64,000 nucleotides of DNA from Trichlorobacter ammonificans (GTDB lineage: Bacteria; Desulfobacterota; Desulfuromonadia; Geobacterales; Pseudopelobacteraceae), in the NCBI RefSeq assembly GCF_933509905.1, contig NZ_OW150024.1, positions 1,600,001 to 1,664,000 on the forward strand, written 5' to 3'. Within the stretch, counting starts at the first letter, position 1. Each line of letters opens with the position of its first letter. Shown piece after piece: positions 1 through 64,000 of this stretch. The position numbers and the translations under genes were made by a program. The notes beneath the pieces were generated by a model. That model worked only from the letters and a program-made list of their open reading frames with translations, was not told where the DNA came from and made no database searches.

Positions 1-930
1 GTCCAGTGCTCGTCTCAGTTGGATCCTGAACAGCTCCGGGCTGGAATCATGCAGTACCAACCCGTTCTTCCCGCTGCGGGGAGTATTGTCCCAGTTGGGG
101 ATAAGGCAGGGGTACAGGGCGGCATCGCCTCCGGCATCGGGAAGCATGTCCAGCATGACGTCGCCGTAGCGGTAGACCGTCGGCTTGCCGGTCCTTTCCT
201 GATAGAGGTGACGAAGTTTTCTGAACGGCGACCGCCAGGAAACGTACCCGGCGGAACGCAGGGGGGGAAGATACTGCATCACGGCGGCATCAAAGCCGTG
301 CCGACGAAAATCCCAGGTGCGCCTGCCGTGGATGGTGGCCACCAGGTGCAGTCCCGGCAGACCGGATTCCCGGGCCAACTGCTGCCAGAAGCGGGTGAAC
401 CCGAGGGGGTCCGGGATGTCTCCGGGGCGGTAGACGACAAACAGCGGCTTTCCGTCAACCTTCAGGTAACGATTGTCGCGAAAGAGTGGCAGCAGCTCAC
501 GGAAGTGTGCCCGGTAATCGGCTTCTCCCGGATAGGTCTGCTCGATCAGGATTTTGTTGGGGCTGCCGTGCCAGATACCGGTCCAGGTCTGGTTGGCCCA
601 ACAGAGGCAAAACGGATAGTCGGGCTCTCCCGACCGCACCACCTCATTGAGCGGTCGTTCCAGAATCCGCTTGCCCGCAAACCAGTAATGATAATAGCAG
701 AATGCCTCGATACCGGTGTCCCGTGCCATCACGGCCTGGGCGACGCGCGTTTCCGGCACCCGCAGGTCGTAGTACCCCAGGTCTGCCGGCACATGGGGCT
801 GGTAGTGTCCGGGAAACAGGGGCCGGGCCTTGCCGGTGTTGGTCCACTCGGTGAATCCCGTGCCCCACCAGCGGTCATTTTCCGGAATGGGGTGGTACTG
901 GGGCAGATAAAACGCAATCAGTCGAGCCAT
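1..930 (-). CDS. WbsX-like glycosyltransferase/GH99-like protein (partial, cut by left edge)
   Basis: The reading frame starts at an ATG read leftward from 930 (MARLIAFYLPQYHPIPENDR) and is open to base 1, giving 310 residues of an incomplete protein. The N-terminal FYLPQYHPIPENDRWWG block, the GFTEW motif and the later WANQTW and GKPLFVVY segments are typical of the WbsX family found in O-antigen and EPS clusters. These proteins are called glycosyltransferases but share a fold with GH99-type glycoside hydrolases. The start overlaps the end of the upstream glycosyltransferase gene by 56 bp, so translation is probably coupled; AGGGA lies about 6 nt before the ATG. Family assignment is fairly firm, the exact activity is not. 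Confidence 0.8.
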   Translation of the reverse strand, partial: MARLIAFYLPQYHPIPENDRWWGTGFTEWTNTGKARPLFPGHYQPHVPADLGYYDLRVPETRVAQAVMARDTGIEAFCYYHYWFAGKRILERPLNEVVRSGEPDYPFCLCWANQTWTGIWHGSPNKILIEQTYPGEADYRAHFRELLPLFRDNRYLKVDGKPLFVVYRPGDIPDPLGFTRFWQQLARESGLPGLHLVATIHGRRTWDFRRHGFDAAVMQYLPPLRSAGYVSWRSPFRKLRHLYQERTGKPTVYRYGDVMLDMLPDAGGDAALYPCLIPNWDNTPRSGKNGLVLHDSSPELFRIQLRRALD

Positions 931-2542
931 AGGGTTCCCTGCCTTTCCCAGAATATGCGATCAGCGACTGTGCTTTCCGGGCCAGCGTCGTCGCCATGAG
1001 CTTCAGGACCTCCACGGTGAAGGACGGCTTGAGCACCAGGCGCGCCAGCAGATCAACCTTTTCCCCGGCCTTGTAGAAGCCGTCGAAGAACTGCAGACTG
1101 CCCCGGATATCCTGCAGGCTGCCGGCGTCGGCGATTTCGGCGCTGTCTTCGTCACGCAGAATGGACGGTTCCGGCAGCCTGGCCGGCGCATGATGCAGGC
1201 GCCCGGCAACTTCGAATAACCGCTCAAGGTTGCCGGCAACCTGCTCCCGCGAGTAGAGCGCGAGATATTCCTGCCTGATCTCGGCGGCAATCCGCGTTCT
1301 GACCCCGGGATGCTCGATCAGGTACGCAAGCCGCTCCAGATAGGCCTCCTCGGTCTCCGGCTGTCCCACGTACCGTCGGTAGAGACCGGCTTCAAGAAAG
1401 TTCAGGCTGTTGAAGATGCTGACCTTCCCGTACTTGTAAAGAGGACAGGCCATGCCGATCAGGGTTGCATACAGGGTGGCGCCCAGCGACGGCTGCGGCA
1501 GCGCATCCAGGCAGATATCGGCTGCCCGGTAGTAATCGGCCGGATCCTCCAGGTACCCCAGATAGTTGATCCGCTCCGTATCCAGCGGGTAGCGCTCATC
1601 GCGGGAGGTGCCGATGACGTAGATCCGCGCCCGGCTGAACCGCTCCAGGATTCTGTGGGCAGTGACATGGAAGTTGTACCGGTCATTGGGAATGAACTTC
1701 TCGGCGGTACCGACGGTGATCAGGCAGACGCAGTCGGCCGGAATGCCCAGCCGCTCCCGGGCCCGCGCCTTGTCCGCTGCCGTGGCCGCCGGTCCCAGGT
1801 CTTCCAGCTGTGTAAAGGGAAAACAGTGAACCTGCCGTACCGGCCGGTTCATCTGCGTGAAGCGTGTATGAAATGCCGAGTGGGCAACCACCAGGTCGGC
1901 AACGGAGGCCCCCAGCCAGAACCAGGAATGGGCGTGGTTTTCAAGGACTACCGGCGGATTCTCGGCAGTGGCCAGGGCAATAACCGGTACGGCGTCCCAG
2001 GGGTGATGGTAGAGCAGCACGCTGCCGGCCCGGACGGCGAGCCTGCGCAACAGGGCAGCCCGTTTGAAAACGGAATCAGCCGGATCAAGGGTAATCAGCG
2101 GCGTATCGCCGATTCCGTCCCGAAACCAGCGGGGAACCTTCTCATGGCGTTGCCCGGTGAGCAGGATCACCTGATTCGGGTCACCATGGCGCCGCACCAG
2201 TTGGTACAGGATACGGGTGTGCCCCCCCACCTGACAGACCTCCGTTGCCACGTGAATGGTCGAGATCCGCCCGTCCTCCGGCAACAGGGCAGATCCCTCA
2301 TCAAACACTTCACCTATCTTCAGATAACTGTTCAGATTCAAGCCAAAATCAAAGAGCAAATTTTCAATCCGACCATCACAGTAATAGCCGGGGTGATTGC
2401 GCCAGGCAAAGCGGGCCAGCAGCATGATTCTTCTCACCAGCTCTTCCGGCGTCGACCGCTCCCGTGCCGCCATGATCTTGCGCCGCAGGAAGGTACTGTA
2501 GAAGAAGTGGTTCCGGTCGAGATTTCTGAAGGTCCTGTTCAT
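875..2542 (-). CDS. glycosyltransferase, GT4-like
   Basis: This 555-residue soluble protein has a C-terminal GT-B-type nucleotide-sugar-binding half. The segments LITVGTAEKFIPNDR, RIYVIGTSRDE and INYLGYLEDPADYYRAADICLD follow the usual order of family-4 transferases (start of the second Rossmann domain, donor loop, vertex region). The canonical EX7E motif is not clear, so donor and acceptor cannot be predicted. The ATG overlaps the stop of the large secreted protein upstream (ATGA), which argues for one transcript and coupled translation. It probably adds a sugar during assembly of the polysaccharide made by the neighbouring genes. Confidence 0.72.
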   Translation of the reverse strand: MNRTFRNLDRNHFFYSTFLRRKIMAARERSTPEELVRRIMLLARFAWRNHPGYYCDGRIENLLFDFGLNLNSYLKIGEVFDEGSALLPEDGRISTIHVATEVCQVGGHTRILYQLVRRHGDPNQVILLTGQRHEKVPRWFRDGIGDTPLITLDPADSVFKRAALLRRLAVRAGSVLLYHHPWDAVPVIALATAENPPVVLENHAHSWFWLGASVADLVVAHSAFHTRFTQMNRPVRQVHCFPFTQLEDLGPAATAADKARARERLGIPADCVCLITVGTAEKFIPNDRYNFHVTAHRILERFSRARIYVIGTSRDERYPLDTERINYLGYLEDPADYYRAADICLDALPQPSLGATLYATLIGMACPLYKYGKVSIFNSLNFLEAGLYRRYVGQPETEEAYLERLAYLIEHPGVRTRIAAEIRQEYLALYSREQVAGNLERLFEVAGRLHHAPARLPEPSILRDEDSAEIADAGSLQDIRGSLQFFDGFYKAGEKVDLLARLVLKPSFTVEVLKLMATTLARKAQSLIAYSGKGREPYGSTDCVLSAPVPPHSGK

Positions 2543-5500
2543 TGCGTCGCACTCACCACCACGTTATCCACCCCCATGGTATAGCTGCCGGTGTAGGTCC
2601 AGCTGTCCACGCTGATGCCGCCGGTGCCGTAGGGAGCACGGGAATCGAAGTTATTGTCGGTCACGTCGATCTTCAACGTGTCATCATAATAGACCTGGAT
2701 TCTGGTGCCGCTGAACACCAGCTTTACGGTGTGCCACCCGGTGCCGACACTGGAGAGGTTCACCTGTCCCATGGGGGTGCCGCTCCAGCCGGTCCAGCTG
2801 CGGAACTTCACCAGCTTGAGCGTGTTGGAGCCGCCGATGGAACCGTCCGGGTAGATCCAGGCGCCATAGTGCTCACCGGTGCCCGGATTGAGCTTTCCGC
2901 CAATGCCGCCGCCGAAGGCTCCTGACGGAAACTGGAACTGGGCTTCAACACTGTAATTGCGCCACTCGGGATCGGGCACCGTGTAGAGGTAGCCGTAGTT
3001 CATCGTTGCGCCACTGCCTCTCAGGACCCCGTTACCGTCGACGGACCAGGTCCCTGCCTGAACAGTCCAGGGAAGCAACGGATTCACCTGGCCGGGGGTA
3101 CGGGTGAAATCATCGGAGAACAGGCTGCTGCTCACCGGAATCACCGTGATCGACACTGTCGCGCTCTCTGAGGTGAGTGAGCCGTCACTTATCTTGTAGG
3201 TGAAGCTGTCGCTGCCGCTGTAGCCGGTAGTGGGTGTGTAGGTGAAGGAGCCGTTGCTGTTCAGACTCAGAGTGCCGTAGGACGGGCCGCTCACCAGCTG
3301 GGCGGTTAGCGTACTTCCCTCGGGATCGCTGTCATTGACCAGCAGGCCGGGAGCAGCCACGGTCAACGCGGTGTTCTGGTTGGTGCTGTAACTGTCGTTC
3401 ACCGCCACCGGTGCTTGGTTCACGGCAATGACCGTTAACGACACCGTTGCGGCACTTGAAGTGAGGGAACCGTCGCTGACCCGGTAGGTGAAGCTGTCGC
3501 TGCCGCTGTAGCCGGTGGTGGGTGTGTAGGTGAAGGAGCCGTTGCTGTTCAGGCTCAGGGTGCCGTGGGAGGGGTTCGTTACCTTCTGGGCGGTCAGCGC
3601 ACTTCCTTCCGGGTCGCTGTCGTTGGCCAGCAGCCCGGGGGCAGCCACGGTCAACGCGGTGTTCTGGTTGGTGCTGTAACTGTCGGCAACGGCTACCGGT
3701 GCCTGGTTCACGGCAATGACCGTTAACGACACCGTTGCGGCACTTGAAGTGAGGGACCCGTCGCTGACCCGGTAGGTGAAGCTGTCGCTGCCGCTGTAGC
3801 CGGTGGTGGGTGTGTAGGTGAAGGAGCCGTTGCTGTTCAGGCTCAGGGTGCCGTGGGAGGGGTTCGTTACCTTCTGGGCGGTCAGCGCGCTTCCTTCCGG
3901 GTCGCTGTCGTTGGCCAGCAGCCCGGGGGCAGCCACGGTCAACGCAGTGTTCTGGTTGGTGCTGTAACTGTCGTTCACTGCCACCGGTGCCTGGTTCACG
4001 GCAATGACCGTTAACGACACCGTTGCGGCACTTGAAGTGAGGGAACCGTCGCTGACCCGGTAGGTGAAGCTGTCGCTGCCGCTGTAGCCGGTGGTGGGTG
4101 TGTAGGTGAAGGAGCCGTTGCTGTTCAGGCTCAGGGTGCCGTGGGAGGGGTTCGTTACCTTCTGGGCGGTCAGCGCACTTCCTTCCGGGTCGCTGTCGTT
4201 GGCCAGCAGCCCGGGGGCAGCCACGGTCAACGCAGTGTTCTGGTTGGTGCTGTAACTGTCGGCAACGGCTACCGGTGCCTGATTTGCCTTCACGGCGATG
4301 GATACCGTGGTAATGGCCGAGGTGAGGGGCCCGTCGCTGGCCCGGTAGGTGAAGCTGTCGCTGCCGCTGTAGCCGGTGGTGGGTGTGTAGGTGAAGGAGC
4401 CGTTGCTGTTCAGGCTCAGGGTGCCGTGGGAGGGGTTCGTTACCTTCTGGGCGGTCAGAGTGCTGCCCTCGGGATCGCTGTCATTGGCCAGCAGGCCGGG
4501 GGCAGCCACGGTCAACGCGGTGTTCTGGTTGGTGCTGTAACTGTCGGCAACGGCTACCGGTGCCTGGTTGAGGGTATTCTGGACCCGAACGAGCGTGACG
4601 GAGTTGCCCACCCGGATTTTCACGCCGCCGGTGGTGGTCCGGTATTCAGTTGCAGCTGCGGGCTGTCCGTTCAGGTAAATCAGGGGAGTGCCGCTATAGC
4701 CCGACGGAATGGCCAGCTCCACGGCCGTATCCGGATCAGTTGCCCCACTGACGGTGGCGTTGATCACGTAACTGTCGGAGGTGGTGGTCGCGGTCGGCGT
4801 GACACTGACCGCTGCGCGCAGACGCCACCAGTCACTCACCTCCACGGCGTTGCCGGACCAGATGCGCGTCTTGGTCATGCCGTATGTGATATACTCCTGC
4901 TCAATCCCACCGCTGCTCGATGGTTGATGAGTATAGAAATTGATCAGCGCACCGAGATTGTAATAGAAATCAATACCGGCCCGAATAGAACTGACCGTGT
5001 GCCCCTCCGTGCTCTGGGCCACCAGGACGCCGACGAACCAGTCGCTGACCGGCAGGCTGACGGGCGAGAAACGTTTACCGGCGGTTGTATAGGAAATGGT
5101 CCTGGCCGGGAACGGACCGAGTTTCTGCTCTCCCACCACCACAAGATTCAACTGCTCCAACATGCCCCGGGATGCTTCGCGGGTAGCGTTGAAGTACGGC
5201 GACGCCCAAGTTCGCGGGCAGTTCTTGAGGGCACCGCAACCGCTCCGTCCGTTGTCGAGCCCGCTCAGCCAGCCCTCGATGTCGGTGAAGGATTTCAGGA
5301 GCGAGGCGGTGGCATAGGCCGTGCCGCTTGCATAGCCGCTGGGTGTCACATCCAGCGCCTCGTCCGGCCCCCAGTGCCAGTAGTCGTAGTCGCTCTGCAC
5401 CAGGCTGCCGTTCACCGGATTCTTCAGCCCACCATTGTGGGAACCGATGGTGGCGCCGTAGTTTGAAACGGCAGAACGCAGGCTGGCGACCACTGCGGCA

Positions 5501-6603
5501 TCCGCCCCCATCTCGTCCCGGAGCGTACCGGTGCAGAAGTAGTAATCCCCCTTGGCCCCCAACGACTTTTCGAACTGGGCCGAGGATTCAATGGCTCGGA
5601 TGCTGGACTGGCTGTTTTCAAAATCATGACGCACCATGAACGCGGCATCGTAGGGATACCGCCAGGGACTGAGCCTGACCAGCGGCAACTTGAACGACTC
5701 GAAGGCCCACTCGATGGCCCGGCGAAAAAAAACGTAAGAGTACATGGTCGGATCGCTGGCCCCGTGGCCGATGAGAGGCTGCATTTGTCCATTGAACAGA
5801 ATCTGTCCGGCACCGTAGGGGTTCACCGTCCAGAGCGGTCCGACAATACCGTTGGCCAGCACCGTGGCGCCGTTGCCGGTCACCCGCCAGGCCAGATGCA
5901 TCTGGTGGACCGGATGCTGCGGCGAAACGCCCCAGGGAGTCTCCGAGACGCTGAAGGGAGCCCCCCAGATCAGGGTACCACTGGGGATATGGCTGGTCAG
6001 GCGATGGTCGGTCGCCTTGGTGAGCCGGGAGTTGCCGTACCAGTTCCAGTCGTTGCTGCTGCTGGGGCTGGAGTAGGTCATCTTCACCCCCATTTCCGTC
6101 GACAGGACGAAATTCCCACGGTACGAACCATCCGGTCGGCGGGTAAAGGAGGATGAGCCCACCAGCAGGAAGCCGCCGGCATTGACATACTCCCGTAGCG
6201 GCGTTATCTGGCTGTCGTCGATCGCCTCGGCGGCCAGGCTGATCAGGATCGGGTACCGCGGCGTGCCGTCGGCGTTGCGCAGCTTGCCGGCGGTGATGTC
6301 GGCATCGCTCACCGTCACGTAGGGGGTACCGTCCGAGGCGAGGGCCTCCTTGAGGGACTCGGCGGCAACGAAATACCGCCAAGTGGTATACCACCACTGG
6401 TAACCGGTGGTGCCGGCACCACTGGGACTCGGCGGCACTGACGGCATGGTTTCCAGCGCCTGGGTCAGCTCCGAAACATGGACGGCGACCAGCGGCTGTG
6501 GCGTTGCCCCCCTGACAGCGGACGGCGCCATGCAGAGCAGCACTACCAACATCGGAAGAAACGTGCGGACAACCACTTGTCGGATACGGGATAACGTTTT
6601 CAT
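2539..6603 (-). CDS. large secreted protein: N-terminal deacetylase-like region, five cadherin/Ig-like repeats, C-terminal LamG-like domain
   Basis: The 1354-residue protein begins with a signal peptide (KTLSRIRQVV basic region, hydrophobic core, cut near SAVRGA). Residues about 30-680 form a region with polysaccharide-deacetylase-like marks (AAFMVRHDFENS, later IGSHNGG) and a GATase-like front part (GGFLLVGSSSF). Five near-identical repeats of about 96 residues follow, each with NQAPVAV, LANDSDPEGS and YTPTTGYSGSDSFTY signatures of cadherin-like/Ig-like adhesion domains. The last 200 residues look like a concanavalin/LamG-type sugar-binding module (DDFTRTPGQ to MGVDNVVV). There is no PEP-CTERM tail or other sorting signal. 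GAGG lies 8 nt before the ATG. It probably binds or modifies the surface polysaccharide outside the cell. Confidence 0.75.
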   Translation of the reverse strand: MKTLSRIRQVVVRTFLPMLVVLLCMAPSAVRGATPQPLVAVHVSELTQALETMPSVPPSPSGAGTTGYQWWYTTWRYFVAAESLKEALASDGTPYVTVSDADITAGKLRNADGTPRYPILISLAAEAIDDSQITPLREYVNAGGFLLVGSSSFTRRPDGSYRGNFVLSTEMGVKMTYSSPSSSNDWNWYGNSRLTKATDHRLTSHIPSGTLIWGAPFSVSETPWGVSPQHPVHQMHLAWRVTGNGATVLANGIVGPLWTVNPYGAGQILFNGQMQPLIGHGASDPTMYSYVFFRRAIEWAFESFKLPLVRLSPWRYPYDAAFMVRHDFENSQSSIRAIESSAQFEKSLGAKGDYYFCTGTLRDEMGADAAVVASLRSAVSNYGATIGSHNGGLKNPVNGSLVQSDYDYWHWGPDEALDVTPSGYASGTAYATASLLKSFTDIEGWLSGLDNGRSGCGALKNCPRTWASPYFNATREASRGMLEQLNLVVVGEQKLGPFPARTISYTTAGKRFSPVSLPVSDWFVGVLVAQSTEGHTVSSIRAGIDFYYNLGALINFYTHQPSSSGGIEQEYITYGMTKTRIWSGNAVEVSDWWRLRAAVSVTPTATTTSDSYVINATVSGATDPDTAVELAIPSGYSGTPLIYLNGQPAAATEYRTTTGGVKIRVGNSVTLVRVQNTLNQAPVAVADSYSTNQNTALTVAAPGLLANDSDPEGSTLTAQKVTNPSHGTLSLNSNGSFTYTPTTGYSGSDSFTYRASDGPLTSAITTVSIAVKANQAPVAVADSYSTNQNTALTVAAPGLLANDSDPEGSALTAQKVTNPSHGTLSLNSNGSFTYTPTTGYSGSDSFTYRVSDGSLTSSAATVSLTVIAVNQAPVAVNDSYSTNQNTALTVAAPGLLANDSDPEGSALTAQKVTNPSHGTLSLNSNGSFTYTPTTGYSGSDSFTYRVSDGSLTSSAATVSLTVIAVNQAPVAVADSYSTNQNTALTVAAPGLLANDSDPEGSALTAQKVTNPSHGTLSLNSNGSFTYTPTTGYSGSDSFTYRVSDGSLTSSAATVSLTVIAVNQAPVAVNDSYSTNQNTALTVAAPGLLVNDSDPEGSTLTAQLVSGPSYGTLSLNSNGSFTYTPTTGYSGSDSFTYKISDGSLTSESATVSITVIPVSSSLFSDDFTRTPGQVNPLLPWTVQAGTWSVDGNGVLRGSGATMNYGYLYTVPDPEWRNYSVEAQFQFPSGAFGGGIGGKLNPGTGEHYGAWIYPDGSIGGSNTLKLVKFRSWTGWSGTPMGQVNLSSVGTGWHTVKLVFSGTRIQVYYDDTLKIDVTDNNFDSRAPYGTGGISVDSWTYTGSYTMGVDNVVVSATQ
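3135..4569 (-). repeat. five tandem 288-bp coding repeats
   Basis: Successive units begin (reading leftward) near 4569, 4284, 3995, 3708 and 3420, so the period is 285-288 bp or about 96 codons. Units 2 to 4 are almost identical at the DNA level, while the first and last have drifted (VSIAV and ITVIPV linkers, VSGPSYG in the last). The repeats encode the adhesion-like domains of the large secreted protein. Such near identity points to recent duplication or gene conversion, and the copy number may vary between strains. Confidence 0.9.
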
Positions 6604-6612
6604 GTCGGAACC

Positions 6613-6840
6613 TCATCTGCTCCTGCCGTCCGACGGACGATCACCGGCAGGGGAGGCTCCCCGCCGCTCCGGCCCCGCATAGGGGACACCGGCGGTACCG
6701 CGGACTGCAGCAGCGCTGCCTGACACCCAGCCGTCCCGGCGCTTGAATTCGGCGACTGCTCCCCGCTCCAGCAGCCGGTCAAGAACCTCGGGACGGACCA
6801 TGTCGTAACGGTTGTCGGTATATCTGACCCTGATCAGCAT
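6613..6840 (-). CDS. small conserved protein with YDMV and GPERR motifs
   Basis: The start chosen is the ATG at 6840, giving 75 residues (MLIRVRYTDNRYDMVRPEVL onward); a longer frame exists upstream but has no matching start context. The N-terminal half looks like a small beta-rich domain (IRVRY, RYDMV, LLERGAVAEFKRRDGWV), and a YAGPERRG motif follows. From memory, short proteins with this arrangement occur in Geobacter-type genomes beside polysaccharide genes, but no function is established. The stop lies 9 bp before the large secreted protein gene, so the two are probably co-transcribed. A sigma-54-like promoter lies just upstream. Confidence 0.65.
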   Translation of the reverse strand: MLIRVRYTDNRYDMVRPEVLDRLLERGAVAEFKRRDGWVSGSAAAVRGTAGVPYAGPERRGASPAGDRPSDGRSR

Positions 6841-6877
6841 GGAACACCCCACCACACGTCGCCACACCCGTTGCCCC

Positions 6878-6892
6878 GCAGTATTCGTGCCG
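6878..6892 (-). promoter_or_regulatory. candidate sigma-54 (-24/-12) promoter
   Basis: The minus strand reads CGGCACG-AATA-CTGC, matching the -24/-12 consensus TGGCACG-N4-TTGC with the essential GG and GC at the correct spacing. Predicted initiation about 12 nt further on leaves a leader of about 27 nt before the 6840 start. It lies in the only sizeable gap (6841-7040) of the minus-strand EPS series, so it could drive the 6840-to-1 unit separately. Confidence 0.5.
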
Positions 6893-7040
6893 TGCACCAA
6901 CCCACCGCCGTTACTGGCGTTGACGGCACCATTGCTCCGGTGTTTCCCCGGTTTCGGCAGGAAAGCCGACGTTCTGCGCCGCAATTTCTTACAGTGCCCT
7001 GTTCCGGTTCCGCCGCACGGCGCTGGACGTGGAACCGGCG

Positions 7041-8303
7041 TCAGCCTTTCATAAACACCGGCAGATGCTGCGGCGGATCTCCTGCTTGGGACGCCACGGC
7101 CAGGGAACCGTTCAGCCGGTCGTACTCTTCGGGACGCTGTGACAGGGCGATACGGATGATCCGGCAGATTTCCCGGATATCCTCCTGACTGACGGCTGTG
7201 CCGGTAGGGAGTGAGAGCACCCGTGTGGTCAGACGCTCCGTGTGCGGCAGCAGCAGGCCGGCATTGGGAAAGTAGGAGCGGTACGGTTCCATGCGGTGAC
7301 AGCCGGGATAGAAATAGCGACGGGCCAGCACATTCTCGGCGCGCAGAATCTCCACCAGCCGGTCCCGGCCGATGCCGGTGACCTGCTCGTCAATCTCCAG
7401 CACCACGTACTGGTAATTGCACTTCTCCTGCTGGTCGTAGCTGATAAGACTGATTCCCGGCAGTCCGGCCAGCTCTTCGCGGTAGGTCTCGTAATTTTCG
7501 CAGTTCACCGCGATGAACTGAGCAATGCTTTCCAGGTTCGTCAGGCCGGTGAGCGCCGACAGTTCACTCATCTTGCCGTTGGTACCGACGTAGATGACGT
7601 CGTCATGCTTGCCGGAAAACCCGAAGTTTTTCATCAGCCGGATCTTCTGGGCCAGGGCGTCGTCATTGGTGGCAATGGCGCCCCCTTCACCGGTATTGAA
7701 GAATTTGGTGGGATGAAAACTGAACACCTCGGCATTGCCGAAACTGCCCAACATCCGTCCGCCGCGGGAGCAGCCGAATCCGTGCGCAGCATCGAAGAGC
7801 AGCTTCAGGCGGTGCTTTCCGGCAATCTGTTCCAAAGCCTCGATAGCGCACGGGCGACCCCAGACATGCACCCCGATGATGCCGGTGGTGCGGGGAGTAA
7901 TCATTTTCTCGATGCAGGCCGGATCGATGGTATGGGTTGCCGGATCGACGTCGCAGAAGACCGGGGTAATCTCCTGCCATTGCAGCGCATGGGCCGTGGC
8001 CACGAAGGTGAAGGAGGGCAGAATCACCTCCCCCTTCAGTTCCAGAGCGCGGATTGCGATTTCAAGGGCAATGGTGCCGTTGCACATGGCAATGCAGTGT
8101 CGCACCCCGATCATCTCCGCGACCCGCTGCTCGAACTCCTGCACGTAGGGTCCGTTGTTGCTGAGCCACCGGCGGTTCAGCATGTCGTCGATCCGCTCGT
8201 AAAACCGCTTACGGTCGCCGATATTGGGACGTCCAACATGCAGGGTTTCATGGAAAGCAGGGGCTGCGCCGTAAATAGCCAGATCATCGGAATTCGTTTT
8301 CAT
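7041..8303 (-). CDS. DegT/DnrJ/EryC1-family sugar aminotransferase
   Basis: A PLP-dependent aminotransferase of about 420 residues, of the type that aminates nucleotide-linked keto-sugars. The PLP-binding lysine lies in FSFHPTKFFNTGEGG; LPSFTFVATAHAL, CDVDPATHTID and LFDAAHGFG are further family signatures, with the Asp of DAAH contacting the PLP pyridine nitrogen. Two ATGs lie 6 nt apart. GGAGG is only 1 nt from the first but 7 nt from the second, so 8303 is preferred. It follows the radical SAM gene by 22 bp and a GNAT gene lies one gene further upstream. An aminotransferase plus an N-acetyltransferase would suit making an N-acetylated amino-deoxy sugar. This is the last gene before the 200-bp gap. 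Confidence 0.88.
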   Translation of the reverse strand: MKTNSDDLAIYGAAPAFHETLHVGRPNIGDRKRFYERIDDMLNRRWLSNNGPYVQEFEQRVAEMIGVRHCIAMCNGTIALEIAIRALELKGEVILPSFTFVATAHALQWQEITPVFCDVDPATHTIDPACIEKMITPRTTGIIGVHVWGRPCAIEALEQIAGKHRLKLLFDAAHGFGCSRGGRMLGSFGNAEVFSFHPTKFFNTGEGGAIATNDDALAQKIRLMKNFGFSGKHDDVIYVGTNGKMSELSALTGLTNLESIAQFIAVNCENYETYREELAGLPGISLISYDQQEKCNYQYVVLEIDEQVTGIGRDRLVEILRAENVLARRYFYPGCHRMEPYRSYFPNAGLLLPHTERLTTRVLSLPTGTAVSQEDIREICRIIRIALSQRPEEYDRLNGSLAVASQAGDPPQHLPVFMKG

Positions 8304-8325
8304 ACTCATCCCTCCAGTCACCAGT

Positions 8326-9192
8326 CTAGCATTGGCGTCCAAGCAACTCCTTTTGGGCGTACGCGTCCCATTCTTCAGGCCCCTTGCCACACGTGCTCCA
8401 AGGGAACTCCACGTTTTCGGATGTGCAATACTTGCAGCTTGAAATCGGCCTGCCAAGCAGCTCTAAAACTTTTCGTCCCGAGAGAAAGCTCGCATGTATA
8501 TCAATCCCCTTATCCGAGGGAATATGGTAGTCAAAGTGTTTGTTAAAATGGTGAATTAACGCTGGAATACCACATGGATACAGATGCCCGTTCCGGAGGA
8601 ATGGGCAGGAACCAATGCTTCGGCAGTACAAAAAAGCCTCCCTTTCATCAGACGTGCCATGCAAGTTCATGAAGGCTGAAAAGTGCGTTACTTCACTAGG
8701 GTTCAGCGAAACCCCCTTTAATGCGCACAACGTTTTCAAACCCGCGAGCTGCGACCGCAGTGGGGGATACACCGTTAAGTCGATAGCGGTTTTCGTCTCA
8801 CGGCATGTTGTCCAAAACCTGTCAGACGCTTTGCTCAGGAGGATGCCGTTTGTAACAACTCTGATATTCGCCAGAGGAAACGTCTCTCGTGCAATCGCAA
8901 TAAACGAGTCTGGCTGGGGATGTAGAAGAGGTTCACCTCCCAGGAGCCGAATTGTTGTAATGTTGCGAAAAAGCTTACGCAGCCTTTTCATATCCAGCTG
9001 ATATTGATCGATATCAGCAAACGTTGGCGTTGCAATGGGGCTGAAGTGACCGCAACTTTTGCAGCCCAGATTGCAGTGGTCTGCCAGGTGTAGCTCGAGG
9101 TAAGGAAGCTCCGGCTTATCAAAAGCTGTAACTACTTGCCTGATTGGTTTTTTTATGGATTCCGGCATGTGGCGTTTGATTCGTTGCAGCAT
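8326..9192 (-). CDS. radical SAM protein of the EPS cluster
   Basis: A 288-residue radical SAM enzyme. The [4Fe-4S]/SAM motif is CNLGCKSC near residue 36, followed by GGEPLLHP, the usual SAM-binding segment. More cysteines occur in the C-terminal third (YCRSIGSCPF, YPCGIP, CKYC, a final C), which could hold an auxiliary cluster, but no complete SPASM pattern is clear. AAAGGAGA lies about 7 nt before the ATG. Base composition is clearly lower in GC (roughly 45-50%) than the flanking genes, a property shared with the adjacent GNAT gene and suggesting recent acquisition of a cassette. The substrate is unknown; a sugar or peptide modification linked to the polysaccharide is possible. Confidence 0.8.
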   Translation of the reverse strand: MLQRIKRHMPESIKKPIRQVVTAFDKPELPYLELHLADHCNLGCKSCGHFSPIATPTFADIDQYQLDMKRLRKLFRNITTIRLLGGEPLLHPQPDSFIAIARETFPLANIRVVTNGILLSKASDRFWTTCRETKTAIDLTVYPPLRSQLAGLKTLCALKGVSLNPSEVTHFSAFMNLHGTSDEREAFLYCRSIGSCPFLRNGHLYPCGIPALIHHFNKHFDYHIPSDKGIDIHASFLSGRKVLELLGRPISSCKYCTSENVEFPWSTCGKGPEEWDAYAQKELLGRQC

Positions 9193-9231
9193 ATGATTCT
9201 CCTTTGTCTTGAAGCATAAGCTTGCACGATG

Positions 9232-9777
9232 TTAGTGACTGTTTACCGTCGCGGTAAAATCCGCCGCACAAATCCCCATCTGCAGAGCATCTTTCCAGCC
9301 ACCTTGTTTAAACACATGACTTCTTAGCGTGCCCTCCACACAGAACCCCATTCTTTCATAGGAAGCAATCGCCACCTTGTTGTCGGTCAGGACGTACAGA
9401 TAAATCCTGTTGAGTCCAAGGTCATTGAAGGCATACGCAAGTATCTGCCTTAGGGCGGACGAGCCGTACCCCTTTGAGCGCTCTCTGGTGTCACCAATCA
9501 GTACCTGCATCTCGGCATGACGTGCTATCCAATCGATATGCCTGAGATAAATGTTACCGACATGCTTGTCTGACGACACAACACAGATTGCAAGACTGAT
9601 TTCATCGGAAGGCGCTGCATAGCATGTCTTGCGGTCAAGCCAGGTTTCCACCGCATGGCGGCTGACAAAATGAAATGGGCCTCCCAGCAGTTCATACAGG
9701 TTTCTGTCGTTATGCCACGTGTGGACCAGGGCAACGTCGGACGACTCAAGTGCCCGCAGGTAAACCGGTTCGTGCAT
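9232..9777 (-). CDS. GNAT N-acetyltransferase (RimJ/RimL type)
   Basis: The 181-residue protein has the GNAT order of elements: YLRALESSDV near the N-terminus, the acetyl-CoA-binding loop RSKGYGSSALRQIL (Q/RxxGxG/A type), then LNRIYLYVLTDNKVAIASYERMGF (motif B with the Asn and Tyr of this family). RimJ/RimL-like proteins in polysaccharide clusters often N-acetylate 4-amino sugars made by DegT-type aminotransferases, and one such gene lies nearby at 7041-8303. AAGGAGGG lies 5 nt before the ATG. Like the radical SAM gene, it is less GC-rich than its surroundings. Confidence 0.8.
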   Translation of the reverse strand: MHEPVYLRALESSDVALVHTWHNDRNLYELLGGPFHFVSRHAVETWLDRKTCYAAPSDEISLAICVVSSDKHVGNIYLRHIDWIARHAEMQVLIGDTRERSKGYGSSALRQILAYAFNDLGLNRIYLYVLTDNKVAIASYERMGFCVEGTLRSHVFKQGGWKDALQMGICAADFTATVNSH

Positions 9778-9794
9778 GGTACCCTCCTTGTGAT

Positions 9795-10778
9795 TCAGAC
9801 CGCAGCGTGATAGGCCGGGAAATAGCCGGTCCGTTCCTCCGGATCAATATCCAGTTCCCGGCACAGGCGGGCATAGCGTCCGTGATCGTATATCTGCTTG
9901 ATACAACGCAGGGGCAGCTCCCTGCCGCCGTAGCGCCGTTTGGACTCCCCGACGCCACCGCTGCCGCCCCCCAGGTTGAAAAGCGGTATCCCCAGCTCCC
10001 TGAGCCGGGTCGCGCCGTACCAGATCAGGTCGGCGCCATGGTCCTTGCCGCCGGGGAGCGACACGTTGAACAGGTATTCCCCGACATCGTCCGTCCAGGC
10101 GAAGACCGACACCGCCTCGATCCCTCCGGCGCCGGCCGCCCCCACCAGCAGGACCCTGTCCAGACCGAACAGAAACGCAAGGGTTTCATCGGAAAAACGG
10201 TACTGTTGCCCGGCTCCCCGGCTCTGGAAAAACTGCCGGTGATTGGCAAGGAAAAACTCGGCAAGTACCGTTGTGTCGACGATGAAACCGGCGCTGCGCT
10301 CTTCCCATCCTCGCAACTGCCGCTTCCGGTTGCTGGAGAGGTTTTCCCACAGGCTGCGGGAATCAAGGCGCAGGTCCAGCAGGTGCACCGTGTCGTACGG
10401 GAAAACCTCGTCCGGCTCGAAGTGACCGCCGTAATCCAGTAACGGATTGAGTCCCAGATAACCGCAGACATACCCCTGCTCCCGGGCGAAGAGCTTCCAG
10501 GACGCCGCGAATTCCGGGCAGGCGCCGTTTCCGACAAAGCCGGAAAAACCGAACGGCTTGGCGATATCCGTGACACCGGCATGCCGTCGCTCCGTGATCG
10601 GGCAGACGATCCGCACGGAATCCGATTCGAAACAGTAGAGATAGGTGGGCAACCCCGTGGTCAGCGACATGGCATAGCAGTTTTCCCAAGTATGGCCGAA
10701 GGAGTGGCTGATGCCTGCCAGGGCCTGTCGCCACTGGTCCGGACGGTCAAGCGGTATGCAGCGGTTGCGTAGGGACAT
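9795..10778 (-). CDS. FemAB/GNAT-like protein (Acetyltransf_6 type), copy 1
   Basis: A 327-residue protein with a C-terminal GNAT fold of the kind seen in FemAB and CelD/BcsL proteins: LSSNRKRQLRGWEER, EAVSVFAWTDDVGEYLFNVS, and GADLIWYGATRLRELGIPLFNLGGG. Relatives in EPS clusters are thought to acylate or aminoacylate carbohydrate, though few have been tested. It ends with TGYFPAY, a tail shared with the next gene upstream (10794-11693), so the two look like diverged duplicates or partners. GGAGGA precedes the ATG, and the gap to the upstream gene is only 15 bp, consistent with one operon. Confidence 0.72.
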   Translation of the reverse strand: MSLRNRCIPLDRPDQWRQALAGISHSFGHTWENCYAMSLTTGLPTYLYCFESDSVRIVCPITERRHAGVTDIAKPFGFSGFVGNGACPEFAASWKLFAREQGYVCGYLGLNPLLDYGGHFEPDEVFPYDTVHLLDLRLDSRSLWENLSSNRKRQLRGWEERSAGFIVDTTVLAEFFLANHRQFFQSRGAGQQYRFSDETLAFLFGLDRVLLVGAAGAGGIEAVSVFAWTDDVGEYLFNVSLPGGKDHGADLIWYGATRLRELGIPLFNLGGGSGGVGESKRRYGGRELPLRCIKQIYDHGRYARLCRELDIDPEERTGYFPAYHAAV

Positions 10779-10793
10779 GATCTCCTCCGGCGT

Positions 10794-11693
10794 TCAGCCG
10801 AATTCTCCCGCCCGGTAGGCCGGGAAATAGCCGGTTGCGGGAGATCCCGCCGCCTGAACCATTTCGGCGTATCGCTGCGGATTGCAGGTTTTGCCGCAGA
10901 ACCAGGTCATGCGGGTCTCCGTTGCCCAGCCCTTCTTGAAGCGGGTCAGGCCGTTGTCGGCGGCGGCTACTCCGGCCCCGGCCCCCCAGTCGAACCAGCG
11001 GGCCCTGCCGGAGAAGTACTCGATCTCGCTCCAGTACAGGGCGTAGGCGGCCAGCAGCTGCTGATCCAGCTCACTGCTGCCCACCAGGTGGCCGTAGCAG
11101 ATGTCATCCTGCACGATCACCAAATGCGCCGCCACCGCGGTACCCTGATACAGGGCACGAAACAGTACCGCGCCGGGAATGCTCAACTGCTTCTTGAACG
11201 AATCACGTGAAAATGCCCGAATTCCCCGAACATTGAACTTTCTGGAAAGATTACCGTACAGTTCCGTCCACTCGTCGAGATAGCGGATCGGCTCCTTGCA
11301 GATGTCAATGCTGACGTTCTTGAGCGCCTTGCGGACGTAGTAGCGATGATGGGAAGAGACAATGGTTGTGATCGACTGCGACAGGTCCGCAACGAAGTGC
11401 GGTTTGAACGGCATCACTACGTCGAAGCAGCCGTGCAGCAGTGCTTCGTCGTACTGCCCGAAAGGATCGGTAACCAGCGCCAGGCTGACCAGCTCGTGGC
11501 GCAGCGGCTCCAGGTCCGCCGCTAGCCCCCCCCAATCGCGGCAAACGAACAGCGGGTAGCAGCCCATGGCATCACGGTAATCCGACCCCGCAATGGGGCG
11601 CTCCAGAAGCCAGCCGCCGCTGGCGGGCAGGTGGCGCGGCGTTCCGAACTCCGCCAGGGAGCCGGCATAGTCGGGATGGCAAAAACCGTTCAT
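10794..11693 (-). CDS. FemAB/GNAT-like protein, copy 2
   Basis: The 299-residue protein has a central and C-terminal GNAT-like domain: HHRYYVRKALKNVSID, then LYGNLSRKFNVRGIRAFS, LFRALYQGTAVAAHLVIVQ and AAYALYWSEIEYF, with WFDWGAGAG before the end. The C-terminus has TGYFPAYRAGE, matching the TGYFPAY tail of copy 1 downstream. The N-terminal half does not resemble copy 1 closely, so the pair may have different acceptors. A strong GGGGAGGGG ribosome site precedes the ATG. Role inferred: transfer of an acyl or aminoacyl group onto the polysaccharide or its lipid-linked repeat. Confidence 0.68.
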   Translation of the reverse strand: MNGFCHPDYAGSLAEFGTPRHLPASGGWLLERPIAGSDYRDAMGCYPLFVCRDWGGLAADLEPLRHELVSLALVTDPFGQYDEALLHGCFDVVMPFKPHFVADLSQSITTIVSSHHRYYVRKALKNVSIDICKEPIRYLDEWTELYGNLSRKFNVRGIRAFSRDSFKKQLSIPGAVLFRALYQGTAVAAHLVIVQDDICYGHLVGSSELDQQLLAAYALYWSEIEYFSGRARWFDWGAGAGVAAADNGLTRFKKGWATETRMTWFCGKTCNPQRYAEMVQAAGSPATGYFPAYRAGEFG

Positions 11694-11711
11694 GGTGCTC
11701 CCCTCCCCTGC

Positions 11712-12536
11712 TCAGGCAACGGCGTGGCCGAACTCCGGCGAGGTCAGACACACGGGCCAGAGGAAGCCCGCCAGCGGATAGTCGTCGATGTCGGCGGTAC
11801 AGGTCACCTGCCCCCGCAGCAACCTGCTTTCAATAATGGTTCCCTCGATGCTGCCCATGGTACGGGGCACGGTAAACGGTACCAGCGACCTGACCTGCAG
11901 CCATGCTTTGGCCAGCATCCGTCGATAGTCCGCTTCGGTCCGATCCCAACCGCGGATGCGACGCGACACGCTTCCCCCGACGGCAACGGTTGCCGTTGCC
12001 GGTTGCCGTTGCGGCATGAGCCGCTCGATCACCAGCACCCTGCTCTCCGGCGCCATGATCGAGGAACAGGCTCGCAGGATCTGCAGGGCACGGCTCTCTT
12101 CCCAGTCGCTCAGGATGTTTGAGAGAATATAGATATCTCCTCCCGCTGGAGGCGCATTCCTGAACATATCGCCCGCCACTGTCCGGCAGCGGTCCGCGAC
12201 CCCCTGGGCCAGCAGGTATGAACCGGTAGCGGCCAGAGCCGCGGGGGAATCGAAAATAATGCCGGTGGTACCCGGATGGTTCTGCAAAATGGCAGTCATC
12301 AGGGTTCCGGTTCCTCCCCCGACGTCCACGATGGTGCGGGCCCGGGAGAAGTCGTAGGACAGCGCCACGCTGTCCGCCCAGGCGTCGTCGTCCCGGCCCA
12401 TCAGCTCGTTGGCGAGGTTCGCCAGGTGCTCACCCATGCCCAGCTTCGACGCTACGTGGACCAGGTGATCCAACAGGTGGCTGCCCGTCTCTCTTCCCGT
12501 GTGTGGGGATGCCGCTGTACGCTGTTCTGTAGCCAT
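11712..12536 (-). CDS. SAM-dependent O-methyltransferase (Methyltransf_2 type)
   Basis: A 274-residue methyltransferase with the SAM-binding glycine motif TIVDVGGGTGTLM, the post-I acidic segment GIIFDSPAAL, VAGDMFRNAP and IYILSNILSDWEE, in the order of the plant/fungal-type O-methyltransferase family (the HDW-like segment is SDW here). Family members are usually 330-350 residues because of an N-terminal dimerisation domain. Here that part is only about 65 residues, so dimerisation may differ. It lies between a DegT-type gene and FemAB-like copy 2, with short gaps of 39 and 18 bp. It probably methylates a sugar hydroxyl in the polysaccharide pathway; the substrate is unknown. Confidence 0.75.
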   Translation of the reverse strand: MATEQRTAASPHTGRETGSHLLDHLVHVASKLGMGEHLANLANELMGRDDDAWADSVALSYDFSRARTIVDVGGGTGTLMTAILQNHPGTTGIIFDSPAALAATGSYLLAQGVADRCRTVAGDMFRNAPPAGGDIYILSNILSDWEESRALQILRACSSIMAPESRVLVIERLMPQRQPATATVAVGGSVSRRIRGWDRTEADYRRMLAKAWLQVRSLVPFTVPRTMGSIEGTIIESRLLRGQVTCTADIDDYPLAGFLWPVCLTSPEFGHAVA

Positions 12537-12575
12537 GACGGTTTCCTTCCGCTGCCGGACTGCGTCCGGCAGTTG

Positions 12576-13622
12576 TCAGCAACGCTTCAGTTGCCCGTTG
12601 ATGATGTTCGCCATCCGTGCCATGTCATCCTGATCGTAGCGCTGGTCGCAGGGCAGGGTCATGATCTCCGCCGAGAGCCGATGGCTCTCACGGAACCGCT
12701 CCGGCACCACCCCCTGCAGCGGCCAGTGCAGCGGCGGATAGATGCCGTGCCTGAACAGCTCCTCCCGCAGGCGGTCCCGCTGCCCCACCCTGACCGGAAA
12801 ACCGAGGGGTACAACGCCGTCGGGCAGAACGGGAAACAGCGCCAGGTCCGCCAGAAGCGAGGCGAGGTAGCGGTAATTGGCGATCCGTTGCCGCGCAATC
12901 TCCCCGTAATCGAACCCCTGGAAGAGCAACTGACGGGAAAGTTCACTCATGGCATAGGGTCCCGTCGGCCCTTCCTGCTCCGCCTGCCGGAACAATTCGA
13001 ACCAGTACCGATCGCCGCCGCTGCGGTCGAACTCCCGGCGCTTCAGCGCGGCGCTCCGGCATGTCAGCCACCAGGTCTCCGGAGCCGGCTCCAGCGGCTG
13101 ATCCGACGCGATCCTGCCCCTGACCGGCACCAGGATACCGCCGTCCGGAACCCCGACAAACTTGCGGGGACTGTACAGCACCAAGTCGGCGCAACGTCCC
13201 ACCCCATCGCTGAGCAACGCCTGGGAAGCGTCCTCCAGGACGACGGCACCCCGTCGGCGCAGCCGCTGCAGCCACGCCGGATCGCAGGGGAACCCGAAGT
13301 AGTCCACCACCACCACCAGGTCCCCCGGCGACACGTCGCCCAGCCACTCCCAATCACGGGGGGCCAGGTCGGCGCCAATGCCGTAGAGCCTTACCGGTGT
13401 CCGCCCCTCGCCTATGGTTTGCAGGAGGTGGTTGCAGAAAAAGGACGGCAACCAGACCGTGGCCGGAGCGAGCCGCTCGATGGCGAGCGCAATGCCGGAA
13501 CGTCCGTTTGCCAGCAGGATCGCTTCCTTGGTGAGGAAAGGAGGTGGCGCCGGTGCCGGTTGCAGCGGTTCCGCGAGACCGAACATGCCGCCCACGATGT
13601 GCTCAGGACCATGGTTCAGCAT
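12576..13622 (-). CDS. DegT/DnrJ/EryC1-like PLP enzyme (divergent)
   Basis: A 348-residue fold-type I PLP protein. VVVVDYFGFP, VVLEDASQALL (the Asp pairing with PLP) and the lysine in YSPRKFVGVPDGG are all in place, so it should be catalytically competent. It is more divergent than the enzyme at 7041-8303 and resembles the protein at 56751-57917 in style. The ATG overlaps the last 7 bp of the ABC ATPase gene upstream and has GGAGGAGG in front. Possible roles are amination of a nucleotide sugar or, as in some relatives, use of an amino-sugar phosphate; the sequence does not decide. Confidence 0.72.
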   Translation of the reverse strand: MLNHGPEHIVGGMFGLAEPLQPAPAPPPFLTKEAILLANGRSGIALAIERLAPATVWLPSFFCNHLLQTIGEGRTPVRLYGIGADLAPRDWEWLGDVSPGDLVVVVDYFGFPCDPAWLQRLRRRGAVVLEDASQALLSDGVGRCADLVLYSPRKFVGVPDGGILVPVRGRIASDQPLEPAPETWWLTCRSAALKRREFDRSGGDRYWFELFRQAEQEGPTGPYAMSELSRQLLFQGFDYGEIARQRIANYRYLASLLADLALFPVLPDGVVPLGFPVRVGQRDRLREELFRHGIYPPLHWPLQGVVPERFRESHRLSAEIMTLPCDQRYDQDDMARMANIINGQLKRC

Positions 13623-14932
13623 GACGCCTCCTCCAGCGCGGAACAGCAGGCGCTCTCCGGCAGGCAGGCGGCATCGGCCGGCAGTTCCAGCAACCGGGTG
13701 ACCCAGTGCAGCCGGGGCTGCACCACGCCCGGTTCCCGGCCGTAGCAGCTTCCCTCCCGCTGTCGCAGGTCGAGGATGGTGATCGGCACCTGACTTTCAT
13801 ACTTGAACAGCACCGTGCTGGAATCCTTCACCACAATGACCGTGAAGCGGTGAATGCCGCTGTTGAGCAGGTCACCCGGAAAATGGCCGGTGCTGCGGTA
13901 CAGCCCTGCCGGCAGCGGTTGACTGGTACCGCAGCCGGTGGAAAAGGCGACGATCCCCTCGGCAGTGACAAGATGCACCGTGACATGCAGGCAACTGTCC
14001 GGCACCAGGTTCCAGAACTCGATATCCAGCAGGAAGGGGGACTCCATGGTGAGCGGCTCCCCGCTGTTGCCGTCCCGGCGCCGCAAGCGCAGCCGCCGCA
14101 GGCGCACCGCGTCGCATCCCGGCCCTTCTTCCGGCCGTTCCCATACTTCTTCGTTCAACTGTCCGGCACCGGTTGATGCGGCCAGGTACCGGCCCACCAC
14201 CAGGCGCGCCGGCCCGTCGTCAACGACACTGCCCCCGCTCACCCAGAGCACCCGCTCGCAGAGACTGTTCACGGCGGTCATGTTGTGGCTGATGAAGATG
14301 ACGGTCTGCCCGCCACGGGCCACGGAACCGATCCTGCCCAGGCATTTCTTCTGGAACGCCATATCTCCAACCGCCAGTACTTCATCCACCAACAGGATCT
14401 CCGGTTCCAGGTGCGCCGCAACCGCAAAGGCCAGCCGGACGTACATGCCGCTTGAGTACCGTTTCACCGGCATGTCCAGGAAGCGGCCCACCTCGGAGAA
14501 CTCGACAATGGCATCGAACCGGCGACGGATCTCCTCCCGCTTCATGCCGATGACCGCACCGTTTAAGTAGATGTTCTCACGACCGGACAGCTCGGGATGA
14601 AAACCGGTGCCCACTTCCAGCAACGACCCGACCCGCCCGTTGATGACGGCCCTGCCGGCGGTGGGTGGCGTAATGCGGGCAAGCAGCTTGAGCAGCGTGC
14701 TTTTGCCGGCCCCGTTGTGGCCGACGATCCCCACCACCTCGCCCTGGCCGATCTCGAAGGAGACATCCTTCACCGCCCAGAAGGCGGACGGTTTCCGCCC
14801 GCCGCCGTCACGGCGGAATATTCCCCGGACGCGGTCGGCAAGCTGGTCGGCCAGGGTATCATGCCGCGACGACGACGCTGCGATAGTGTACTTTTTGGAC
14901 AGGTTTTCCGCTTTGATGGCCGTACGGGACAT
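13616..14932 (-). CDS. ABC transporter ATPase with Wzt-type C-terminal domain
   Basis: The nucleotide-binding domain spans about residues 1-260: Walker A GHNGAGKST, signature SSGMYVRLAFAVA, Walker B ILLVDEVLAVGD and an H-loop in FISHNM. The remaining 170 or so residues form a beta-rich C-terminal domain like the carbohydrate-binding domain of Wzt O-antigen exporters, which reads the modified end of the glycan. The start at 14932 was chosen because GGAAAGG lies about 9 nt upstream; a GTG at 14965 has no clear ribosome site. With the permease immediately upstream it forms an inner-membrane polysaccharide exporter. No symbol is given because an XrtA-type system would normally use a Wzx-type flippase. 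Confidence 0.9.
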   Translation of the reverse strand: MSRTAIKAENLSKKYTIAASSSRHDTLADQLADRVRGIFRRDGGGRKPSAFWAVKDVSFEIGQGEVVGIVGHNGAGKSTLLKLLARITPPTAGRAVINGRVGSLLEVGTGFHPELSGRENIYLNGAVIGMKREEIRRRFDAIVEFSEVGRFLDMPVKRYSSGMYVRLAFAVAAHLEPEILLVDEVLAVGDMAFQKKCLGRIGSVARGGQTVIFISHNMTAVNSLCERVLWVSGGSVVDDGPARLVVGRYLAASTGAGQLNEEVWERPEEGPGCDAVRLRRLRLRRRDGNSGEPLTMESPFLLDIEFWNLVPDSCLHVTVHLVTAEGIVAFSTGCGTSQPLPAGLYRSTGHFPGDLLNSGIHRFTVIVVKDSSTVLFKYESQVPITILDLRQREGSCYGREPGVVQPRLHWVTRLLELPADAACLPESACCSALEEASC

Positions 14933-14978
14933 GTGGATGCACCTTTCCGGGTCCGCTCCCTCCACCTCGGTGGTCGTT

Positions 14979-15827
14979 TCAGATCACGTCGGCAAAGGAT
15001 TGTTCCATGTTCTTGAAGTAGATGATGCCGACGAAGCACAACAGCAGGATAACCGCGGTACTCACCATCATCGGCAGGGGATCGGGGGGAGCCGTGCCGA
15101 GCAGGGCCCAGCGGAACCCCTCGATCACCGCCACCATCGGATTCAGGCTGTAGAGCAGCCGCCATTGTTCCGGCACGGCGCTGACCGGGTAGGCTACCGG
15201 CGAAACGTACATCCAGACCTGGCTCACAAAGGGAATGATGCTGCCCACGTCCCGGTAGCGGACGTTCAGGGCCGATGAGCAGAGCCCCACCGCCAGGGCG
15301 GTGACAAGGGCCAGGATCAGAAACAGCGGCAGCAGCAGCAGCCCAGCGGAAGGGACGACCCGGTACCAGCCCATCAGAACCAGCAGCACCAGGAAGGAGA
15401 AGAGCAAGTCAACCACCGGCGCCAGGGCGGCTGCCAGGGGAATCAGCAGGCGGGGAAAGTAGATCTTGGTCACCAGGTTGGCGTTGCTCACGATGCTGCC
15501 GGAGGTTTTGGCCAGGGCCTGGGAAAAATAGGTCCAGGGCAGCAGGGCTGCAAAGGCGAAGAGCGGATAGGGGATGCCGTCGGAGGGAACCTTCGCCAGC
15601 CGGCTGAAGACAAAGGTAAAGATCAGCATGGTGATTAACGGCTGCACCACCACCCAGGCCGCGCCGATGGCGGTCTGCTTGTAGCGGGTCAGCACATCCC
15701 GCCAGATCAGGAAGCACAGCAGTTCCCGGTACTGCCAGATACTGCCCAGTTCCAGCTGCAAAAGCCCCCTGCGGGGTTCGATGACCACCGACGGCCTGTC
15801 GGCGCTGATGCCTGCGCTGCACTCCAT
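14979..15827 (-). CDS. ABC-2 type polysaccharide exporter permease (Wzm-like)
   Basis: About 282 residues with six hydrophobic membrane segments starting near residue 40 (LICFLIWRDVLTRYKQ precedes the first; the cytoplasmic TRYKQT stretch is characteristic of the Wzm/KpsM family). LFPWTYF-like (LLPWTYFSQALAKTSGSI) and YFPRLLIPLAA segments also match. Two ATGs lie 6 nt apart. GGAGAG touches the first (15833) but is properly spaced from the second (15827), which I prefer. Its partner ATPase follows after 46 bp. Together they should move lipid-linked polysaccharide across the inner membrane. Confidence 0.9.
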   Translation of the reverse strand: MECSAGISADRPSVVIEPRRGLLQLELGSIWQYRELLCFLIWRDVLTRYKQTAIGAAWVVVQPLITMLIFTFVFSRLAKVPSDGIPYPLFAFAALLPWTYFSQALAKTSGSIVSNANLVTKIYFPRLLIPLAAALAPVVDLLFSFLVLLVLMGWYRVVPSAGLLLLPLFLILALVTALAVGLCSSALNVRYRDVGSIIPFVSQVWMYVSPVAYPVSAVPEQWRLLYSLNPMVAVIEGFRWALLGTAPPDPLPMMVSTAVILLLCFVGIIYFKNMEQSFADVI

Positions 15828-15864
15828 AGCCATCTCTCCGTTTCCGGCGGACCAGAGGGTCCGC

Positions 15865-16713
15865 TCATGCTGCCGCGCGGTTCAGAACGGTACGAGCCGT
15901 GGTGAAGCGGAAATTGTCCAGCAGGTGACGCACCTTCAGCTCCATCCGCTCCAGGTTCAGATAATGCCGGAAGCGCGACCTGACCCCGGCCCTGATGCGG
16001 GGCTGGCCGGGGTCCAGCTCCCAGGGATGGAAGTAGACAATGACCGGCTGCCCTTCCCGGTCGTTGATTTCCCGCAGCGCCCGTGTCACCAGCGCTGCGG
16101 GAAACAGCCGCAGGTAGCCGCCGCCGGCGATCGGGAGGTGGTAGCTCCACCTCCCGCTTCCCACCTGGTAGGTGGACAGGGGAAATTCCCGGATATCGCC
16201 GGCATGGGTTGAAATTTGATGGGGAAAACGTTTGCCCCCCGGAATGCCGTACAGATCGTGCCGTACCGGAAAGATGCTGGAGTCGTAGGTAAACCCCTCT
16301 TCCAGCAGCGTATCCATGGCCCAGAGGGATTGTGCCGTGATCGAGTAGCTGGGAGCACGGTAGCCGTGCACCTGTTCGCCGCAGATATCCTCAAGAATCC
16401 GCTTGGCGCGGGAAACATCGGCCCTGAATTCACTCGGAGTCTGCCGGTAGACCAGTTGATGGGCGTAGCCGTGACAGGCGATCTCATGCCCCCGCCGACG
16501 GATCTCCCGCACCAGGTGCGGCATCCGTTCGGCCACCCACCCCAGCACGAAGAAGGTGGCGGTGACGGCGTACTCGTCCAGCATGTCGAGAATACGGCGC
16601 GTGTTCTCGCCGACCCGCAGAGGATGGTTTTCCCAGGTCTCAGGCCGGATCTGCCGCTCGAATGCGGTCACGTGGAAGTAGTCCTCCACATCAATGGTCA
16701 GGGCGTTCAGCAT
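15865..16713 (-). CDS. XrtA-system polysaccharide deacetylase (NodB family)
   Basis: The 282-residue protein starts directly with the NodB domain: LTIDVEDYFHV holds the catalytic/metal Asp residues (D8, D11), HGYAHQ holds the two metal-binding histidines (H81, H85), and YRAPSYSI is the RAPxY motif. The C-terminal part (IAGGGYLRLFP, VIVYFHPWELD) is typical of the exosortase-A-associated subgroup. There is no signal peptide, so it probably acts on cytoplasmic or membrane-linked intermediates. It ends 37 bp before the exporter genes and starts 9 bp after the outer-membrane barrel gene, as in other XrtA EPS loci. Confidence 0.92.
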   Translation of the reverse strand: MLNALTIDVEDYFHVTAFERQIRPETWENHPLRVGENTRRILDMLDEYAVTATFFVLGWVAERMPHLVREIRRRGHEIACHGYAHQLVYRQTPSEFRADVSRAKRILEDICGEQVHGYRAPSYSITAQSLWAMDTLLEEGFTYDSSIFPVRHDLYGIPGGKRFPHQISTHAGDIREFPLSTYQVGSGRWSYHLPIAGGGYLRLFPAALVTRALREINDREGQPVIVYFHPWELDPGQPRIRAGVRSRFRHYLNLERMELKVRHLLDNFRFTTARTVLNRAAA

Positions 16714-16722
16714 GGCGGCACC

Positions 16723-17952
16723 TCAGAACACTTTCCTGATCTCCACGATCCCGCGGTTGACGTGGTAGTTGTCCGTGGCGATCCCGGGTGAGTAGTAATC
16801 CGCATAATAGTAGGAGAGCGACAGCGTGAGCTGTTCGGCCAGCAGGTAGCTCAGCCCCGCGCTGGCCAGCAGACGCCGCGTGTAGCTTCCCTGTTGCGGC
16901 TGTTCGTACTTCTCGGCGGTAAAGGAGAGCGTGCCGCTCAGGTCGCTGCTGAGCTCGCACTGTCCCCGGGCAGTACCGCCGTACTTCTTCGTCCGCATCG
17001 AGCCGGTTTCCGTCTGCTTGAACTCCGAGTAGATCGGCGCGATACTGACCAGGCCGTTTTTGAAACGTTTTTCCAGGGTACCGGTGACAAAGGTTTCCTG
17101 CACGATGTTGCGCAGCGGGTCCTCGACATAGTGCTTGCCCGTGGTCACCGTGGCGGTCACCGTGTCGACCTGGTGCGTGATGCCGGCATTCCAGAAAGCG
17201 CTGCTCAGGCGCTGGTCGCTGTGATCGTAACGGGTCCAGCTGTTCCCGCCCTGGGCAAAGAGGAAGGACTTTTCAGCGTATTCGTAGCGAAATCCGCCGA
17301 AGGCCAGGTGTTGGTTGAAGTTGTCGTTATTGGCCAGTTCCCGCGTGAAGGTGTAGCCGGCAGTCAGCTCCAGTCCCTGGGAAAGGGCGTGGGTCAGCTC
17401 GGCAAAACCGATATGGTCCATCTTGTTGATGGCCGGTGAATCAAAGTAGCGGGTGTCAACGAACCGGTACCCGGTTTTAAGGAGCGTCCTGTCGGTCAGG
17501 TTCAGCTTGAAGTAGGGGGAGGCCGCGACAACGTTGCGGTCGGACTGGTTCAGGAAGAGGCTTTCCTTGCTGACGTCCCGGGCAACATCCAGCGACACCC
17601 GCTGGTAGTCGTCCGTCACGTCGAGATACAGGAGATTGTTGACCGCCACCAGGTAGCCCTTTGCCGCCAGCAGGTGGGTGATCTCGTCATCGCGCCGCTT
17701 TTTGGCGTAATGCCGGTAGTCCAGCTGGTAATTGAGATCACCGGTAAAGGCCGGCGCCTTGTAGCTGAGACTGACTCCGGGCAGAGCGCGGGTGATGAAG
17801 TCGGAAAGGCGGTTGGTCCGGCTCTCGAACACATTGTCGGTGTACTCCTCGCTGACGGTCAGCGAGGGATGCACCTCGAATTCCGCTCCCTGTGCCACGG
17901 CTGCGGCGACAACGATACTGCCCATGATGAACACCCCTGACGATTTCAACAT
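16723..17952 (-). CDS. XrtA/PEP-CTERM-system-associated outer-membrane beta-barrel protein
   Basis: The 409-residue protein has a signal peptide (KSSGVFIMGSIVVAAAVAQGA) followed by HPSLTVSEEYTDNVF, the opening of the barrel family that always accompanies exosortase-A EPS operons. Alternating amphipathic strands run to the C-terminus, which ends in phenylalanine (VEIRKVF) as outer-membrane barrels do. Its place between the ExeA-like ATPase and the deacetylase is the conserved gene order. It is probably a secretin-like or accessory channel for the polysaccharide, but the role is not proven. Confidence 0.88.
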   Translation of the reverse strand: MLKSSGVFIMGSIVVAAAVAQGAEFEVHPSLTVSEEYTDNVFESRTNRLSDFITRALPGVSLSYKAPAFTGDLNYQLDYRHYAKKRRDDEITHLLAAKGYLVAVNNLLYLDVTDDYQRVSLDVARDVSKESLFLNQSDRNVVAASPYFKLNLTDRTLLKTGYRFVDTRYFDSPAINKMDHIGFAELTHALSQGLELTAGYTFTRELANNDNFNQHLAFGGFRYEYAEKSFLFAQGGNSWTRYDHSDQRLSSAFWNAGITHQVDTVTATVTTGKHYVEDPLRNIVQETFVTGTLEKRFKNGLVSIAPIYSEFKQTETGSMRTKKYGGTARGQCELSSDLSGTLSFTAEKYEQPQQGSYTRRLLASAGLSYLLAEQLTLSLSYYYADYYSPGIATDNYHVNRGIVEIRKVF

Positions 17953-17972
17953 GGAAGACCCCCTTCAGGAAA

Positions 17973-19145
17973 TTAGAGCCTGAACATCCGGCTGAATATG
18001 GTACCCATAGCAGAAGGTGACGTTTCCGCAACGGGAAAACCGCTGAGCTGTCCACCGCTGGCCGCGTGACGCTCCCCGCCGTACATGTTCCGGATAAGCT
18101 CCCCGGTCTTCTCCTGGTGTGACCGCACGGTGTTTTCCAGCTCGGCGATCCGCGTGGTCATTTCCTCGACCAGCCGCCGGCTGGTCTGCTCCGATTCCTT
18201 GCCTACGGCATCAAGCCGCCGGTGAATTTCACCGATCATGGCCGTGAACAACTGCTCGTTGCGGGGCGACAACGTGCTGGGCTCTCCGGCCGCTTCCTTC
18301 ATGATGTGGCCGTCCATCGACTCGCTCCCCCAGAAGTGGTACTCGAAATCCAGGTCGCCGATGATGTCCTGGACCAGGGGGGTGTCGATGACCGTCTTCT
18401 CCTCCACGTAGGCAGCCAGCAGGATGAAATCGCAGATGATGTTGATCAGGCGGGGGACCCCCCTGCTGTAGGTGTAGATGATGTTGATGGTCTCCTGGGA
18501 AAACCGGACCGCATCGCGGTCTCCGGCCCGCTCCAGGCGATGCAGGATGTACTGCTCGGTCTCGTTGGGGCTCAGCGGCTGGATATGGCAGTTGATGCTG
18601 ATCCGCTGGCGGAGCTGAATCAGGGAGGAGGAGGCCAGGGTTTTGCGCAGCTCCGGCTGCCCCACCAGGATGATCTGCAGCAGCTTGGCGTTGTCCGTCT
18701 CCAGGTTGGACAACATCCTGATCTCTTCCAGCAGCTCATGATCCAGGTTCTGGGCCTCGTCGATGATCAGCACCGCCTGGTTTCCCTTGACGAACTGCTC
18801 GATCAGGAAGGCGTTCAGCTCGCGCAGCATGGTGATCTTGTCCTTGTTCTGCACCGGCAGCCCGAAGTCGTCGTTGATCATGGCCAGCAACTGGTCGGAA
18901 TCGAGACGGGTATTGAAGACCTTGGACAGAATCACGTTGTCCAGGTTCTTCTTGATCAGGTTCCTGATGATGGTGGTCTTGCCGGATCCCACCTCGCCGG
19001 TAAGCAGGATGAACCCCGCCCGCTCCCTGATGCCGTAATCCAGGTAGGAGAGCGCCCGCTTATGCGAACTGCTCATGTAGAGAAAGTCCGGGTTCGGCAG
19101 CAGGTCGAACGGTTTCTGCTTCAGATTGAAAAAGGCTTCATACAT
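17973..19145 (-). CDS. XrtA-system-associated AAA ATPase (ExeA-like)
   Basis: About 390 residues. The start was set at MYEAFFNLKQKPFDLLPNPD because AAGGAG lies 8 nt before that ATG and family members begin there. Walker A is GEVGSGKT (residues 50-57), Walker B AVLIIDEAQNLD near 124-135, and sensor-like RQRISINCHIQPLS follows, all as in ExeA/GspA-type ATPases. The C-terminal 100 residues form a coiled-coil-rich tail. No membrane segment is evident. In this gene family the ATPase is always next to the barrel and autokinase genes; it may energise assembly of the export complex. Confidence 0.92.
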   Translation of the reverse strand: MYEAFFNLKQKPFDLLPNPDFLYMSSSHKRALSYLDYGIRERAGFILLTGEVGSGKTTIIRNLIKKNLDNVILSKVFNTRLDSDQLLAMINDDFGLPVQNKDKITMLRELNAFLIEQFVKGNQAVLIIDEAQNLDHELLEEIRMLSNLETDNAKLLQIILVGQPELRKTLASSSLIQLRQRISINCHIQPLSPNETEQYILHRLERAGDRDAVRFSQETINIIYTYSRGVPRLINIICDFILLAAYVEEKTVIDTPLVQDIIGDLDFEYHFWGSESMDGHIMKEAAGEPSTLSPRNEQLFTAMIGEIHRRLDAVGKESEQTSRRLVEEMTTRIAELENTVRSHQEKTGELIRNMYGGERHAASGGQLSGFPVAETSPSAMGTIFSRMFRL

Positions 19146-19223
19146 ACCCTGTCTCCTTGCCGGGCTGTTGCACACTGCCGGCACTCATGCCTCTTCCTGT
19201 GCGCAGGCCCTGCCGGACGCTGC

Positions 19224-20030
19224 TCAGGCGCTGGCTTCGCGAACGTAGCGGTAGCGGTCGACCGGCATTTCCGTGGCCGCCTCGTTGTAGACGACCCCCA
19301 GCATGGTGCTCCCTTTCAGGCACTCCATCGTCTCTTCGAGATTGTGCAGGGTCACCAGACCTTCCTTGGCCACCAGGATGATGCCGTCCACGATGGTGCT
19401 TAAGGAACGGGTTTCCGCAAAGGGAAGCACCGGAGGGGTATCGATGATGATGTAGCGGTCGTTGTAGCGGTTCTTCATCTCCAGGAAGAAATCCCTGATC
19501 CGCTGCGAGGTGAACATCTCCACCGGATTGGGCATGGAGCGACCGGCGGAGAGAAAGGAAAGCTTGCCGATGCCGGTATGGACCAGCGCATCCTTCACAT
19601 CCACGTTGTCCAGCAGGCAGTCGGCCAGCCCTACCCTGTTTTCAACCCCCAGGTAGGTATGCAGGTTCGGCTTTCTGATGTCCGCATCCACCAGCAGTAC
19701 GGTGTGATCGAACTCCTGGGCCAGGCTTAAGGCCAGGTTGGCGGCGGTAATGCTTTTGCCTTCGTTGCTGACGGAGCTGGTCACCATCAGCATGTTCAGG
19801 AACGCCTCGGTCTTGGTCAGGTGCACGATCACCGATTTCAGCTTGCGGTATTCCTCCGCCGCCTGGGTGTGGGGGTCATTGGCCGTCACCAGCAACTGGT
19901 TCGTCAGCTCCAGCCTGCTCTCCGGCAGGGGCGGCACATGCACCCGGGGAGCCCGGGGGGCCGAAACGTCAGAGGTCACCTCGACACGCAGCCGTGCGGC
20001 TTTTTCCAATGCTTCCTCTATTCTGCTCAT
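19224..20030 (-). CDS. XrtA-associated tyrosine autokinase (BY-kinase)
   Basis: A 268-residue BY-kinase catalytic subunit. The Walker A' motif is TSSVSNEGKS (residues 84-93), Walker A'' VLLVDADIRKP (111-121) and Walker B IIIDTPPVLP. Unlike classic Wzc there are no membrane segments: the transmembrane partner is the separate chain-length protein encoded just upstream (gap 45 bp). The C-terminal tail has only two tyrosines (RYRYV), a small phosphorylation cluster. Autophosphorylation of this tail in the partner complex normally controls chain length and export. AAAGGAT precedes the ATG. Confidence 0.93.
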   Translation of the reverse strand: MSRIEEALEKAARLRVEVTSDVSAPRAPRVHVPPLPESRLELTNQLLVTANDPHTQAAEEYRKLKSVIVHLTKTEAFLNMLMVTSSVSNEGKSITAANLALSLAQEFDHTVLLVDADIRKPNLHTYLGVENRVGLADCLLDNVDVKDALVHTGIGKLSFLSAGRSMPNPVEMFTSQRIRDFFLEMKNRYNDRYIIIDTPPVLPFAETRSLSTIVDGIILVAKEGLVTLHNLEETMECLKGSTMLGVVYNEAATEMPVDRYRYVREASA

Positions 20031-20075
20031 ATCCGTATCCTTTCAGAATTGATGCGGGCAAACGGCCCTAATTCC

Positions 20076-21584
20076 CTATTTGAAGGTATCGCCGGTCAGT
20101 TGGACCAGGCGCTGTCTGATCACGGACGGACTGAAAATGTCCACGGAAAGATACCGGATCAGTTCAATCGGAACGGTTGCCACAATCACCAGGAAACAGG
20201 CCCCTGCCACGGCATAGAACCACTTGTCCCGCCTGCGGATTGCCGCTATGGCCGCCGGGTCCGGAATGCTGGGCACCACCGCCAGAATCCTGATACCGAG
20301 GGATTTCAGGGAGCGGACCGTGCGGACCGACTTGTCGTGATGATCCAGCAGCACCAGGAAGGCAAAACTGGCCAGCAGCCCGCCGACGATGCCGAAGAGG
20401 ATGATCTTTACCCGTTGCGGGCTGACCGGCTTGGTGGGCAGAATGGCCGGGTCCACCACCCGGAAGGTGGTGGTCTTGTCCTGTACCTCCATCTGCTTGG
20501 AGACTTCGGACTGACCGTAACGGGCAACCAGTTGCTCGTACAGGTTGCGCTGGCTGTTCCGCTCCCGCTCCAGCTCCTCCAGCCCGGCCCTGGCCGCCGG
20601 CACGCTGCGCAGCAGATACTGGCGGGAGGCGATGAAACGGCGCTGGTTGTTCTCGGCCTCACGCAGGCTGTTCAGCTCAATGCCAATCTTGTCGGCTTCG
20701 GGGGAGGTAACGGCCGCCCGCAGGGCAGGGGCTGCTCCCGAGCGCTGCTGCTCCCTGATGGCCGCCATTTCGTTGCGGACCTCCACGATCTCGGGATGCT
20801 GGTCCGTGTAGGTCAGGCTCAGCTCCTGCTGCTTTTTCTGCAACTGGGCCAGCTTGGCATCCAGGGGATCATGGCGCAGGGCCTGCTGCTGCATCTGTTC
20901 AAGCTGACGCCGTTTGACGGAAATCTCGTCCAGTCGCTGCTGGCCGTCGTTGATCTCGGCCGCCGTCATCGCCTCGCTCTGGCCCAGCAGGCCGCTGTTC
21001 TGGCGCCGGTAGCTGTTCAGTTTCGCCTCCGACTCCTCCAGCTTGGCCTTGATATCGGCGATCTGCTCAGCCAGGAACTTGGTGGCGCCGTAGGATTCTT
21101 CCCGCTTGGAGGTGATATTTTCCTCGATGTAGCGACGAACCAGGGTATTGACGAAATCCCGGGCGATACGGGGGTCCTTGTCCGTGTAGGAGATGATGAA
21201 GAGCCCCTCCCGGTCCTTCAGCTTGATGTCGGTGCGGGCCTGGACCTCGCGGACCAATTTTTCCAGTTGGGCGCTGTTCTGCTTGTTCACGTTCATGTCC
21301 AGATCGTCAAATACCTTGAGCAGCAGGGCGCGGCTGCGGATGGCGTAGGCCAGCACCCGCACCTTGTCCTCGAAGGAAGGGGTGATGGCGATCCCCCTGA
21401 CCAGTTCGCTGATCACGCTCTTCTCGATGAAGACCGTGCTTCTGGCCTCGAACCGCTCCGGCAGCAGATAGCTGGTAACGGTGACCGTCGCCATGATGGC
21501 CAGGGCCAGGGTCACGAACAGGTAGCGTTTCTTGACGATCAACTGCAGATACTTTTTGTAGTCGAAATCCGATGCGTGGTTCAT
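20076..21584 (-). CDS. XrtA-system polysaccharide chain-length determinant (Wzz-like)
   Basis: The 502-residue protein has the Wzz layout: a first membrane segment (residues about 22-40, YLFVTLALAIMATVTVTSYL), a long periplasmic part with extended coiled coil (about 150-330; many E, K, Q, R), and a second membrane segment near 415-435 (LFGIVGGLLASFAFLVLLD). A third hydrophobic stretch (FYAVAGACFLVIVATVPI) near 465 is a feature of the exosortase-linked subgroup. It should set polymer length together with the autokinase encoded next. GAGGGG precedes the ATG. Confidence 0.92.
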   Translation of the reverse strand: MNHASDFDYKKYLQLIVKKRYLFVTLALAIMATVTVTSYLLPERFEARSTVFIEKSVISELVRGIAITPSFEDKVRVLAYAIRSRALLLKVFDDLDMNVNKQNSAQLEKLVREVQARTDIKLKDREGLFIISYTDKDPRIARDFVNTLVRRYIEENITSKREESYGATKFLAEQIADIKAKLEESEAKLNSYRRQNSGLLGQSEAMTAAEINDGQQRLDEISVKRRQLEQMQQQALRHDPLDAKLAQLQKKQQELSLTYTDQHPEIVEVRNEMAAIREQQRSGAAPALRAAVTSPEADKIGIELNSLREAENNQRRFIASRQYLLRSVPAARAGLEELERERNSQRNLYEQLVARYGQSEVSKQMEVQDKTTTFRVVDPAILPTKPVSPQRVKIILFGIVGGLLASFAFLVLLDHHDKSVRTVRSLKSLGIRILAVVPSIPDPAAIAAIRRRDKWFYAVAGACFLVIVATVPIELIRYLSVDIFSPSVIRQRLVQLTGDTFK

Positions 21585-21626
21585 GGGACACCCCTCGACA
21601 GACTGTCTGTAGTAAATTAGCGACGG

Positions 21627-22430
21627 CTAGAACATCCCTTCCTTGACGATGACGTAATCATTGGGCTTGAGCTTCAGATTCTGACTCAGGTCGCCGTCGT
21701 TCAGCAGGTCCTTCGCCCTGACTGCCAGCATTACTTCCTTATCGCCATCCCTGCGCAGCACCGTGGTCTCATTCTGCTTGGCGAACTTGCTGAACCCGCC
21801 GGCCTCGAGCACCGCTTCCATCACGGTCATGCCGTCCCGGAATTCGATGTACTTGGGATTGTTGACGGCGCCCAGCACGTAGATGCTCTTGTCCGCCAAC
21901 AGCGGGATATAGATGGCATCGTTCGATTCGATGGCAATATCCTCGGCAGTGTCCCCGCCGATGAAGAGCCGGTGGAAGTCGGACTTGATCTTCTTTCCCT
22001 TGCGCAGCACGTAGGCTCGCCGGAGGTCGGCGGTCTTGACGTCGCCGATGTTGCAGAGCAGTTGCAGCAGCGTGGTTCTGCGGTTCAAGTCGTAGGCCGC
22101 CGACTTGACCCCGCCGCCGAAGATGTAGACCTTGCTGTTGGTGATCTCACGCACCGTCACGGTGACGTTGGGATTCTTCACCAGCTGTTTCAGGCTTTCT
22201 CCGACCGTTTTCTGGAGGCCGGGCGGTGTGTAGCCGCTGGCCCGCACATCTCCCAGCCCCGGAATGGTAATTTTGCCGTCGGGACGCACCTTGACCGTCA
22301 CATTCAACTCCTTGACCCCCCAGACGAAGACATCCAGGACATCCCCTTCCCCGATGACGTAGTCGTCGGCACGGGAAACGGCGGGAAGCGCAAGGCACCA
22401 GACAAGCACAATCGTCACCCAGTGTTTCAT
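21627..22430 (-). CDS. XrtA-system polysaccharide export protein (Wza-like, SLBB)
   Basis: The start at 22430 gives 267 residues with a signal peptide (KHWVTIVLVWCLALPAVSRA); AAAGGAG lies 7 nt upstream. YVIGEGDVLDVFVWG opens the poly-export (PES) domain, with VRPDGKITIPGLGDVRA as its core, and two SLBB-type domains follow (VYIFGGGVKSA; IYVLGAVNNPKYIEFRDGMTVMEAV). There is no obvious lipobox, in line with the short exosortase-type export proteins. It should form the outer-membrane exit with the Wzz-like protein encoded next. Confidence 0.92.
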   Translation of the reverse strand: MKHWVTIVLVWCLALPAVSRADDYVIGEGDVLDVFVWGVKELNVTVKVRPDGKITIPGLGDVRASGYTPPGLQKTVGESLKQLVKNPNVTVTVREITNSKVYIFGGGVKSAAYDLNRRTTLLQLLCNIGDVKTADLRRAYVLRKGKKIKSDFHRLFIGGDTAEDIAIESNDAIYIPLLADKSIYVLGAVNNPKYIEFRDGMTVMEAVLEAGGFSKFAKQNETTVLRRDGDKEVMLAVRAKDLLNDGDLSQNLKLKPNDYVIVKEGMF

Positions 22431-22479
22431 CGTATTCTCCTTTGCTGTGTCAGTTGTCCGCACGGTGCCCGGCACAGGC

Positions 22480-23847
22480 CTACCGTGCTCCTTTCCTGAA
22501 GAGGACGACCCTGATCGTTTCAAGAATGATCATCAGATCCAGGCTCAGGGTCAGGTTCTTGATGTAGTAGAGGTCGTAGCGCAGCTTCTCCAGCGCATCC
22601 TCCACCGACGCGCCGTAGGGGTAGCGGACCTGGGCCCAGCCGGTAACGCCCGGTTTGACGAAGTGCCGTTCCGAGTAATAGGGAATCGACTCCTTGAGTT
22701 TGTTGACGAATTCGGGGCGCTCGGGACGCGGCCCCACCATGCTCATGTCCCCGCGCAGGATATTGAAGAACTGGGGCAGCTCATCGATGCGGGACTTGCG
22801 GAAGAAGGCTCCCACCCGGGTTACCCGGCTGTCGTTCTGCTGCGCCCAGACTGCACCGGTGGCGCTTTCCGCATCGCTGCGCATGGTCCTGAACTTGTAG
22901 AGCCAGAACGGCTTCTCCTTCTCCCCCACCCGCTCCTGGCGATAGAAGACCGGGCCGGGTGAATCCAACCTGATGGCCAGGGCGATCAGGGGGAAGAAGG
23001 GGGCGGTGAGCAGGATGCCGGTGACGGCGCAGCAGATGTCCATGCCCCGTTTCAGCACTTTGCGCAGGCAACCGACCTTGAAGCCGTCCGAAAAAATGAT
23101 CCAGCTGGGATTCATCCCCTCCAGGAAGAGCTTGCCGGTCACCTGCTCGTAGAAGGTGGGCGCGTCGATCACCTCGACGCCATCAAGTTTGCAGGCCATC
23201 ACATCCCGGATCGGAAACACCCCCCGCCGCTCGGAGAGGGAAACCACGATCTTGTCCGCCTGCTGCCGCTTGACGGTTTCGTACAGGCTGCCGGTGTTCT
23301 CGATAATGATGGACGGCGGCACGTGGGTAGCCTCGTTGGCGCACTGAACGTAGCCGGACAGCACGTAGTTCTCGTCCGATGCCGGGATGATCGCCCCCAT
23401 CCGTCCCGCCAGGGGACCGACTCCGAGAATCAGCACCCGGCGCGCAAAGCCGCGGCACTTGACATAGAGGCGATAGGCCACGTGACAGAGGAACTGGAGA
23501 ATGCCGAAGGCAATGACCGCCGATACCAGCAGGTTGTTGCCGTGGGGGTCGTCCGGATAGGCATGGGAAAGGAAGGAGAAGACCAGACAGGCCACCCCCA
23601 GGGAAAAGACGATCTTGAAGGCGATTTCGCTGGTGACCAGCTGGTGATGGTTGGCATAAATCTCGGCCAGGAAGGAGAGAAACACCAGAATGGCCACAAA
23701 GAGAGCGATCCGGTAGAGGCCGACCCCCATGAAGTCGGCAACGGTGGGAACTGCCGAGCGATGAATGGCCAGGGCGGCCAGAATGGCCAGCATGGCGGCC
23801 AGAATGTCGCCGGTTACCAGCAGCAGAATTCTCTTGTGCAGTTCCAT
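22480..23847 (-). CDS. XrtA-system undecaprenyl-phosphate sugar-1-phosphate transferase
   Basis: A 455-residue polyprenyl-glycosyl-phosphotransferase. The N-terminal 120 residues contain four predicted membrane helices, a Rossmann-like central part follows ([13 protein letters not shown]), and the C-terminal 190 residues are the bacterial sugar transferase domain: [68 protein letters not shown] and [10 protein letters not shown]. It attaches the first sugar phosphate of the repeat to undecaprenyl phosphate and so starts EPS synthesis. AAGGAGG precedes the ATG. Confidence 0.94.
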
Positions 23848-23883
23848 GGGAGCCTCCTTGGTGCCGCTCCGGTCGCAGAGACG

Positions 23884-26532
23884 TCAGTTGAGCTTCGCCA
23901 GCAGGCGTCTGGCCTGCGCCGCTTCATCGAATTCCGGTGAGCGCAACGCCGCCTGCAGACGCTCCACAGCCTGTTTTTGCTCACCGCGCGCCGCATGGAC
24001 CAGCGCAAGATGGTACTGGATGGTGGGATTTCCGGCGAGACGGGCCTCGGCCTTGCGCAACTGCGTCAGTGCCTCATCCAGCCGCCCGTTTTTCAAAAGG
24101 GCATAGCCCAGGGTGTCCAGCACTTCCGGACTGTCGCCGGCAATGGCGCTGGCCCGTTCCGCCAGCCGCAGCGCCTCGTCCCTGCCGCAGAAGCCGTCGG
24201 CGCACAACTGCGCCAGGTTATTGAGGGCAGGGAGATAGGAACCGGCGAGGGACAGGGCCGCACGGTACTGCTTCACGGCTTCCTTCTTTTCTCCGCGCGC
24301 GTCCAGGATGCCGGCCAAAGCTGCATAGGCGGGGGCGTACTGGGGAAAGGTGCGGACCACCGTGTTGCAGGTGGCCAGGGCCTGATCATGGTTGCCCGCC
24401 TTGGCCTGCAGTCCGGCCAGGGCCAGCGCCGGCTGGGGATTGCGGCGATCCCGGTCCATGGCCTTCTTCAACTCCGCCATGGCCGGATCGAAGTTACTCT
24501 GATCGGCGTAGAGAGAAGCGAGCAACAGATAGCCGAAGGAAGCGGCCGGCTTGGCTTCGATGGCCCGCTGTGCCGCCTTGATCGCTTCGGCCCGGTTGTT
24601 CCGGGAGCGGTGGGCGGCAACCAGCAGCGGAATGCCCGCCTCGGGAGAGATGGTTTCGATGGCGTCGAAACTCTTCAATGCCTCCGCATACTGACCGTTT
24701 TTCAGGTACAGGCGCCCCTGTTCCTCGAGGATGATCGTGGAGCGGGGCAGAACGCCCAGTGCCTCGGCATAGACCGCCTGAGCTTCCTGCAGGCGCCCTC
24801 CCCGCTCATGATGATGGGCCAGCGCCACATAGGCCGCCGGTTCGCGCGATTCCTTGGCCTTCAGCAGGAGGGCGCGGGCCTCGTCGTGACGCGTGCGGTC
24901 GTCCAGGAGCGCGGCCATGCGCAGCAGGGCCTGCAGGTTTGCCGGCTGTTTCCGCAACACCGCTCCGTACTCCGCCAGTGCCTTGTCGGCATCGCCGGTT
25001 ACCGTGTAGTGATCGGCAAGCAAGAAATAGGGATCAATACTGTTCGTATCCTTCTCCTTTGCTTTCTGAAGCTGGCGGATCGCTTCGGCGTTCCTGTGTT
25101 CGGAAAACAGGATCCGGGCCATGCCGGCGTGGAGCGCGGCATCCGTTACCTGATCGCTCAGCCCCTCGCCAAGGGTACTCAGGGCCTTGGCATGGTTGTT
25201 CCGGTACAGGTGGAACGCCGAGAGGATAAGACGGGCGTGAACCGCGTCCGGCGCCGTCTTCACGGCAGTGGCGAGATCGGCCTCAACGGCCCCCACCTTC
25301 CCCTGGCTCAGGTGGATCATCCCCTTTTTCAGATAGGTATCGATCAGCCCCGGATTCAGGGCGATGGAACGGTCAAGGGCCCGCAGTCCCTCAACATACA
25401 TCCCCTTTGCCATGTAGGCGCTTCCCAACAGATTGTGGGCCAGGGCATTGCCCGGATCGGCCTCCACCAGACGGCTCACTTCGGCAACGGCATCGTCGAT
25501 CCGTTTCTGCCGGAGCAGGATGACGCCGGTCATCATCCGTGCCTGATGAAAATCCGGCTGCCGGTCGAGGATCAGCCGGAACTGGTTCAGTGCTGTTTCC
25601 AGGTCACCGGTGCCGAACAAACTGAGTCCCAGGTAATAGTAGCCGGCTATGGTCGGCTGCAGCCGATTGGCGCTCTGCAGCACCGCAATCGCCTCCGGAT
25701 ACCGCTTTGCGGCAAAGAGCACGAACCCCTTCAGGCGGTATCCCTCGGCATGTTTCGGAAACCGGGAGACCAACGTATCGGCGGTCCGGGCTGCCTGTGC
25801 CGTTTCCCCCAGTTCGAGGTCCAGCAGGCCGGCCCGGTACAGGGCCTGGTAGTCGTCGTGGTTGCCATCCACCAGCCGCTGATAGATCGCGCGGGCGGAC
25901 CGCTTTCTGCCCAGGGCCAGCTCGGCCTCCGCATACAGATTGTTGGCCTTCACGTGCAGCGGGGTCTTGGCGATGATGCCCCCCAGTAACGTCCGGGCTT
26001 CTTCCGCCCGTTCCTGCCGCAGGTACAAAGACGCCAGCGCCAGGATGGCGGACTGCTTGCCCGGTTCGATCCGGCAGGCCTGAAGCAGGCTGCTCTCCGC
26101 CTCACGGAGTTCCCCCCTCATGGCATGGGCCTTGCCGATCACCTCACGGGCGTCGGCCGAATCGGGCTTGCCGGCCAGGTATTCTTCGGCCTGAAGGATG
26201 GCCTGGTCCGGCTTCTTCAGGTGAACGTATACCCCCGCCAGATCCAGGGCGATGGCGGCGCGGTCGGGATTCTGGTGCCGTACTTTGAGGTATTCGCGCT
26301 CAGCAAGCTCGAACTTGCCTTCGGCAACGTAGGCGTGCGCCAACTGGTAGCGGACCTCGCTATTGTTCTGTTCCTTGTCCAGCGCACTGCGCAGCAGGAC
26401 AATGGCGCTTCCCGACTTTCCCTCACGCAGGGCCTGCATCCCCTCCGCGAGCAGCTCTTCACCGGTTTTGCCGGTGCATCCCCAGATGACGGCGACCAGC
26501 GCCAGCAGCAGTACTTGGTGTTGTATCTTCAC
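23884..26532 (-). CDS. prsT: XrtA/PEP-CTERM-system TPR lipoprotein PrsT
   Basis: About 882 residues of tandem tetratricopeptide repeats (some 20 units with the usual A-x-Y and G/A-x2-Y spacing) behind a short signal ending in IWGC; Cys19 is the probable lipidation site, although Trp at -2 is unusual. A GTG at 26532 is chosen as start because AAGGGGG lies 6 nt upstream and the signal peptide then begins at once; an ATG further upstream would add about 25 residues with no signal character. Length, order and position as first gene of the EPS operon fit the PrsT family. It probably scaffolds the export machinery in the periplasm. A promoter-like element lies about 90 bp upstream. Confidence 0.9.
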   Translation of the reverse strand: MKIQHQVLLLALVAVIWGCTGKTGEELLAEGMQALREGKSGSAIVLLRSALDKEQNNSEVRYQLAHAYVAEGKFELAEREYLKVRHQNPDRAAIALDLAGVYVHLKKPDQAILQAEEYLAGKPDSADAREVIGKAHAMRGELREAESSLLQACRIEPGKQSAILALASLYLRQERAEEARTLLGGIIAKTPLHVKANNLYAEAELALGRKRSARAIYQRLVDGNHDDYQALYRAGLLDLELGETAQAARTADTLVSRFPKHAEGYRLKGFVLFAAKRYPEAIAVLQSANRLQPTIAGYYYLGLSLFGTGDLETALNQFRLILDRQPDFHQARMMTGVILLRQKRIDDAVAEVSRLVEADPGNALAHNLLGSAYMAKGMYVEGLRALDRSIALNPGLIDTYLKKGMIHLSQGKVGAVEADLATAVKTAPDAVHARLILSAFHLYRNNHAKALSTLGEGLSDQVTDAALHAGMARILFSEHRNAEAIRQLQKAKEKDTNSIDPYFLLADHYTVTGDADKALAEYGAVLRKQPANLQALLRMAALLDDRTRHDEARALLLKAKESREPAAYVALAHHHERGGRLQEAQAVYAEALGVLPRSTIILEEQGRLYLKNGQYAEALKSFDAIETISPEAGIPLLVAAHRSRNNRAEAIKAAQRAIEAKPAASFGYLLLASLYADQSNFDPAMAELKKAMDRDRRNPQPALALAGLQAKAGNHDQALATCNTVVRTFPQYAPAYAALAGILDARGEKKEAVKQYRAALSLAGSYLPALNNLAQLCADGFCGRDEALRLAERASAIAGDSPEVLDTLGYALLKNGRLDEALTQLRKAEARLAGNPTIQYHLALVHAARGEQKQAVERLQAALRSPEFDEAAQARRLLAKLN

Positions 26533-26603
26533 GAAAGCCCCCTTCAGGTACGACCAGCCGACAGCCTGTGAACACAAACGGCGATGTCCATGGGACACCG
26601 CTA

Positions 26604-26623
26604 GCAATCCACAGAGCGTGCCA
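26604..26623 (-). promoter_or_regulatory. promoter-like element TGGCACGCTCTGTGGA before the EPS operon
   Basis: Read on the minus strand the site is TGGCACGCTCTGTGGATTGC. The left half is an exact -24 element of sigma-54 promoters. The -12 half is TGG rather than TGC at the correct spacing, and a TTGC occurs 5 nt too far on. The same non-canonical pattern (TGGCAYGNTCYRTGRW) occurs at 38041 and 46941. Predicted initiation gives a leader of about 66 nt before the PrsT start. Confidence 0.5.
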
Positions 26624-26939
26624 TTCTCAAAACCGCAGGCATCACCAATATAATCAGGCCATTACAGAAGGTTCACAAAGTGGTGCCGGTGTTAAGCTCT
26701 GGCATGGCGCCGGGGATGAGGCTCCCGGGAAGACAGGAAAGACCGTTATTGGCGGGAGGTGTAGAGAATGTGACCGGTGTTAATTGTGTTGCCTGGCGTG
26801 CCGCCGGCGGTTCCGAAAACAGCGGCTGGTGAGTCCCTGTCAGCCAAAAGGAAATCCTGCTGTCGGGCGTCTTTACGCTTTGCCGGGACCAGCAGCGATC
26901 AAACCGGGGATTGTCCATGAAAATAAGAAACTTACACCG

Positions 26940-26955
26940 TGGCACGCATATTGCT
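26940..26955 (+). promoter_or_regulatory. sigma-54 (-24/-12) promoter
   Basis: The sequence TGGCACG-CATA-TTGCT is a perfect match to the consensus TGGCACG-N4-TTGCW. Initiation about 12 nt downstream of the -12 element gives a leader of about 100 nt before the diguanylate cyclase at 27069. Such a promoter needs an enhancer-binding protein; the NtrC-type regulator encoded at 36329-37756 is a candidate, unproven. Confidence 0.75.
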
Positions 26956-27068
26956 GCAGTGACTCAGCACCCCACTCGCGCCAATGCGGCACTGGCGTTG
27001 TCGTGGTTGCACCGCGGGGGTACGGTGAGAACAGAGTTGCCCGGAAACCATGACAACGGAGGTATGAC

Positions 27069-28544
27069 ATGACCACCTATTCAAGAATCCTCCTGGCTGA
27101 AGACGAAAAGATTTCCGCGGATTACCTGAAGCAGGCGCTGGTCCAGATGGGATACGACATCGCCGGCGTGGTGCAGACCGGTGAGGCGGCGATCCAGGTG
27201 GCGCTTGAAGAGAAGCCGGATCTGATCCTGATGGATATCTCCCTGGGCGGAAAAATCGACGGCATCACCGCAGCCGCCACCATCCGGAGCCAGACCGACA
27301 TGCCGATCATCTACCTGACCGCCAACACCAGCGACAGCGTCTTCGACCAGGCCAAATGTACCGACCCCTACGCCTATCTCGTCAAACCGTACGAGCTGTA
27401 TCAGTTGAAGCACGCCATCGAACTGGCGCTCTTCAAGCACAGATTCGAGAAAAAACTGAAGGAAAGCGAAATCAAGTACCGCACCATTTTTGAGGCGAGC
27501 GACAACGCCATGCTGGTGATCGCTCCCGACGGCACCATCGTCATGGTCAACGAAGAGTTCGAACACATGACCGGCTGTCCGAAAACCGACGTTGAGCATC
27601 GCAAGCACTGGAGCGAGTATTTCAGCGAAGGCGAGCGGAACACCATCGAGGAGTACCTGCAGCAGGCCCTCACCGAAACGGGCAACATCCACCGGCACTT
27701 CGAGGCCGTGCTGACCGACAGATCGGGAAATTCGCGGATCGTCTACGTCAACATCAGGAAATTCCCCGGCACCACCACCTGCATCATCTCCATGAGCGAC
27801 ATTTCCGAGCTCAAGGCTGCGGAGCACGTGATCACCAGCCTCAACAACGAGCTCAACGATACGATCAAGGAGCTGAAACATGAGATCGTGCGCCGGGAGC
27901 GGGTGGAACGGCAGTTACGCCACCGGGCCAGCCACGACCCCCTGACCGGTCTGCCGAACCGGGTGTTGCTCTTCGACCGCCTGAAGCAGGGACTTGCCTT
28001 TGAAGCCCGCAACAACAAACTGCTGGCGGTCATGATCCTGGACCTGGACAATTTCAAGTCAATCAACGACACCATGGGCCACCTTTCGGGAGACCTGCTC
28101 CTGAAAAACGTGGCTCAGGAACTGCAGAAATGTATGCGGCAGTACGATACGGTGGGACGGATCGGCGGCGACGAGTTCGTGGTGGTGGTCAACGACGTCA
28201 ACTCGATCCAGGACATCATCACGTTTGCCGAAAAGATCAAGGCAGTCTTCCAGAAACCGTTCAACATCGTCGGTCAGCAGACCTACATCACCACCAGTAT
28301 CGGCGTGGCGGTGTACCCCCTGCACGGCTCCACCATCGAAACGCTGCTGAAAAAGGCCGACATGGCCATGTACGCGGCCAAGCGGGACGGCCGGAACACC
28401 TTCCGCTTCTTCTACGACGCCCTGGATGCCAAAACGGACGAACAGGCGGTCGTCAAGACCGGCCGGCGGGCGACCCACGGTATGGACCAGTTCTTCCGGC
28501 TGTTCGTGACGGACAAGGCCAATGCCACGTTGAAGGAACACTGA
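27069..28544 (+). CDS. response regulator diguanylate cyclase (REC-PAS-GGDEF)
   Basis: The 491-residue protein has a receiver domain (about 5-120; phospho-acceptor Asp in LILMDISLGG), a PAS domain (about 135-250; FEASDNAMLVIAPDG), a short helical linker and a GGDEF domain (about 295-465). The active-site motif GRIGGDEF is intact, and an inhibitory-site RxxD (RQYD) sits five residues before it, so the enzyme should make c-di-GMP and be feedback-inhibited. EAL is absent. The receiver closely resembles that of the hybrid kinase encoded at 31217-34060 (the TAxxSD and KxxxPYAYLxKP segments), so the two may belong to one pathway. A sigma-54 promoter lies upstream. Confidence 0.92.
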   Translation: MTTYSRILLAEDEKISADYLKQALVQMGYDIAGVVQTGEAAIQVALEEKPDLILMDISLGGKIDGITAAATIRSQTDMPIIYLTANTSDSVFDQAKCTDPYAYLVKPYELYQLKHAIELALFKHRFEKKLKESEIKYRTIFEASDNAMLVIAPDGTIVMVNEEFEHMTGCPKTDVEHRKHWSEYFSEGERNTIEEYLQQALTETGNIHRHFEAVLTDRSGNSRIVYVNIRKFPGTTTCIISMSDISELKAAEHVITSLNNELNDTIKELKHEIVRRERVERQLRHRASHDPLTGLPNRVLLFDRLKQGLAFEARNNKLLAVMILDLDNFKSINDTMGHLSGDLLLKNVAQELQKCMRQYDTVGRIGGDEFVVVVNDVNSIQDIITFAEKIKAVFQKPFNIVGQQTYITTSIGVAVYPLHGSTIETLLKKADMAMYAAKRDGRNTFRFFYDALDAKTDEQAVVKTGRRATHGMDQFFRLFVTDKANATLKEH

Positions 28545-28587
28545 CCGACGACCGCGGCGTACCGCGGCGCGGCCCGCGAGGTGCAGC

Positions 28588-29274
28588 ATGCGTTCCACGC
28601 CGAGCCATATCAAAATGCTCGAACATATTCCGCTTTTCTCCTGTCTGCTGGCCAACGAACGCAAAGGGCTGTGCCAGATCATCCTGGAGCGGAAATACCG
28701 CAAGGGCTCGGTCATCCTGATGGAGGACGACGCCCGCAACTACATGTACGTCATATTTTCCGGGAAAATCAAAGTGGTGCGGACCCACCCCGACGGCAGG
28801 GAGCAGATTCTGGTCATCCGCAAGAAGGGGGATTTTTTCGGTGAGATGACGCTGCTGGATGGAAAGAGTCAGCCCGCCACCATCGTGGCCATGGAGGACG
28901 CCACCGTGGGACTGATCTCGAAGACCGATTTCGAGCAGTACTTCATGAAGAATGTGAATGTGCTGAAGGAAATCATTACGTTGCTCTGCGAACGGTTGCG
29001 GGAATCCTGGATGATGCTGCGGGTCTTGAGCCTGAGCGACGCCGAAACCCGCCTGCGTGCCGTGCTGGCCTACCTGAGCTCCACCTACGGCGTCAAGGAC
29101 CAGCGGGGCCTGATCATCCCCTTCAAGATGACCCACAAGGATATTGCCGACTATACGGCACTGACCCGCGAAACCGTCAGCAGGTTGCTGTCACGGCTCA
29201 GCCAGGCCGGTGAGATTGAAATTCTGGACAACAAGCATCTGCTGCTCAAACCGTCCTTCGACCGTCCGCTGTAG
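28588..29274 (+). CDS. Crp/Fnr-family transcriptional regulator
   Basis: The 228-residue protein has an N-terminal cyclic-nucleotide-binding-type beta-roll (about residues 15-125; VILMEDDARNYMYVIFSGKIKV, GDFFGEMTLLDG) and a C-terminal winged helix (about 150-225; HKDIADYTALTRETVSRLLSRL is the recognition-helix region). The effector-binding loop does not carry the full cAMP set (no RPS-type arginine after GEM), and no Fnr-type cysteine cluster is present, so the ligand is unknown. It follows the diguanylate cyclase by 43 bp on the same strand, with GAGGTG in front, and is probably co-transcribed with it. Its target could be the EPS or cyclase promoters. Confidence 0.85.
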   Translation: MRSTPSHIKMLEHIPLFSCLLANERKGLCQIILERKYRKGSVILMEDDARNYMYVIFSGKIKVVRTHPDGREQILVIRKKGDFFGEMTLLDGKSQPATIVAMEDATVGLISKTDFEQYFMKNVNVLKEIITLLCERLRESWMMLRVLSLSDAETRLRAVLAYLSSTYGVKDQRGLIIPFKMTHKDIADYTALTRETVSRLLSRLSQAGEIEILDNKHLLLKPSFDRPL

Positions 29275-29288
29275 TCACGCCGCGGCGC

Positions 29289-31220
29289 TCAGACCTCGAT
29301 TTCGAACTCCGCGCCACCGTTGACATTCCGGGCGGTAAGTCGGCCGGCCATGTTCTGTTCGATGATCATCTTCGCCATGTACAGCCCCATGCCCCTTCCC
29401 TGGGACGGCTGCTTCGTCGTAAAGTAGGGATCGAAAATTTTCGGCAGGATGGCCGGATCAATGCCGCCGCCGTTATCCCATAGCGTCACCACCGTCTTGT
29501 CGCCGCACTGCCTGCAACGCAGCTCGATTCTCCCTTCCTCCGTTTCCCGCTCCGTGAGAATGTCGCGGGCATTGTTGAGCAGGGCGAGAACAACCTGGGC
29601 ATACTCGTTGGGATACCCGGTAACATTCCCCGCCCCTTCGTCGAAGACTTCCAGTACGATCCGGCGGTTCCGCAGGTTGGCCCGCACGATATCCACCGCC
29701 CGCTGCACAGCCTCGACCACCCTGAAGGAACGTTTCTCCGTGTCCGGCTTGAAGAAACGACCGAAATCGTTGATGGTCTGCGACATGGCCTGGATGATGC
29801 CCATGCACTGGGCCACCCGCTCCCGGAACTGATCTGGTTCCAGCGCCCCCTGGCTGTAGGCGAGGGAAGTGCTTTGCAGCACCAGGCCGATGTTGTTCAG
29901 CGGCTGCCGCCACTGGTGGGCGATACTGCTGACCATCTCCCCCATGGCGGCCAGGCGGTTCTGGCTTACCAGCAGGTGGTCCCGTTGCCGCAGCTCGTTG
30001 ATTGCCGTGTCGATCCGCTGCTCAAGGGAACGGTTGAGCTCCTCAAGCTGCTGCTGCTTGACGGCAAGTGCCTCTTCCGCATCGACACGCTCGGTTACGT
30101 CCAGCACCTGGGAGAGGATCGAGGACATGGTCCCCTGCCCGTCCCGCAGGATTGAGTTGTACCACTCGCAAACAATAACCCGGCCGTCTTTCGTATAATT
30201 GCGATTGGTAGTGTAGACATGTTTTGCAGTGGGGTCGGAAAGTTTCTCCATGGCGGACTTGACCAGGTCAATATCCGCATCGTGGATAATCTGCAGCTCC
30301 ATGATCGGTTTCCCGAGCATCTCCCCGGCATGCCAACCGAAAATTCGTTCTGCCTCGCCGGCCCAGCGGGTCACCACGAAGTTGGCATCCCATTCGATGG
30401 TGGCCATGGGAGAGGTGTCGATATAGGCGCTCAACCGCTGCTGGCTTTCCTGCAGCGCAAGCAATGCTGCTTTGTGCAGGGTGATATCCCGCGCCGTTGC
30501 GTAGCAGGTGCCGTCGCTGTCCCACACTCCCCGCCAGGAAAGCCAGCAGATTGAGCCGTCCCTGCGCCGGTAGCGGTTCTCGAAATTGCTGGTAACACCA
30601 CCGCCCTGACGGCGTCCGACTTCATCATCGGTCCTCAGCAGGTCTTCGGGGACAACAAATTCCGCGTAGCTATGGCCGATAATCTCCCGTTCGCCGTAGC
30701 CGAGCATCGCCAGTCCGGCGGGATTCATCTGCCTGAACCGGCCGTCCGGACCGGTGATGCACATCAGGTCGGATGAATTACTGAACAAGCGGTATGACAG
30801 GTCCCGTTCGGCATCCCGCACTCTGCGTTCGGTAATGTCGGTGACAACGGCAAAAATGAGCGGTTGCTCATGAAAAACCACCGGAGTGGGATGCACCTCG
30901 ACGGTGCGGACTGTTCCGTCGGCCTTGCGGTGCGGCAGAACGATGCAGTTCCTCGACTGCTGCTGCACCTGACACAAGAGGGTACGAATATCCTTCTCGG
31001 GCAGGCAACTGATCCGCTGAACGGCCATTCCCCGCAACTCCTCGCGGGAGTATCCGTAAAAGGCCACTGCCGCCTTGTTGGCATCCACGATCCTGCCGGC
31101 AAGGGGGTCGACGATCAGCATGATGTCGCAATGCTGGTCGAAAAGGAGGCTGAAACACTCTTCGCTGGCCCAGAGCGCCGCCACGGTCCGCGCCAGTTCG
31201 GCGTTGGTGTGTTCGCTCAC
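29289..31220 (-). CDS. cytoplasmic multi-PAS sensor histidine kinase
   Basis: The 643-residue kinase has no membrane segment. Three PAS domains are seen (about 18-130, 145-255 and 265-385), each with the [16 protein letters not shown] or [14 protein letters not shown]-type core. After a short coiled coil the phospho-acceptor region is [13 protein letters not shown], and the ATP-binding domain follows with the N box (ALLNNARD), WDNGGGID (G1) and [12 protein letters not shown] (G2). The start codon overlaps the stop of the hybrid kinase gene (ATGA), so the pair are translated together. The ligand is unknown. The end converges on the Crp/Fnr gene with a gap of only 14 bp. Confidence 0.9.
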
Positions 31221-34060
31221 AGAAGCCCCCGTGCGCGCATCTCGCTTACCTGTCGTCGCACCATCGGCAGTTCCAGTTCCAGCGAATCAACCAGCATCCT
31301 GATGGATTCGTACTGATTCTGCCCGGCATGCTCCCGGATATCGGCAAAAATTTTCGTCATGTTCCGCAGGCCGAGGTTTCTGCTCCCCCCCTGAAGAAAA
31401 TGGGCGGTTTCCGTCAGGCAGCGGTAGTTGCCCTCTTCAATTGCCGCATACAGATTGGGCAACCGCTCCTCCACATTCCGAAGAAACGGCTCCACAACAG
31501 TCCGCACCAGCTCTTTGTCCGTCTTGCGGAACAGGGTGATCAGCTTGTTCAGCCGCACCGCGTCAAAGACGCCGCTGTCACCCGTCACATCGTCGTCCTG
31601 CTGGAGACTCCCCGCACGGCCGGAGCAACGGAATACCCAGCGTTCGAGCATCTGCTGGATAGCTTCCATGCGGACCGGCTTGCTCAGGTAATCATCCATG
31701 CCGGCCTGAATGCACAGCTCCCGGTAGCCGTTCATCGCATTTGCGGTTAAGGCAACGATGACGGTATGCTTTCTGGTTCCCTCAAAACTGCGTATTTCGG
31801 CGGTAGCTTCAAAGCCGTTCATATCCGGCAGGTTGCAGTCCATGAGTATCAGATCGTAGCTGGTCTGACATGCCCGCCGGACCGTGTCGCGTCCACTGGA
31901 GACAACGTCGGCCGTACAACCGATGGCTTCGAGCATGGTTGCCGCCACCACCTGGCTGCCCGGATCGTCCTCCGCCACCAGGACCCGCAGGGAGCGGAGC
32001 GGCGGAAACGTGTCGGCCGCCTGCGGCACGACAGCCGGTTCCGGTGGATCGACGACGGCTGCAGAGCTGCCGGAGGGGCTGAGCATGACAACCGTCAACG
32101 CATCCAGGAGTCGCTGCATCCGTACCGGTTTTGCCAGAAACGCGGAAAACACCATGTGTGGAAAACCCTGGTTTCCCTCGAAAAACTGGATATTCTGCGA
32201 ATGGAGGATCAAGCGGGATGCACAGAGACCCGTATCCCGTTTGATCGTCTTGCCCAGCTCCACGCCATCGTCATCTCCCAGCACCTGGTCAATCAGTACA
32301 ATACTGAAGGGATCGCGGCACTGCATCGCCTCCTGCATCATCCGCAGGGCTTCCCCGGCGGAGGCGGCCTCGCTGCAACGCACCTTCCAGAAGGCAAGGT
32401 AGCCGGCCAGCAACCGGCGATTCTCCTTCTGATCGTCCACAATCAGCACGCGGGCGTTTGCCAGTTCCGCGGGGAGCTCAACCGCCGGACGCTCCGACCG
32501 CACGCGCGGCAGGGTGAACATGAACCAGAAGGTGGAGCCCTCACCCGGCGTACTGGTGACACCGATGCATCCCCCCATGATCTCGACGAGATTCTTGCTG
32601 ATGGCCAGACCGAGACCGGTACCCCCGCGCTTGCGGTTTGACGGTGCATCCACCTGGTAGAACCGCTGGAACAACTGGTGGAGGCTTTCCTCGGGAATGC
32701 CGATGCCGGTGTCCCGCACGCTGATCCTGAGCGAAACCGCCTGTTCCGTCACTGCAAGGCGTTCGACGTCCACCACGATGCGTCCGCTGTCGGTGAACTT
32801 GACTGCATTGCCCACCAGGTTCACCAGCACCTGCCTGATCCGTCCCGCATCCCCCACCAGCTGTGTCTGCAGGTCCGGCGGGCAGTTGACCATGAGTTCG
32901 ATCCGCTTGTCTGCCGCACGGGGGGCCAGCAGCTCCCCCACATCCTCGCAGACGCTGCGCAGGTCAAAGGGTGCCGGCTTCAATTCGATGCTTCCCGACT
33001 CGATCCTGGAAAAGTCCAGGATGTCGTTGACGATCTCGAGGAGACTGTTGGCCGAGTTCAGGATGCCACCCGCAAAGAAGCGCTGCTGTTCGTTCAGCTC
33101 CATCCTGCTCAAAAGGTCGGACATGCCGATGATGCTGTTCAGCGGCGTGCGAATCTCGTGACTCATGGTGGCCAGGAAGTCGCTTTTGGCCTGGTTGGCT
33201 GCTTCAGCCAGCGAGTGGGCGGCGATCAGTTCGTGTGACTGCTGCACGATCTGCTCCCGCGATTTTTCAAGTTCCTGAACGTACCGCCTGATCTTCTCCT
33301 CGGCATGAACCCGCTCGGTGATGTCCCGCACGATGGCGATCACCTCGTCGGGACCGTTCCCCACCGAGCGAAATTCCAGATGCTTGGTGCTGCCGTTCGC
33401 ACAGACCCTGAGGCAGACATGCTGGTACTCGTCCGAATCCAGCAAGTGCCGGAGCTGATCGTTGCTTTTCTGGGACACGGGGGCATTCAGCAGGTCCGCA
33501 ACGTTTCTGCCAACCATGTCGGCTGGCAGGAAATTGAACTCGTGGGTATGGGGGATGTTGCAGTCAAGGATGGTACCATCGCGGTGACAGCGCAGAATCA
33601 GGTCGGGAATCGCCATCAGCAGCGCCCGGTGCTTCTGCTCGCTCAGGCGCACCGAGTTTTCCATCCGCTTCAGGGCGCTCTCGTACGCATGCTTGCGCAG
33701 AGCCAGCTCGACGCAATGGCTCAACTGGCTGATATCGATCGGTTTCGACAGGTAGGCAAAGGCATTGGCATCCTTGGCCCGGTCAAAGGTGGCGTCATCG
33801 GTGCATGCCGTGAGAAAGACGATCGGCACATCGAGACGGGCGTTGATGGCAATGGCCGCCGCAATGCCGTCAACGCCGCCATTTAACGTCACATCCATCA
33901 GGATCAGGTCCGGCCGTACCGACCCCACACCGTCGATGGCTGCCCGGGCTGTCCCGACAACGGCAACGACATCGTAGCCAAGGGAGGAAAGCGAGGTGGC
34001 AAGGTACTCGGCGGCAACGGCATCATCCTCGACAACCATTATTTTCGAGCCTTCACTCAC
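31217..34060 (-). CDS. hybrid histidine kinase (REC-PAS-HisKA-HATPase-REC-REC-HPt)
   Basis: A 947-residue soluble phosphorelay protein. The N-terminal receiver (about 5-120) has its Asp in [10 protein letters not shown], and a PAS domain follows (about 140-260). The kinase core has [11 protein letters not shown] near residue 316, the N box [18 protein letters not shown] (G1) and [10 protein letters not shown] (G2). Two further receivers follow (Asp in [10 protein letters not shown] and [13 protein letters not shown]), then a C-terminal HPt domain with its histidine in [14 protein letters not shown]. The layout gives a full internal phosphorelay (H-D-H). Its first gene position and ATGA overlap suggest an operon with the PAS kinase at 29289. 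The output target is unknown. Confidence 0.93.
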
Positions 34061-34088
34061 GCATCCGCTCCTCCTTCACATGTCCGAT

Positions 34089-34220
34089 GCCGCGTACCAT
34101 CGCTATTTTCAGCAATCAGCTCCCCCCTCCCAGCCTCCTCCCGCCGGGGGAAGGAGCGACATCCTGTATCCCTCCCCGGGAGGGGGGGGGAAAGGGAGGG
34201 GGAATTCGATGGTACACGGC
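34089..34220. repeat. inverted-repeat (MITE/REP-like) element or large terminator hairpin
   Basis: The gap between glmS and the hybrid kinase gene is almost filled by a 132-bp structure. The ends are GCCGCGTACCATCG and CGATGGTACACGGC, a 14-bp inverted repeat with one mismatch. Inside lies a G/C-tract pair (TCCCCCCTCCC near 34121 and AAAGGGAGGGGGA near 34191) around a CCCTCCCCGGGAGGG hairpin. It could terminate glmS transcription or be a dispersed palindromic element; both are inferences. Confidence 0.55.
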
Positions 34221-34221
34221 A

Positions 34222-36051
<1,830 letters not shown>

Positions 36052-36328
36052 GGTGATCTCCTCCGTTGCGCACGGCGCCGGGTGAAGCGCACCCGCCGCC
36101 GCAGCCGATGAGCTGCTCTTCTACGCACCGATTCATCACAACATGTGCCAAGCGAACGAAAAATTTTATTCAGTGATATCGGTACATTGCCTGTCACCGC
36201 CCAACAGGTGCCGGCAGCGCTTTACCGGGGCGGTGTAACATTCGCGGAGCATTACCGTGCTATCACCCTTATTTTACTTTAATTTTTACAATGTTAACAT
36301 TTTGCCGCCCTGTTAGCTTTTCGACGGC

Positions 36329-37756
36329 TCATTCCCCGGCCGCGGTGTTGTTCAGGCGCTTGCTCAGGGTCTGGCGGGCAATGCCGAGCAGCATGGCGGC
36401 GGAACGCTGGTTGCCGTTGGTCAATCCCATGGCGGTGCTAATCAGGTAGTCCTCCACCTCCCTGATGGTGGGAAACCTGCCGAAATGGGCGTACAGCGCC
36501 TCGCCCAGCTCCTTCTTGGGTAAAAGCGGCGTCAGATCCGGCGCCGGCAGTTCCGACCGCGTCAGTCCGACGAAGCAGTCCAGAGTCACCAGTCCGCCGT
36601 TGCTCCTGGCCACGGCATCGAACACCATGGCATGCAACTCCCGCACGTTGCCGTCGAAATTGTAGGTGGAAAGCAGCGCCGTTACCTCCCGCGACGCTTT
36701 CGGCTGCGGCTTCTTCAGGGCGCGGGCCGCCTTTTCAAGAAAGTGGTCCAGCAGCAGCGGAATATCCTCCCGCCGCTCGCTTAGGGGGGGAATATGAATA
36801 CGGTGGGAACAGAGGCGGTAATACAGATCTTTTCTGAATTTACCGGCAGGGATCTGGGTGGCTAAGTCATGGTTGGTGGCGACAATGATGCGGGCATCGG
36901 TCTTTTTCAGCAGATCGGAACCGGTGGGATAGAACTCCTTCTCCTGGATCAGGCGCAGCAGCTTGATCTGCGAGGTTTCGCTCAGGTCGCCGATCTCGTC
37001 GAGGAAGAGCGTCCCTCCCGCCGCGGCACTCACCAGCCCTTCCCGGTTCTGGTCCGCACCGGTGAAGGCCCCTTTCTTGTGACCGAAGAGGGTGTCCGAG
37101 AAGATGGTGTCGTCGAGCCCCGCGGCGTTGACCGTCACAAAAGCCCCTTTGCGGCCGGAAAGGCGGGCGATGGCCCGGGCAATCAGCTCCTTGCCCACCC
37201 CGGTCTGGCCGGTGATCAGCACCGGCTGGTCCGACGACGCCACCACTTCGACGTACTGGAAAATCGCCCGCATTTTCTTGCTGGAGGTAATGATCTCGTC
37301 GAAGGCATCGGGATGCTGCAGGCAGTCGTTGAGCAGGTAGTCCCGCAGGGTGGTGTTCTCGCGGCTCAGCTCGGTGAGCAGGAGCGCCCTCTGTACGCTG
37401 GAAAGCAGCCGTTCGATCTCCATCGGCTTGGTCAGGTAGTCGGCGGCGCCGGCCTTGATACAGTAGACGGCGGTGTCGACATCGTCCGCTGAAGTCATCA
37501 CGATCACGGGGATATGGGGATAGTCGCGGATCAGGAGGGGAAGCAGGTCGAGGCCGGTCAGATGCGGCATCATCAGGTCCAGGATAATCAGGGAAACCGG
37601 GGTGGTCTCCAGGAACGGCATGATCTTTCTGCTGTCGTTCAAGACCTGCACGTTGCCGATCCCTTCGGCCTGAAGGGCGGCGATGCTGATTTCGAGCACC
37701 ACCGGATCGTCGTCTACCAGCAGAATGGGGGGAAGCGAATTGAGTATCGAGTACAT
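36329..37756 (-). CDS. NtrC-family sigma-54-dependent response regulator
   Basis: About 475 residues: receiver (about 10-125; Asp in LIILDLMMPHL), AAA+ sigma-54 interaction domain (about 150-380; Walker A GQTGVGKE, GAFTGA loop intact, Walker B GGTLFLDEIGD) and a C-terminal Fis-type helix-turn-helix (GNQRSAAMLLGIARQTLSKRLNN). The start at 37756 is favoured by AGGAGG 8 nt upstream; a longer frame lacks such a site. XrtA EPS loci are commonly controlled by a sigma-54 regulator (PrsR), but this protein lacks distinguishing marks, so no symbol is given. The sigma-54-type sites in this window would be natural targets. Confidence 0.88.
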   Translation of the reverse strand: MYSILNSLPPILLVDDDPVVLEISIAALQAEGIGNVQVLNDSRKIMPFLETTPVSLIILDLMMPHLTGLDLLPLLIRDYPHIPVIVMTSADDVDTAVYCIKAGAADYLTKPMEIERLLSSVQRALLLTELSRENTTLRDYLLNDCLQHPDAFDEIITSSKKMRAIFQYVEVVASSDQPVLITGQTGVGKELIARAIARLSGRKGAFVTVNAAGLDDTIFSDTLFGHKKGAFTGADQNREGLVSAAAGGTLFLDEIGDLSETSQIKLLRLIQEKEFYPTGSDLLKKTDARIIVATNHDLATQIPAGKFRKDLYYRLCSHRIHIPPLSERREDIPLLLDHFLEKAARALKKPQPKASREVTALLSTYNFDGNVRELHAMVFDAVARSNGGLVTLDCFVGLTRSELPAPDLTPLLPKKELGEALYAHFGRFPTIREVEDYLISTAMGLTNGNQRSAAMLLGIARQTLSKRLNNTAAGE

Positions 37757-38108
37757 GCCTGGCGCCTCCTTCAGCAGTGTGGAGTATGGAACGCTTTCGG
37801 TGCATGTCAAGGGCACGGCCATAAAAGCCGCATAGTTCCTGCCAACCTCCCTTTTCGAAATCAGTATGGAAGTTTACGAGCTTTTACTACAAAAGCAACA
37901 GCGGAAATTTTTTTAACATTGCATTCCTTCGTGGCTCCCCCGGCCTTACCACCGCAGCCCTGTCCCCTGACCGCCACAAATCTAACAGCCCCATCTGCGC
38001 AAATTTAATACAAGCAACTGATAATATTAAAAATAACATTTGGCACGTTCCATGATGCAGTACCGGATTGTCATGCAGGACACTTCACGTATCACAAGGA
38101 GACCAGTT
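37757..38108. other. divergent control region upstream of the alanine-zipper lipoprotein
   Basis: No gene is supported in these 352 bases. The region is AT-richer than its surroundings, especially 37860-37920 and 38005-38040. It contains a 17-bp inverted repeat (GCTTTT-ACTAC-AAAAGC, 37880-37896) about 150 bp before the promoter-like element at 38041, in the range used by enhancer-binding proteins. The start of the NtrC-type regulator lies at the left end. Confidence 0.6.
38041..38056 (+). promoter_or_regulatory. promoter-like element TGGCACGTTCCATGAT
   Basis: An exact sigma-54 -24 half (TGGCAC) is followed at the right distance by ATGAT in place of TTGCW. The spacing to the lipoprotein start (68 bp from the first base to the ATG) is practically the same as for the matching element at 46941 (69 bp), which supports a promoter role. 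Confidence 0.5.
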
Positions 38109-38516
38109 ATGAAACGAACGGCTTGTGCGGTGTTGTCACTGGGGCTGCTGCTGTCCGGCTGTGCCACCGAGGAGTATGTGCGTCAGCAGACCTCCCCCTT
38201 GGCGGAACGGCTCGGGGCGCTTGAAACCAGGACTCTGACAATCGAGGGACGCCTCAATCAGCTTTCCGGCAGACCGGCGCTGACCACGGACGACCGGGCC
38301 TCCATCGACAGCGCCCGTGAGATGGCGCAAAAGGCGCTGGACCGAACCGACAGCTTGTCAGCCGACCTGAAGCAGATGGGAAGTGACGTGGCGCGGGCCG
38401 AGGCAGCCGCACGGCGGGCCGAGGCAGCCGCACGGCGGGCCGAAGCAGCTGCAGAAAAGGCCGGCAGAGCTGAAAAAGGTGCCCGCAAGGCATTCGAGCT
38501 GGAGCAGAAGAAGTAG
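38109..38516 (+). CDS. alanine-zipper outer-membrane lipoprotein (Lpp/OprI-like)
   Basis: The ATG at 38109, with AAGGAG 9 nt upstream, gives 135 residues. The signal ends in LLLSGC, a standard lipobox. The mature part is a heptad coiled coil, first mixed (LETRTLTIEGRLNQL), then alanine-rich (RAEAAAR repeats), and it ends in FELEQKK. The C-terminal lysine is the feature by which Braun-type lipoproteins are joined to peptidoglycan. The next gene, 2 bp on, encodes an L,D-transpeptidase, the enzyme class that makes that bond. The substrate pairing is inference; the coiled-coil lipoprotein assignment is well supported. Confidence 0.82.
   Translation: MKRTACAVLSLGLLLSGCATEEYVRQQTSPLAERLGALETRTLTIEGRLNQLSGRPALTTDDRASIDSAREMAQKALDRTDSLSADLKQMGSDVARAEAAARRAEAAARRAEAAAEKAGRAEKGARKAFELEQKK
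38394..38454 (+). repeat. 21-bp direct repeat (one coiled-coil heptad), about three copies
   Basis: The unit CGGGCCGAGGCAGCCGCACGG occurs exactly at 38394-38414 and 38415-38435, with a diverged third copy to 38454. It encodes RAEAAAR-type heptads of the alanine-zipper lipoprotein. A 21-bp unit adds exactly one heptad, so slippage would lengthen the coil without breaking its register. Confidence 0.85.
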
Positions 38517-38518
38517 TC

Positions 38519-39691
38519 ATGAAGCATGCGGAACGACTCGCATATTCCGCAACGCTGCTAGCGTTGCTGCTCGGCGCCGCGCCCGATGCCTCTCCGGCCG
38601 GCGCCGATGTCTACGCTCCTCCCGGCACCAGTTTCGGACAGCAGCGCCATCACCTGGTCCGCGACAACGAGTCACTGATCGAAATCGCCCGCCACTACGA
38701 GCTGGGGTTCAGTGAAATCGTGACCGCCAATCCGGGAATCGATCCTTTCGTTCCCCCGGAGGGTACAACGGTTCTCATCCCGTCGTGCAGACTCGTGCCG
38801 CGGACACCGCTGCGCTCCGGTATCGTGATCAACCTTCCGGAACTGCGCCTCTACTATTTCCCCCGGGATGGTACGGCCGCCGTACGCTCCTTTCCGGTGG
38901 GCATCGGCGATGAGGGCCGTAAAACGCCGCTGGGCAGCTTTCGTGTGACCGAGAAGATCGAGGCCCCGCGTTGGCATGTTCCCCGCTCGATCCGCCGCAG
39001 CCGCCCCGGACTACCCGCCGTGGTGCCGCCGGGACCGGAAAACCCCCTGGGCAGCCACGCCCTGCGCCTTTCCGGGAAAGCTCTCATGATCCACGGCACC
39101 AACCGTCCCTTTTCCGTGGGACGTAAGGCAAGCCATGGCTGCATCCGGCTCTACCCGGAACATATGCGCACGCTGTTCGCTCTCGTTGAGCCGGGAACCA
39201 GGGTTGCCATCGTCAATCAGGCGGTCAAGGCGGCAATATGGAACGGACAGGTGTATATCGAGGTGCACGACCACACACCCCCTGTCACGCCTGAAAGGGT
39301 CCGCACTGTGCTGAAAAACAGTCGGCTGCATCGGGACATCGATGAAGTACGGCTGCTGAAGGCGGTTTATGAGGCGCGCGGCATACCGGTGGCCCTATCA
39401 CGCACTGTCCCGCCACCAGAATCCATCTCCCCGAAGGAGTCAGGAACGCCATGGTTACCACCACACGAAGGATCGAGGAAAAGGGACAGCGGACACCGCG
39501 AAGCAAGGACACCTATGCCGGGGAGCGCGTTGGTCATGGAGGCTCCTGCTACTGCGACTGCGGCGCGGTCTTTGAAAACAAGCGCTGGCATTACGCCGGA
39601 AAAGAAGCTTCCGTCCGCGGCGGTCAGCGGCTGGTCTGTCCTGCCTGCCGCCGGACCGCCGAACGCAACCCGGCGGGAATCGTCTCACTGA
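38519..39691 (+). CDS. LysM-containing L,D-transpeptidase (ErfK/YbiS/YcfS type)
   Basis: The frame encodes 390 residues: a signal peptide (ATLLALLLGAAPDASPAGA), a LysM domain (about 40-90; HLVRDNESLIEIARHYELG), and a YkuD catalytic domain (about 95-240) whose active site is HGTNRPF followed by SHGCIRL, Cys being the nucleophile. The natural domain end is near ARGIPVALSRT (about residue 300). The last 90 residues are low-complexity and run through the start of the next gene (241-bp overlap), so the original stop may have been lost. It should form L,D-cross-links or attach the neighbouring lipoprotein to peptidoglycan in the periplasm. Confidence 0.88.
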   Translation: MKHAERLAYSATLLALLLGAAPDASPAGADVYAPPGTSFGQQRHHLVRDNESLIEIARHYELGFSEIVTANPGIDPFVPPEGTTVLIPSCRLVPRTPLRSGIVINLPELRLYYFPRDGTAAVRSFPVGIGDEGRKTPLGSFRVTEKIEAPRWHVPRSIRRSRPGLPAVVPPGPENPLGSHALRLSGKALMIHGTNRPFSVGRKASHGCIRLYPEHMRTLFALVEPGTRVAIVNQAVKAAIWNGQVYIEVHDHTPPVTPERVRTVLKNSRLHRDIDEVRLLKAVYEARGIPVALSRTVPPPESISPKESGTPWLPPHEGSRKRDSGHREARTPMPGSALVMEAPATATAARSLKTSAGITPEKKLPSAAVSGWSVLPAAGPPNATRRESSH

Positions 39692-39954
39692 GCGGCGGTT
39701 TCCTCACCGTCCACCTGCCGGAGATCGACCGCCTGCTCCGCAAAATGGCCGACGAGGCGCTCACCAAGAATCCGCTGAACCGGGTCATGGAAATCCGGCA
39801 CAACGGCCTGGACGGCATCACCGTCACCACCACCCAGGTCAAGTTGGCCCAGAAAATCGGACGGGAGGTCTTCAAGTCCTTCGGCGGTGAACTCCAGTAC
39901 CATTGGAGCCGGGGCGAGGAGCTGGTGCGGGTGCAGTGGTTCAGGCAGCCGTAG
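39451..39954 (+). CDS. BCAM0308-like zinc-ribbon protein
   Basis: The 167-residue protein carries two CxxC-type pairs (CYCDCG near residue 33 and CPACRR near 64) that probably bind zinc, followed by PAGIVSLSGGF and a C-terminal GGELQYHWSRGEE segment. The pattern resembles the BCAM0308 family, whose function is unknown. AAGGAG lies 11 nt before the ATG. The frame overlaps the end of the transpeptidase gene by 241 bp; its conserved cysteines and C-terminal motifs make it real in this region, and the transpeptidase tail looks like the unconstrained partner. Confidence 0.75.
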   Translation: MVTTTRRIEEKGQRTPRSKDTYAGERVGHGGSCYCDCGAVFENKRWHYAGKEASVRGGQRLVCPACRRTAERNPAGIVSLSGGFLTVHLPEIDRLLRKMADEALTKNPLNRVMEIRHNGLDGITVTTTQVKLAQKIGREVFKSFGGELQYHWSRGEELVRVQWFRQP

Positions 39955-40013
39955 CTTTACGAACACCATCCGCCGTTATCGCTCGCCGGAGGCGGCGGTT
40001 CCGGCACTCTATT

Positions 40014-40033
40014 CCTGCCGGCATGCCGGCAGG
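40014..40033 (+). promoter_or_regulatory. 20-bp perfect palindrome before hsp20
   Basis: The sequence CCTGCCGGCATGCCGGCAGG is self-complementary and ends in the AGG that starts the purine tract AGGGGGAAAGGA in front of the Hsp20 ATG at 40050. It could be an operator, or an RNA hairpin that touches the ribosome site. AAAGGA itself remains outside the stem, so full occlusion is not certain. Confidence 0.5.
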
Positions 40034-40049
40034 GGGAAAGGATACGACC

Positions 40050-40553
40050 ATGTCAGACGAGAAAAAAGAGAATGTCCCCGGGGAAGAGGCCAGCGAGAAG
40101 CGCCGTGACCTGCAACGGCTCGGTTCCCCCTTCGAGGATATGGAACGAATGTTCGACGACCTGTTCCAGCGCCGTTTTTTCGCCCCCTCCTGGATTCCCC
40201 GCTTCAAGCTTCCGGAGTTCGCCGATGTGGCCACCTCGGTGGACATGTTCGAAGAGGGAAAGGAGCTGGTCATCAAGGCGGAAATTCCCGGCATGAAGAA
40301 GGAAGAGATCAGCATCGACTTTTCCGGCGACATCATCACCATTTCCGGAGAAAAAAAGGCGGAGGAACGGATTGAACGCAAGGACTTTTACCGGGTTGAA
40401 CGCTCCTTCGGTTCCTTCAGTCGTAAGCTGCGCCTGCCGGTGGCGGTGGAACTGGACAAGGCCAACGCCTCCTTCAAGGATGGGGTTCTCGAAATACGGA
40501 TGCCGAAGAGCGGTGCGGAAAAACAGACCGTACGCAAGATCGCGGTAACCTGA
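40050..40553 (+). CDS. small heat-shock protein (Hsp20/alpha-crystallin)
   Basis: The 167-residue chaperone has the alpha-crystallin domain at about residues 55-150: VDMFEEGKELVIKAEIPGMKKEEISI, GEKKAEER, FYRVERSFGSFSRKLRLP and the A-x-x-x-n-G-V-L motif as ASFKDGVLEIRMPK. The N-terminal arm has RLGSPFEDMERMFDDLF, usual in the class A-like proteins. The ATG at 40050 is preceded by AAAGGA at 8 nt. It holds unfolding proteins in the cytoplasm. A perfect palindrome just upstream may regulate it. Confidence 0.95.
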   Translation: MSDEKKENVPGEEASEKRRDLQRLGSPFEDMERMFDDLFQRRFFAPSWIPRFKLPEFADVATSVDMFEEGKELVIKAEIPGMKKEEISIDFSGDIITISGEKKAEERIERKDFYRVERSFGSFSRKLRLPVAVELDKANASFKDGVLEIRMPKSGAEKQTVRKIAVT

Positions 40554-40599
40554 CCCTACCCGCGACGTGGGAGCACAAGGGTCCCCTGGGGCCTTCGGC

Positions 40600-40647
40600 A
40601 GTGCTTCCGTGGGTGATGCGGCATCGAGCCGCCGCCACGGAAGCGCT
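40600..40647 (+). terminator. stem-loop between hsp20 and the barrel gene
   Basis: The arms AGTGCTTCCGTGG (40600-40612) and CCACGGAAGCGCT (40635-40647) form a 13-bp stem with one G-U pair. The loop holds a smaller GATGC/GCATC hairpin. No run of T follows, so a simple intrinsic terminator is not certain; it could also act as an attenuator or processing site. Confidence 0.45.
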
Positions 40648-40676
40648 CCGTCTCCCCCCTTGACGTCGGAGTGACC

Positions 40677-41666
40677 ATGGAGAAGCTGTCCGAAACCGCT
40701 GCACGCTACCTCGTCATCCTGGCCCTGGCGCAGCTCAGCGCTTCCCCGGTCCGCGCCGACGAACTGTTCGGTCTGGGCGGGGCGGTCGTCAGCCGGCAGG
40801 CCATCCGGAACGGCTCCTCCGGCAGTTGGCAGGTTGAGTACCGGCACAACCTGGCTCCCTCCCTCGCGGTCGGATTGACCTATCTCAATGAGGGGCACAT
40901 GCCGGACCACCACCGGGATGGTCACAGCCTGCAGTTCTGGGGGAGCCGCGCCATTGGCGGTTCCCGCCTTTCCCTGTCCGCCGGGGCCGGCCCCTATTAC
41001 TACTATGACACCGTTACCGGAACCGGCAGCGACGGTCACCGCAACGAGCATGGCTTCGGCTGCCTGCTCAGCCTGGCGGCCGTTCTCCGCACCGATTCGC
41101 CCTGGTTGTTCCAGGTGCGGGCCAACTGGGCGGAGACTTTCGGAAAAATGGATACGGCATCGCTTCTGGCCGGTATCGGCTACCAGACTGACCACCCGGC
41201 ACGTGCTGCCTCCTCCCTGGCGGAACGCAGCAAGGCAACGGATCGAGAGCTGTTCCTGCTGGCCGGCAGCACGTTTACCAACAGCTTCGATGTGGCGCAT
41301 TCCGCCGCCCTGAGCCTCGAATACCGGCAGCGCTTCGCGCGGAACCTGGCCATGAGCCTCGCCTGGCTGTACGAGGGAGAGAACCGGCTGATCAGGCGCT
41401 ATGGTCCGACCCTGCAGCTCTGGGCGGTCACCGACGCTCTGGACGGCGAAGTCACCCTGGGACTTGCTGCCGGGGCCTATGCGGCCTTTGACGAGCAGGC
41501 CGGCATGAACCGCCGGGGTGACTGGATCGTTACTCCCATCGCCACCATGGCGGCTGACTACCGGCTGGACCAGCGCTGGTCCCTGCGGTTTTCATGGAGT
41601 CGGGTCGTGACGGATTACGACAGGGACAGCGATGTTCTGCTGGGTGGGGTGGGCTACCGGTTCTAG
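40677..41666 (+). CDS. outer-membrane beta-barrel protein with internal duplication
   Basis: The ATG at 40677 (GGAG 5 nt before; an in-frame GTG six bases earlier overlaps that site) gives 329 residues. A signal peptide is followed by two similar halves: WQVEYRHNLAPSLAVGLTYLNEG to DTASLLAGIGYQTD, and LSLEYRQRFARNLAMSLAWLYEG to DSDVLLGGVGYRF. Each half has eight or so amphipathic strands of about 10 residues, and the whole ends in phenylalanine. The halves resemble PagL-like or OmpW-size barrels, so the protein could be two fused eight-strand barrels or one sixteen-strand pore. The function is unknown. Confidence 0.72.
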   Translation: MEKLSETAARYLVILALAQLSASPVRADELFGLGGAVVSRQAIRNGSSGSWQVEYRHNLAPSLAVGLTYLNEGHMPDHHRDGHSLQFWGSRAIGGSRLSLSAGAGPYYYYDTVTGTGSDGHRNEHGFGCLLSLAAVLRTDSPWLFQVRANWAETFGKMDTASLLAGIGYQTDHPARAASSLAERSKATDRELFLLAGSTFTNSFDVAHSAALSLEYRQRFARNLAMSLAWLYEGENRLIRRYGPTLQLWAVTDALDGEVTLGLAAGAYAAFDEQAGMNRRGDWIVTPIATMAADYRLDQRWSLRFSWSRVVTDYDRDSDVLLGGVGYRF

Positions 41667-41713
41667 CGCATTTCCGCAATGATGTCAGCGCTCACCCGGC
41701 AAGGTGGCGGCAA

Positions 41714-42337
41714 TCAAGATTCAGTGCGTCTCAATCCCGATGTTCCCGGGGGCGGACCATTCAAAGCCGCGCGGATGTTGGCACGGTGAGCATGGAGCAC
41801 CATGACGACCAGCAGGAGGTACGGGACCATCTCGACACCCCGCAGCTGGCCGTTGCCGTAGAGTCGTTGCAGCAGCAGCAGGACCGGAGAAAGGGCGAGG
41901 GCCAGCAGGCCGGCTGCGGTGGTCCCCCGCCGAAGCCCCGTGAACAGAAGGCTGAGCACTAGCGTGCCCAAGAACAGGACCGGATTGAGTACCAGCATGC
42001 CACCCGCCAGGGTGGCAAACCCCTTGCCACCCCTGAATCCAAGCTGTACCGGCCGAATATGGCCGGCCACGACCGCCAGCAGCGCGGCAAGGGGCAGCAG
42101 GCTGTCGGGGCGCAGGACCTGGGCGATCCAGACCGCCAGCATCCCCTTGCCGGCATCCCCCAGCAGGGTGAGCAGAAACCCGCCCGGACCCAGCAATCGG
42201 CCCACGTTGCGACTGCCCACGTTGCCGCTTGCCGTATCGCGGATATCGATCCCTTTCGCCGCCCTGACCAGGTAGTAACCGCTACAGAAACACCCCAGCC
42301 CGTAGGCAAACATCAATACCGTCGCAGCCTCGATCAT
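41714..42337 (-). CDS. glycerol-3-phosphate acyltransferase PlsY-like
   Basis: The 207-residue integral membrane protein has about six hydrophobic segments and the PlsY motifs SGNVGSRNVGR (acyl-phosphate/glycerol phosphate binding) and GHIRPVQLGFRGGKG, so it probably acylates glycerol-3-phosphate with acyl-phosphate to make lysophosphatidic acid. The first motif reads GNVGSRNVGR, while the housekeeping enzyme usually has GSGNxGATN. The replaced GAT hints at a paralogue rather than the main enzyme, and no symbol is given. The gene stands alone, with an opposing gene end 47 bp to the left. Confidence 0.8.
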   Translation of the reverse strand: MIEAATVLMFAYGLGCFCSGYYLVRAAKGIDIRDTASGNVGSRNVGRLLGPGGFLLTLLGDAGKGMLAVWIAQVLRPDSLLPLAALLAVVAGHIRPVQLGFRGGKGFATLAGGMLVLNPVLFLGTLVLSLLFTGLRRGTTAAGLLALALSPVLLLLQRLYGNGQLRGVEMVPYLLLVVMVLHAHRANIRAALNGPPPGTSGLRRTES

Positions 42338-42422
42338 CGCATCTCCGCTGTCCCGTGTTCATCGCTGGCAATCAGTGACCGTTTCTGTCGCACCATGACT
42401 CGATGCTCCCCTGCATCCGGTA

Positions 42423-42953
42423 TCAGTGTCGCTGGTAGGTTCCCATAAGTTCGGTATGGGCGAGAATATGGCCGCTCATAACCTGCTCCAGCTCGCTTCG
42501 GTCCGCGGCGGCGCCCAGCCGAAGCGTCACATCGAGGGCAAACAGCCGGAAGACGTAGCGGTGGCTGCCCGAGGGGGGGCAGGGGCCGCCGTAGCCGTTG
42601 CGTCGCCAGCTGTTCCGTCCCTGCACCGCCTCCCGTGGCAAACCGTTTTCCGCGATCTCACGGGTCGCTGCCGGCAGGTTCCAGACAAGCCAGTGCACCC
42701 AGGTTCCGGAGGGCGCGTCCGGGTCATCCATGATCAGGGCCAGACTGCGGGTGCGGGCCGGTACGTTGGCGATGAGAAGCGGCGGGGAGCTGTCGTGCCC
42801 ATCACAGGTATGGCGCGCCGGCACTGCCTCGCCGTGACGAAAGGCCGGACTGGAAAGCGTCAGGGGATTCATGTTCTCCACCTCCTGTTTTTCCATGGTT
42901 GTGGCGTAGAGCACAATCAGCGCCAGGAACAGTACCACGATCCAGAGTTTCAT
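42423..42953 (-). CDS. YbhB/YbcL-type phosphatidylethanolamine-binding protein
   Basis: A 176-residue member of the PEBP/RKIP family. MKLWIVVLFLALIVLYATT is an N-terminal signal or membrane anchor. The family signatures are FRHGEAVPARHTCDG, LALIMDDPDAPSGTWVHWLVWNLP and YGGPCPPSGSHRYVFRLFALD. Bacterial members are usually small ligand-binding proteins of unknown substrate. It is a single gene on the minus strand with no obvious operon partner. Confidence 0.9.
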   Translation of the reverse strand: MKLWIVVLFLALIVLYATTMEKQEVENMNPLTLSSPAFRHGEAVPARHTCDGHDSSPPLLIANVPARTRSLALIMDDPDAPSGTWVHWLVWNLPAATREIAENGLPREAVQGRNSWRRNGYGGPCPPSGSHRYVFRLFALDVTLRLGAAADRSELEQVMSGHILAHTELMGTYQRH

Positions 42954-43032
42954 CCGTCACCCCCGTTTCATGCAGCACGTGCCCCCCACCCTCCGTCGCA
43001 TTTCCGTCAGGCGCCACAGTACTGCCTCCCCG

Positions 43033-43224
43033 CTACTTCCAGTGGATGCAGGAGGCGGGACAGACGTTGATCGCATCGGACTCGATCCGCTCCTCCGAAG
43101 CACCGGCGGGATCATAGCACTCCGCCTTGCCATTGATGGCAAGCCGGAACACTGCCGGCAGATTGTTGACGCACAATTCGCAACTGATGCACTCTTCCTC
43201 GTCGATCCATATCTCTCTGGCCAT
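43033..43224 (-). CDS. small [4Fe-4S] ferredoxin
   Basis: The start at 43224 gives 63 residues; AGGGGA lies 6-7 nt upstream, whereas another ATG at 43230 touches that site. The cysteines CISCELC and, later, NVCPASC match the CxxCxxC...CP pattern of a single [4Fe-4S] cluster, with one spare cysteine. The remaining sequence (IWIDEEECISCELCV, FRLAINGKAECYD) is typical of the one-cluster ferredoxins of anaerobes. It starts 23 bp after the stop of the rhodanese gene, suggesting a two-gene unit in which it might supply electrons. Confidence 0.88.
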   Translation of the reverse strand: MAREIWIDEEECISCELCVNNLPAVFRLAINGKAECYDPAGASEERIESDAINVCPASCIHWK

Positions 43225-43247
43225 GTTCATTCCCCTTGTGAACAGCG

Positions 43248-43553
43248 TCACGGGTAGCCGGCCACTTTCCAGGCGTTCACGCCGCCTTTGAGCACGGCGG
43301 TGTTGGCATACCCCATCCCGTCGAACTGCTCCGCCACCCGGGCGGAGGTATGTTCATTGGTTCAGGCACAGTAGAAGATGATCTCCCGGTTCTTCTCCAG
43401 CCCGGGCAGCATCTCCCGGAACCTCTGCAGTGAAATCGCCCCGGCCAGCCGGTTCGCCTCGAACTGCTCGTTGCTGTCATAGGCGCAGACCAGCAGGGCT
43501 CCCGCCTGTTGCCGCCCATGTGCCGCTGGGGGTGCTAGTGACGTAACTGCCAT
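43248..43553 (-). CDS. rhodanese-like protein with in-frame UGA at the active site (probable selenoprotein)
   Basis: Reading from the ATG at 43553 (AAAGGAGG 7 nt before), the frame meets TGA at codon 64 (43362-43364) and then stays open for 37 codons to a normal stop at 43248-43250. With UGA read as selenocysteine the 101-residue protein is a single rhodanese domain: IIFYCAU, then TNEHTSARVAEQF, and a final LKGGVNAWKVAGYP. The U sits exactly where relatives have the catalytic cysteine (YCxCPNExTSA-type). A hairpin of the right kind and distance follows the UGA. The other possibility, a broken gene, is less likely because both halves are well conserved. It probably transfers sulfur or reduces it with high reactivity. 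Confidence 0.82.
43329..43347 (-). promoter_or_regulatory. bacterial SECIS-like hairpin
   Basis: In the mRNA, 14 nt after the UGA, a stem CUCCGCC/GGCGGAG of 7 bp closes a five-base loop CGGGU. The GGU in the apical loop and the distance from the UGA fit what SelB needs in bacterial SECIS elements. The hairpin lies inside the coding sequence, as usual in bacteria. Confidence 0.7.
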
Positions 43554-43628
43554 GGGACTCTCCTCCTTTCTGATTTGCCGGCATCGGACGGTCCGCTGCT
43601 TCGCCCCATGCCCCCATGCCTCGTGACA

Positions 43629-44141
43629 TCAGATACCGGCAGCAAGGGCCAGTACTGACGAAGCGTATGCCTTTGCCCGTTGCCCCCTGCCGTTGTATCG
43701 CTCCAGGGCAAGGGCAAGGCTGCCGTTGGATTCAGCCAGCAGTTCCCGCAGAATGCTGCCGGCCTTTTCCGTCTGGGTTCCGAACGTCTCACCGGGGTCA
43801 CCCCAGATGTTCGGTCGCACCTGGTAGGCTCCCACCTCTCCCGCCCTGCCCCGGGCCTGGATATCAAAACCACTCTCCCGGGCGGCAATGGCCGCCAGGA
43901 CCGTGCCGTGCCGGTGCCTGCTCAACAGTTCGGCCATCTGGGCCGCCTTGCTGCCGGCTGCGGCCCCGTGACGGCGGACAAAGGATTCGATCCGCTGCGA
44001 CAACAACGAGCGTGGCCTGATCTCCCGGCGCCCCCCCCTGGTCTCCACCACGGTATCCCGGCGAATCTCCCAGGAATATTCTCCGGAACCGCACAGTGAC
44101 GGCAGTGCGAGACAGGCCCCTACCAGAACGATTATTTTCAC
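43629..44141 (-). CDS. lytic transglycosylase-like protein (SLT fold)
   Basis: The 170-residue protein begins with a signal peptide (KIIVLVGACLALPSLCGSG; the cysteine could be lipidated but the box is imperfect). The lysozyme-like catalytic region has AAIAARESGFD with the catalytic glutamate, GEVGAYQVRPNIWG, and ALERYNGRG near the end, as in Slt/MltC-type enzymes. It is short and lacks accessory domains. It would cleave peptidoglycan in the periplasm. It is on the same strand as the selenoprotein gene (75 bp apart) but no functional link is evident. Confidence 0.85.
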   Translation of the reverse strand: MKIIVLVGACLALPSLCGSGEYSWEIRRDTVVETRGGRREIRPRSLLSQRIESFVRRHGAAAGSKAAQMAELLSRHRHGTVLAAIAARESGFDIQARGRAGEVGAYQVRPNIWGDPGETFGTQTEKAGSILRELLAESNGSLALALERYNGRGQRAKAYASSVLALAAGI

Positions 44142-44177
44142 CGTTACCTCCCGAGGTATAGTCCGGTTTCCCAGGGG

Positions 44178-44801
44178 TCAGCCGGACGGAGCGATCTCCT
44201 CGTGGCCACGTTCCTCCCGCAGCAGATCGTCGACAGTCATCAAGCGGGCTCCGCCCCGTTCCACCTCCGCCAGGGCCCGCGCCGAAGCACCCGGCGTGCG
44301 ATCCACCCCGGCAACGGCATCGGTCAGCACCGTGACGGAGAAACCTTCCCGCAGCGCTTCCAGGACAGTGGTTCGTACACAGTAATCGGTGGCCAGCCCG
44401 GCGATGTAGAGCCTGTGCGCCCCTATCCCGTCCAAAAGTTCCCGGAGGACCCTGCCGTCGGCGGTTGCCGCCTCGAAGGCGGAGTAGCCGTCCCGCTCCG
44501 GGTCGGTCCCCTTGGAGAGAACCACCGCCCCTTCCGGGAGCAGCAAGCCCGGATGAAAAGCCGCTCCCGGCGTGCCCTGCACGCAGTGGACAGGCCAGAT
44601 ACCGCCGAATTTCGTGAAATGACCTGTCATGGATGGATGCCAGTCACGGGTTGCCAGCACCGGCAGACCGGACGTCACCGCCCACCGCAACAGCCGGTTC
44701 ACCGGCCCGATCACCCGATCGCCTTCCGGTATCTGCAGGGCGCCGCCGGGGCAGAAGTCGTTCTGCAGGTCCACCAGCAGCAGGACCGCATTCAGTTCCA
44801 T
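44178..44801 (-). CDS. pncA: nicotinamidase
   Basis: The 207-residue enzyme hydrolyses nicotinamide to nicotinate in NAD recycling. The catalytic triad is visible: Asp in LLVDLQNDFCPGGAL, Lys in VVLSKGTDPE and Cys in GLATDYCVRTT. The metal-site histidines lie in TRDWHPSMTGHF. The start is 3 bp after the stop of the pncB gene, and the two catalyse successive steps, so they form an operon. The C-terminal tail (REERGHEEIAPSG) is a little longer than in typical enzymes. Confidence 0.95.
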   Translation of the reverse strand: MELNAVLLLVDLQNDFCPGGALQIPEGDRVIGPVNRLLRWAVTSGLPVLATRDWHPSMTGHFTKFGGIWPVHCVQGTPGAAFHPGLLLPEGAVVLSKGTDPERDGYSAFEAATADGRVLRELLDGIGAHRLYIAGLATDYCVRTTVLEALREGFSVTVLTDAVAGVDRTPGASARALAEVERGGARLMTVDDLLREERGHEEIAPSG

Positions 44802-44804
44802 GGC

Positions 44805-46232
44805 TTATCCCTCCCGGCAGTGGAGCTGCCCGATCAGCTCGTTTCTCACCCCATGGAGCCGCTCGGAAAGGGAAACTTTGTACCGGTGGGGGTTGATCAG
44901 GCGCAGACAGCCGGGCGGCAGACGATCCAGCTCCTCCCTGCTGCGCGCCGACAGGGTAAAAAGCGGTTCCGGCGGTTCGTTGCGCTGACCGTCCCGCATC
45001 ACCACCCGACGCAGATCCCGCAGCAGGCACCCCGCGGGCAGCACGGTCCGCTGCAGGGGATGGGCCGGATCGTACACCGTATCACCGGCAGTCAGCCGGT
45101 CCTGTTCCAGACAGAGCACATCCTGCAGCATTTCTCCTCCTGCGCCGTACACCCGCATGAGCCGCTTCCTGCCCGGCACCGTTGCCTTGGCCAGGTCGCT
45201 GGTGACCTTCATCCGGGGCATCGCCGCCAGCTCCACCAGCTTGTACACCCCGCCCAGGGCACCGCCGCCGACGCCGGAGGCGGTGGCCAGCCGGGTGCCG
45301 ACACCGTACATATCAATACGCCCTCCCTCGGCCCGGATCGACTCGATGACGAACTCGTCCAGTTCGTTGGAGGCCATGATCTTCACCCCCGGAAAACCGG
45401 CCGCATCGAACATCCGTCGCCCTTCCCGCGAGAGGTAGGCCAGATCTCCCGAATCCAGACGGATGCCGCGCAGCTCATGTCCCCGCGCTCGCAGTTCCCG
45501 TGCCACGGTGATGGCGTTGGGGATGCCGCTGTGCAGGGTGTCGTAGGTATCCACCAGCAGGACGGTAGCGGCGGGAAACACCTCGGCATAGGCGCGGAAG
45601 GCGGCCAGTTCGTCGGTAAAGGCCTGCACCCAGCTATGGGCATGGGTGCCGCGCACCTCCAGGCCGAAGATCATCCCCGCCTGCACGTTGCTGGTGCTGC
45701 AGACCCCACCGACGCAGGCCGCCCGGGCGCAGGAAAGCCCGCCATCGGGACCGTGGGCCCGGCGCAGGCCGAACTCGATTACCGGCGCACCGGCCGCGGA
45801 CCGGACGATCCGCGCCGCCTTGGTGGCCACCAGGGTCTGAAAATTGATGATGGTGAGCAGGGCCGTTTCCACGAACTGGGCCTCGGCAAGGTCTCCCTCC
45901 ACGGTCAGCAGGGGCTCGTTGGCAAAGACCACGCTTCCCTCCGGCGGTGCCGTCACAGTGCCCCGGAAACGGAACTCCCGCAGGAACTCGATGAACTCCG
46001 GCTTGAACAGCCCCAGGCCGTGCAGGTAGGCCAGCTCCTCCGGCCGGAAGGCAAGCCCCTCCAGGTAGTCCAGGGCCGGCTCCAGACCGGCGAAAACGGC
46101 ATAGCCACCCTCGAAAGGGTTTTTCCGGAAGAACAGGTCGAACACTGCCCGCTTGCGGGTCATCCCCTGCTCGAAGTAGCCGGCCAGCATGGTCAGCTCG
46201 TAGAAATCTGTCAGCAGCGGCGGGTAGCGCAT
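44805..46232 (-). CDS. pncB: nicotinate phosphoribosyltransferase
   Basis: The 475-residue enzyme joins nicotinate to PRPP to give nicotinate mononucleotide. Family signatures include [19 protein letters not shown] at the N-terminus, [20 protein letters not shown] (with the conserved RRA), HAHSWVQAF (histidine phospho-acceptor region), LLVDTYDTL and IRLDSGDL. It is followed by pncA. A PilZ gene lies 37 bp upstream on the same strand, perhaps in the same transcript. Confidence 0.95.
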
Positions 46233-46269
46233 GGAGGCTCCTCGATCCCCGGCTGGCGGGTGATGCTGG

Positions 46270-46545
46270 TCAGGCAGCCATGTCGATGAATTCCAGCCCG
46301 ATGGCGGAGCGACCGATGCGGGCCACCGTGCCTGCGTACCGATAGAAGCAGATCGCGGGATCGGCGCACAGGATCAGGCTGCAACGGTCCCCAGCTTTCA
46401 TCCCCCCCGATTTCATCCCGTACAGCCTCACCGCGGCTCCAGACAGGGAAATATTGAGGATGACGCCGTAATATTTGGCCTGCTCGTAGTATACGACGCA
46501 TTTCGAGTAGCAACTGATCCGCTGATGTTTTCGTTTTTCATGCAT
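46270..46545 (-). CDS. PilZ-domain protein
   Basis: Starting at 46545, a 91-residue single PilZ domain. The c-di-GMP-binding motif RKHQR (RxxxR) near the start and NISLSGAAV (D/NxSxxG) after the second strand are both present, so it should bind c-di-GMP as produced by proteins like the diguanylate cyclase at 27069. Preceding in-frame sequence is rejected because it has no start context and no homology. It lies just upstream of pncB; a link to EPS or motility is possible but unproven. Confidence 0.85.
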   Translation of the reverse strand: MHEKRKHQRISCYSKCVVYYEQAKYYGVILNISLSGAAVRLYGMKSGGMKAGDRCSLILCADPAICFYRYAGTVARIGRSAIGLEFIDMAA

Positions 46546-46766
46546 AACACGCCACCCGCACCGCCTGCAGTCCCCCGTGTCCGGCAGAGCCGTCTCCACG
46601 CCGCCGTACCACCGTCCCTTCCCCCTGGCAGCAAGTTTCGATCCAGCCTGAAACCGTCTGAAATAGCTGACAATATTTTCCTGAAACACGTTCCGGATCG
46701 GTATCTGTAAAAAATGGCGACAGTGGCGGCGGTAATCCCGACAGCCGCTGCCCGGGTGGAGGGGAA

Positions 46767-46789
46767 TGTTTCCGTTGCGGACGGAAACA
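46767..46789. promoter_or_regulatory. 23-bp inverted repeat, candidate activator site
   Basis: The sequence TGTTTCCGT-TGCGG-ACGGAAACA has perfect 9-bp arms around a 5-bp centre. Its centre is about 164 bp upstream of the -24-like element at 46941, the usual position for enhancer-binding proteins of the NtrC type. The regulator at 36329-37756 is a plausible binder, but no second copy was found upstream of the other elements. Confidence 0.5.
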
Positions 46790-46940
46790 AACTAACACCG
46801 TCAAATTTCTTAACACAGCGCCTGATGCGCGCTCCTGCGGGCTGAACCGCCCGCACTTCATTCCTGCCCCGCAGGTTGACTAACATCTTTCGACACCCAA
46901 AATACAACATAACATACCGTAAACTCTCAATATATTGTTC

Positions 46941-46957
46941 TGGCATGGTCCATGATT
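46941..46957 (+). promoter_or_regulatory. promoter-like element TGGCATGGTCCATGATT
   Basis: It shares TGGCAYGNTCCATGAT with the site at 38041, and a looser form with the minus-strand site at 26604-26623. The -24 half fits sigma-54, while the -12 half has TGA where TGC is expected. It stands 69 bp before the FemAB start, nearly identical to the distance at 38041. Confidence 0.5.
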
Positions 46958-47009
46958 AGTACGCTGTCAGCGGACGATGCTATTCCCTGCTTGTTGGAAG
47001 GCAGACACC

Positions 47010-48044
47010 ATGGACGTAACCGTTCAACTCTACAACGAGGACCAGAGCGCCTGGGACGCCTTCGTCGCTTCCCGGCCGGAGAGCACCAACTATCACCGGT
47101 ACGGCTGGCGCAGGGTGCTGGAAAAGAGTTTCGGCCACCGCGCCATGTACCTGGCCGCCAGGAACGACCGTAACGAAATCTGCGGCGTCCTTCCCTGTAT
47201 CCAGCTGAAAAGCAGGTTGTTCGGCACGTTTCTGGTGTCGCTGCCGTTCTTCAACTACGGCGGCCTGCTGTGTGACGAAACGTCCACCGCTGCAGCGCTG
47301 TTGCGCACCTCCCGCAGGATGCTGGAGGGAAGCGGATCGGCCCATGTGGAGCTGCGTCACCTCGCGCGCTGCGACGATATTGCCGCCACCCGCCAGCACA
47401 AGGTGACCATGATCCTCGACCTGGCGGCCGACGAGGAGGAGCAGTGGCACCGGCTTGACCCGAAGGTGCGCAACCAGGTACGCAAGGCCCTGAAAAGCGG
47501 TCTGGTGACCATGGTGGGGGGACTGGAGCTTCTGGACGGCTTCTACGAGGTCTTTTCCCGCAACATGCGGGACCTGGGAACACCGGTCTACGGCCGCGAC
47601 TTCTTCAGAAACGTGCTTGAGGAATTTCCCGACAGCACGCGGCTGCTCTCGGTCACCCTGCAGGGGCGTACCGTGGCCTCGGCGCTGCTCACCTGGTACC
47701 GCTCCACCCTGGAGGTTCCCTGGGCCTCCTCCATCAGGGATTTCCGCGAACTGTGCCCCAACAACCTGCTCTACTGGGAGGCGATCCGTTTCGCCATTGC
47801 CGGCGGCGCCGAGCGGTTCGACTTCGGCCGCTCCACGCCGGACGAGGGTACGTTCCATTTCAAGAAACAGTGGGGAGCCCGGCCGGTGCCGCTCTACTGG
47901 CAGTATCTGCTGCGCGAGGGATGCGGCCTGCCGGACCTCAACCCCCGCAACCCCAAATACCGTCTGGCGATCCAGGTCTGGCAGCGCCTTCCCCTGATGC
48001 TGACCAACCTGCTGGGTCCCCATATCGTCCGCTGCATCCCCTGA
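47010..48044 (+). CDS. FemAB-family XrtA/PEP-CTERM-system-associated protein
   Basis: About 344 residues from the ATG at 47010. The order DPKVRNQVRKALKSGL, FYEVFSRNMRDLGTPVYGRDFF, VASALLTWYRSTLEVPWASSIRDF, LLYWEAIRFAIAGGAERFDFGRSTPDEGTFHFKKQWG is that of the FemAB-like protein regularly found in exosortase-A EPS loci. GNAT-fold FemAB proteins transfer aminoacyl or acyl groups; the acceptor here is unknown. It is the first gene of the right EPS operon, with the next gene 36 bp away. Confidence 0.9.
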   Translation: MDVTVQLYNEDQSAWDAFVASRPESTNYHRYGWRRVLEKSFGHRAMYLAARNDRNEICGVLPCIQLKSRLFGTFLVSLPFFNYGGLLCDETSTAAALLRTSRRMLEGSGSAHVELRHLARCDDIAATRQHKVTMILDLAADEEEQWHRLDPKVRNQVRKALKSGLVTMVGGLELLDGFYEVFSRNMRDLGTPVYGRDFFRNVLEEFPDSTRLLSVTLQGRTVASALLTWYRSTLEVPWASSIRDFRELCPNNLLYWEAIRFAIAGGAERFDFGRSTPDEGTFHFKKQWGARPVPLYWQYLLREGCGLPDLNPRNPKYRLAIQVWQRLPLMLTNLLGPHIVRCIP

Positions 48045-48080
48045 GGGGGAAGCGGAAAACCGTCCGCACCGGAGTACGTC

Positions 48081-50504
48081 ATGGCATATGCGATCATGCT
48101 GCTCACCGCCGCCCTGCTGTTCTACCTCTTCATCGGCTACCCGCTGCTGCTGTGGCTCGTGGCCCGGCTGTTCCCGCTCCGGCACCGCTGCGACCACGGT
48201 GTCACCCCCTCCGTCACCCTGGTCATATCGGCCTACAATGAGGAGAAGGTCATCGGGCGCAAGCTGGAAAACGCCCTGCAGCTGGACTACCCGCCGGAGC
48301 AGTTGACCATCATGGTGGTGTCGGATTGCTCCACCGACCGGACCGACGAGCTGGTGCGCGGCTTTACCGACCGGGGGGTCATCCTGGTCAGGCCGGAGGA
48401 GCGGCGCGGCAAGACCGCCGGTCTCAACCTGGCCCTGCAGCGGATCGACAGCGAGCTGGTGGTATTTTCCGATGCCAACGCCCTGTACGACCGGCAGGCG
48501 CTGCGTCACCTGGTGAAGCATTTCAGCGATCCGGCCATCGGTTACGTGGTGGGGGATGCCCGCTACCGGGAAGAGAAGCGGACCGCTGCCGGCGTCAGCG
48601 AAGGAAGTTACTGGAACATCGAGCGAATGATGAAGGAGTGGGAATCGGCCTTCTCGTCGGTGGTGGGGGGTGACGGCGCCCTCTACGCCATCAGGCGGAA
48701 ACTGTACGAGCCGCTGCGGGAAAGCGACATCAACGACTTCGTCAACCCGCTGCAGATCGTTGCCAAAGGCTACCGGGGGATCTTCGAGCCGGCAGCCTGG
48801 TGTACCGAAAAGCCGGCCGGCCAGTTCGGCAAGGAGTTCTCCCGCAAGGTACGCATCGTCAACCGCAGTTTCAACGGCCTGCTGCGGGTACCGGCCGTCT
48901 GCAATCCCCTGCGTTTTCCCCGCTTTGCCTGGCAGGTGATCTCCCACAAGCTGCTGCGCTGGTTCTCCCCTTACCTGCTCGGGATCAACTTCATGGCGGC
49001 CCTGGCAGTTGCCGCCGACCGGGGACCCGACTCAGCCGCCGCCCTGCTGGTGGCACTCTACGGCGGCACGGCCCTGCTGGCACTGGCCGGCTGGCGGCAG
49101 GACCGGCGCGGAGACAGCTCCCCGCTGTATGTCCTGCCCTACTACGTCGCCCTGATGAACGTTGCCTCGGCAGTGGGCGTGCTGCTGCGGCTGCGGGGAA
49201 CGGTCATTTCCACCTGGAACACGGTCAGGGCCGGGGGGGGCTCACGGGAACCGCTGGCCGCCCTGCTCCCCTGCCTGCTGCTGGCAACGATCATCGCCAG
49301 TATCGCCTGTCTGTTCCCGTCCCTGCCCGTTCCGGCAGTGCTGCTGCATGCCGTTGCCTACGGGTTGCTGGGCGTCATCGCCTACATGTACGTCGGCTAC
49401 CCCCTGGTGCTGACGCTGCTGGCCTGGCTGCTGCCGGCCCGGATCGATCGTGACGAACAGTATTGCCCGGAGGTGACGCTGCTGATCGTGGCCTGCGACG
49501 AAGAGCGGGATATTGCCGCGAAGCTGGAGAACTCGCTGCTGCTCGATTATCCGCCGGAACGCCTGAAGATCGTGGTGGCCTCCGACGGTTCCGGCGACGC
49601 CACTGCGGCACTGGTGCGGGAATACGCCCCACGGGGCGTCCGCCTGCTCGATTTCCCCGTCAACCGCGGCAAGATCGCGGCGCTCAACGATGCCATGGAA
49701 CAGATTCAGTCGGAAATCGTGGTGCTCTCCGACGCCAATGTGATGTACGAATGCCGGGCACTGCGCACCCTGGTGCGCAATTTCAACGACCCCACGGTGG
49801 GGGCCGTCTCCGGCAGGGTGACCTTGCTGAACAGCACCCTCAGCTACCGACACTCGGAAAACGCCTATTACGGCATCGAGCATTTCATCCAGGAAATGGA
49901 AGGAGCCACCGGCACCCTGGTGGGTGCGGACGGCGCCATGTACGCCATCCGGCGCAGTCTGTTTCTGCCGCCGCCCAACGACACCATCCTGGACGATTTC
50001 GTCATCGCCATGAACATTGCCCGGCAGGGATACCGGGTTCTCCACGAACCGGACGCCCTGGGCTTCGAGCGCAACCTGCACGAACTGGCCGACGAATTCC
50101 GGCGCAAGGCCCGCATCATTTCCGGCGGTTTCCAGTGGCTGCTCCGGGGAAGCGGGCTTCCCGACCTCTCCCGGCCGCTCTTGCTGTTCAACTTCGTCTC
50201 CCACAAGGTGCTGCGCTGGTTCAGCGGTGCCCTGTTCATTCCGCTCATACTGCTGCTGCTGCATATCCATCTGAGCCCCGACCTGACCACGCCGCTTCTC
50301 AGCACCGTCCTGTACCTGTTCTGCTGTGCCGCGCTGCTGGCTCTGCTGGGCCAGGTGGTCCCCACGGTCCGGCGGATCATCCCGATCAACCTGCTGCACT
50401 ACTTCTTCATGCTGGCCCTGGCCTCGCTGGTGGGATTGTTCCGTGAGCTGGGGGGCGGACAGCAGGTGACCTGGCGTCGTGGGGTGACACCGTGTGCGGA
50501 ATAA
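48081..50504 (+). CDS. tandem fusion of two membrane GT2 glycosyltransferases
   Basis: The 807-residue protein carries two complete family-2 transferase modules. The first has VISAYNEEK (about 48), VVSDCSTDRTD, FSDANALYD and GGDGALYAIRR; the second has IVACDEERD (about 470), VASDGSGDATA, LSDANVMYE and GADGAMYAIRR. Each module starts with a membrane helix ending GYPL and is followed by several helices. Both carry the acidic residues for catalysis (SDAN, DGA) and a Rxxxxxx(F) helix instead of the strict QxxRW. It could add two sugars in turn or make an alternating chain. GGAG precedes the ATG. Confidence 0.85.
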   Translation: MAYAIMLLTAALLFYLFIGYPLLLWLVARLFPLRHRCDHGVTPSVTLVISAYNEEKVIGRKLENALQLDYPPEQLTIMVVSDCSTDRTDELVRGFTDRGVILVRPEERRGKTAGLNLALQRIDSELVVFSDANALYDRQALRHLVKHFSDPAIGYVVGDARYREEKRTAAGVSEGSYWNIERMMKEWESAFSSVVGGDGALYAIRRKLYEPLRESDINDFVNPLQIVAKGYRGIFEPAAWCTEKPAGQFGKEFSRKVRIVNRSFNGLLRVPAVCNPLRFPRFAWQVISHKLLRWFSPYLLGINFMAALAVAADRGPDSAAALLVALYGGTALLALAGWRQDRRGDSSPLYVLPYYVALMNVASAVGVLLRLRGTVISTWNTVRAGGGSREPLAALLPCLLLATIIASIACLFPSLPVPAVLLHAVAYGLLGVIAYMYVGYPLVLTLLAWLLPARIDRDEQYCPEVTLLIVACDEERDIAAKLENSLLLDYPPERLKIVVASDGSGDATAALVREYAPRGVRLLDFPVNRGKIAALNDAMEQIQSEIVVLSDANVMYECRALRTLVRNFNDPTVGAVSGRVTLLNSTLSYRHSENAYYGIEHFIQEMEGATGTLVGADGAMYAIRRSLFLPPPNDTILDDFVIAMNIARQGYRVLHEPDALGFERNLHELADEFRRKARIISGGFQWLLRGSGLPDLSRPLLLFNFVSHKVLRWFSGALFIPLILLLLHIHLSPDLTTPLLSTVLYLFCCAALLALLGQVVPTVRRIIPINLLHYFFMLALASLVGLFRELGGGQQVTWRRGVTPCAE

Positions 50505-52369
50505 CCGGCTTCATCCGCAGGTGCGCCCCCTCCGCCGACACCGCCACCCTGCGGCGGATGGGGGCCTCGATCATCCACCGCGGCCCCGATGCCGGCGGCG
50601 AATATCTGGACCGCTGGGTGGGGCTGGGGCACCGGCGCCTGAGCATCATCGATCTTTCCCCCCTGGGAAACCAGCCGATGCAGTCGCTCGACGGCCGCTA
50701 CGTGATCGTGTTCAACGGTGAAATCTACAATTTCCGGGCACTGCGCAACGAGCTGAAGGCCGAGGGCTGCCAGTTCAGGAGCCGTACCGACACCGAGGTG
50801 ATCCTGGCCCTCTACCGTCGCGAGGGTGCCGCCTGCCTCAACCGGCTCAACGGCATGTTCGCCTTTGCCATCTGGGACCGGGACGACAAGACCCTGTTCC
50901 TGGCCCGGGACAGGATCGGCAAGAAGCCGCTCTACTACTACCACGGCGGCGGCGACCGGCTGGCCTTTGCCTCGGAGATCAAGGCGCTGCTGCAACTTCC
51001 CGGTATCCCCCGGGACCCGGACCCCACCGCCGTGGCCGACTTCCTGACCTACCTCTACATCCCGGCGCCCAAGACCATTTTCCGCGCCATCCACAAGCTG
51101 CCGCCGGGACACTGTCTGGAACTGCGTCTCGGCAGCGGACCGGTGGTCAGCCGGTACTGGGACGTCGATTTTTCCACCACGACTGCACCGCTTCACCAGG
51201 ACGAAGCAGCGGAACGTCTGCTGGAACTGATCGCCGGCAGCACGGCCAGCCGCATGATGGCGGACGTCCCCCTGGGGGCCTTTTTAAGCGGCGGACTCGA
51301 CTCCAGCGCCATCGTGGCGCTCATGGCCGGCTCTTCCGGCACGCCGGTGACCACCTGCTCCATCGGCTTCACCGACCGGCAGCATGACGAAAGCGTCTAT
51401 GCGCGCGAGGTTGCCCGCTGTTTTTCCACCAACCATGCCGAGTACACGCTGGAAGAGCAACTGGCCGACACCGTGACCCTGCTGCCCCGCTATTTTGACG
51501 AACCCTTTGCCGACTCCTCGGCGGTCCCCACCTTCCATGTCTCGCGGCTGGCCCGCAAGGTGGTCACCGTGGCCCTGGCCGGGGACGGCGGCGACGAAAA
51601 CTTCGGCGGCTACGACAAATACGTGGTGGACCTGAAGGAAGACCTGGCCAGGCGGGTCATCCCCCGGCTGTTCCTGAAAACGCTGCATGCCGTGGCCGGC
51701 AGATGCTCCGGCACCCTGATGCGCAAGGCCGCCACCCTGGCCTCAGGCGCCCTGGCCGATCCGGGGCGGGCCTTTTTCCGCACCAACAGCTTCATCGACG
51801 ACGCATCCCTGCGGCGCCTGCTCGCGCCGGGCCTGGCAACGGCCTGCCGCGGCTACGATCCGGCCCTGCACACCCTGGATGCCTGGGAACGGACCCGGGG
51901 CGCCGACCATCTGACCAGCATGCTCTACACCGACCTGAAAACCTATCTTCCCGGCGACATCCTGGTGAAGGTGGACCGGATGAGCATGGCCCACTCCCTG
52001 GAGGTGCGGGCGCCGCTGTTGGACTACCGGGTGGTGGAGTTCGCCGCCTCCCTGCCCAGCCGGCTGAAGATCCATCGGGGCAGCAAGAAATACCTGCTGA
52101 AACGGGCGTTCAGCGCGCAGTTGCCGCCGGGGATCGTCAACCGCCGCAAGCACGGTTTCACGGTGCCGCTGGCGCGCTGGTTCCGCCAGGACCTGCGGGA
52201 ACTGGCACAGCGCCACCTTCTGGAGCAACGGGAGCTGGCCGAATTCTTCGATCCCGGCGAGGTGGGCCGGCTCTGGCAGGAACATCAGCATGGGCGCGCC
52301 GACCACGGCACCCTGCTCTGGAGCCTGCTTTCCTTTTCCCTCTGGCAACAGGAATACCTGCAGGTGTGA
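50492..52369 (+). CDS. XrtA-system amidotransferase (asparagine synthase-like)
   Basis: The 625-residue protein starts with a GTG that overlaps the end of the GT2 fusion gene; it gives MCGITGF, with Cys2 as the class-II glutaminase nucleophile. HRGPDAGG and FNGEIYNF belong to the glutaminase. The synthase domain has the ATP-binding loop LSGGLDSS (about residue 270) and the later LAGDGGDENFGGY. Exosortase-A clusters regularly encode such a protein, distinct from housekeeping AsnB. It probably transfers ammonia to a carboxyl group, for instance of a uronic acid in the glycan, an inference from context. Confidence 0.92.
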   Translation: MCGITGFIRRCAPSADTATLRRMGASIIHRGPDAGGEYLDRWVGLGHRRLSIIDLSPLGNQPMQSLDGRYVIVFNGEIYNFRALRNELKAEGCQFRSRTDTEVILALYRREGAACLNRLNGMFAFAIWDRDDKTLFLARDRIGKKPLYYYHGGGDRLAFASEIKALLQLPGIPRDPDPTAVADFLTYLYIPAPKTIFRAIHKLPPGHCLELRLGSGPVVSRYWDVDFSTTTAPLHQDEAAERLLELIAGSTASRMMADVPLGAFLSGGLDSSAIVALMAGSSGTPVTTCSIGFTDRQHDESVYAREVARCFSTNHAEYTLEEQLADTVTLLPRYFDEPFADSSAVPTFHVSRLARKVVTVALAGDGGDENFGGYDKYVVDLKEDLARRVIPRLFLKTLHAVAGRCSGTLMRKAATLASGALADPGRAFFRTNSFIDDASLRRLLAPGLATACRGYDPALHTLDAWERTRGADHLTSMLYTDLKTYLPGDILVKVDRMSMAHSLEVRAPLLDYRVVEFAASLPSRLKIHRGSKKYLLKRAFSAQLPPGIVNRRKHGFTVPLARWFRQDLRELAQRHLLEQRELAEFFDPGEVGRLWQEHQHGRADHGTLLWSLLSFSLWQQEYLQV

Positions 52370-52370
52370 C

Positions 52371-54137
52371 ATGTTCGAGACCATTAGCGCCGACCTGAAA
52401 CGACTCAGCCCGTCGCAACGTCCCTCGCTGCGCTCCCTGCTCGCCGGACTGCTGTCGCAGGGATTTCAAGCGATACTTGTATTCAGGTTGTTCAACTGGC
52501 TGCATCGACACGGATATTCCGGCCAGCCGCTCCGCTTTATCTGTGAGCGGTTCATCGAAATCACCACCGGCATTTCCATCCCGGCCTGCTGCAGCATCGG
52601 CCCGGGCCTGCGCATCCACCACTTCGGCGGCATCATCTTCCATCCCAGTGTGGTGCTGGGGGAAAACTGCACCCTTTACCACGGCGTGACCATCGGCGAC
52701 CGGGGGGGCTGGGGCAGGGCCGCCCGCATCGGCAACAACGTGCTGATCGGCGCCGGCGCCAAGATCATCGGCGAAATCTGCATCGGCGACAACTGCATTG
52801 TCGGCGCCAATGCCGTGGTGACCCGCTCGGTACCGCCCAACACCGTGGTGGTGGGCTCTCCCTGCCGCTGCAAACCACGCAGCGACGAGACGGCAGCAAC
52901 ATCGCCCCCCGCTCCCCGGCCGGTGCCGCGCATCATGGACTTCCGCGGCACCTACAAGGGAGGGGGCGGCCCGGACAAGACCGTGCTCAACTCCGCTGCC
53001 CGGCACGATCCGGCCAGGGTGTTCGTCATGGTGGTCTACCTGCGCCAGCCCCGGGACGACCAGTTCCAGATTCCCGCCATGGCGGCCCGGCTGGGTATCC
53101 GGTACACCGACGTCCCCGACGGCGCCACCCTTGATATGGCCTGCCTGCGCCGGCTCCGGGAGATCGTCACCGGCAACGACCTGCGGGTGATCCACACCCA
53201 CGACGACAAGACCCTGCTCTATGCCTGGCTGCTCTCCCTGCAGGTGCCGGGACTCTCGATCATGCACACCTGTCACTCCCACGCCCTGCCCCGGCCCGGC
53301 GACTTCGGCTCCTGGCGCAGCTTCGCCGCATATCGCCTGCGCCGGCGGGTGCTGGCCTTCCTGATGCAGCGCCATTGCAAGCCGATCATCACCGTTTCCG
53401 CCGACACCCGCAAGCGCCTGATCGATGCCGGTCTCAAGGGAACGGAGGTCGCGGTCCTGCATAACGGCATCGATCTGGCAGTCTGGCGACCGGAGACGGC
53501 ACGGCCGGTATTGAAGGACGAGTTGCGGCTGGCTGAGGGGGACCTGCTGGTGGGTACCGTTGCCCGCATCACCCCTGAAAAGGATCTGCCCACCTTCTAC
53601 CGGGTGGCGGAGGCGGTGGCGCTGCAACGGCCGGGAGTCCGTTTCGTGATCGTGGGAGACGGCTACGGCGACGAGCTGGCTCGGGCGCGGGAAGAGGTAC
53701 AGCGGCGCTCCCTTGAGCAGCTGATCGTCTTTACCGGTCACCGCACCGACCTGCTCGACGTCTACGCCTCCCTCGACGTCTTCCTGATGACCTCGGTCAC
53801 CGAGGGGATGCCGAACACCCTGCTGGAAGCCATGGCCATGGGGGTACCATCGGTCGCCACTGCGGTGGGGGGGATTCCGGAGCTACTGCACCCGGACTGG
53901 GGGGGATTTCTCGCCCCGGCGGGAGATGTGGCGGGACTTGCCGGCCGGGTAGCGGAGCTGCTGGCCGACCCCGAGCTGCGCCGGCATGCCGGCAGCGCCT
54001 GCCGCAGGCGGGTGGAGAGCCGCTTTTCCTTCGAACAGCGGGTGCGGCGAATGGAGGAATACTACGACTGGTTTGCCGGGTGCTCCCCCTGCCCGCCGGA
54101 GCAGACACCCGGAACGGAGGAGGCGCACCATGCGTGA
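52371..54137 (+). CDS. fusion of hexapeptide acyltransferase and GT4 glycosyltransferase
   Basis: The 588-residue protein starts at the ATG 1 bp after the amidotransferase stop. Residues 1-185 are a left-handed beta-helix acetyltransferase like serine O-acetyltransferase: LRIHHFGGIIFHPSVVLGENC, YHGVTIGDR with the catalytic His, then hexad repeats (RIGNNVLIGAGAKIIG) and VVVGSPC. Residues about 215-575 are a GT4 transferase with VARITPEKD, VIVGDGYGDEL and the EX7E region EGMPNTLLEAMAMGVPSVATAVGG. Both halves keep their active-site features. This union is unusual; in other loci they are separate genes. Probably an acetylating glycosyltransferase in EPS assembly. Confidence 0.85.
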   Translation: MFETISADLKRLSPSQRPSLRSLLAGLLSQGFQAILVFRLFNWLHRHGYSGQPLRFICERFIEITTGISIPACCSIGPGLRIHHFGGIIFHPSVVLGENCTLYHGVTIGDRGGWGRAARIGNNVLIGAGAKIIGEICIGDNCIVGANAVVTRSVPPNTVVVGSPCRCKPRSDETAATSPPAPRPVPRIMDFRGTYKGGGGPDKTVLNSAARHDPARVFVMVVYLRQPRDDQFQIPAMAARLGIRYTDVPDGATLDMACLRRLREIVTGNDLRVIHTHDDKTLLYAWLLSLQVPGLSIMHTCHSHALPRPGDFGSWRSFAAYRLRRRVLAFLMQRHCKPIITVSADTRKRLIDAGLKGTEVAVLHNGIDLAVWRPETARPVLKDELRLAEGDLLVGTVARITPEKDLPTFYRVAEAVALQRPGVRFVIVGDGYGDELARAREEVQRRSLEQLIVFTGHRTDLLDVYASLDVFLMTSVTEGMPNTLLEAMAMGVPSVATAVGGIPELLHPDWGGFLAPAGDVAGLAGRVAELLADPELRRHAGSACRRRVESRFSFEQRVRRMEEYYDWFAGCSPCPPEQTPGTEEAHHA

Positions 54138-56754
54138 GAAGGAACTGCTCGTCCACACCGGCTTTTCCTCCGCCAACAGGTCGGAATACGTCAGGATCGG
54201 CATTCCCTGCGCCCGGGGAGAACTGCCCGAACCATCGGGGCTGGCCATGGTCGCTCCCACGGGGGATGAACGGCCGGTGCAGGCCGAAGCACTGGCCCGC
54301 TGGCGGGACGGCTCGGTGAAGTGGCTGCTGCTTGATTTTCTCGCCGACGCTTCTCCCGGCGGCAGCAGCAGCTATCGCCTGGTCCGAACCACCGTTCCTC
54401 CCCCACCGCCGCCGGACTCCCCGCGGGTAACGGCGGGGGAACGGACGTGGCTGGTGACCACCGGTGCGGCCACCTTCCGGATCGATGCCGAAGTGTTCCG
54501 CCCCTTCAGCGGCATCACGGCAGGGGGAGTGGAGCTGCTGGCGGCGGAGGGGGCCTTATGCCTGCTGGAACTGCACGACAGCGGCCCCGTTGTCCCCAGG
54601 GTTGCCACCATCGACCTGGAGACGGCGGGACCGGTGCGCACCACCCTGCGGATCAAGGGAACCTGCTCCATCGCTTCCGGCAGTACCGATCTCCACTACA
54701 CCGCTCGCCTGCACTTTTTTGCCGGCAGCCCCTGGGTCGTGCTGGAGGTTACCCTGCGTAACTGCCGGCGGGCGGAGCATCCCGGCGGATTCTGGGATCT
54801 GGGGGACCCGGGGTCGCTGCTGATCCGCGAGTTCGGCTTCCGCTTCCCCCTGCGCCCCGGCCTGGCGGAGCAGGTGGACTGCAGCCCCCTGCCCGGCGCT
54901 TCTCCGGTGCGCGCCGACGATCCGGCAACGGGCCTGCTGCTGTACCAGGAGTCCAGCGGCGGTGCCAACTGGCAGAGCCCCCTGCACCGCAACCGTCACG
55001 GCCACATTCCCCACACCATCCGGGGCTTCAGACTGACAGCGGGCGAAGAGCTGCTCATGGCAGGTGGACGGGCGACACCGTTTATCCGCTGCGGCAACGC
55101 CGACCATGGCATCGCCGTGGGCATGCCCCGCTTCTGGCAGCAGTTCCCCCGCACCCTGGCGGCGGACCGGGAAGCCGTGACCGTGGGGATTTTCCCCCGC
55201 TGCTACCCTGATTTGCACGAACTGCAGGGGGGTGAACAGACGACCGCCACCCTGCATCTGGCTGCCACGACCGATGCGGCTGATGCGGTATGGCTCACCG
55301 CCCCCTTCACCGTCACGGCCGCTCCGGCGGTCTACCGGAGAGCCGGCGTGCTGCCGGATCTGCCGGCGGATCCGGCCAACGGCGGCAGCCTCATCGACCG
55401 CTTTATCGCCGGGCCGGAATGTATACTGGCAAAGCGGGAGGAGATCGACGAGTACGGCTGGCGCAACTTCGGCGAGGTCTACGCTGACCACGAGGCGGTC
55501 CAGCATCGGGGAAGCGAGCCGTTCGTCTCCCACTACGGCAACCAGTACGACCTCTGCGCCGGCATGTACCGCATGGCGTTCGCCACCGGCATGCCGCTCT
55601 GGGGCGAACTGGCCGGCGACCTGGCCCGTCACCTGCGGGACATCGACATCTACCACACCGACCGTGACCGGGAGGAATACAACCACGGCCTGTTCTGGCA
55701 CACGGATCACTACGTGCCGGCGGGGCTCGCCACCCACCGTTCCTACTCGCGGGAACAGGCGCAGTACCGGAACCGGCCCTCCGGCGGCGGTGGACCGGGG
55801 GCCGAGCACTGCTACACCACCGGCCTGCTCCTGCACTACCTCCACAGCGGCGATACCGCCTGCCGCGATGCGGTGATCGAGTTGGCCCGCTGGTGCCTCG
55901 CCTCCCTGAACGGCTCCCGCACCCTGCTGGCCACGGTACACAACGCCCTCCGCTACGGCCGCCGCTTGTGGCGACACAACGGCAGCGGCACACTGCCCTT
56001 TCCCCGCTATCCCCTGACCCGGGGCACCGGCAACGGGGTAATTGCCTGTCTCGACGCCTTCGAAGCCGGAGGAGGTCGCTGGTTCCTGGAGCAGGCGGAA
56101 ACCCTGATCCGCGGCGCCCTGCACCCCGCTGACGACATCGCGGCCCGCAACCTGCTGGAGGCCGAGGATGCCTGGTCCTACACCGTGCTGCTGGCGGCGG
56201 TGGCGGCCTACCTGGAGAAGAAGCGGGAACTGGCCGAGTGCGACGAACCGTTCCGCTACGCCCGGGCCTGTTTGCTGGCCTACGCCGAATGGATGCTGAA
56301 GCACGAATACCCGTACCTGGACAAGCCGGAAATCCTGGAATACCCGAACGAAACCTGGCCGGCCCAGGATCTGCGCAAGAGCGTCATTCTCTTCCATGCC
56401 TCCCGCCATGCCGCCGCCGAAGGGCGGGACGCCTTCCGGGAAAAGGCCTGGTTCTTCTACGAAACGGCCCGGCAGGAACTGCACCGGCATCCCACCAGCC
56501 GCCTGACCCGCCCGGTGGCCCTGATGCTCCAGAACGGCTGGGTCGGCGCCCGCCTGATGGCCCGCACCTCCCTCCCGGAACCGCTCCCCGCCGCCGTTGC
56601 CGCCGATTTCGGCAGCCCCACGCCGCGTCTTGCTTTCTCCAGCGTGCTCCGGCGGGTGGCAACGGAACTGGGGCAGGCACTGGCCCAGCCGAGCCTTGCC
56701 CGCGAACTGGCCTGGCTGCGGCCCCGGCTGCGCAACCTCAGGTACACGCCATGA
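54130..56754 (+). CDS. PcRGLX/YetA-like carbohydrate-active protein without signal peptide
   Basis: The 874-residue protein overlaps its upstream neighbour by 8 bp. The N-terminal part (YVRIGIPCARGELPEPSG, AEALARWRDGSVKWLLLDF) matches the RIFT-barrel domain of rhamnogalacturonan lyase-like PcRGLX/YetA proteins. The second half is rich in helices like an (alpha/alpha) barrel (DEYGWRNFGEVYADHE, GNQYDLCAGMYRMAF, HYTTGLLLHYLHSGD-type segments), as in lyases and glycosidases. No signal peptide or membrane segment is seen, so it would act in the cytoplasm, unlike secreted depolymerases. The activity is unknown; it may trim or modify intermediates of the polymer. Confidence 0.7.
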   Translation: MREKELLVHTGFSSANRSEYVRIGIPCARGELPEPSGLAMVAPTGDERPVQAEALARWRDGSVKWLLLDFLADASPGGSSSYRLVRTTVPPPPPPDSPRVTAGERTWLVTTGAATFRIDAEVFRPFSGITAGGVELLAAEGALCLLELHDSGPVVPRVATIDLETAGPVRTTLRIKGTCSIASGSTDLHYTARLHFFAGSPWVVLEVTLRNCRRAEHPGGFWDLGDPGSLLIREFGFRFPLRPGLAEQVDCSPLPGASPVRADDPATGLLLYQESSGGANWQSPLHRNRHGHIPHTIRGFRLTAGEELLMAGGRATPFIRCGNADHGIAVGMPRFWQQFPRTLAADREAVTVGIFPRCYPDLHELQGGEQTTATLHLAATTDAADAVWLTAPFTVTAAPAVYRRAGVLPDLPADPANGGSLIDRFIAGPECILAKREEIDEYGWRNFGEVYADHEAVQHRGSEPFVSHYGNQYDLCAGMYRMAFATGMPLWGELAGDLARHLRDIDIYHTDRDREEYNHGLFWHTDHYVPAGLATHRSYSREQAQYRNRPSGGGGPGAEHCYTTGLLLHYLHSGDTACRDAVIELARWCLASLNGSRTLLATVHNALRYGRRLWRHNGSGTLPFPRYPLTRGTGNGVIACLDAFEAGGGRWFLEQAETLIRGALHPADDIAARNLLEAEDAWSYTVLLAAVAAYLEKKRELAECDEPFRYARACLLAYAEWMLKHEYPYLDKPEILEYPNETWPAQDLRKSVILFHASRHAAAEGRDAFREKAWFFYETARQELHRHPTSRLTRPVALMLQNGWVGARLMARTSLPEPLPAAVAADFGSPTPRLAFSSVLRRVATELGQALAQPSLARELAWLRPRLRNLRYTP

Positions 56755-57917
56755 ACCGCCAACGCCCCCTTTCCGCCTTTCCCCATCTTGATCCGCGACA
56801 GGTGACGGGACGCCGCACGCACCCGGACCCGCTGCTGGGCAACGGCCGGGTCCGGCTGTACGCCTCGGGCCGGGCCGGGCTCTTCCGGATCGTCGCCGGC
56901 CTGGCGCTGCCGCCGGGAAGCACCATCCTGCTGCCGGCCTACCACTGCGGGGTGGAGGTGGAGGCGGTGCTCAGGGCCGGCTGCGGGGTGGCGTTCTACC
57001 GGGTCCGTTTCGACCTGGGGATCGACCTCGACCATATCCGTGCGCTGATCGATCAGCACACCAGGGGGATCCTGGTGGCCCACTACTTCGGCTTTCCCCA
57101 GGAAATCTCCGAGCTGGCGGCCCTCTGCCGGCAGCGGGAGCTGGTGCTGATCGAGGACTGCGCCCATGCCCTCTATTCGCGGGACCAGCGGGGCGCCTGG
57201 CTGGGCACCACCGCTGACTACGGGCTCTTCAGCATGCGCAAGACCGTCTTCATGCCCAACGGCGGCGCCGTGCGGGTGAACCGCGCCGAGCTCCCCCTGC
57301 CGCAGCCCGGTATCCGCTACCTGGACCGCAGCATCGTCACCTCCACGGTCAAATCCCTGCTGGAATACGGAGCAACGGGCAGCGGAGTACCGGCAGCCTG
57401 GGCTCGCCGGCTGCTGCACAGCCACGAGCGCCGCAGCGACGCCGCGACCGCGGCCGCCAACGACGGGGGTGCTGTCCGCTGGTACTACGACGTGCCGTCC
57501 CTCGACTACCGTCACGACATCGCCGCCCTCTCCCGCTGGTGCGCCGGCGGTCCGGAGGTCCGGGAGATCGTCGGCAGGCGCCGGGAGAACTACCGGTCCC
57601 TGGCGGCGCTCCTGGCACCACGGCTGGCGGACCGGCTGCCCTTTCCCGAGCTTCCGGAGGGGGTCTGTCCCCTCTGCCTCCCGCTGTTCGTGCCGCAGCG
57701 GGACGCCGTCGCGGAACGGCTCGCCGCCCGGGGCGTGCATCCCTTTGTCTTCGGCAGGCATCCCCATCCCCTGCTGCAGCCGGAGCAGTTCCCGGAGGCG
57801 ACCGTTCTGGCGGCGGGGATCGTCGGCCTGCCGGTACAGCAGCAGTTGACGGAGCGGGATATGGCCCTGGTCGCCGACATCCTGCTCCAATCCCTGGACG
57901 AGGTAACGACATCATGA
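56751..57917 (+). CDS. DegT/DnrJ/EryC1-like PLP enzyme
   Basis: A 388-residue fold-type I enzyme starting with ATGA overlap. ILLPAYHCGVEVEAVLRAG, ILVAHYFGFP, VLIEDCAHALYSRD (Asp contacting PLP) and the lysine in FSMRKTVFMPNGGAV show that the cofactor site is intact. It resembles the enzyme at 12576-13622 more than the clear sugar aminotransferase at 7041-8303. It probably aminates a keto-sugar or an analogue for the polymer made by this operon. The order of the genes, with no intergenic gap, supports strict co-expression. Confidence 0.75.
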   Translation: MNRQRPLSAFPHLDPRQVTGRRTHPDPLLGNGRVRLYASGRAGLFRIVAGLALPPGSTILLPAYHCGVEVEAVLRAGCGVAFYRVRFDLGIDLDHIRALIDQHTRGILVAHYFGFPQEISELAALCRQRELVLIEDCAHALYSRDQRGAWLGTTADYGLFSMRKTVFMPNGGAVRVNRAELPLPQPGIRYLDRSIVTSTVKSLLEYGATGSGVPAAWARRLLHSHERRSDAATAAANDGGAVRWYYDVPSLDYRHDIAALSRWCAGGPEVREIVGRRRENYRSLAALLAPRLADRLPFPELPEGVCPLCLPLFVPQRDAVAERLAARGVHPFVFGRHPHPLLQPEQFPEATVLAAGIVGLPVQQQLTERDMALVADILLQSLDEVTTS

Positions 57918-59101
57918 CGACCGACAGAACCGTCCGGGTGGTCCAGATCACCCAATACCTGGAGATCGGCGGACTGGAGAGCCTGATCATGGAGCTTTGC
58001 CGCTCGCTGGATCGCTCCCGTTTCACGCCCTCAGTGCTCTGCCTGAACGGCTACGACCCGCAGTACGCGGCAACCCTGGAACACAGCGGTGTGGCGGTGC
58101 ACCTGGTCACGAAGCGGCACCGCCGCGACCTGCTCTTTCTGCAGCGGGCCGCCTCGCTGCTGCGGCGGCTGGGCACCGACGTCGTCCACTCCCACGGCGG
58201 CTGTTTCCTGTACGGTTCGCTGATCGGCCGGCTGGCCGGGGCACGGCTGCTTGTGCACACCCTGCACGGCATGCCGGTGGAACGCGGTCTGCAGGCCCGC
58301 TGCGAAGAGCGGCTGGCCTGCGCCCTCACCGACCGGATCGTGGCGGTTTCAGACGGCGTGGCCGCGGATATCCTCTCCCGCAACCCTGCTGCTGCCCATA
58401 AGGTGACAACGGTCATCAACGGCATCGACACGGAACGGTTCAAACCGCTGAACGACCCCCGACAGGTATCCGAGCTGCGCCGGCACCACGGACTGCCGAC
58501 GGACACCGCCGTCATCGGCAGCGTGGGACGGCTGGAGGCGGTGAAGAACTACCCGCTGCTGCTGCGGGCCTGCGCGGAACTACGTCGCAGCCGGGGCATC
58601 CCCTTTCATCTGGTGCTGGTGGGCAGCGGTAGCGAAGAAGTCGACCTGAAACAACTGGCAGCGGAGCTGGGCATCGGGCAGCAGGTCTCCTTTCCGGGGA
58701 TGTGCTACGACCTGCAGGAGGTCTACCCGACCTTCGACCTGTTCGCCCTCTCCTCCCTCACCGAAGGGACGTCACTCTCCCTGCTGGAAGCGCTGTCTTG
58801 CGGCGTTCCGGCGGTGGTGACGGCGGTGGGCGGCAACTGCCGTATCGTGCAGCACGGCGTCAACGGCTATCTCTGCCGCTCCGGCGACCAGGGGCCCCTG
58901 GCCCTCTTTCTGGGCCGACTGCTGCGGGACGAAGAGGAGCGGCGCGCCATGGGGGTTCGGGCCAGGAGCGTCATACGGGAGCGGTTCGCCCTCGGCGGCA
59001 TGGTGGCCGCCTATCAGGAGCTGTACCGGGACGGCGCCGTTGCCGCCCCGGCCCTGTCACCGGAAGCGGAGCTTTCTTCCTATGAAATCCTGCTCCCTTA
59101 A
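57914..59101 (+). CDS. GT4 glycosyltransferase
   Basis: A 395-residue GT-B transferase. The start overlaps the previous stop (ATGA). ITQYLEIGGLESLIMELCR is the N-terminal acceptor-domain signature, VVHSHGGCFLYG and VAVSDGVAADIL follow, and the donor domain has SVGRLEAVKNYPLLL, LVGSGSEE and the EX7E segment EGTSLSLLEALSCGVPAVVTAVGG. These are usual in exosortase-type EPS operons. The donor is not predictable. It is soluble or peripherally bound at the inner membrane. The next gene starts 20 bp before its end. Confidence 0.9.
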   Translation: MTTDRTVRVVQITQYLEIGGLESLIMELCRSLDRSRFTPSVLCLNGYDPQYAATLEHSGVAVHLVTKRHRRDLLFLQRAASLLRRLGTDVVHSHGGCFLYGSLIGRLAGARLLVHTLHGMPVERGLQARCEERLACALTDRIVAVSDGVAADILSRNPAAAHKVTTVINGIDTERFKPLNDPRQVSELRRHHGLPTDTAVIGSVGRLEAVKNYPLLLRACAELRRSRGIPFHLVLVGSGSEEVDLKQLAAELGIGQQVSFPGMCYDLQEVYPTFDLFALSSLTEGTSLSLLEALSCGVPAVVTAVGGNCRIVQHGVNGYLCRSGDQGPLALFLGRLLRDEEERRAMGVRARSVIRERFALGGMVAAYQELYRDGAVAAPALSPEAELSSYEILLP

Positions 59102-60158
59102 GCAGACCCTGCTCCGCGCGGCCGGCAGCTTCGGCCTGGACAGCCTGTTCCGCTACCTGAACCGCGGCAAGCTGCTGGTGGTGATGTACCACGGCGTCAC
59201 TGCCGGCGATCATCGGCCGCCGGTCTGGACCCAGTTGCCGGTGGAACGGTTCAGGAAGCAGGTGGCGTTCCTGCGCAGCCACTATACCCCCCTTACCCTG
59301 ACGGAGGTAACCGCCGCGCTGGCCGGCAACAGCAGCCTGCCCGAACGGGCCCTGCTGATCACCTTCGATGACGGCCTGCGCAACAACTATTCCTGCGCCT
59401 TTCCGATCCTGCAGCAGATGGGGGTGCCGGCCGCCGTCTTTCTCACCGTGGACCTGATCGGCACCCAGCAACTGCTCTGGTTCGACGAGCTGCTTTTCCT
59501 GCTGCGGGAAGCGCTGGACCGGGGTCTGACGCCCCCCCTTGCCGATCCGCAGACCCTGGCGCTGCTGCACAGCGGCCAGCTCTGGCCTGCCTACCTGGTG
59601 GCGGTGGAACGGCTCAAGCGAGCGGGCCGGACCGAACGACAACGGGTCATGGAGCGGCTCAGACGGGAGATTCCCCTGGATCGCGGCCCATTACTGGAGG
59701 ATTTCGGCCTGCTGTCCTGGGACCAGGTGACTGCCATGCACCGCTCGGGGCAAGTGGAGTTCGGGGTGCACACGGCCACCCACCGCATTGTCAGCGAACT
59801 TGCGGAAGAGGAATGGGAGCGGGAGATAACCCTCCCCCGCCGGTTGCTGGAAGAACGACTGGGCTGCCCGGTGACTTCCTTCTGTTTTCCCAACGGCCGC
59901 CCCGGTCTGGATTTTGTCCCTGAGCATGGCGCAGCGCTGCGGCGTAGCGGCTACCTGTGCGCCTTCAGCACCGAAAACGTCCTTTTCGGCTGGCCCGGCG
60001 GCGACGCCATGGCCATCGGCAGGGTACCGGCCGGCAACGACGGTACTTCCGACCCGGCCTGCTTTGCACTGAACACCTCGGGGGCGCTGCAGTTCATCAC
60101 CGGCCGGCGGCGGCGACGCCAACGGCCCGAAACCATCGCCGGGGAGGCGGAACCATGA
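59082..60158 (+). CDS. polysaccharide deacetylase (NodB type)
   Basis: The 358-residue protein carries the NodB motifs LLITFDDGLRNNY (catalytic D96, metal D97) and a late FGVHTATHRI (metal histidines), with FCFPNGRP as the third region. It has no signal peptide; a hydrophobic stretch is absent, so it should work in the cytoplasm, possibly on lipid-linked sugars. The family in these loci deacetylates N-acetyl-hexosamine. It differs from the deacetylase at 15865-16713, which belongs to the XrtA-core subgroup. The ATG at 59082 lies inside the GT4 gene. Confidence 0.88.
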   Translation: MKSCSLKQTLLRAAGSFGLDSLFRYLNRGKLLVVMYHGVTAGDHRPPVWTQLPVERFRKQVAFLRSHYTPLTLTEVTAALAGNSSLPERALLITFDDGLRNNYSCAFPILQQMGVPAAVFLTVDLIGTQQLLWFDELLFLLREALDRGLTPPLADPQTLALLHSGQLWPAYLVAVERLKRAGRTERQRVMERLRREIPLDRGPLLEDFGLLSWDQVTAMHRSGQVEFGVHTATHRIVSELAEEEWEREITLPRRLLEERLGCPVTSFCFPNGRPGLDFVPEHGAALRRSGYLCAFSTENVLFGWPGGDAMAIGRVPAGNDGTSDPACFALNTSGALQFITGRRRRRQRPETIAGEAEP

Positions 60159-61306
60159 CAGAACACCGGCTTGAATGTCTGCACAGCTTTGACGAGTTCA
60201 TGGCGATCCGCGACGACTGGGACCGCTTCATGGCAACCAGCTTCCCGGAGAACTACGCCCGCAGTCATCCCTGGCTGGCGGCCTGGTGGGCAACCTACCA
60301 CCACCGCCGACCGGCCCTCGTCTACCTGCAGCGCCACTGGCGGGATAACCGGATTATCGCCGCAGCGCCGCTATTGATCAGATGGGACCGTTTCGGCGGC
60401 TTCCCGGTCCGTGCCGTGCAAAGTATCGGCTCCGGCATCGGCAGCGACGACTTCCTGGTGAGCCCGGAAAGCCGGGGATTCACGGCGGCGGTATTCGATG
60501 CGCTCCACCGGACCGGCCGTTGGGAACTCTGTCGGCTGCGCCGCTGTTCCCCGGACCGGCTCCGGACGATGCTGGCACAGGTTCACCCTGGCCTGGAACG
60601 CAGAATGGAGCCGGTGGAGAGCGACGATTATTACATCGCGTTTCCGGCCAGCTACGCCGCCTACCACCAGTCCCGCAGCCGCAAGTTCCGCCGCAACCTG
60701 AACCAGGCCCTGAACCGGCTGGAACGGGAGGGAACGGTGACCATGGAGGTGCTGGACCCCTTCCGGGACGCGGCACGGGTGGCCACCCTGGGCAGGGCGG
60801 TGGCCGGCACCAGCTGGCAGTACCGGGCGGGCAAGAGCCATTTCAACGACAGCGGTTCCGCCAGTTTCTACGCCAACCTGGCCCGTACCGGCTGCGGCGC
60901 CGGCGGAGAAGAGTTCAGCGTGCTGCTGGTGGCGGACCGTCCCGTGGCCTACCTGCTGGGCTGTCGTCGCGGACATACCTATTACGCCGTGGATACCGCC
61001 TTCCACGCCGACTACCGTCACGTGTCCGCCGGCCGCATCCTCTTCGGCAGGGTGTTCGAGCGGCTGATCCGGCAGGGGGGGGTGGACTATTTCGATTTCG
61101 AGGGGAGCGGCGACTACAAGGACGACTACGCCACGGACCGGCGACGGGCGGTATCGCTGGTCATCTACAACCATACCCTTTATCCCCGCTGCATCAAGCT
61201 GCTGCGGGAAACCGGACTCTACGCCCGGCTCAGGAGCACCCTCTGCGGTGATCCGGGCATCACTGCGGCCGGAGTTCCAACCGAACAGGCGGAGGCACAT
61301 CCATGA
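60155..61306 (+). CDS. FemAB/CelD-like GNAT-fold protein
   Basis: The 383-residue protein resembles CelD/BcsL-type acyltransferases. SRSRKFRRNLNQALNRLEREG is the helical region of that group, FSVLLVADRPVAYLLGCRRGHTYYAVDTAF the strand core, and HVSAGRILFGRVFERLIRQGGVDYFDFEGSGDYKDDYAT the acetyl-CoA and end region. It is a different subgroup from the one at 47010. GGAGG lies about 8 nt before the ATG. Probably transfers an acyl group to a sugar of the same polymer; this is inferred from the family. Confidence 0.75.
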   Translation: MTEHRLECLHSFDEFMAIRDDWDRFMATSFPENYARSHPWLAAWWATYHHRRPALVYLQRHWRDNRIIAAAPLLIRWDRFGGFPVRAVQSIGSGIGSDDFLVSPESRGFTAAVFDALHRTGRWELCRLRRCSPDRLRTMLAQVHPGLERRMEPVESDDYYIAFPASYAAYHQSRSRKFRRNLNQALNRLEREGTVTMEVLDPFRDAARVATLGRAVAGTSWQYRAGKSHFNDSGSASFYANLARTGCGAGGEEFSVLLVADRPVAYLLGCRRGHTYYAVDTAFHADYRHVSAGRILFGRVFERLIRQGGVDYFDFEGSGDYKDDYATDRRRAVSLVIYNHTLYPRCIKLLRETGLYARLRSTLCGDPGITAAGVPTEQAEAHP

Positions 61307-62625
61307 GAGAGCTGATTCTGTTGATACTGGTGCTGGTTTCTCTCCCCCTGGTGCTCAAGCGCCCGCTCTGGGCGCTGACCATCTACCTGGGGGCAACGGT
61401 CATCCGGCCGGAAATGCTGTTCTGGGGCGGGACCAGCGGGAGTTACGTCTTCATGGTCTACTACCTGGCCACCCTAGTCGGCCTCTACCTGCGGGGGGAA
61501 CTGCTCAATGTCGGCCGCGTGCTGCAACGGGAGTTCCTGCTGATGCTCTGGATGCTGGGAGCGATCCTGCTGTCCATTGAACTGGCCCAGTACCCGGTTT
61601 TCCGCGAATACTACTACTTCATTGAACTGCTCAAGGGGTTCCTGCTCTGCGGCTGCCTCTACCTGCTGGTGAAGGATTTCGACGACTTCAGAAAGATCCA
61701 GGTGGCCCTGCTCTGTTGTTTCGCCTTCCTGGCGGTCTGGGGAATCGATCAGCACTTTCGCGGCAACGAGCGGCTGGAAGGACTGGGGGGCAGCGCCTGG
61801 GGCGATTCCAACGGGGTTGCCGCCACCTTCATTCTCTTTCTCCCCGCCGCCCTGGCCCTGGTCTTCACCGCGGAAAACCGCAAGCAGTTCTGGAGCGGCC
61901 TGGGAATCGCCGCCCTGATGGTGGCGCTGATCATTTGCACCAAATCCCGCTCCGGCCTGATCGGCCTGGCCGTTGCCCTGGCCATGTTCGGCTACTATTC
62001 GCGGAACATGTTCAGAATCGCCCGGATCGCCGTCATCCTGATGGTTGTCGCCCTCCCCTTCGCCACCCAGCAGTATCTGGAGCGGATGAACACCATGACC
62101 GGCGAGGGGGGGTTCGAGCAGTCGGCACGGGATCGCATGGCCATGTGGCAGGCCGGGCTGCTGATTTTCGCGGACAACCCGCTGGTGGGCACGGGCTTTT
62201 TGACCTTCCCCGAGGCCAAGATGAGGTACCAGGATCATTTCCAGCACCTGGACGAGGAGTTCCGCGCCTCTCTCTTCCGGGTCGAGAACAAGAAGGTGAC
62301 CCATAACACCTACATCCAGCTTTTGGCCGATACCGGGCTGCTGGGAGCGCTTCCCTTCTGCCTGCTGGTGGCCGGCGGGATCGTACTCGGCCTGAAGGCC
62401 CGCCGGCTGCTGGCAGGAGCGGGAGAGCTGCGCCGCGAACTGCTCTGGATCAGCGGACTCTGCGCCGGTATCGCCGGCTTTGCCGTCTGCATCCTTTCCA
62501 TCGACGCCGCCATGTCTCTTGAACTGTACGTCCAGCTCATCCTGGCGTCCATCCTCTACCGGATAACCATGGAACGGCTGCGCGGCGCACTGCCGAAGAC
62601 CACCCCCCTTGGGGCGACGTCATGA
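61303..62625 (+). CDS. O-antigen-ligase-like membrane protein (XrtA-system O-glycosylation ligase type)
   Basis: The 440-residue protein has about ten membrane helices (the first is LILLILVLVSLPLVLKRPLW) and the Wzy/WaaL-type periplasmic loop at roughly residues 255-340 (FEQSARDRMAMWQAGLLIFADNPLVGTGFLTF, then KKVTHNTYIQLLADTG). The RxxxW, GTG and HNxxxQ residues are those of ligases. In the XrtA family a member of this type occurs near the exosortase and is proposed to glycosylate proteins. It could equally join repeat units. ATGA overlap with the preceding gene. Confidence 0.88.
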   Translation: MRELILLILVLVSLPLVLKRPLWALTIYLGATVIRPEMLFWGGTSGSYVFMVYYLATLVGLYLRGELLNVGRVLQREFLLMLWMLGAILLSIELAQYPVFREYYYFIELLKGFLLCGCLYLLVKDFDDFRKIQVALLCCFAFLAVWGIDQHFRGNERLEGLGGSAWGDSNGVAATFILFLPAALALVFTAENRKQFWSGLGIAALMVALIICTKSRSGLIGLAVALAMFGYYSRNMFRIARIAVILMVVALPFATQQYLERMNTMTGEGGFEQSARDRMAMWQAGLLIFADNPLVGTGFLTFPEAKMRYQDHFQHLDEEFRASLFRVENKKVTHNTYIQLLADTGLLGALPFCLLVAGGIVLGLKARRLLAGAGELRRELLWISGLCAGIAGFAVCILSIDAAMSLELYVQLILASILYRITMERLRGALPKTTPLGATS

Positions 62626-64000
62626 CCCTCTCCCAGCTCGAACGGAACCTGCTGGTTTTTCTGGACCCCACCTGCCGCTGGGGCGAGGATGCCTGGGCAT
62701 TTGGCGAAGCGGAACAGCCGGCAACGACTGAGGACGGCCCGCGCCATCGCGTACGATGCTTCGGACGCAGCGACCTGCTGGGATACCTGCGCTGCTCCCT
62801 GGCCGCCGGCCTGACGGCCCGCAGGGAAGGCGCAACGGTACGGCGGGTGCTCTACCTGAACGACGGCCTGCTTTCCTCCCTGTTCGACAGCCGCAACAGC
62901 TCCGGCTACCGGGCCTTTGCCCGTGCCCACCTTCCCCGTCCCCAGGGAATACGCCGGCGACTGGCGACACTCATCCCCCCCTTCTGGCGGGCCGAGCGAC
63001 GTTTCGTGGTCACCGAGCAGCGGGGAACGCCATACCGCCCGCCGGTGACGGACCGCCTGGAAGAACTCGACTACATGTTCTTTTCCAACCCGGCGGGCAA
63101 GCTGATGCTGACCAGGGCCGCGACCCTTGTCTCCGGCAGCGGCACCCTCTATAAGACCACCGCCAGCCCGGGCTATATCGCCAGCCTGCAGCATGAGCAG
63201 GCAATCGTCACCGGCATCAGCCGCCGCCTGCGGGAAGAGGGACTGCTGCACGGCCCCGTTCGCCTGCTGGCGGTGGGGGGACGGCGCTATTTCGGCGAAC
63301 AGTACCTGTCGGGAGAGAACCTGCGGGAAGTGCTGCGTCTGCTGGGACGGGAAAAAGCCGGCGCCGACGCCTGCCTCATGCTGGACCGGCTCGACCTCTG
63401 GTTCGCGACCTACCGGTCGGCATTCAGCGGCAGCAGACGCAGCATTTCCTGTCTGTACGAGCCGATGTTACGGACCTTTGCGGCACTGCCCGGACGGCTG
63501 CCCGGCCACGACACCCTGCTCCAGCTCGCCCGCAGCCTGCTGGCCGGCCTGGACCGGAACCACGGGGGGATCGTGCCGGTGACGGCGCACAACGACCTCT
63601 GGCCGGGGAACTTCCTGCTGCGGGGAGGGCGGTTGACCGCCATCGACTGGGAGCGCTCCACCCACCGCAGCACCCCCTTCTTCGACTACTTCTGGATGAT
63701 CATTTCCGCCACCATGGAATACCTGGTGGGCAGCAGCGGCAGCCAGGACTACTCCACCGCATTCAGACGTTTTCTGACGCAGGACGATATCGTCTGCCGT
63801 CACGCCGTGCGACGCCTGGAGCAGTTCCTGGCCGACCTGGGCTTTGAACGGACCCGGCGTCCGCAGTTCATGCTGCTCTTTCTCATGGAATGGTCGCTGC
63901 AGGGATTCAGAGCCCTGGGCAGGGTCACCGCCATGGACCGGCTGGCCCAGGACGAACTTGCCGCCTATCTGACGGTTGCTCCGTCGGCGGACCGGGGGAC
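62622..64000 (+). CDS. aminoglycoside phosphotransferase-like protein (partial, cut by right edge)
   Basis: The visible part is 459 codons from an ATGA overlap. The first 250 residues have no clear family. The C-terminal portion holds the kinase-like motif HNDLWPGNFLLRGGRL with AIDWERS (Brenner motif HxDxxxxN and the metal Asp), as in aminoglycoside or choline-type kinases. It is much longer than stand-alone kinases. Such proteins are commonly found in exosortase EPS operons with unknown substrate, perhaps phosphorylating a sugar. The true end lies beyond the window. Confidence 0.72.
   Translation, partial: MTLSQLERNLLVFLDPTCRWGEDAWAFGEAEQPATTEDGPRHRVRCFGRSDLLGYLRCSLAAGLTARREGATVRRVLYLNDGLLSSLFDSRNSSGYRAFARAHLPRPQGIRRRLATLIPPFWRAERRFVVTEQRGTPYRPPVTDRLEELDYMFFSNPAGKLMLTRAATLVSGSGTLYKTTASPGYIASLQHEQAIVTGISRRLREEGLLHGPVRLLAVGGRRYFGEQYLSGENLREVLRLLGREKAGADACLMLDRLDLWFATYRSAFSGSRRSISCLYEPMLRTFAALPGRLPGHDTLLQLARSLLAGLDRNHGGIVPVTAHNDLWPGNFLLRGGRLTAIDWERSTHRSTPFFDYFWMIISATMEYLVGSSGSQDYSTAFRRFLTQDDIVCRHAVRRLEQFLADLGFERTRRPQFMLLFLMEWSLQGFRALGRVTAMDRLAQDELAAYLTVAPSADRG

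Follow-up and report, generated by a model that had tools for sequence, protein, structure and literature searches.

The genes and features that we recognise at the locus are collected in Table 1, with positions given on the window, by which we mean the whole 64,000-nucleotide stretch of Trichlorobacter ammonificans DNA that was analysed. The central feature is a short rhodanese-like gene read from the minus strand (window 43248-43553), whose translation runs MAVTSL...IIFYCAU64TNEHTSARV...AGYP and closes at a TGA terminator; the stretch around the predicted active site is IIFYCAU64TNEHTSARVAEQF. A preliminary description of this DNA had reported an in-frame TGA at codon 64 and a 7-bp hairpin 14 nt beyond it, and both are confirmed here, with the addition that the strand, which had been left unstated, is the minus strand. 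The plus strand of the same interval contains nothing comparable in the one frame translated. A general reassignment of TGA is rejected, because the rhodanese gene itself terminates at this codon. Rfam searches of the window and of the locus gave no matches, a scan for promoters and terminators found none, a plasmid search was without match, and a viral contig search found none.

Table 1. Features of the selenocysteine rhodanese locus, in window coordinates.
Feature	Position	Strand	Basis
Single-cluster [4Fe-4S] ferredoxin gene, 63 aa from ATG	43033..43224	-	Fer4_13, 42.8 bits (cut-off 24.5)
Selenocysteine rhodanese-like gene (Trichlorobacter ammonificans), predicted	43248..43553	-	Start 43553, 101 codons + TGA stop 43250-43248; translation
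Bacterial SECIS-like hairpin, 7-bp stem CUCCGCC/GGCGGAG, loop CGGGU (43340-43336)	43329..43347	-	Fold and covariation
In-frame TGA, predicted Sec codon U64	43362..43364	-	Sole internal stop; TGA in 66/67 family rows
C62 codon, first residue of C-x-U	43368..43370	-	Cys in 65/67 rows, TGA (Sec) in 2/67
C23 codon, at the rhodanese DxR place	43485..43487	-	Cys in 67/67 rows; ends a predicted strand
Shine-Dalgarno-like AGGAGG before the ATG of the rhodanese gene	43562..43567	-	Sequence
SLT-domain gene upstream of the rhodanese gene	43629-44141	-	SLT, 22.1 bits (cut-off 21.3)

The machinery for selenocysteine (Sec) insertion, which the preliminary description had proposed to look for, is present in the genome, a single contig of 3,058,983 bases. 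SelA (604 bits), SelB (368 bits), SelD (348 bits, with an in-frame TGA of its own) and a tRNA-Sec with the anticodon UCA (73 bits) all score above their curated cut-offs. A tRNA-Sec is likewise found in all eight of the genomes with the rhodanese gene that were checked.

Relatives of the window protein, for which we use the family name CAY-U, were sought in 141 genomes of the order, 277 of the class, and a sample of 395 of the phylum. The search models held C at position 64, so a cysteine form would not have been missed on that account; the first-pass candidates scored were at most 17 per genome in the class search and at most 12 in the phylum sample, and a low-ranked copy could escape. The class search gave 50 matches scoring 120 bits or higher, spread over 48 of the 277 genomes, and below these a gap down to 67 bits; 48 of these matches contain one TGA only, one contains a TGA and a TAA, one a TAA only, and none is without a stop. 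In the phylum sample, 24 genomes, five of which had already been met in the earlier searches, yielded 25 matches with scores of 114 bits or more; all 25 contain the TGA, two of them twice. A search of genome contigs with the window protein alone recovered two named relatives, both from Geomonas. The gene is absent from all 14 other genomes of the genus included in the order and class searches.

Several patterns emerge from the comparison of 67 family rows (the window included), among which near-identical rows were retained, so that the rows are not independent events. First, codon 64 is TGA in 66 rows and TAA in one, and is never a Cys codon. The sense codons in close homologues that had been named as evidence against a selenoprotein are thus not seen at this position, and since the homologues share the TGA, it cannot be a sequencing error. 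Secondly, C62, which the preliminary description had not mentioned, is conserved as highly as U64, with Cys in 65 rows and TGA in two. Thirdly, C23, Y61, A71, A74, G81, G91 and W95 are present in every row. A relative with C-x-C instead of C-x-U (L146; G322:C169:4191-4502) retains a DVR motif and lies outside CAY-U; it is possibly the type of a cysteine ancestor.

The hairpin begins exactly 14 nt after the TGA, and its loop has a GGU on the 3′ side. The 45 nt from the TGA fold with an energy of -15.8 kcal/mol and a z of -2.2, the three other segments folded giving -0.6, -1.0 and -0.2; by itself the hairpin is therefore only moderately unusual, three of the four folded segments being unexceptional. 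It falls within the bacterial SECIS constraints given in PMC13188914 (a loop of 3–9 nt, a stem of 4–16 bp, a G in the first two loop positions, a distance of 16–37 nt from the UGA, and an MFE of at most -7.5), with its 5-nt loop, 7 bp, 21 nt and -15.8 kcal/mol. The case for the hairpin rests on the family, because both the stop codon and the hairpin are conserved there. Among the 66 rows in which pairing was counted (L142, a relative described below, and L042 were excluded), the third positions of codons 70 and 74 combine as UA in 34, CG in 28, UG in two and other combinations in two, and are thus paired in 64; these codons specify Ser or Ala (Ala in most rows), the third-base changes are synonymous, and the pair has undergone at least 13 state changes on the tree. 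For a set of 42 distinct sequences, covariation reaches a score of 0.219 compared to 0.117 in shuffled alignments, and 92.5% of cells are paired compared to 86.4%, with none of 500 shuffles as high on either measure. Two of the five shuffle measures are unexceptional (pairs changed on both sides, 259/500; further pair types, 435/500), and because the shuffles ignore relatedness these shares are not probabilities. Of the six hairpin pairs four are invariant, and in 19 of the 42 sequences the outermost one is unpaired. The loop reads GGUCN in 55 of the 66 rows; the CGGGU of the window is found in three (the others are L123 and L129).

The reading frame beyond the TGA also bears the marks of a coding sequence. 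In 178 pairs of rows from the order, restricted to those with a dS from 0.1 to 1.5, the median dN/dS is 0.32 before the TGA and 0.22 after it, which argues that the region beyond the TGA is selected at the protein level; by this estimate the selection there is as strong as that ahead of it. Of the frame damage named beforehand as counter-evidence there are a few instances among the relatives, with frameshifts or nonsense codons. One of two copies in G274 (L079; G274:C57:56645-56944) has a TAA exactly at the Sec codon and is open for the rest of its frame, the other copy having the TGA; the Sec rhodanese of G121 (L081; G121:C80) has a TAA twelve codons past the Sec codon, with a tRNA-Sec on the same contig; and a relative in G353 (L142; G353:C18), scoring 77.6 bits and left out of the 67 rows, has its frame broken a few codons past the TGA. 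Recoding of the TAA as Sec in G274 is rejected, as the one tRNA-Sec found there has the anticodon UCA, and the TAA copy is thus more likely a decaying duplicate.

These damaged copies are what could be cited for a TGA that is a genuine stop, which would make the gene a pseudogene or cut its product short at 63 aa, but with the TGA retained in 66 of 67 rows, Sec machinery in the genome, purifying selection beyond the codon and a covarying hairpin, we consider that reading extremely improbable, and a chance open frame or pseudogene is rejected on the same grounds. From these sequence data, UGA64 is almost certainly decoded as Sec by way of SelB, tRNA-Sec and the hairpin just downstream. The original proposal of a selenoprotein rhodanese with a SECIS-like element is thus supported by the machinery, the conserved TGA and the stem covariation.

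CAY-U has a close counterpart among known protein models. NCBIfam NF041203 (rhodanese_LYCAU, 'rhodanese-related (seleno)protein') corresponds to the CxU rhodanese-like form 3 tabulated in PMC13188914, and a CxU rhodanese is also listed in PMC9312934. Like the window protein, it is a single rhodanese domain with Y-C-x-U (FYCAU) and is a predicted selenoprotein. All 28 rows of our alignment A1 match the model (best E 8.3e-20). The window protein scores 64.1 bits against a cut-off of 115, and its membership is rejected, with three other CAY-U proteins scoring 58.8–67.9. Two of three DVR-type relatives pass (L143 at 119.8 and L147 at 121.6; the third scores 96.3), and whereas L143 and L147 keep the DVR, in CAY-U the place of the DxR is taken by a Cys that never varies. 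In a quick tree of 71 rows, whose weight is limited by few columns and long branches, CAY-U splits from five LYCAU-type rows with an SH-aLRT of 99. Other known selenoproteins are more distant. TsoB (NF045694), a rhodanese/DsbD fusion-like selenoprotein, similarly has Sec beside a rhodanese-like part, but its model spans 572 positions, it is given as UxxxxU in the table of PMC13188914, and of the 805 bits set as its cut-off the window protein reaches 23.7. Rhodanese-like forms 1, 2 and 4 of the same table are likewise predicted bacterial Sec rhodaneses, and are set apart, by their description in that table alone, through other Sec motifs (UxxS, UxxG). Neither a CAY-type subfamily nor a UxU rhodanese was found in the open-access passages searched (PMC13188914, PMC9312934, PMC1794560, PMC8318568, PMC2398784, PMC3543383 and PMC12013277), and either may have been published elsewhere. 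CAY-U is thus very probably a real selenoprotein family, sister to the CxU rhodaneses and outside the NCBI models tested. Because the NCBIfam CxU model does not cover CAY-U, annotation pipelines likely end the protein at the UGA.

The window protein matches the Pfam Rhodanese family (PF00581) at 35.1 bits (cut-off 22.2), and an AlphaFold model built with 28 family rows as input has a pLDDT of 93.1 and a pTM of 0.86, and predicts that the protein keeps the rhodanese fold. Its best match among solved structures is the Escherichia coli thiosulfate sulfurtransferase GlpE (1gmx), with a Z of 15.3 and an rmsd of 1.9 over 98 aligned residues at 17% identity. GlpE itself has a DIR motif and a loop, CYHGNS, without a C-x-C/U pair. 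The preliminary description had placed U64 at the active-site cysteine, and here the profile alignments divide evenly: those with GlpE and with the second domain of 6mxv set U64 on the loop Cys (C65 in GlpE, which we take to be catalytic), whereas those with BH2092 and the first domain of 6mxv set C62 there, the choice hinging on a two-residue gap that is poorly fixed. C23 aligns with the D of the GlpE DIR, or with the residue ahead of the D in the DVR of BH2092, and by analogy with Cdc25 it may have a "back-door" cysteine role.

Rhodanese domains are characterised, in PMC10135228, by a DxR at a strand end and by (C/D)x4/5(R/T) in the loop. CAY-U departs from the first: every one of the 67 rows has a C followed by A/G/S and Y/H, and R stands at position 26 in a single row. 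It matches the second only if Sec is counted as Cys, with U64-x4-T in 50 rows, U64-x4-S in 16 and U64-x4-A in one; there is no match from C62 in the window. Position 67 is acidic throughout (E in 66, D in one), and no conserved Arg is present in the loop among the 67 rows.

Two relatives have two in-frame TGAs two codons apart, giving Y-U-x-U (L136, G446:C132:2735-3040; L138, G599:C53:8584-8886). Their genomes belong to different families, and in both the conserved hairpin follows the second TGA; each is predicted to hold two Sec residues in one active site. In the order of G599, CAY-U is found in 8 of 29 genomes (at E values up to 1e-25), and only G599 has two TGAs. Because Sec replaces C62 in these two rows, positions 62 and 64 both behave as chalcogen sites. 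The residues themselves, with C23, C62 and U64 conserved and with two lineages that have Sec where the others have C62, suggest a redox pair at C62/U64.

The unusual features of the family are thus the use of Sec, never Cys, at position 64 in the sampled genomes, the invariant Cys at the DxR place, and the two relatives predicted to have double Sec. CAY-U provides a covarying set of bacterial SECIS hairpins, and a clean test case for the benefit of Sec in a rhodanese fold, be it in sulfur transfer or in redox chemistry.

The ferredoxin ATG (43224) lies 23 bp past the rhodanese stop and the genes are co-directional. The adjacency noted in the preliminary description is therefore real at this locus; the redox-linked unit that it proposed is suggestive, with the same downstream ferredoxin in three of the 67 loci (the window, G006 and G121). 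Two further loci have a two-cluster ferredoxin (Fer4) upstream on the same strand (L091:2112-2285 in G265 and L095:4093-4272 in G247), and in G247 a pterin-4a-carbinolamine dehydratase gene (Pterin_4a, 4313-4663) lies between the ferredoxin and the Sec rhodanese genes. The motif scan, which extended up to 1.5 kb to each side and less at contig ends, found no small ferredoxin at the other 62 loci; of six raw hits five were counted, that at L022 being a 340-aa protein. A control gave none at 36 other loci, which overlap and are not matched by genome, and is hence weak. The three downstream pairs all sit within a single five-row group of weak support (SH-aLRT 83), and so may represent one event. 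The ferredoxin link is thus real here and rare across the family.

In another genome of the genus (G131) there are homologues of the SLT-domain gene (63% identity) and of the ferredoxin (75%), with a YtxH gene between them and no Sec rhodanese; the rhodanese gene has therefore been lost there or gained here. A survey of neighbours at 32 loci found no family common to more than four loci, those mostly in one genus; the survey is crude, the frames that it selected having left out even the ferredoxin. No reductant gene is regularly linked to CAY-U.

With moderate confidence we favour the interpretation that the gene encodes a selenoprotein of about 11 kDa with a rhodanese fold, without DxR and with the chalcogen residues C23, C62 and U64, that is probably an oxidoreductase more than a sulfur carrier. 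In such an enzyme U64 would attack a sulfane sulfur, a disulfide or a similar substrate, C62, perhaps with the help of C23, would resolve the resulting adduct into a selenenylsulfide, and the enzyme would then be restored by a cellular reductant. Electrons could in this genome come from the co-directional ferredoxin, although the route would probably be indirect, through another reductase, since a one-electron carrier alone does not usually reduce a disulfide. We speculate further that CAY-U proteins are Sec-obligate rhodanese-fold oxidoreductases in which the DxR site has been drawn into a three-chalcogen relay of C23, C62 and U64 (with Y-U-x-U and two predicted Sec in two lineages), acting as a ferredoxin-linked sulfane-sulfur or selenium reductase; this extended version is doubtful, but if true it would be a reductase built on the rhodanese fold and not on the thioredoxin fold.

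The main rival to the redox reading is a classical single-domain sulfurtransferase, in which U64 stands in place of the catalytic Cys, picks up a sulfane sulfur as Se-SH and hands this sulfur on to an acceptor. The rhodanese fold, the alignment of U64 with the presumed catalytic C65 of GlpE, and the U64-x4-T or -S loop close to the rhodanese pattern are all as it would predict, but the missing DxR, the acid at position 67 and the want of a conserved loop Arg are not, and the invariant C23 and the Cys or Sec at position 62 would be superfluous for simple transfer. On balance we regard it as possible, if somewhat unlikely. If the adjacent Cys and Sec instead served an enzyme for metalloids or metals, whether arsenate reductase-like or mercury-binding, there would be parallels in the rhodanese-fold arsenate reductases, which use a catalytic Cys (PMC10135228), and an adjacent thiol and selenol should suit soft metals. 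No neighbour of such a kind recurs in the crude 32-locus survey, however, and this role is improbable. Rhodaneses can carry selenium, and a protein holding Se(0) in perselenide form for delivery to SelD or another acceptor would accord with the tRNA-Sec present in all eight checked genomes; but a Sec-dependent donor for Sec synthesis is circular, selA, selB, selD and the tRNA-Sec gene are far from the rhodanese gene in its own genome, and the gene is absent from the 14 same-genus genomes (which may or may not use Sec), and we consider this role a shade more improbable still. The redox reading thus remains the one that we prefer.

Elsewhere in the genome there is a further rhodanese (L116), with FYCAG and a longer loop. 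The SelD protein (L149; G000:C1:2341869-2342792) is itself a predicted selenoprotein, and the hairpin after its TGA folds with a GGA loop, without the GGU that is common in the rhodanese family.
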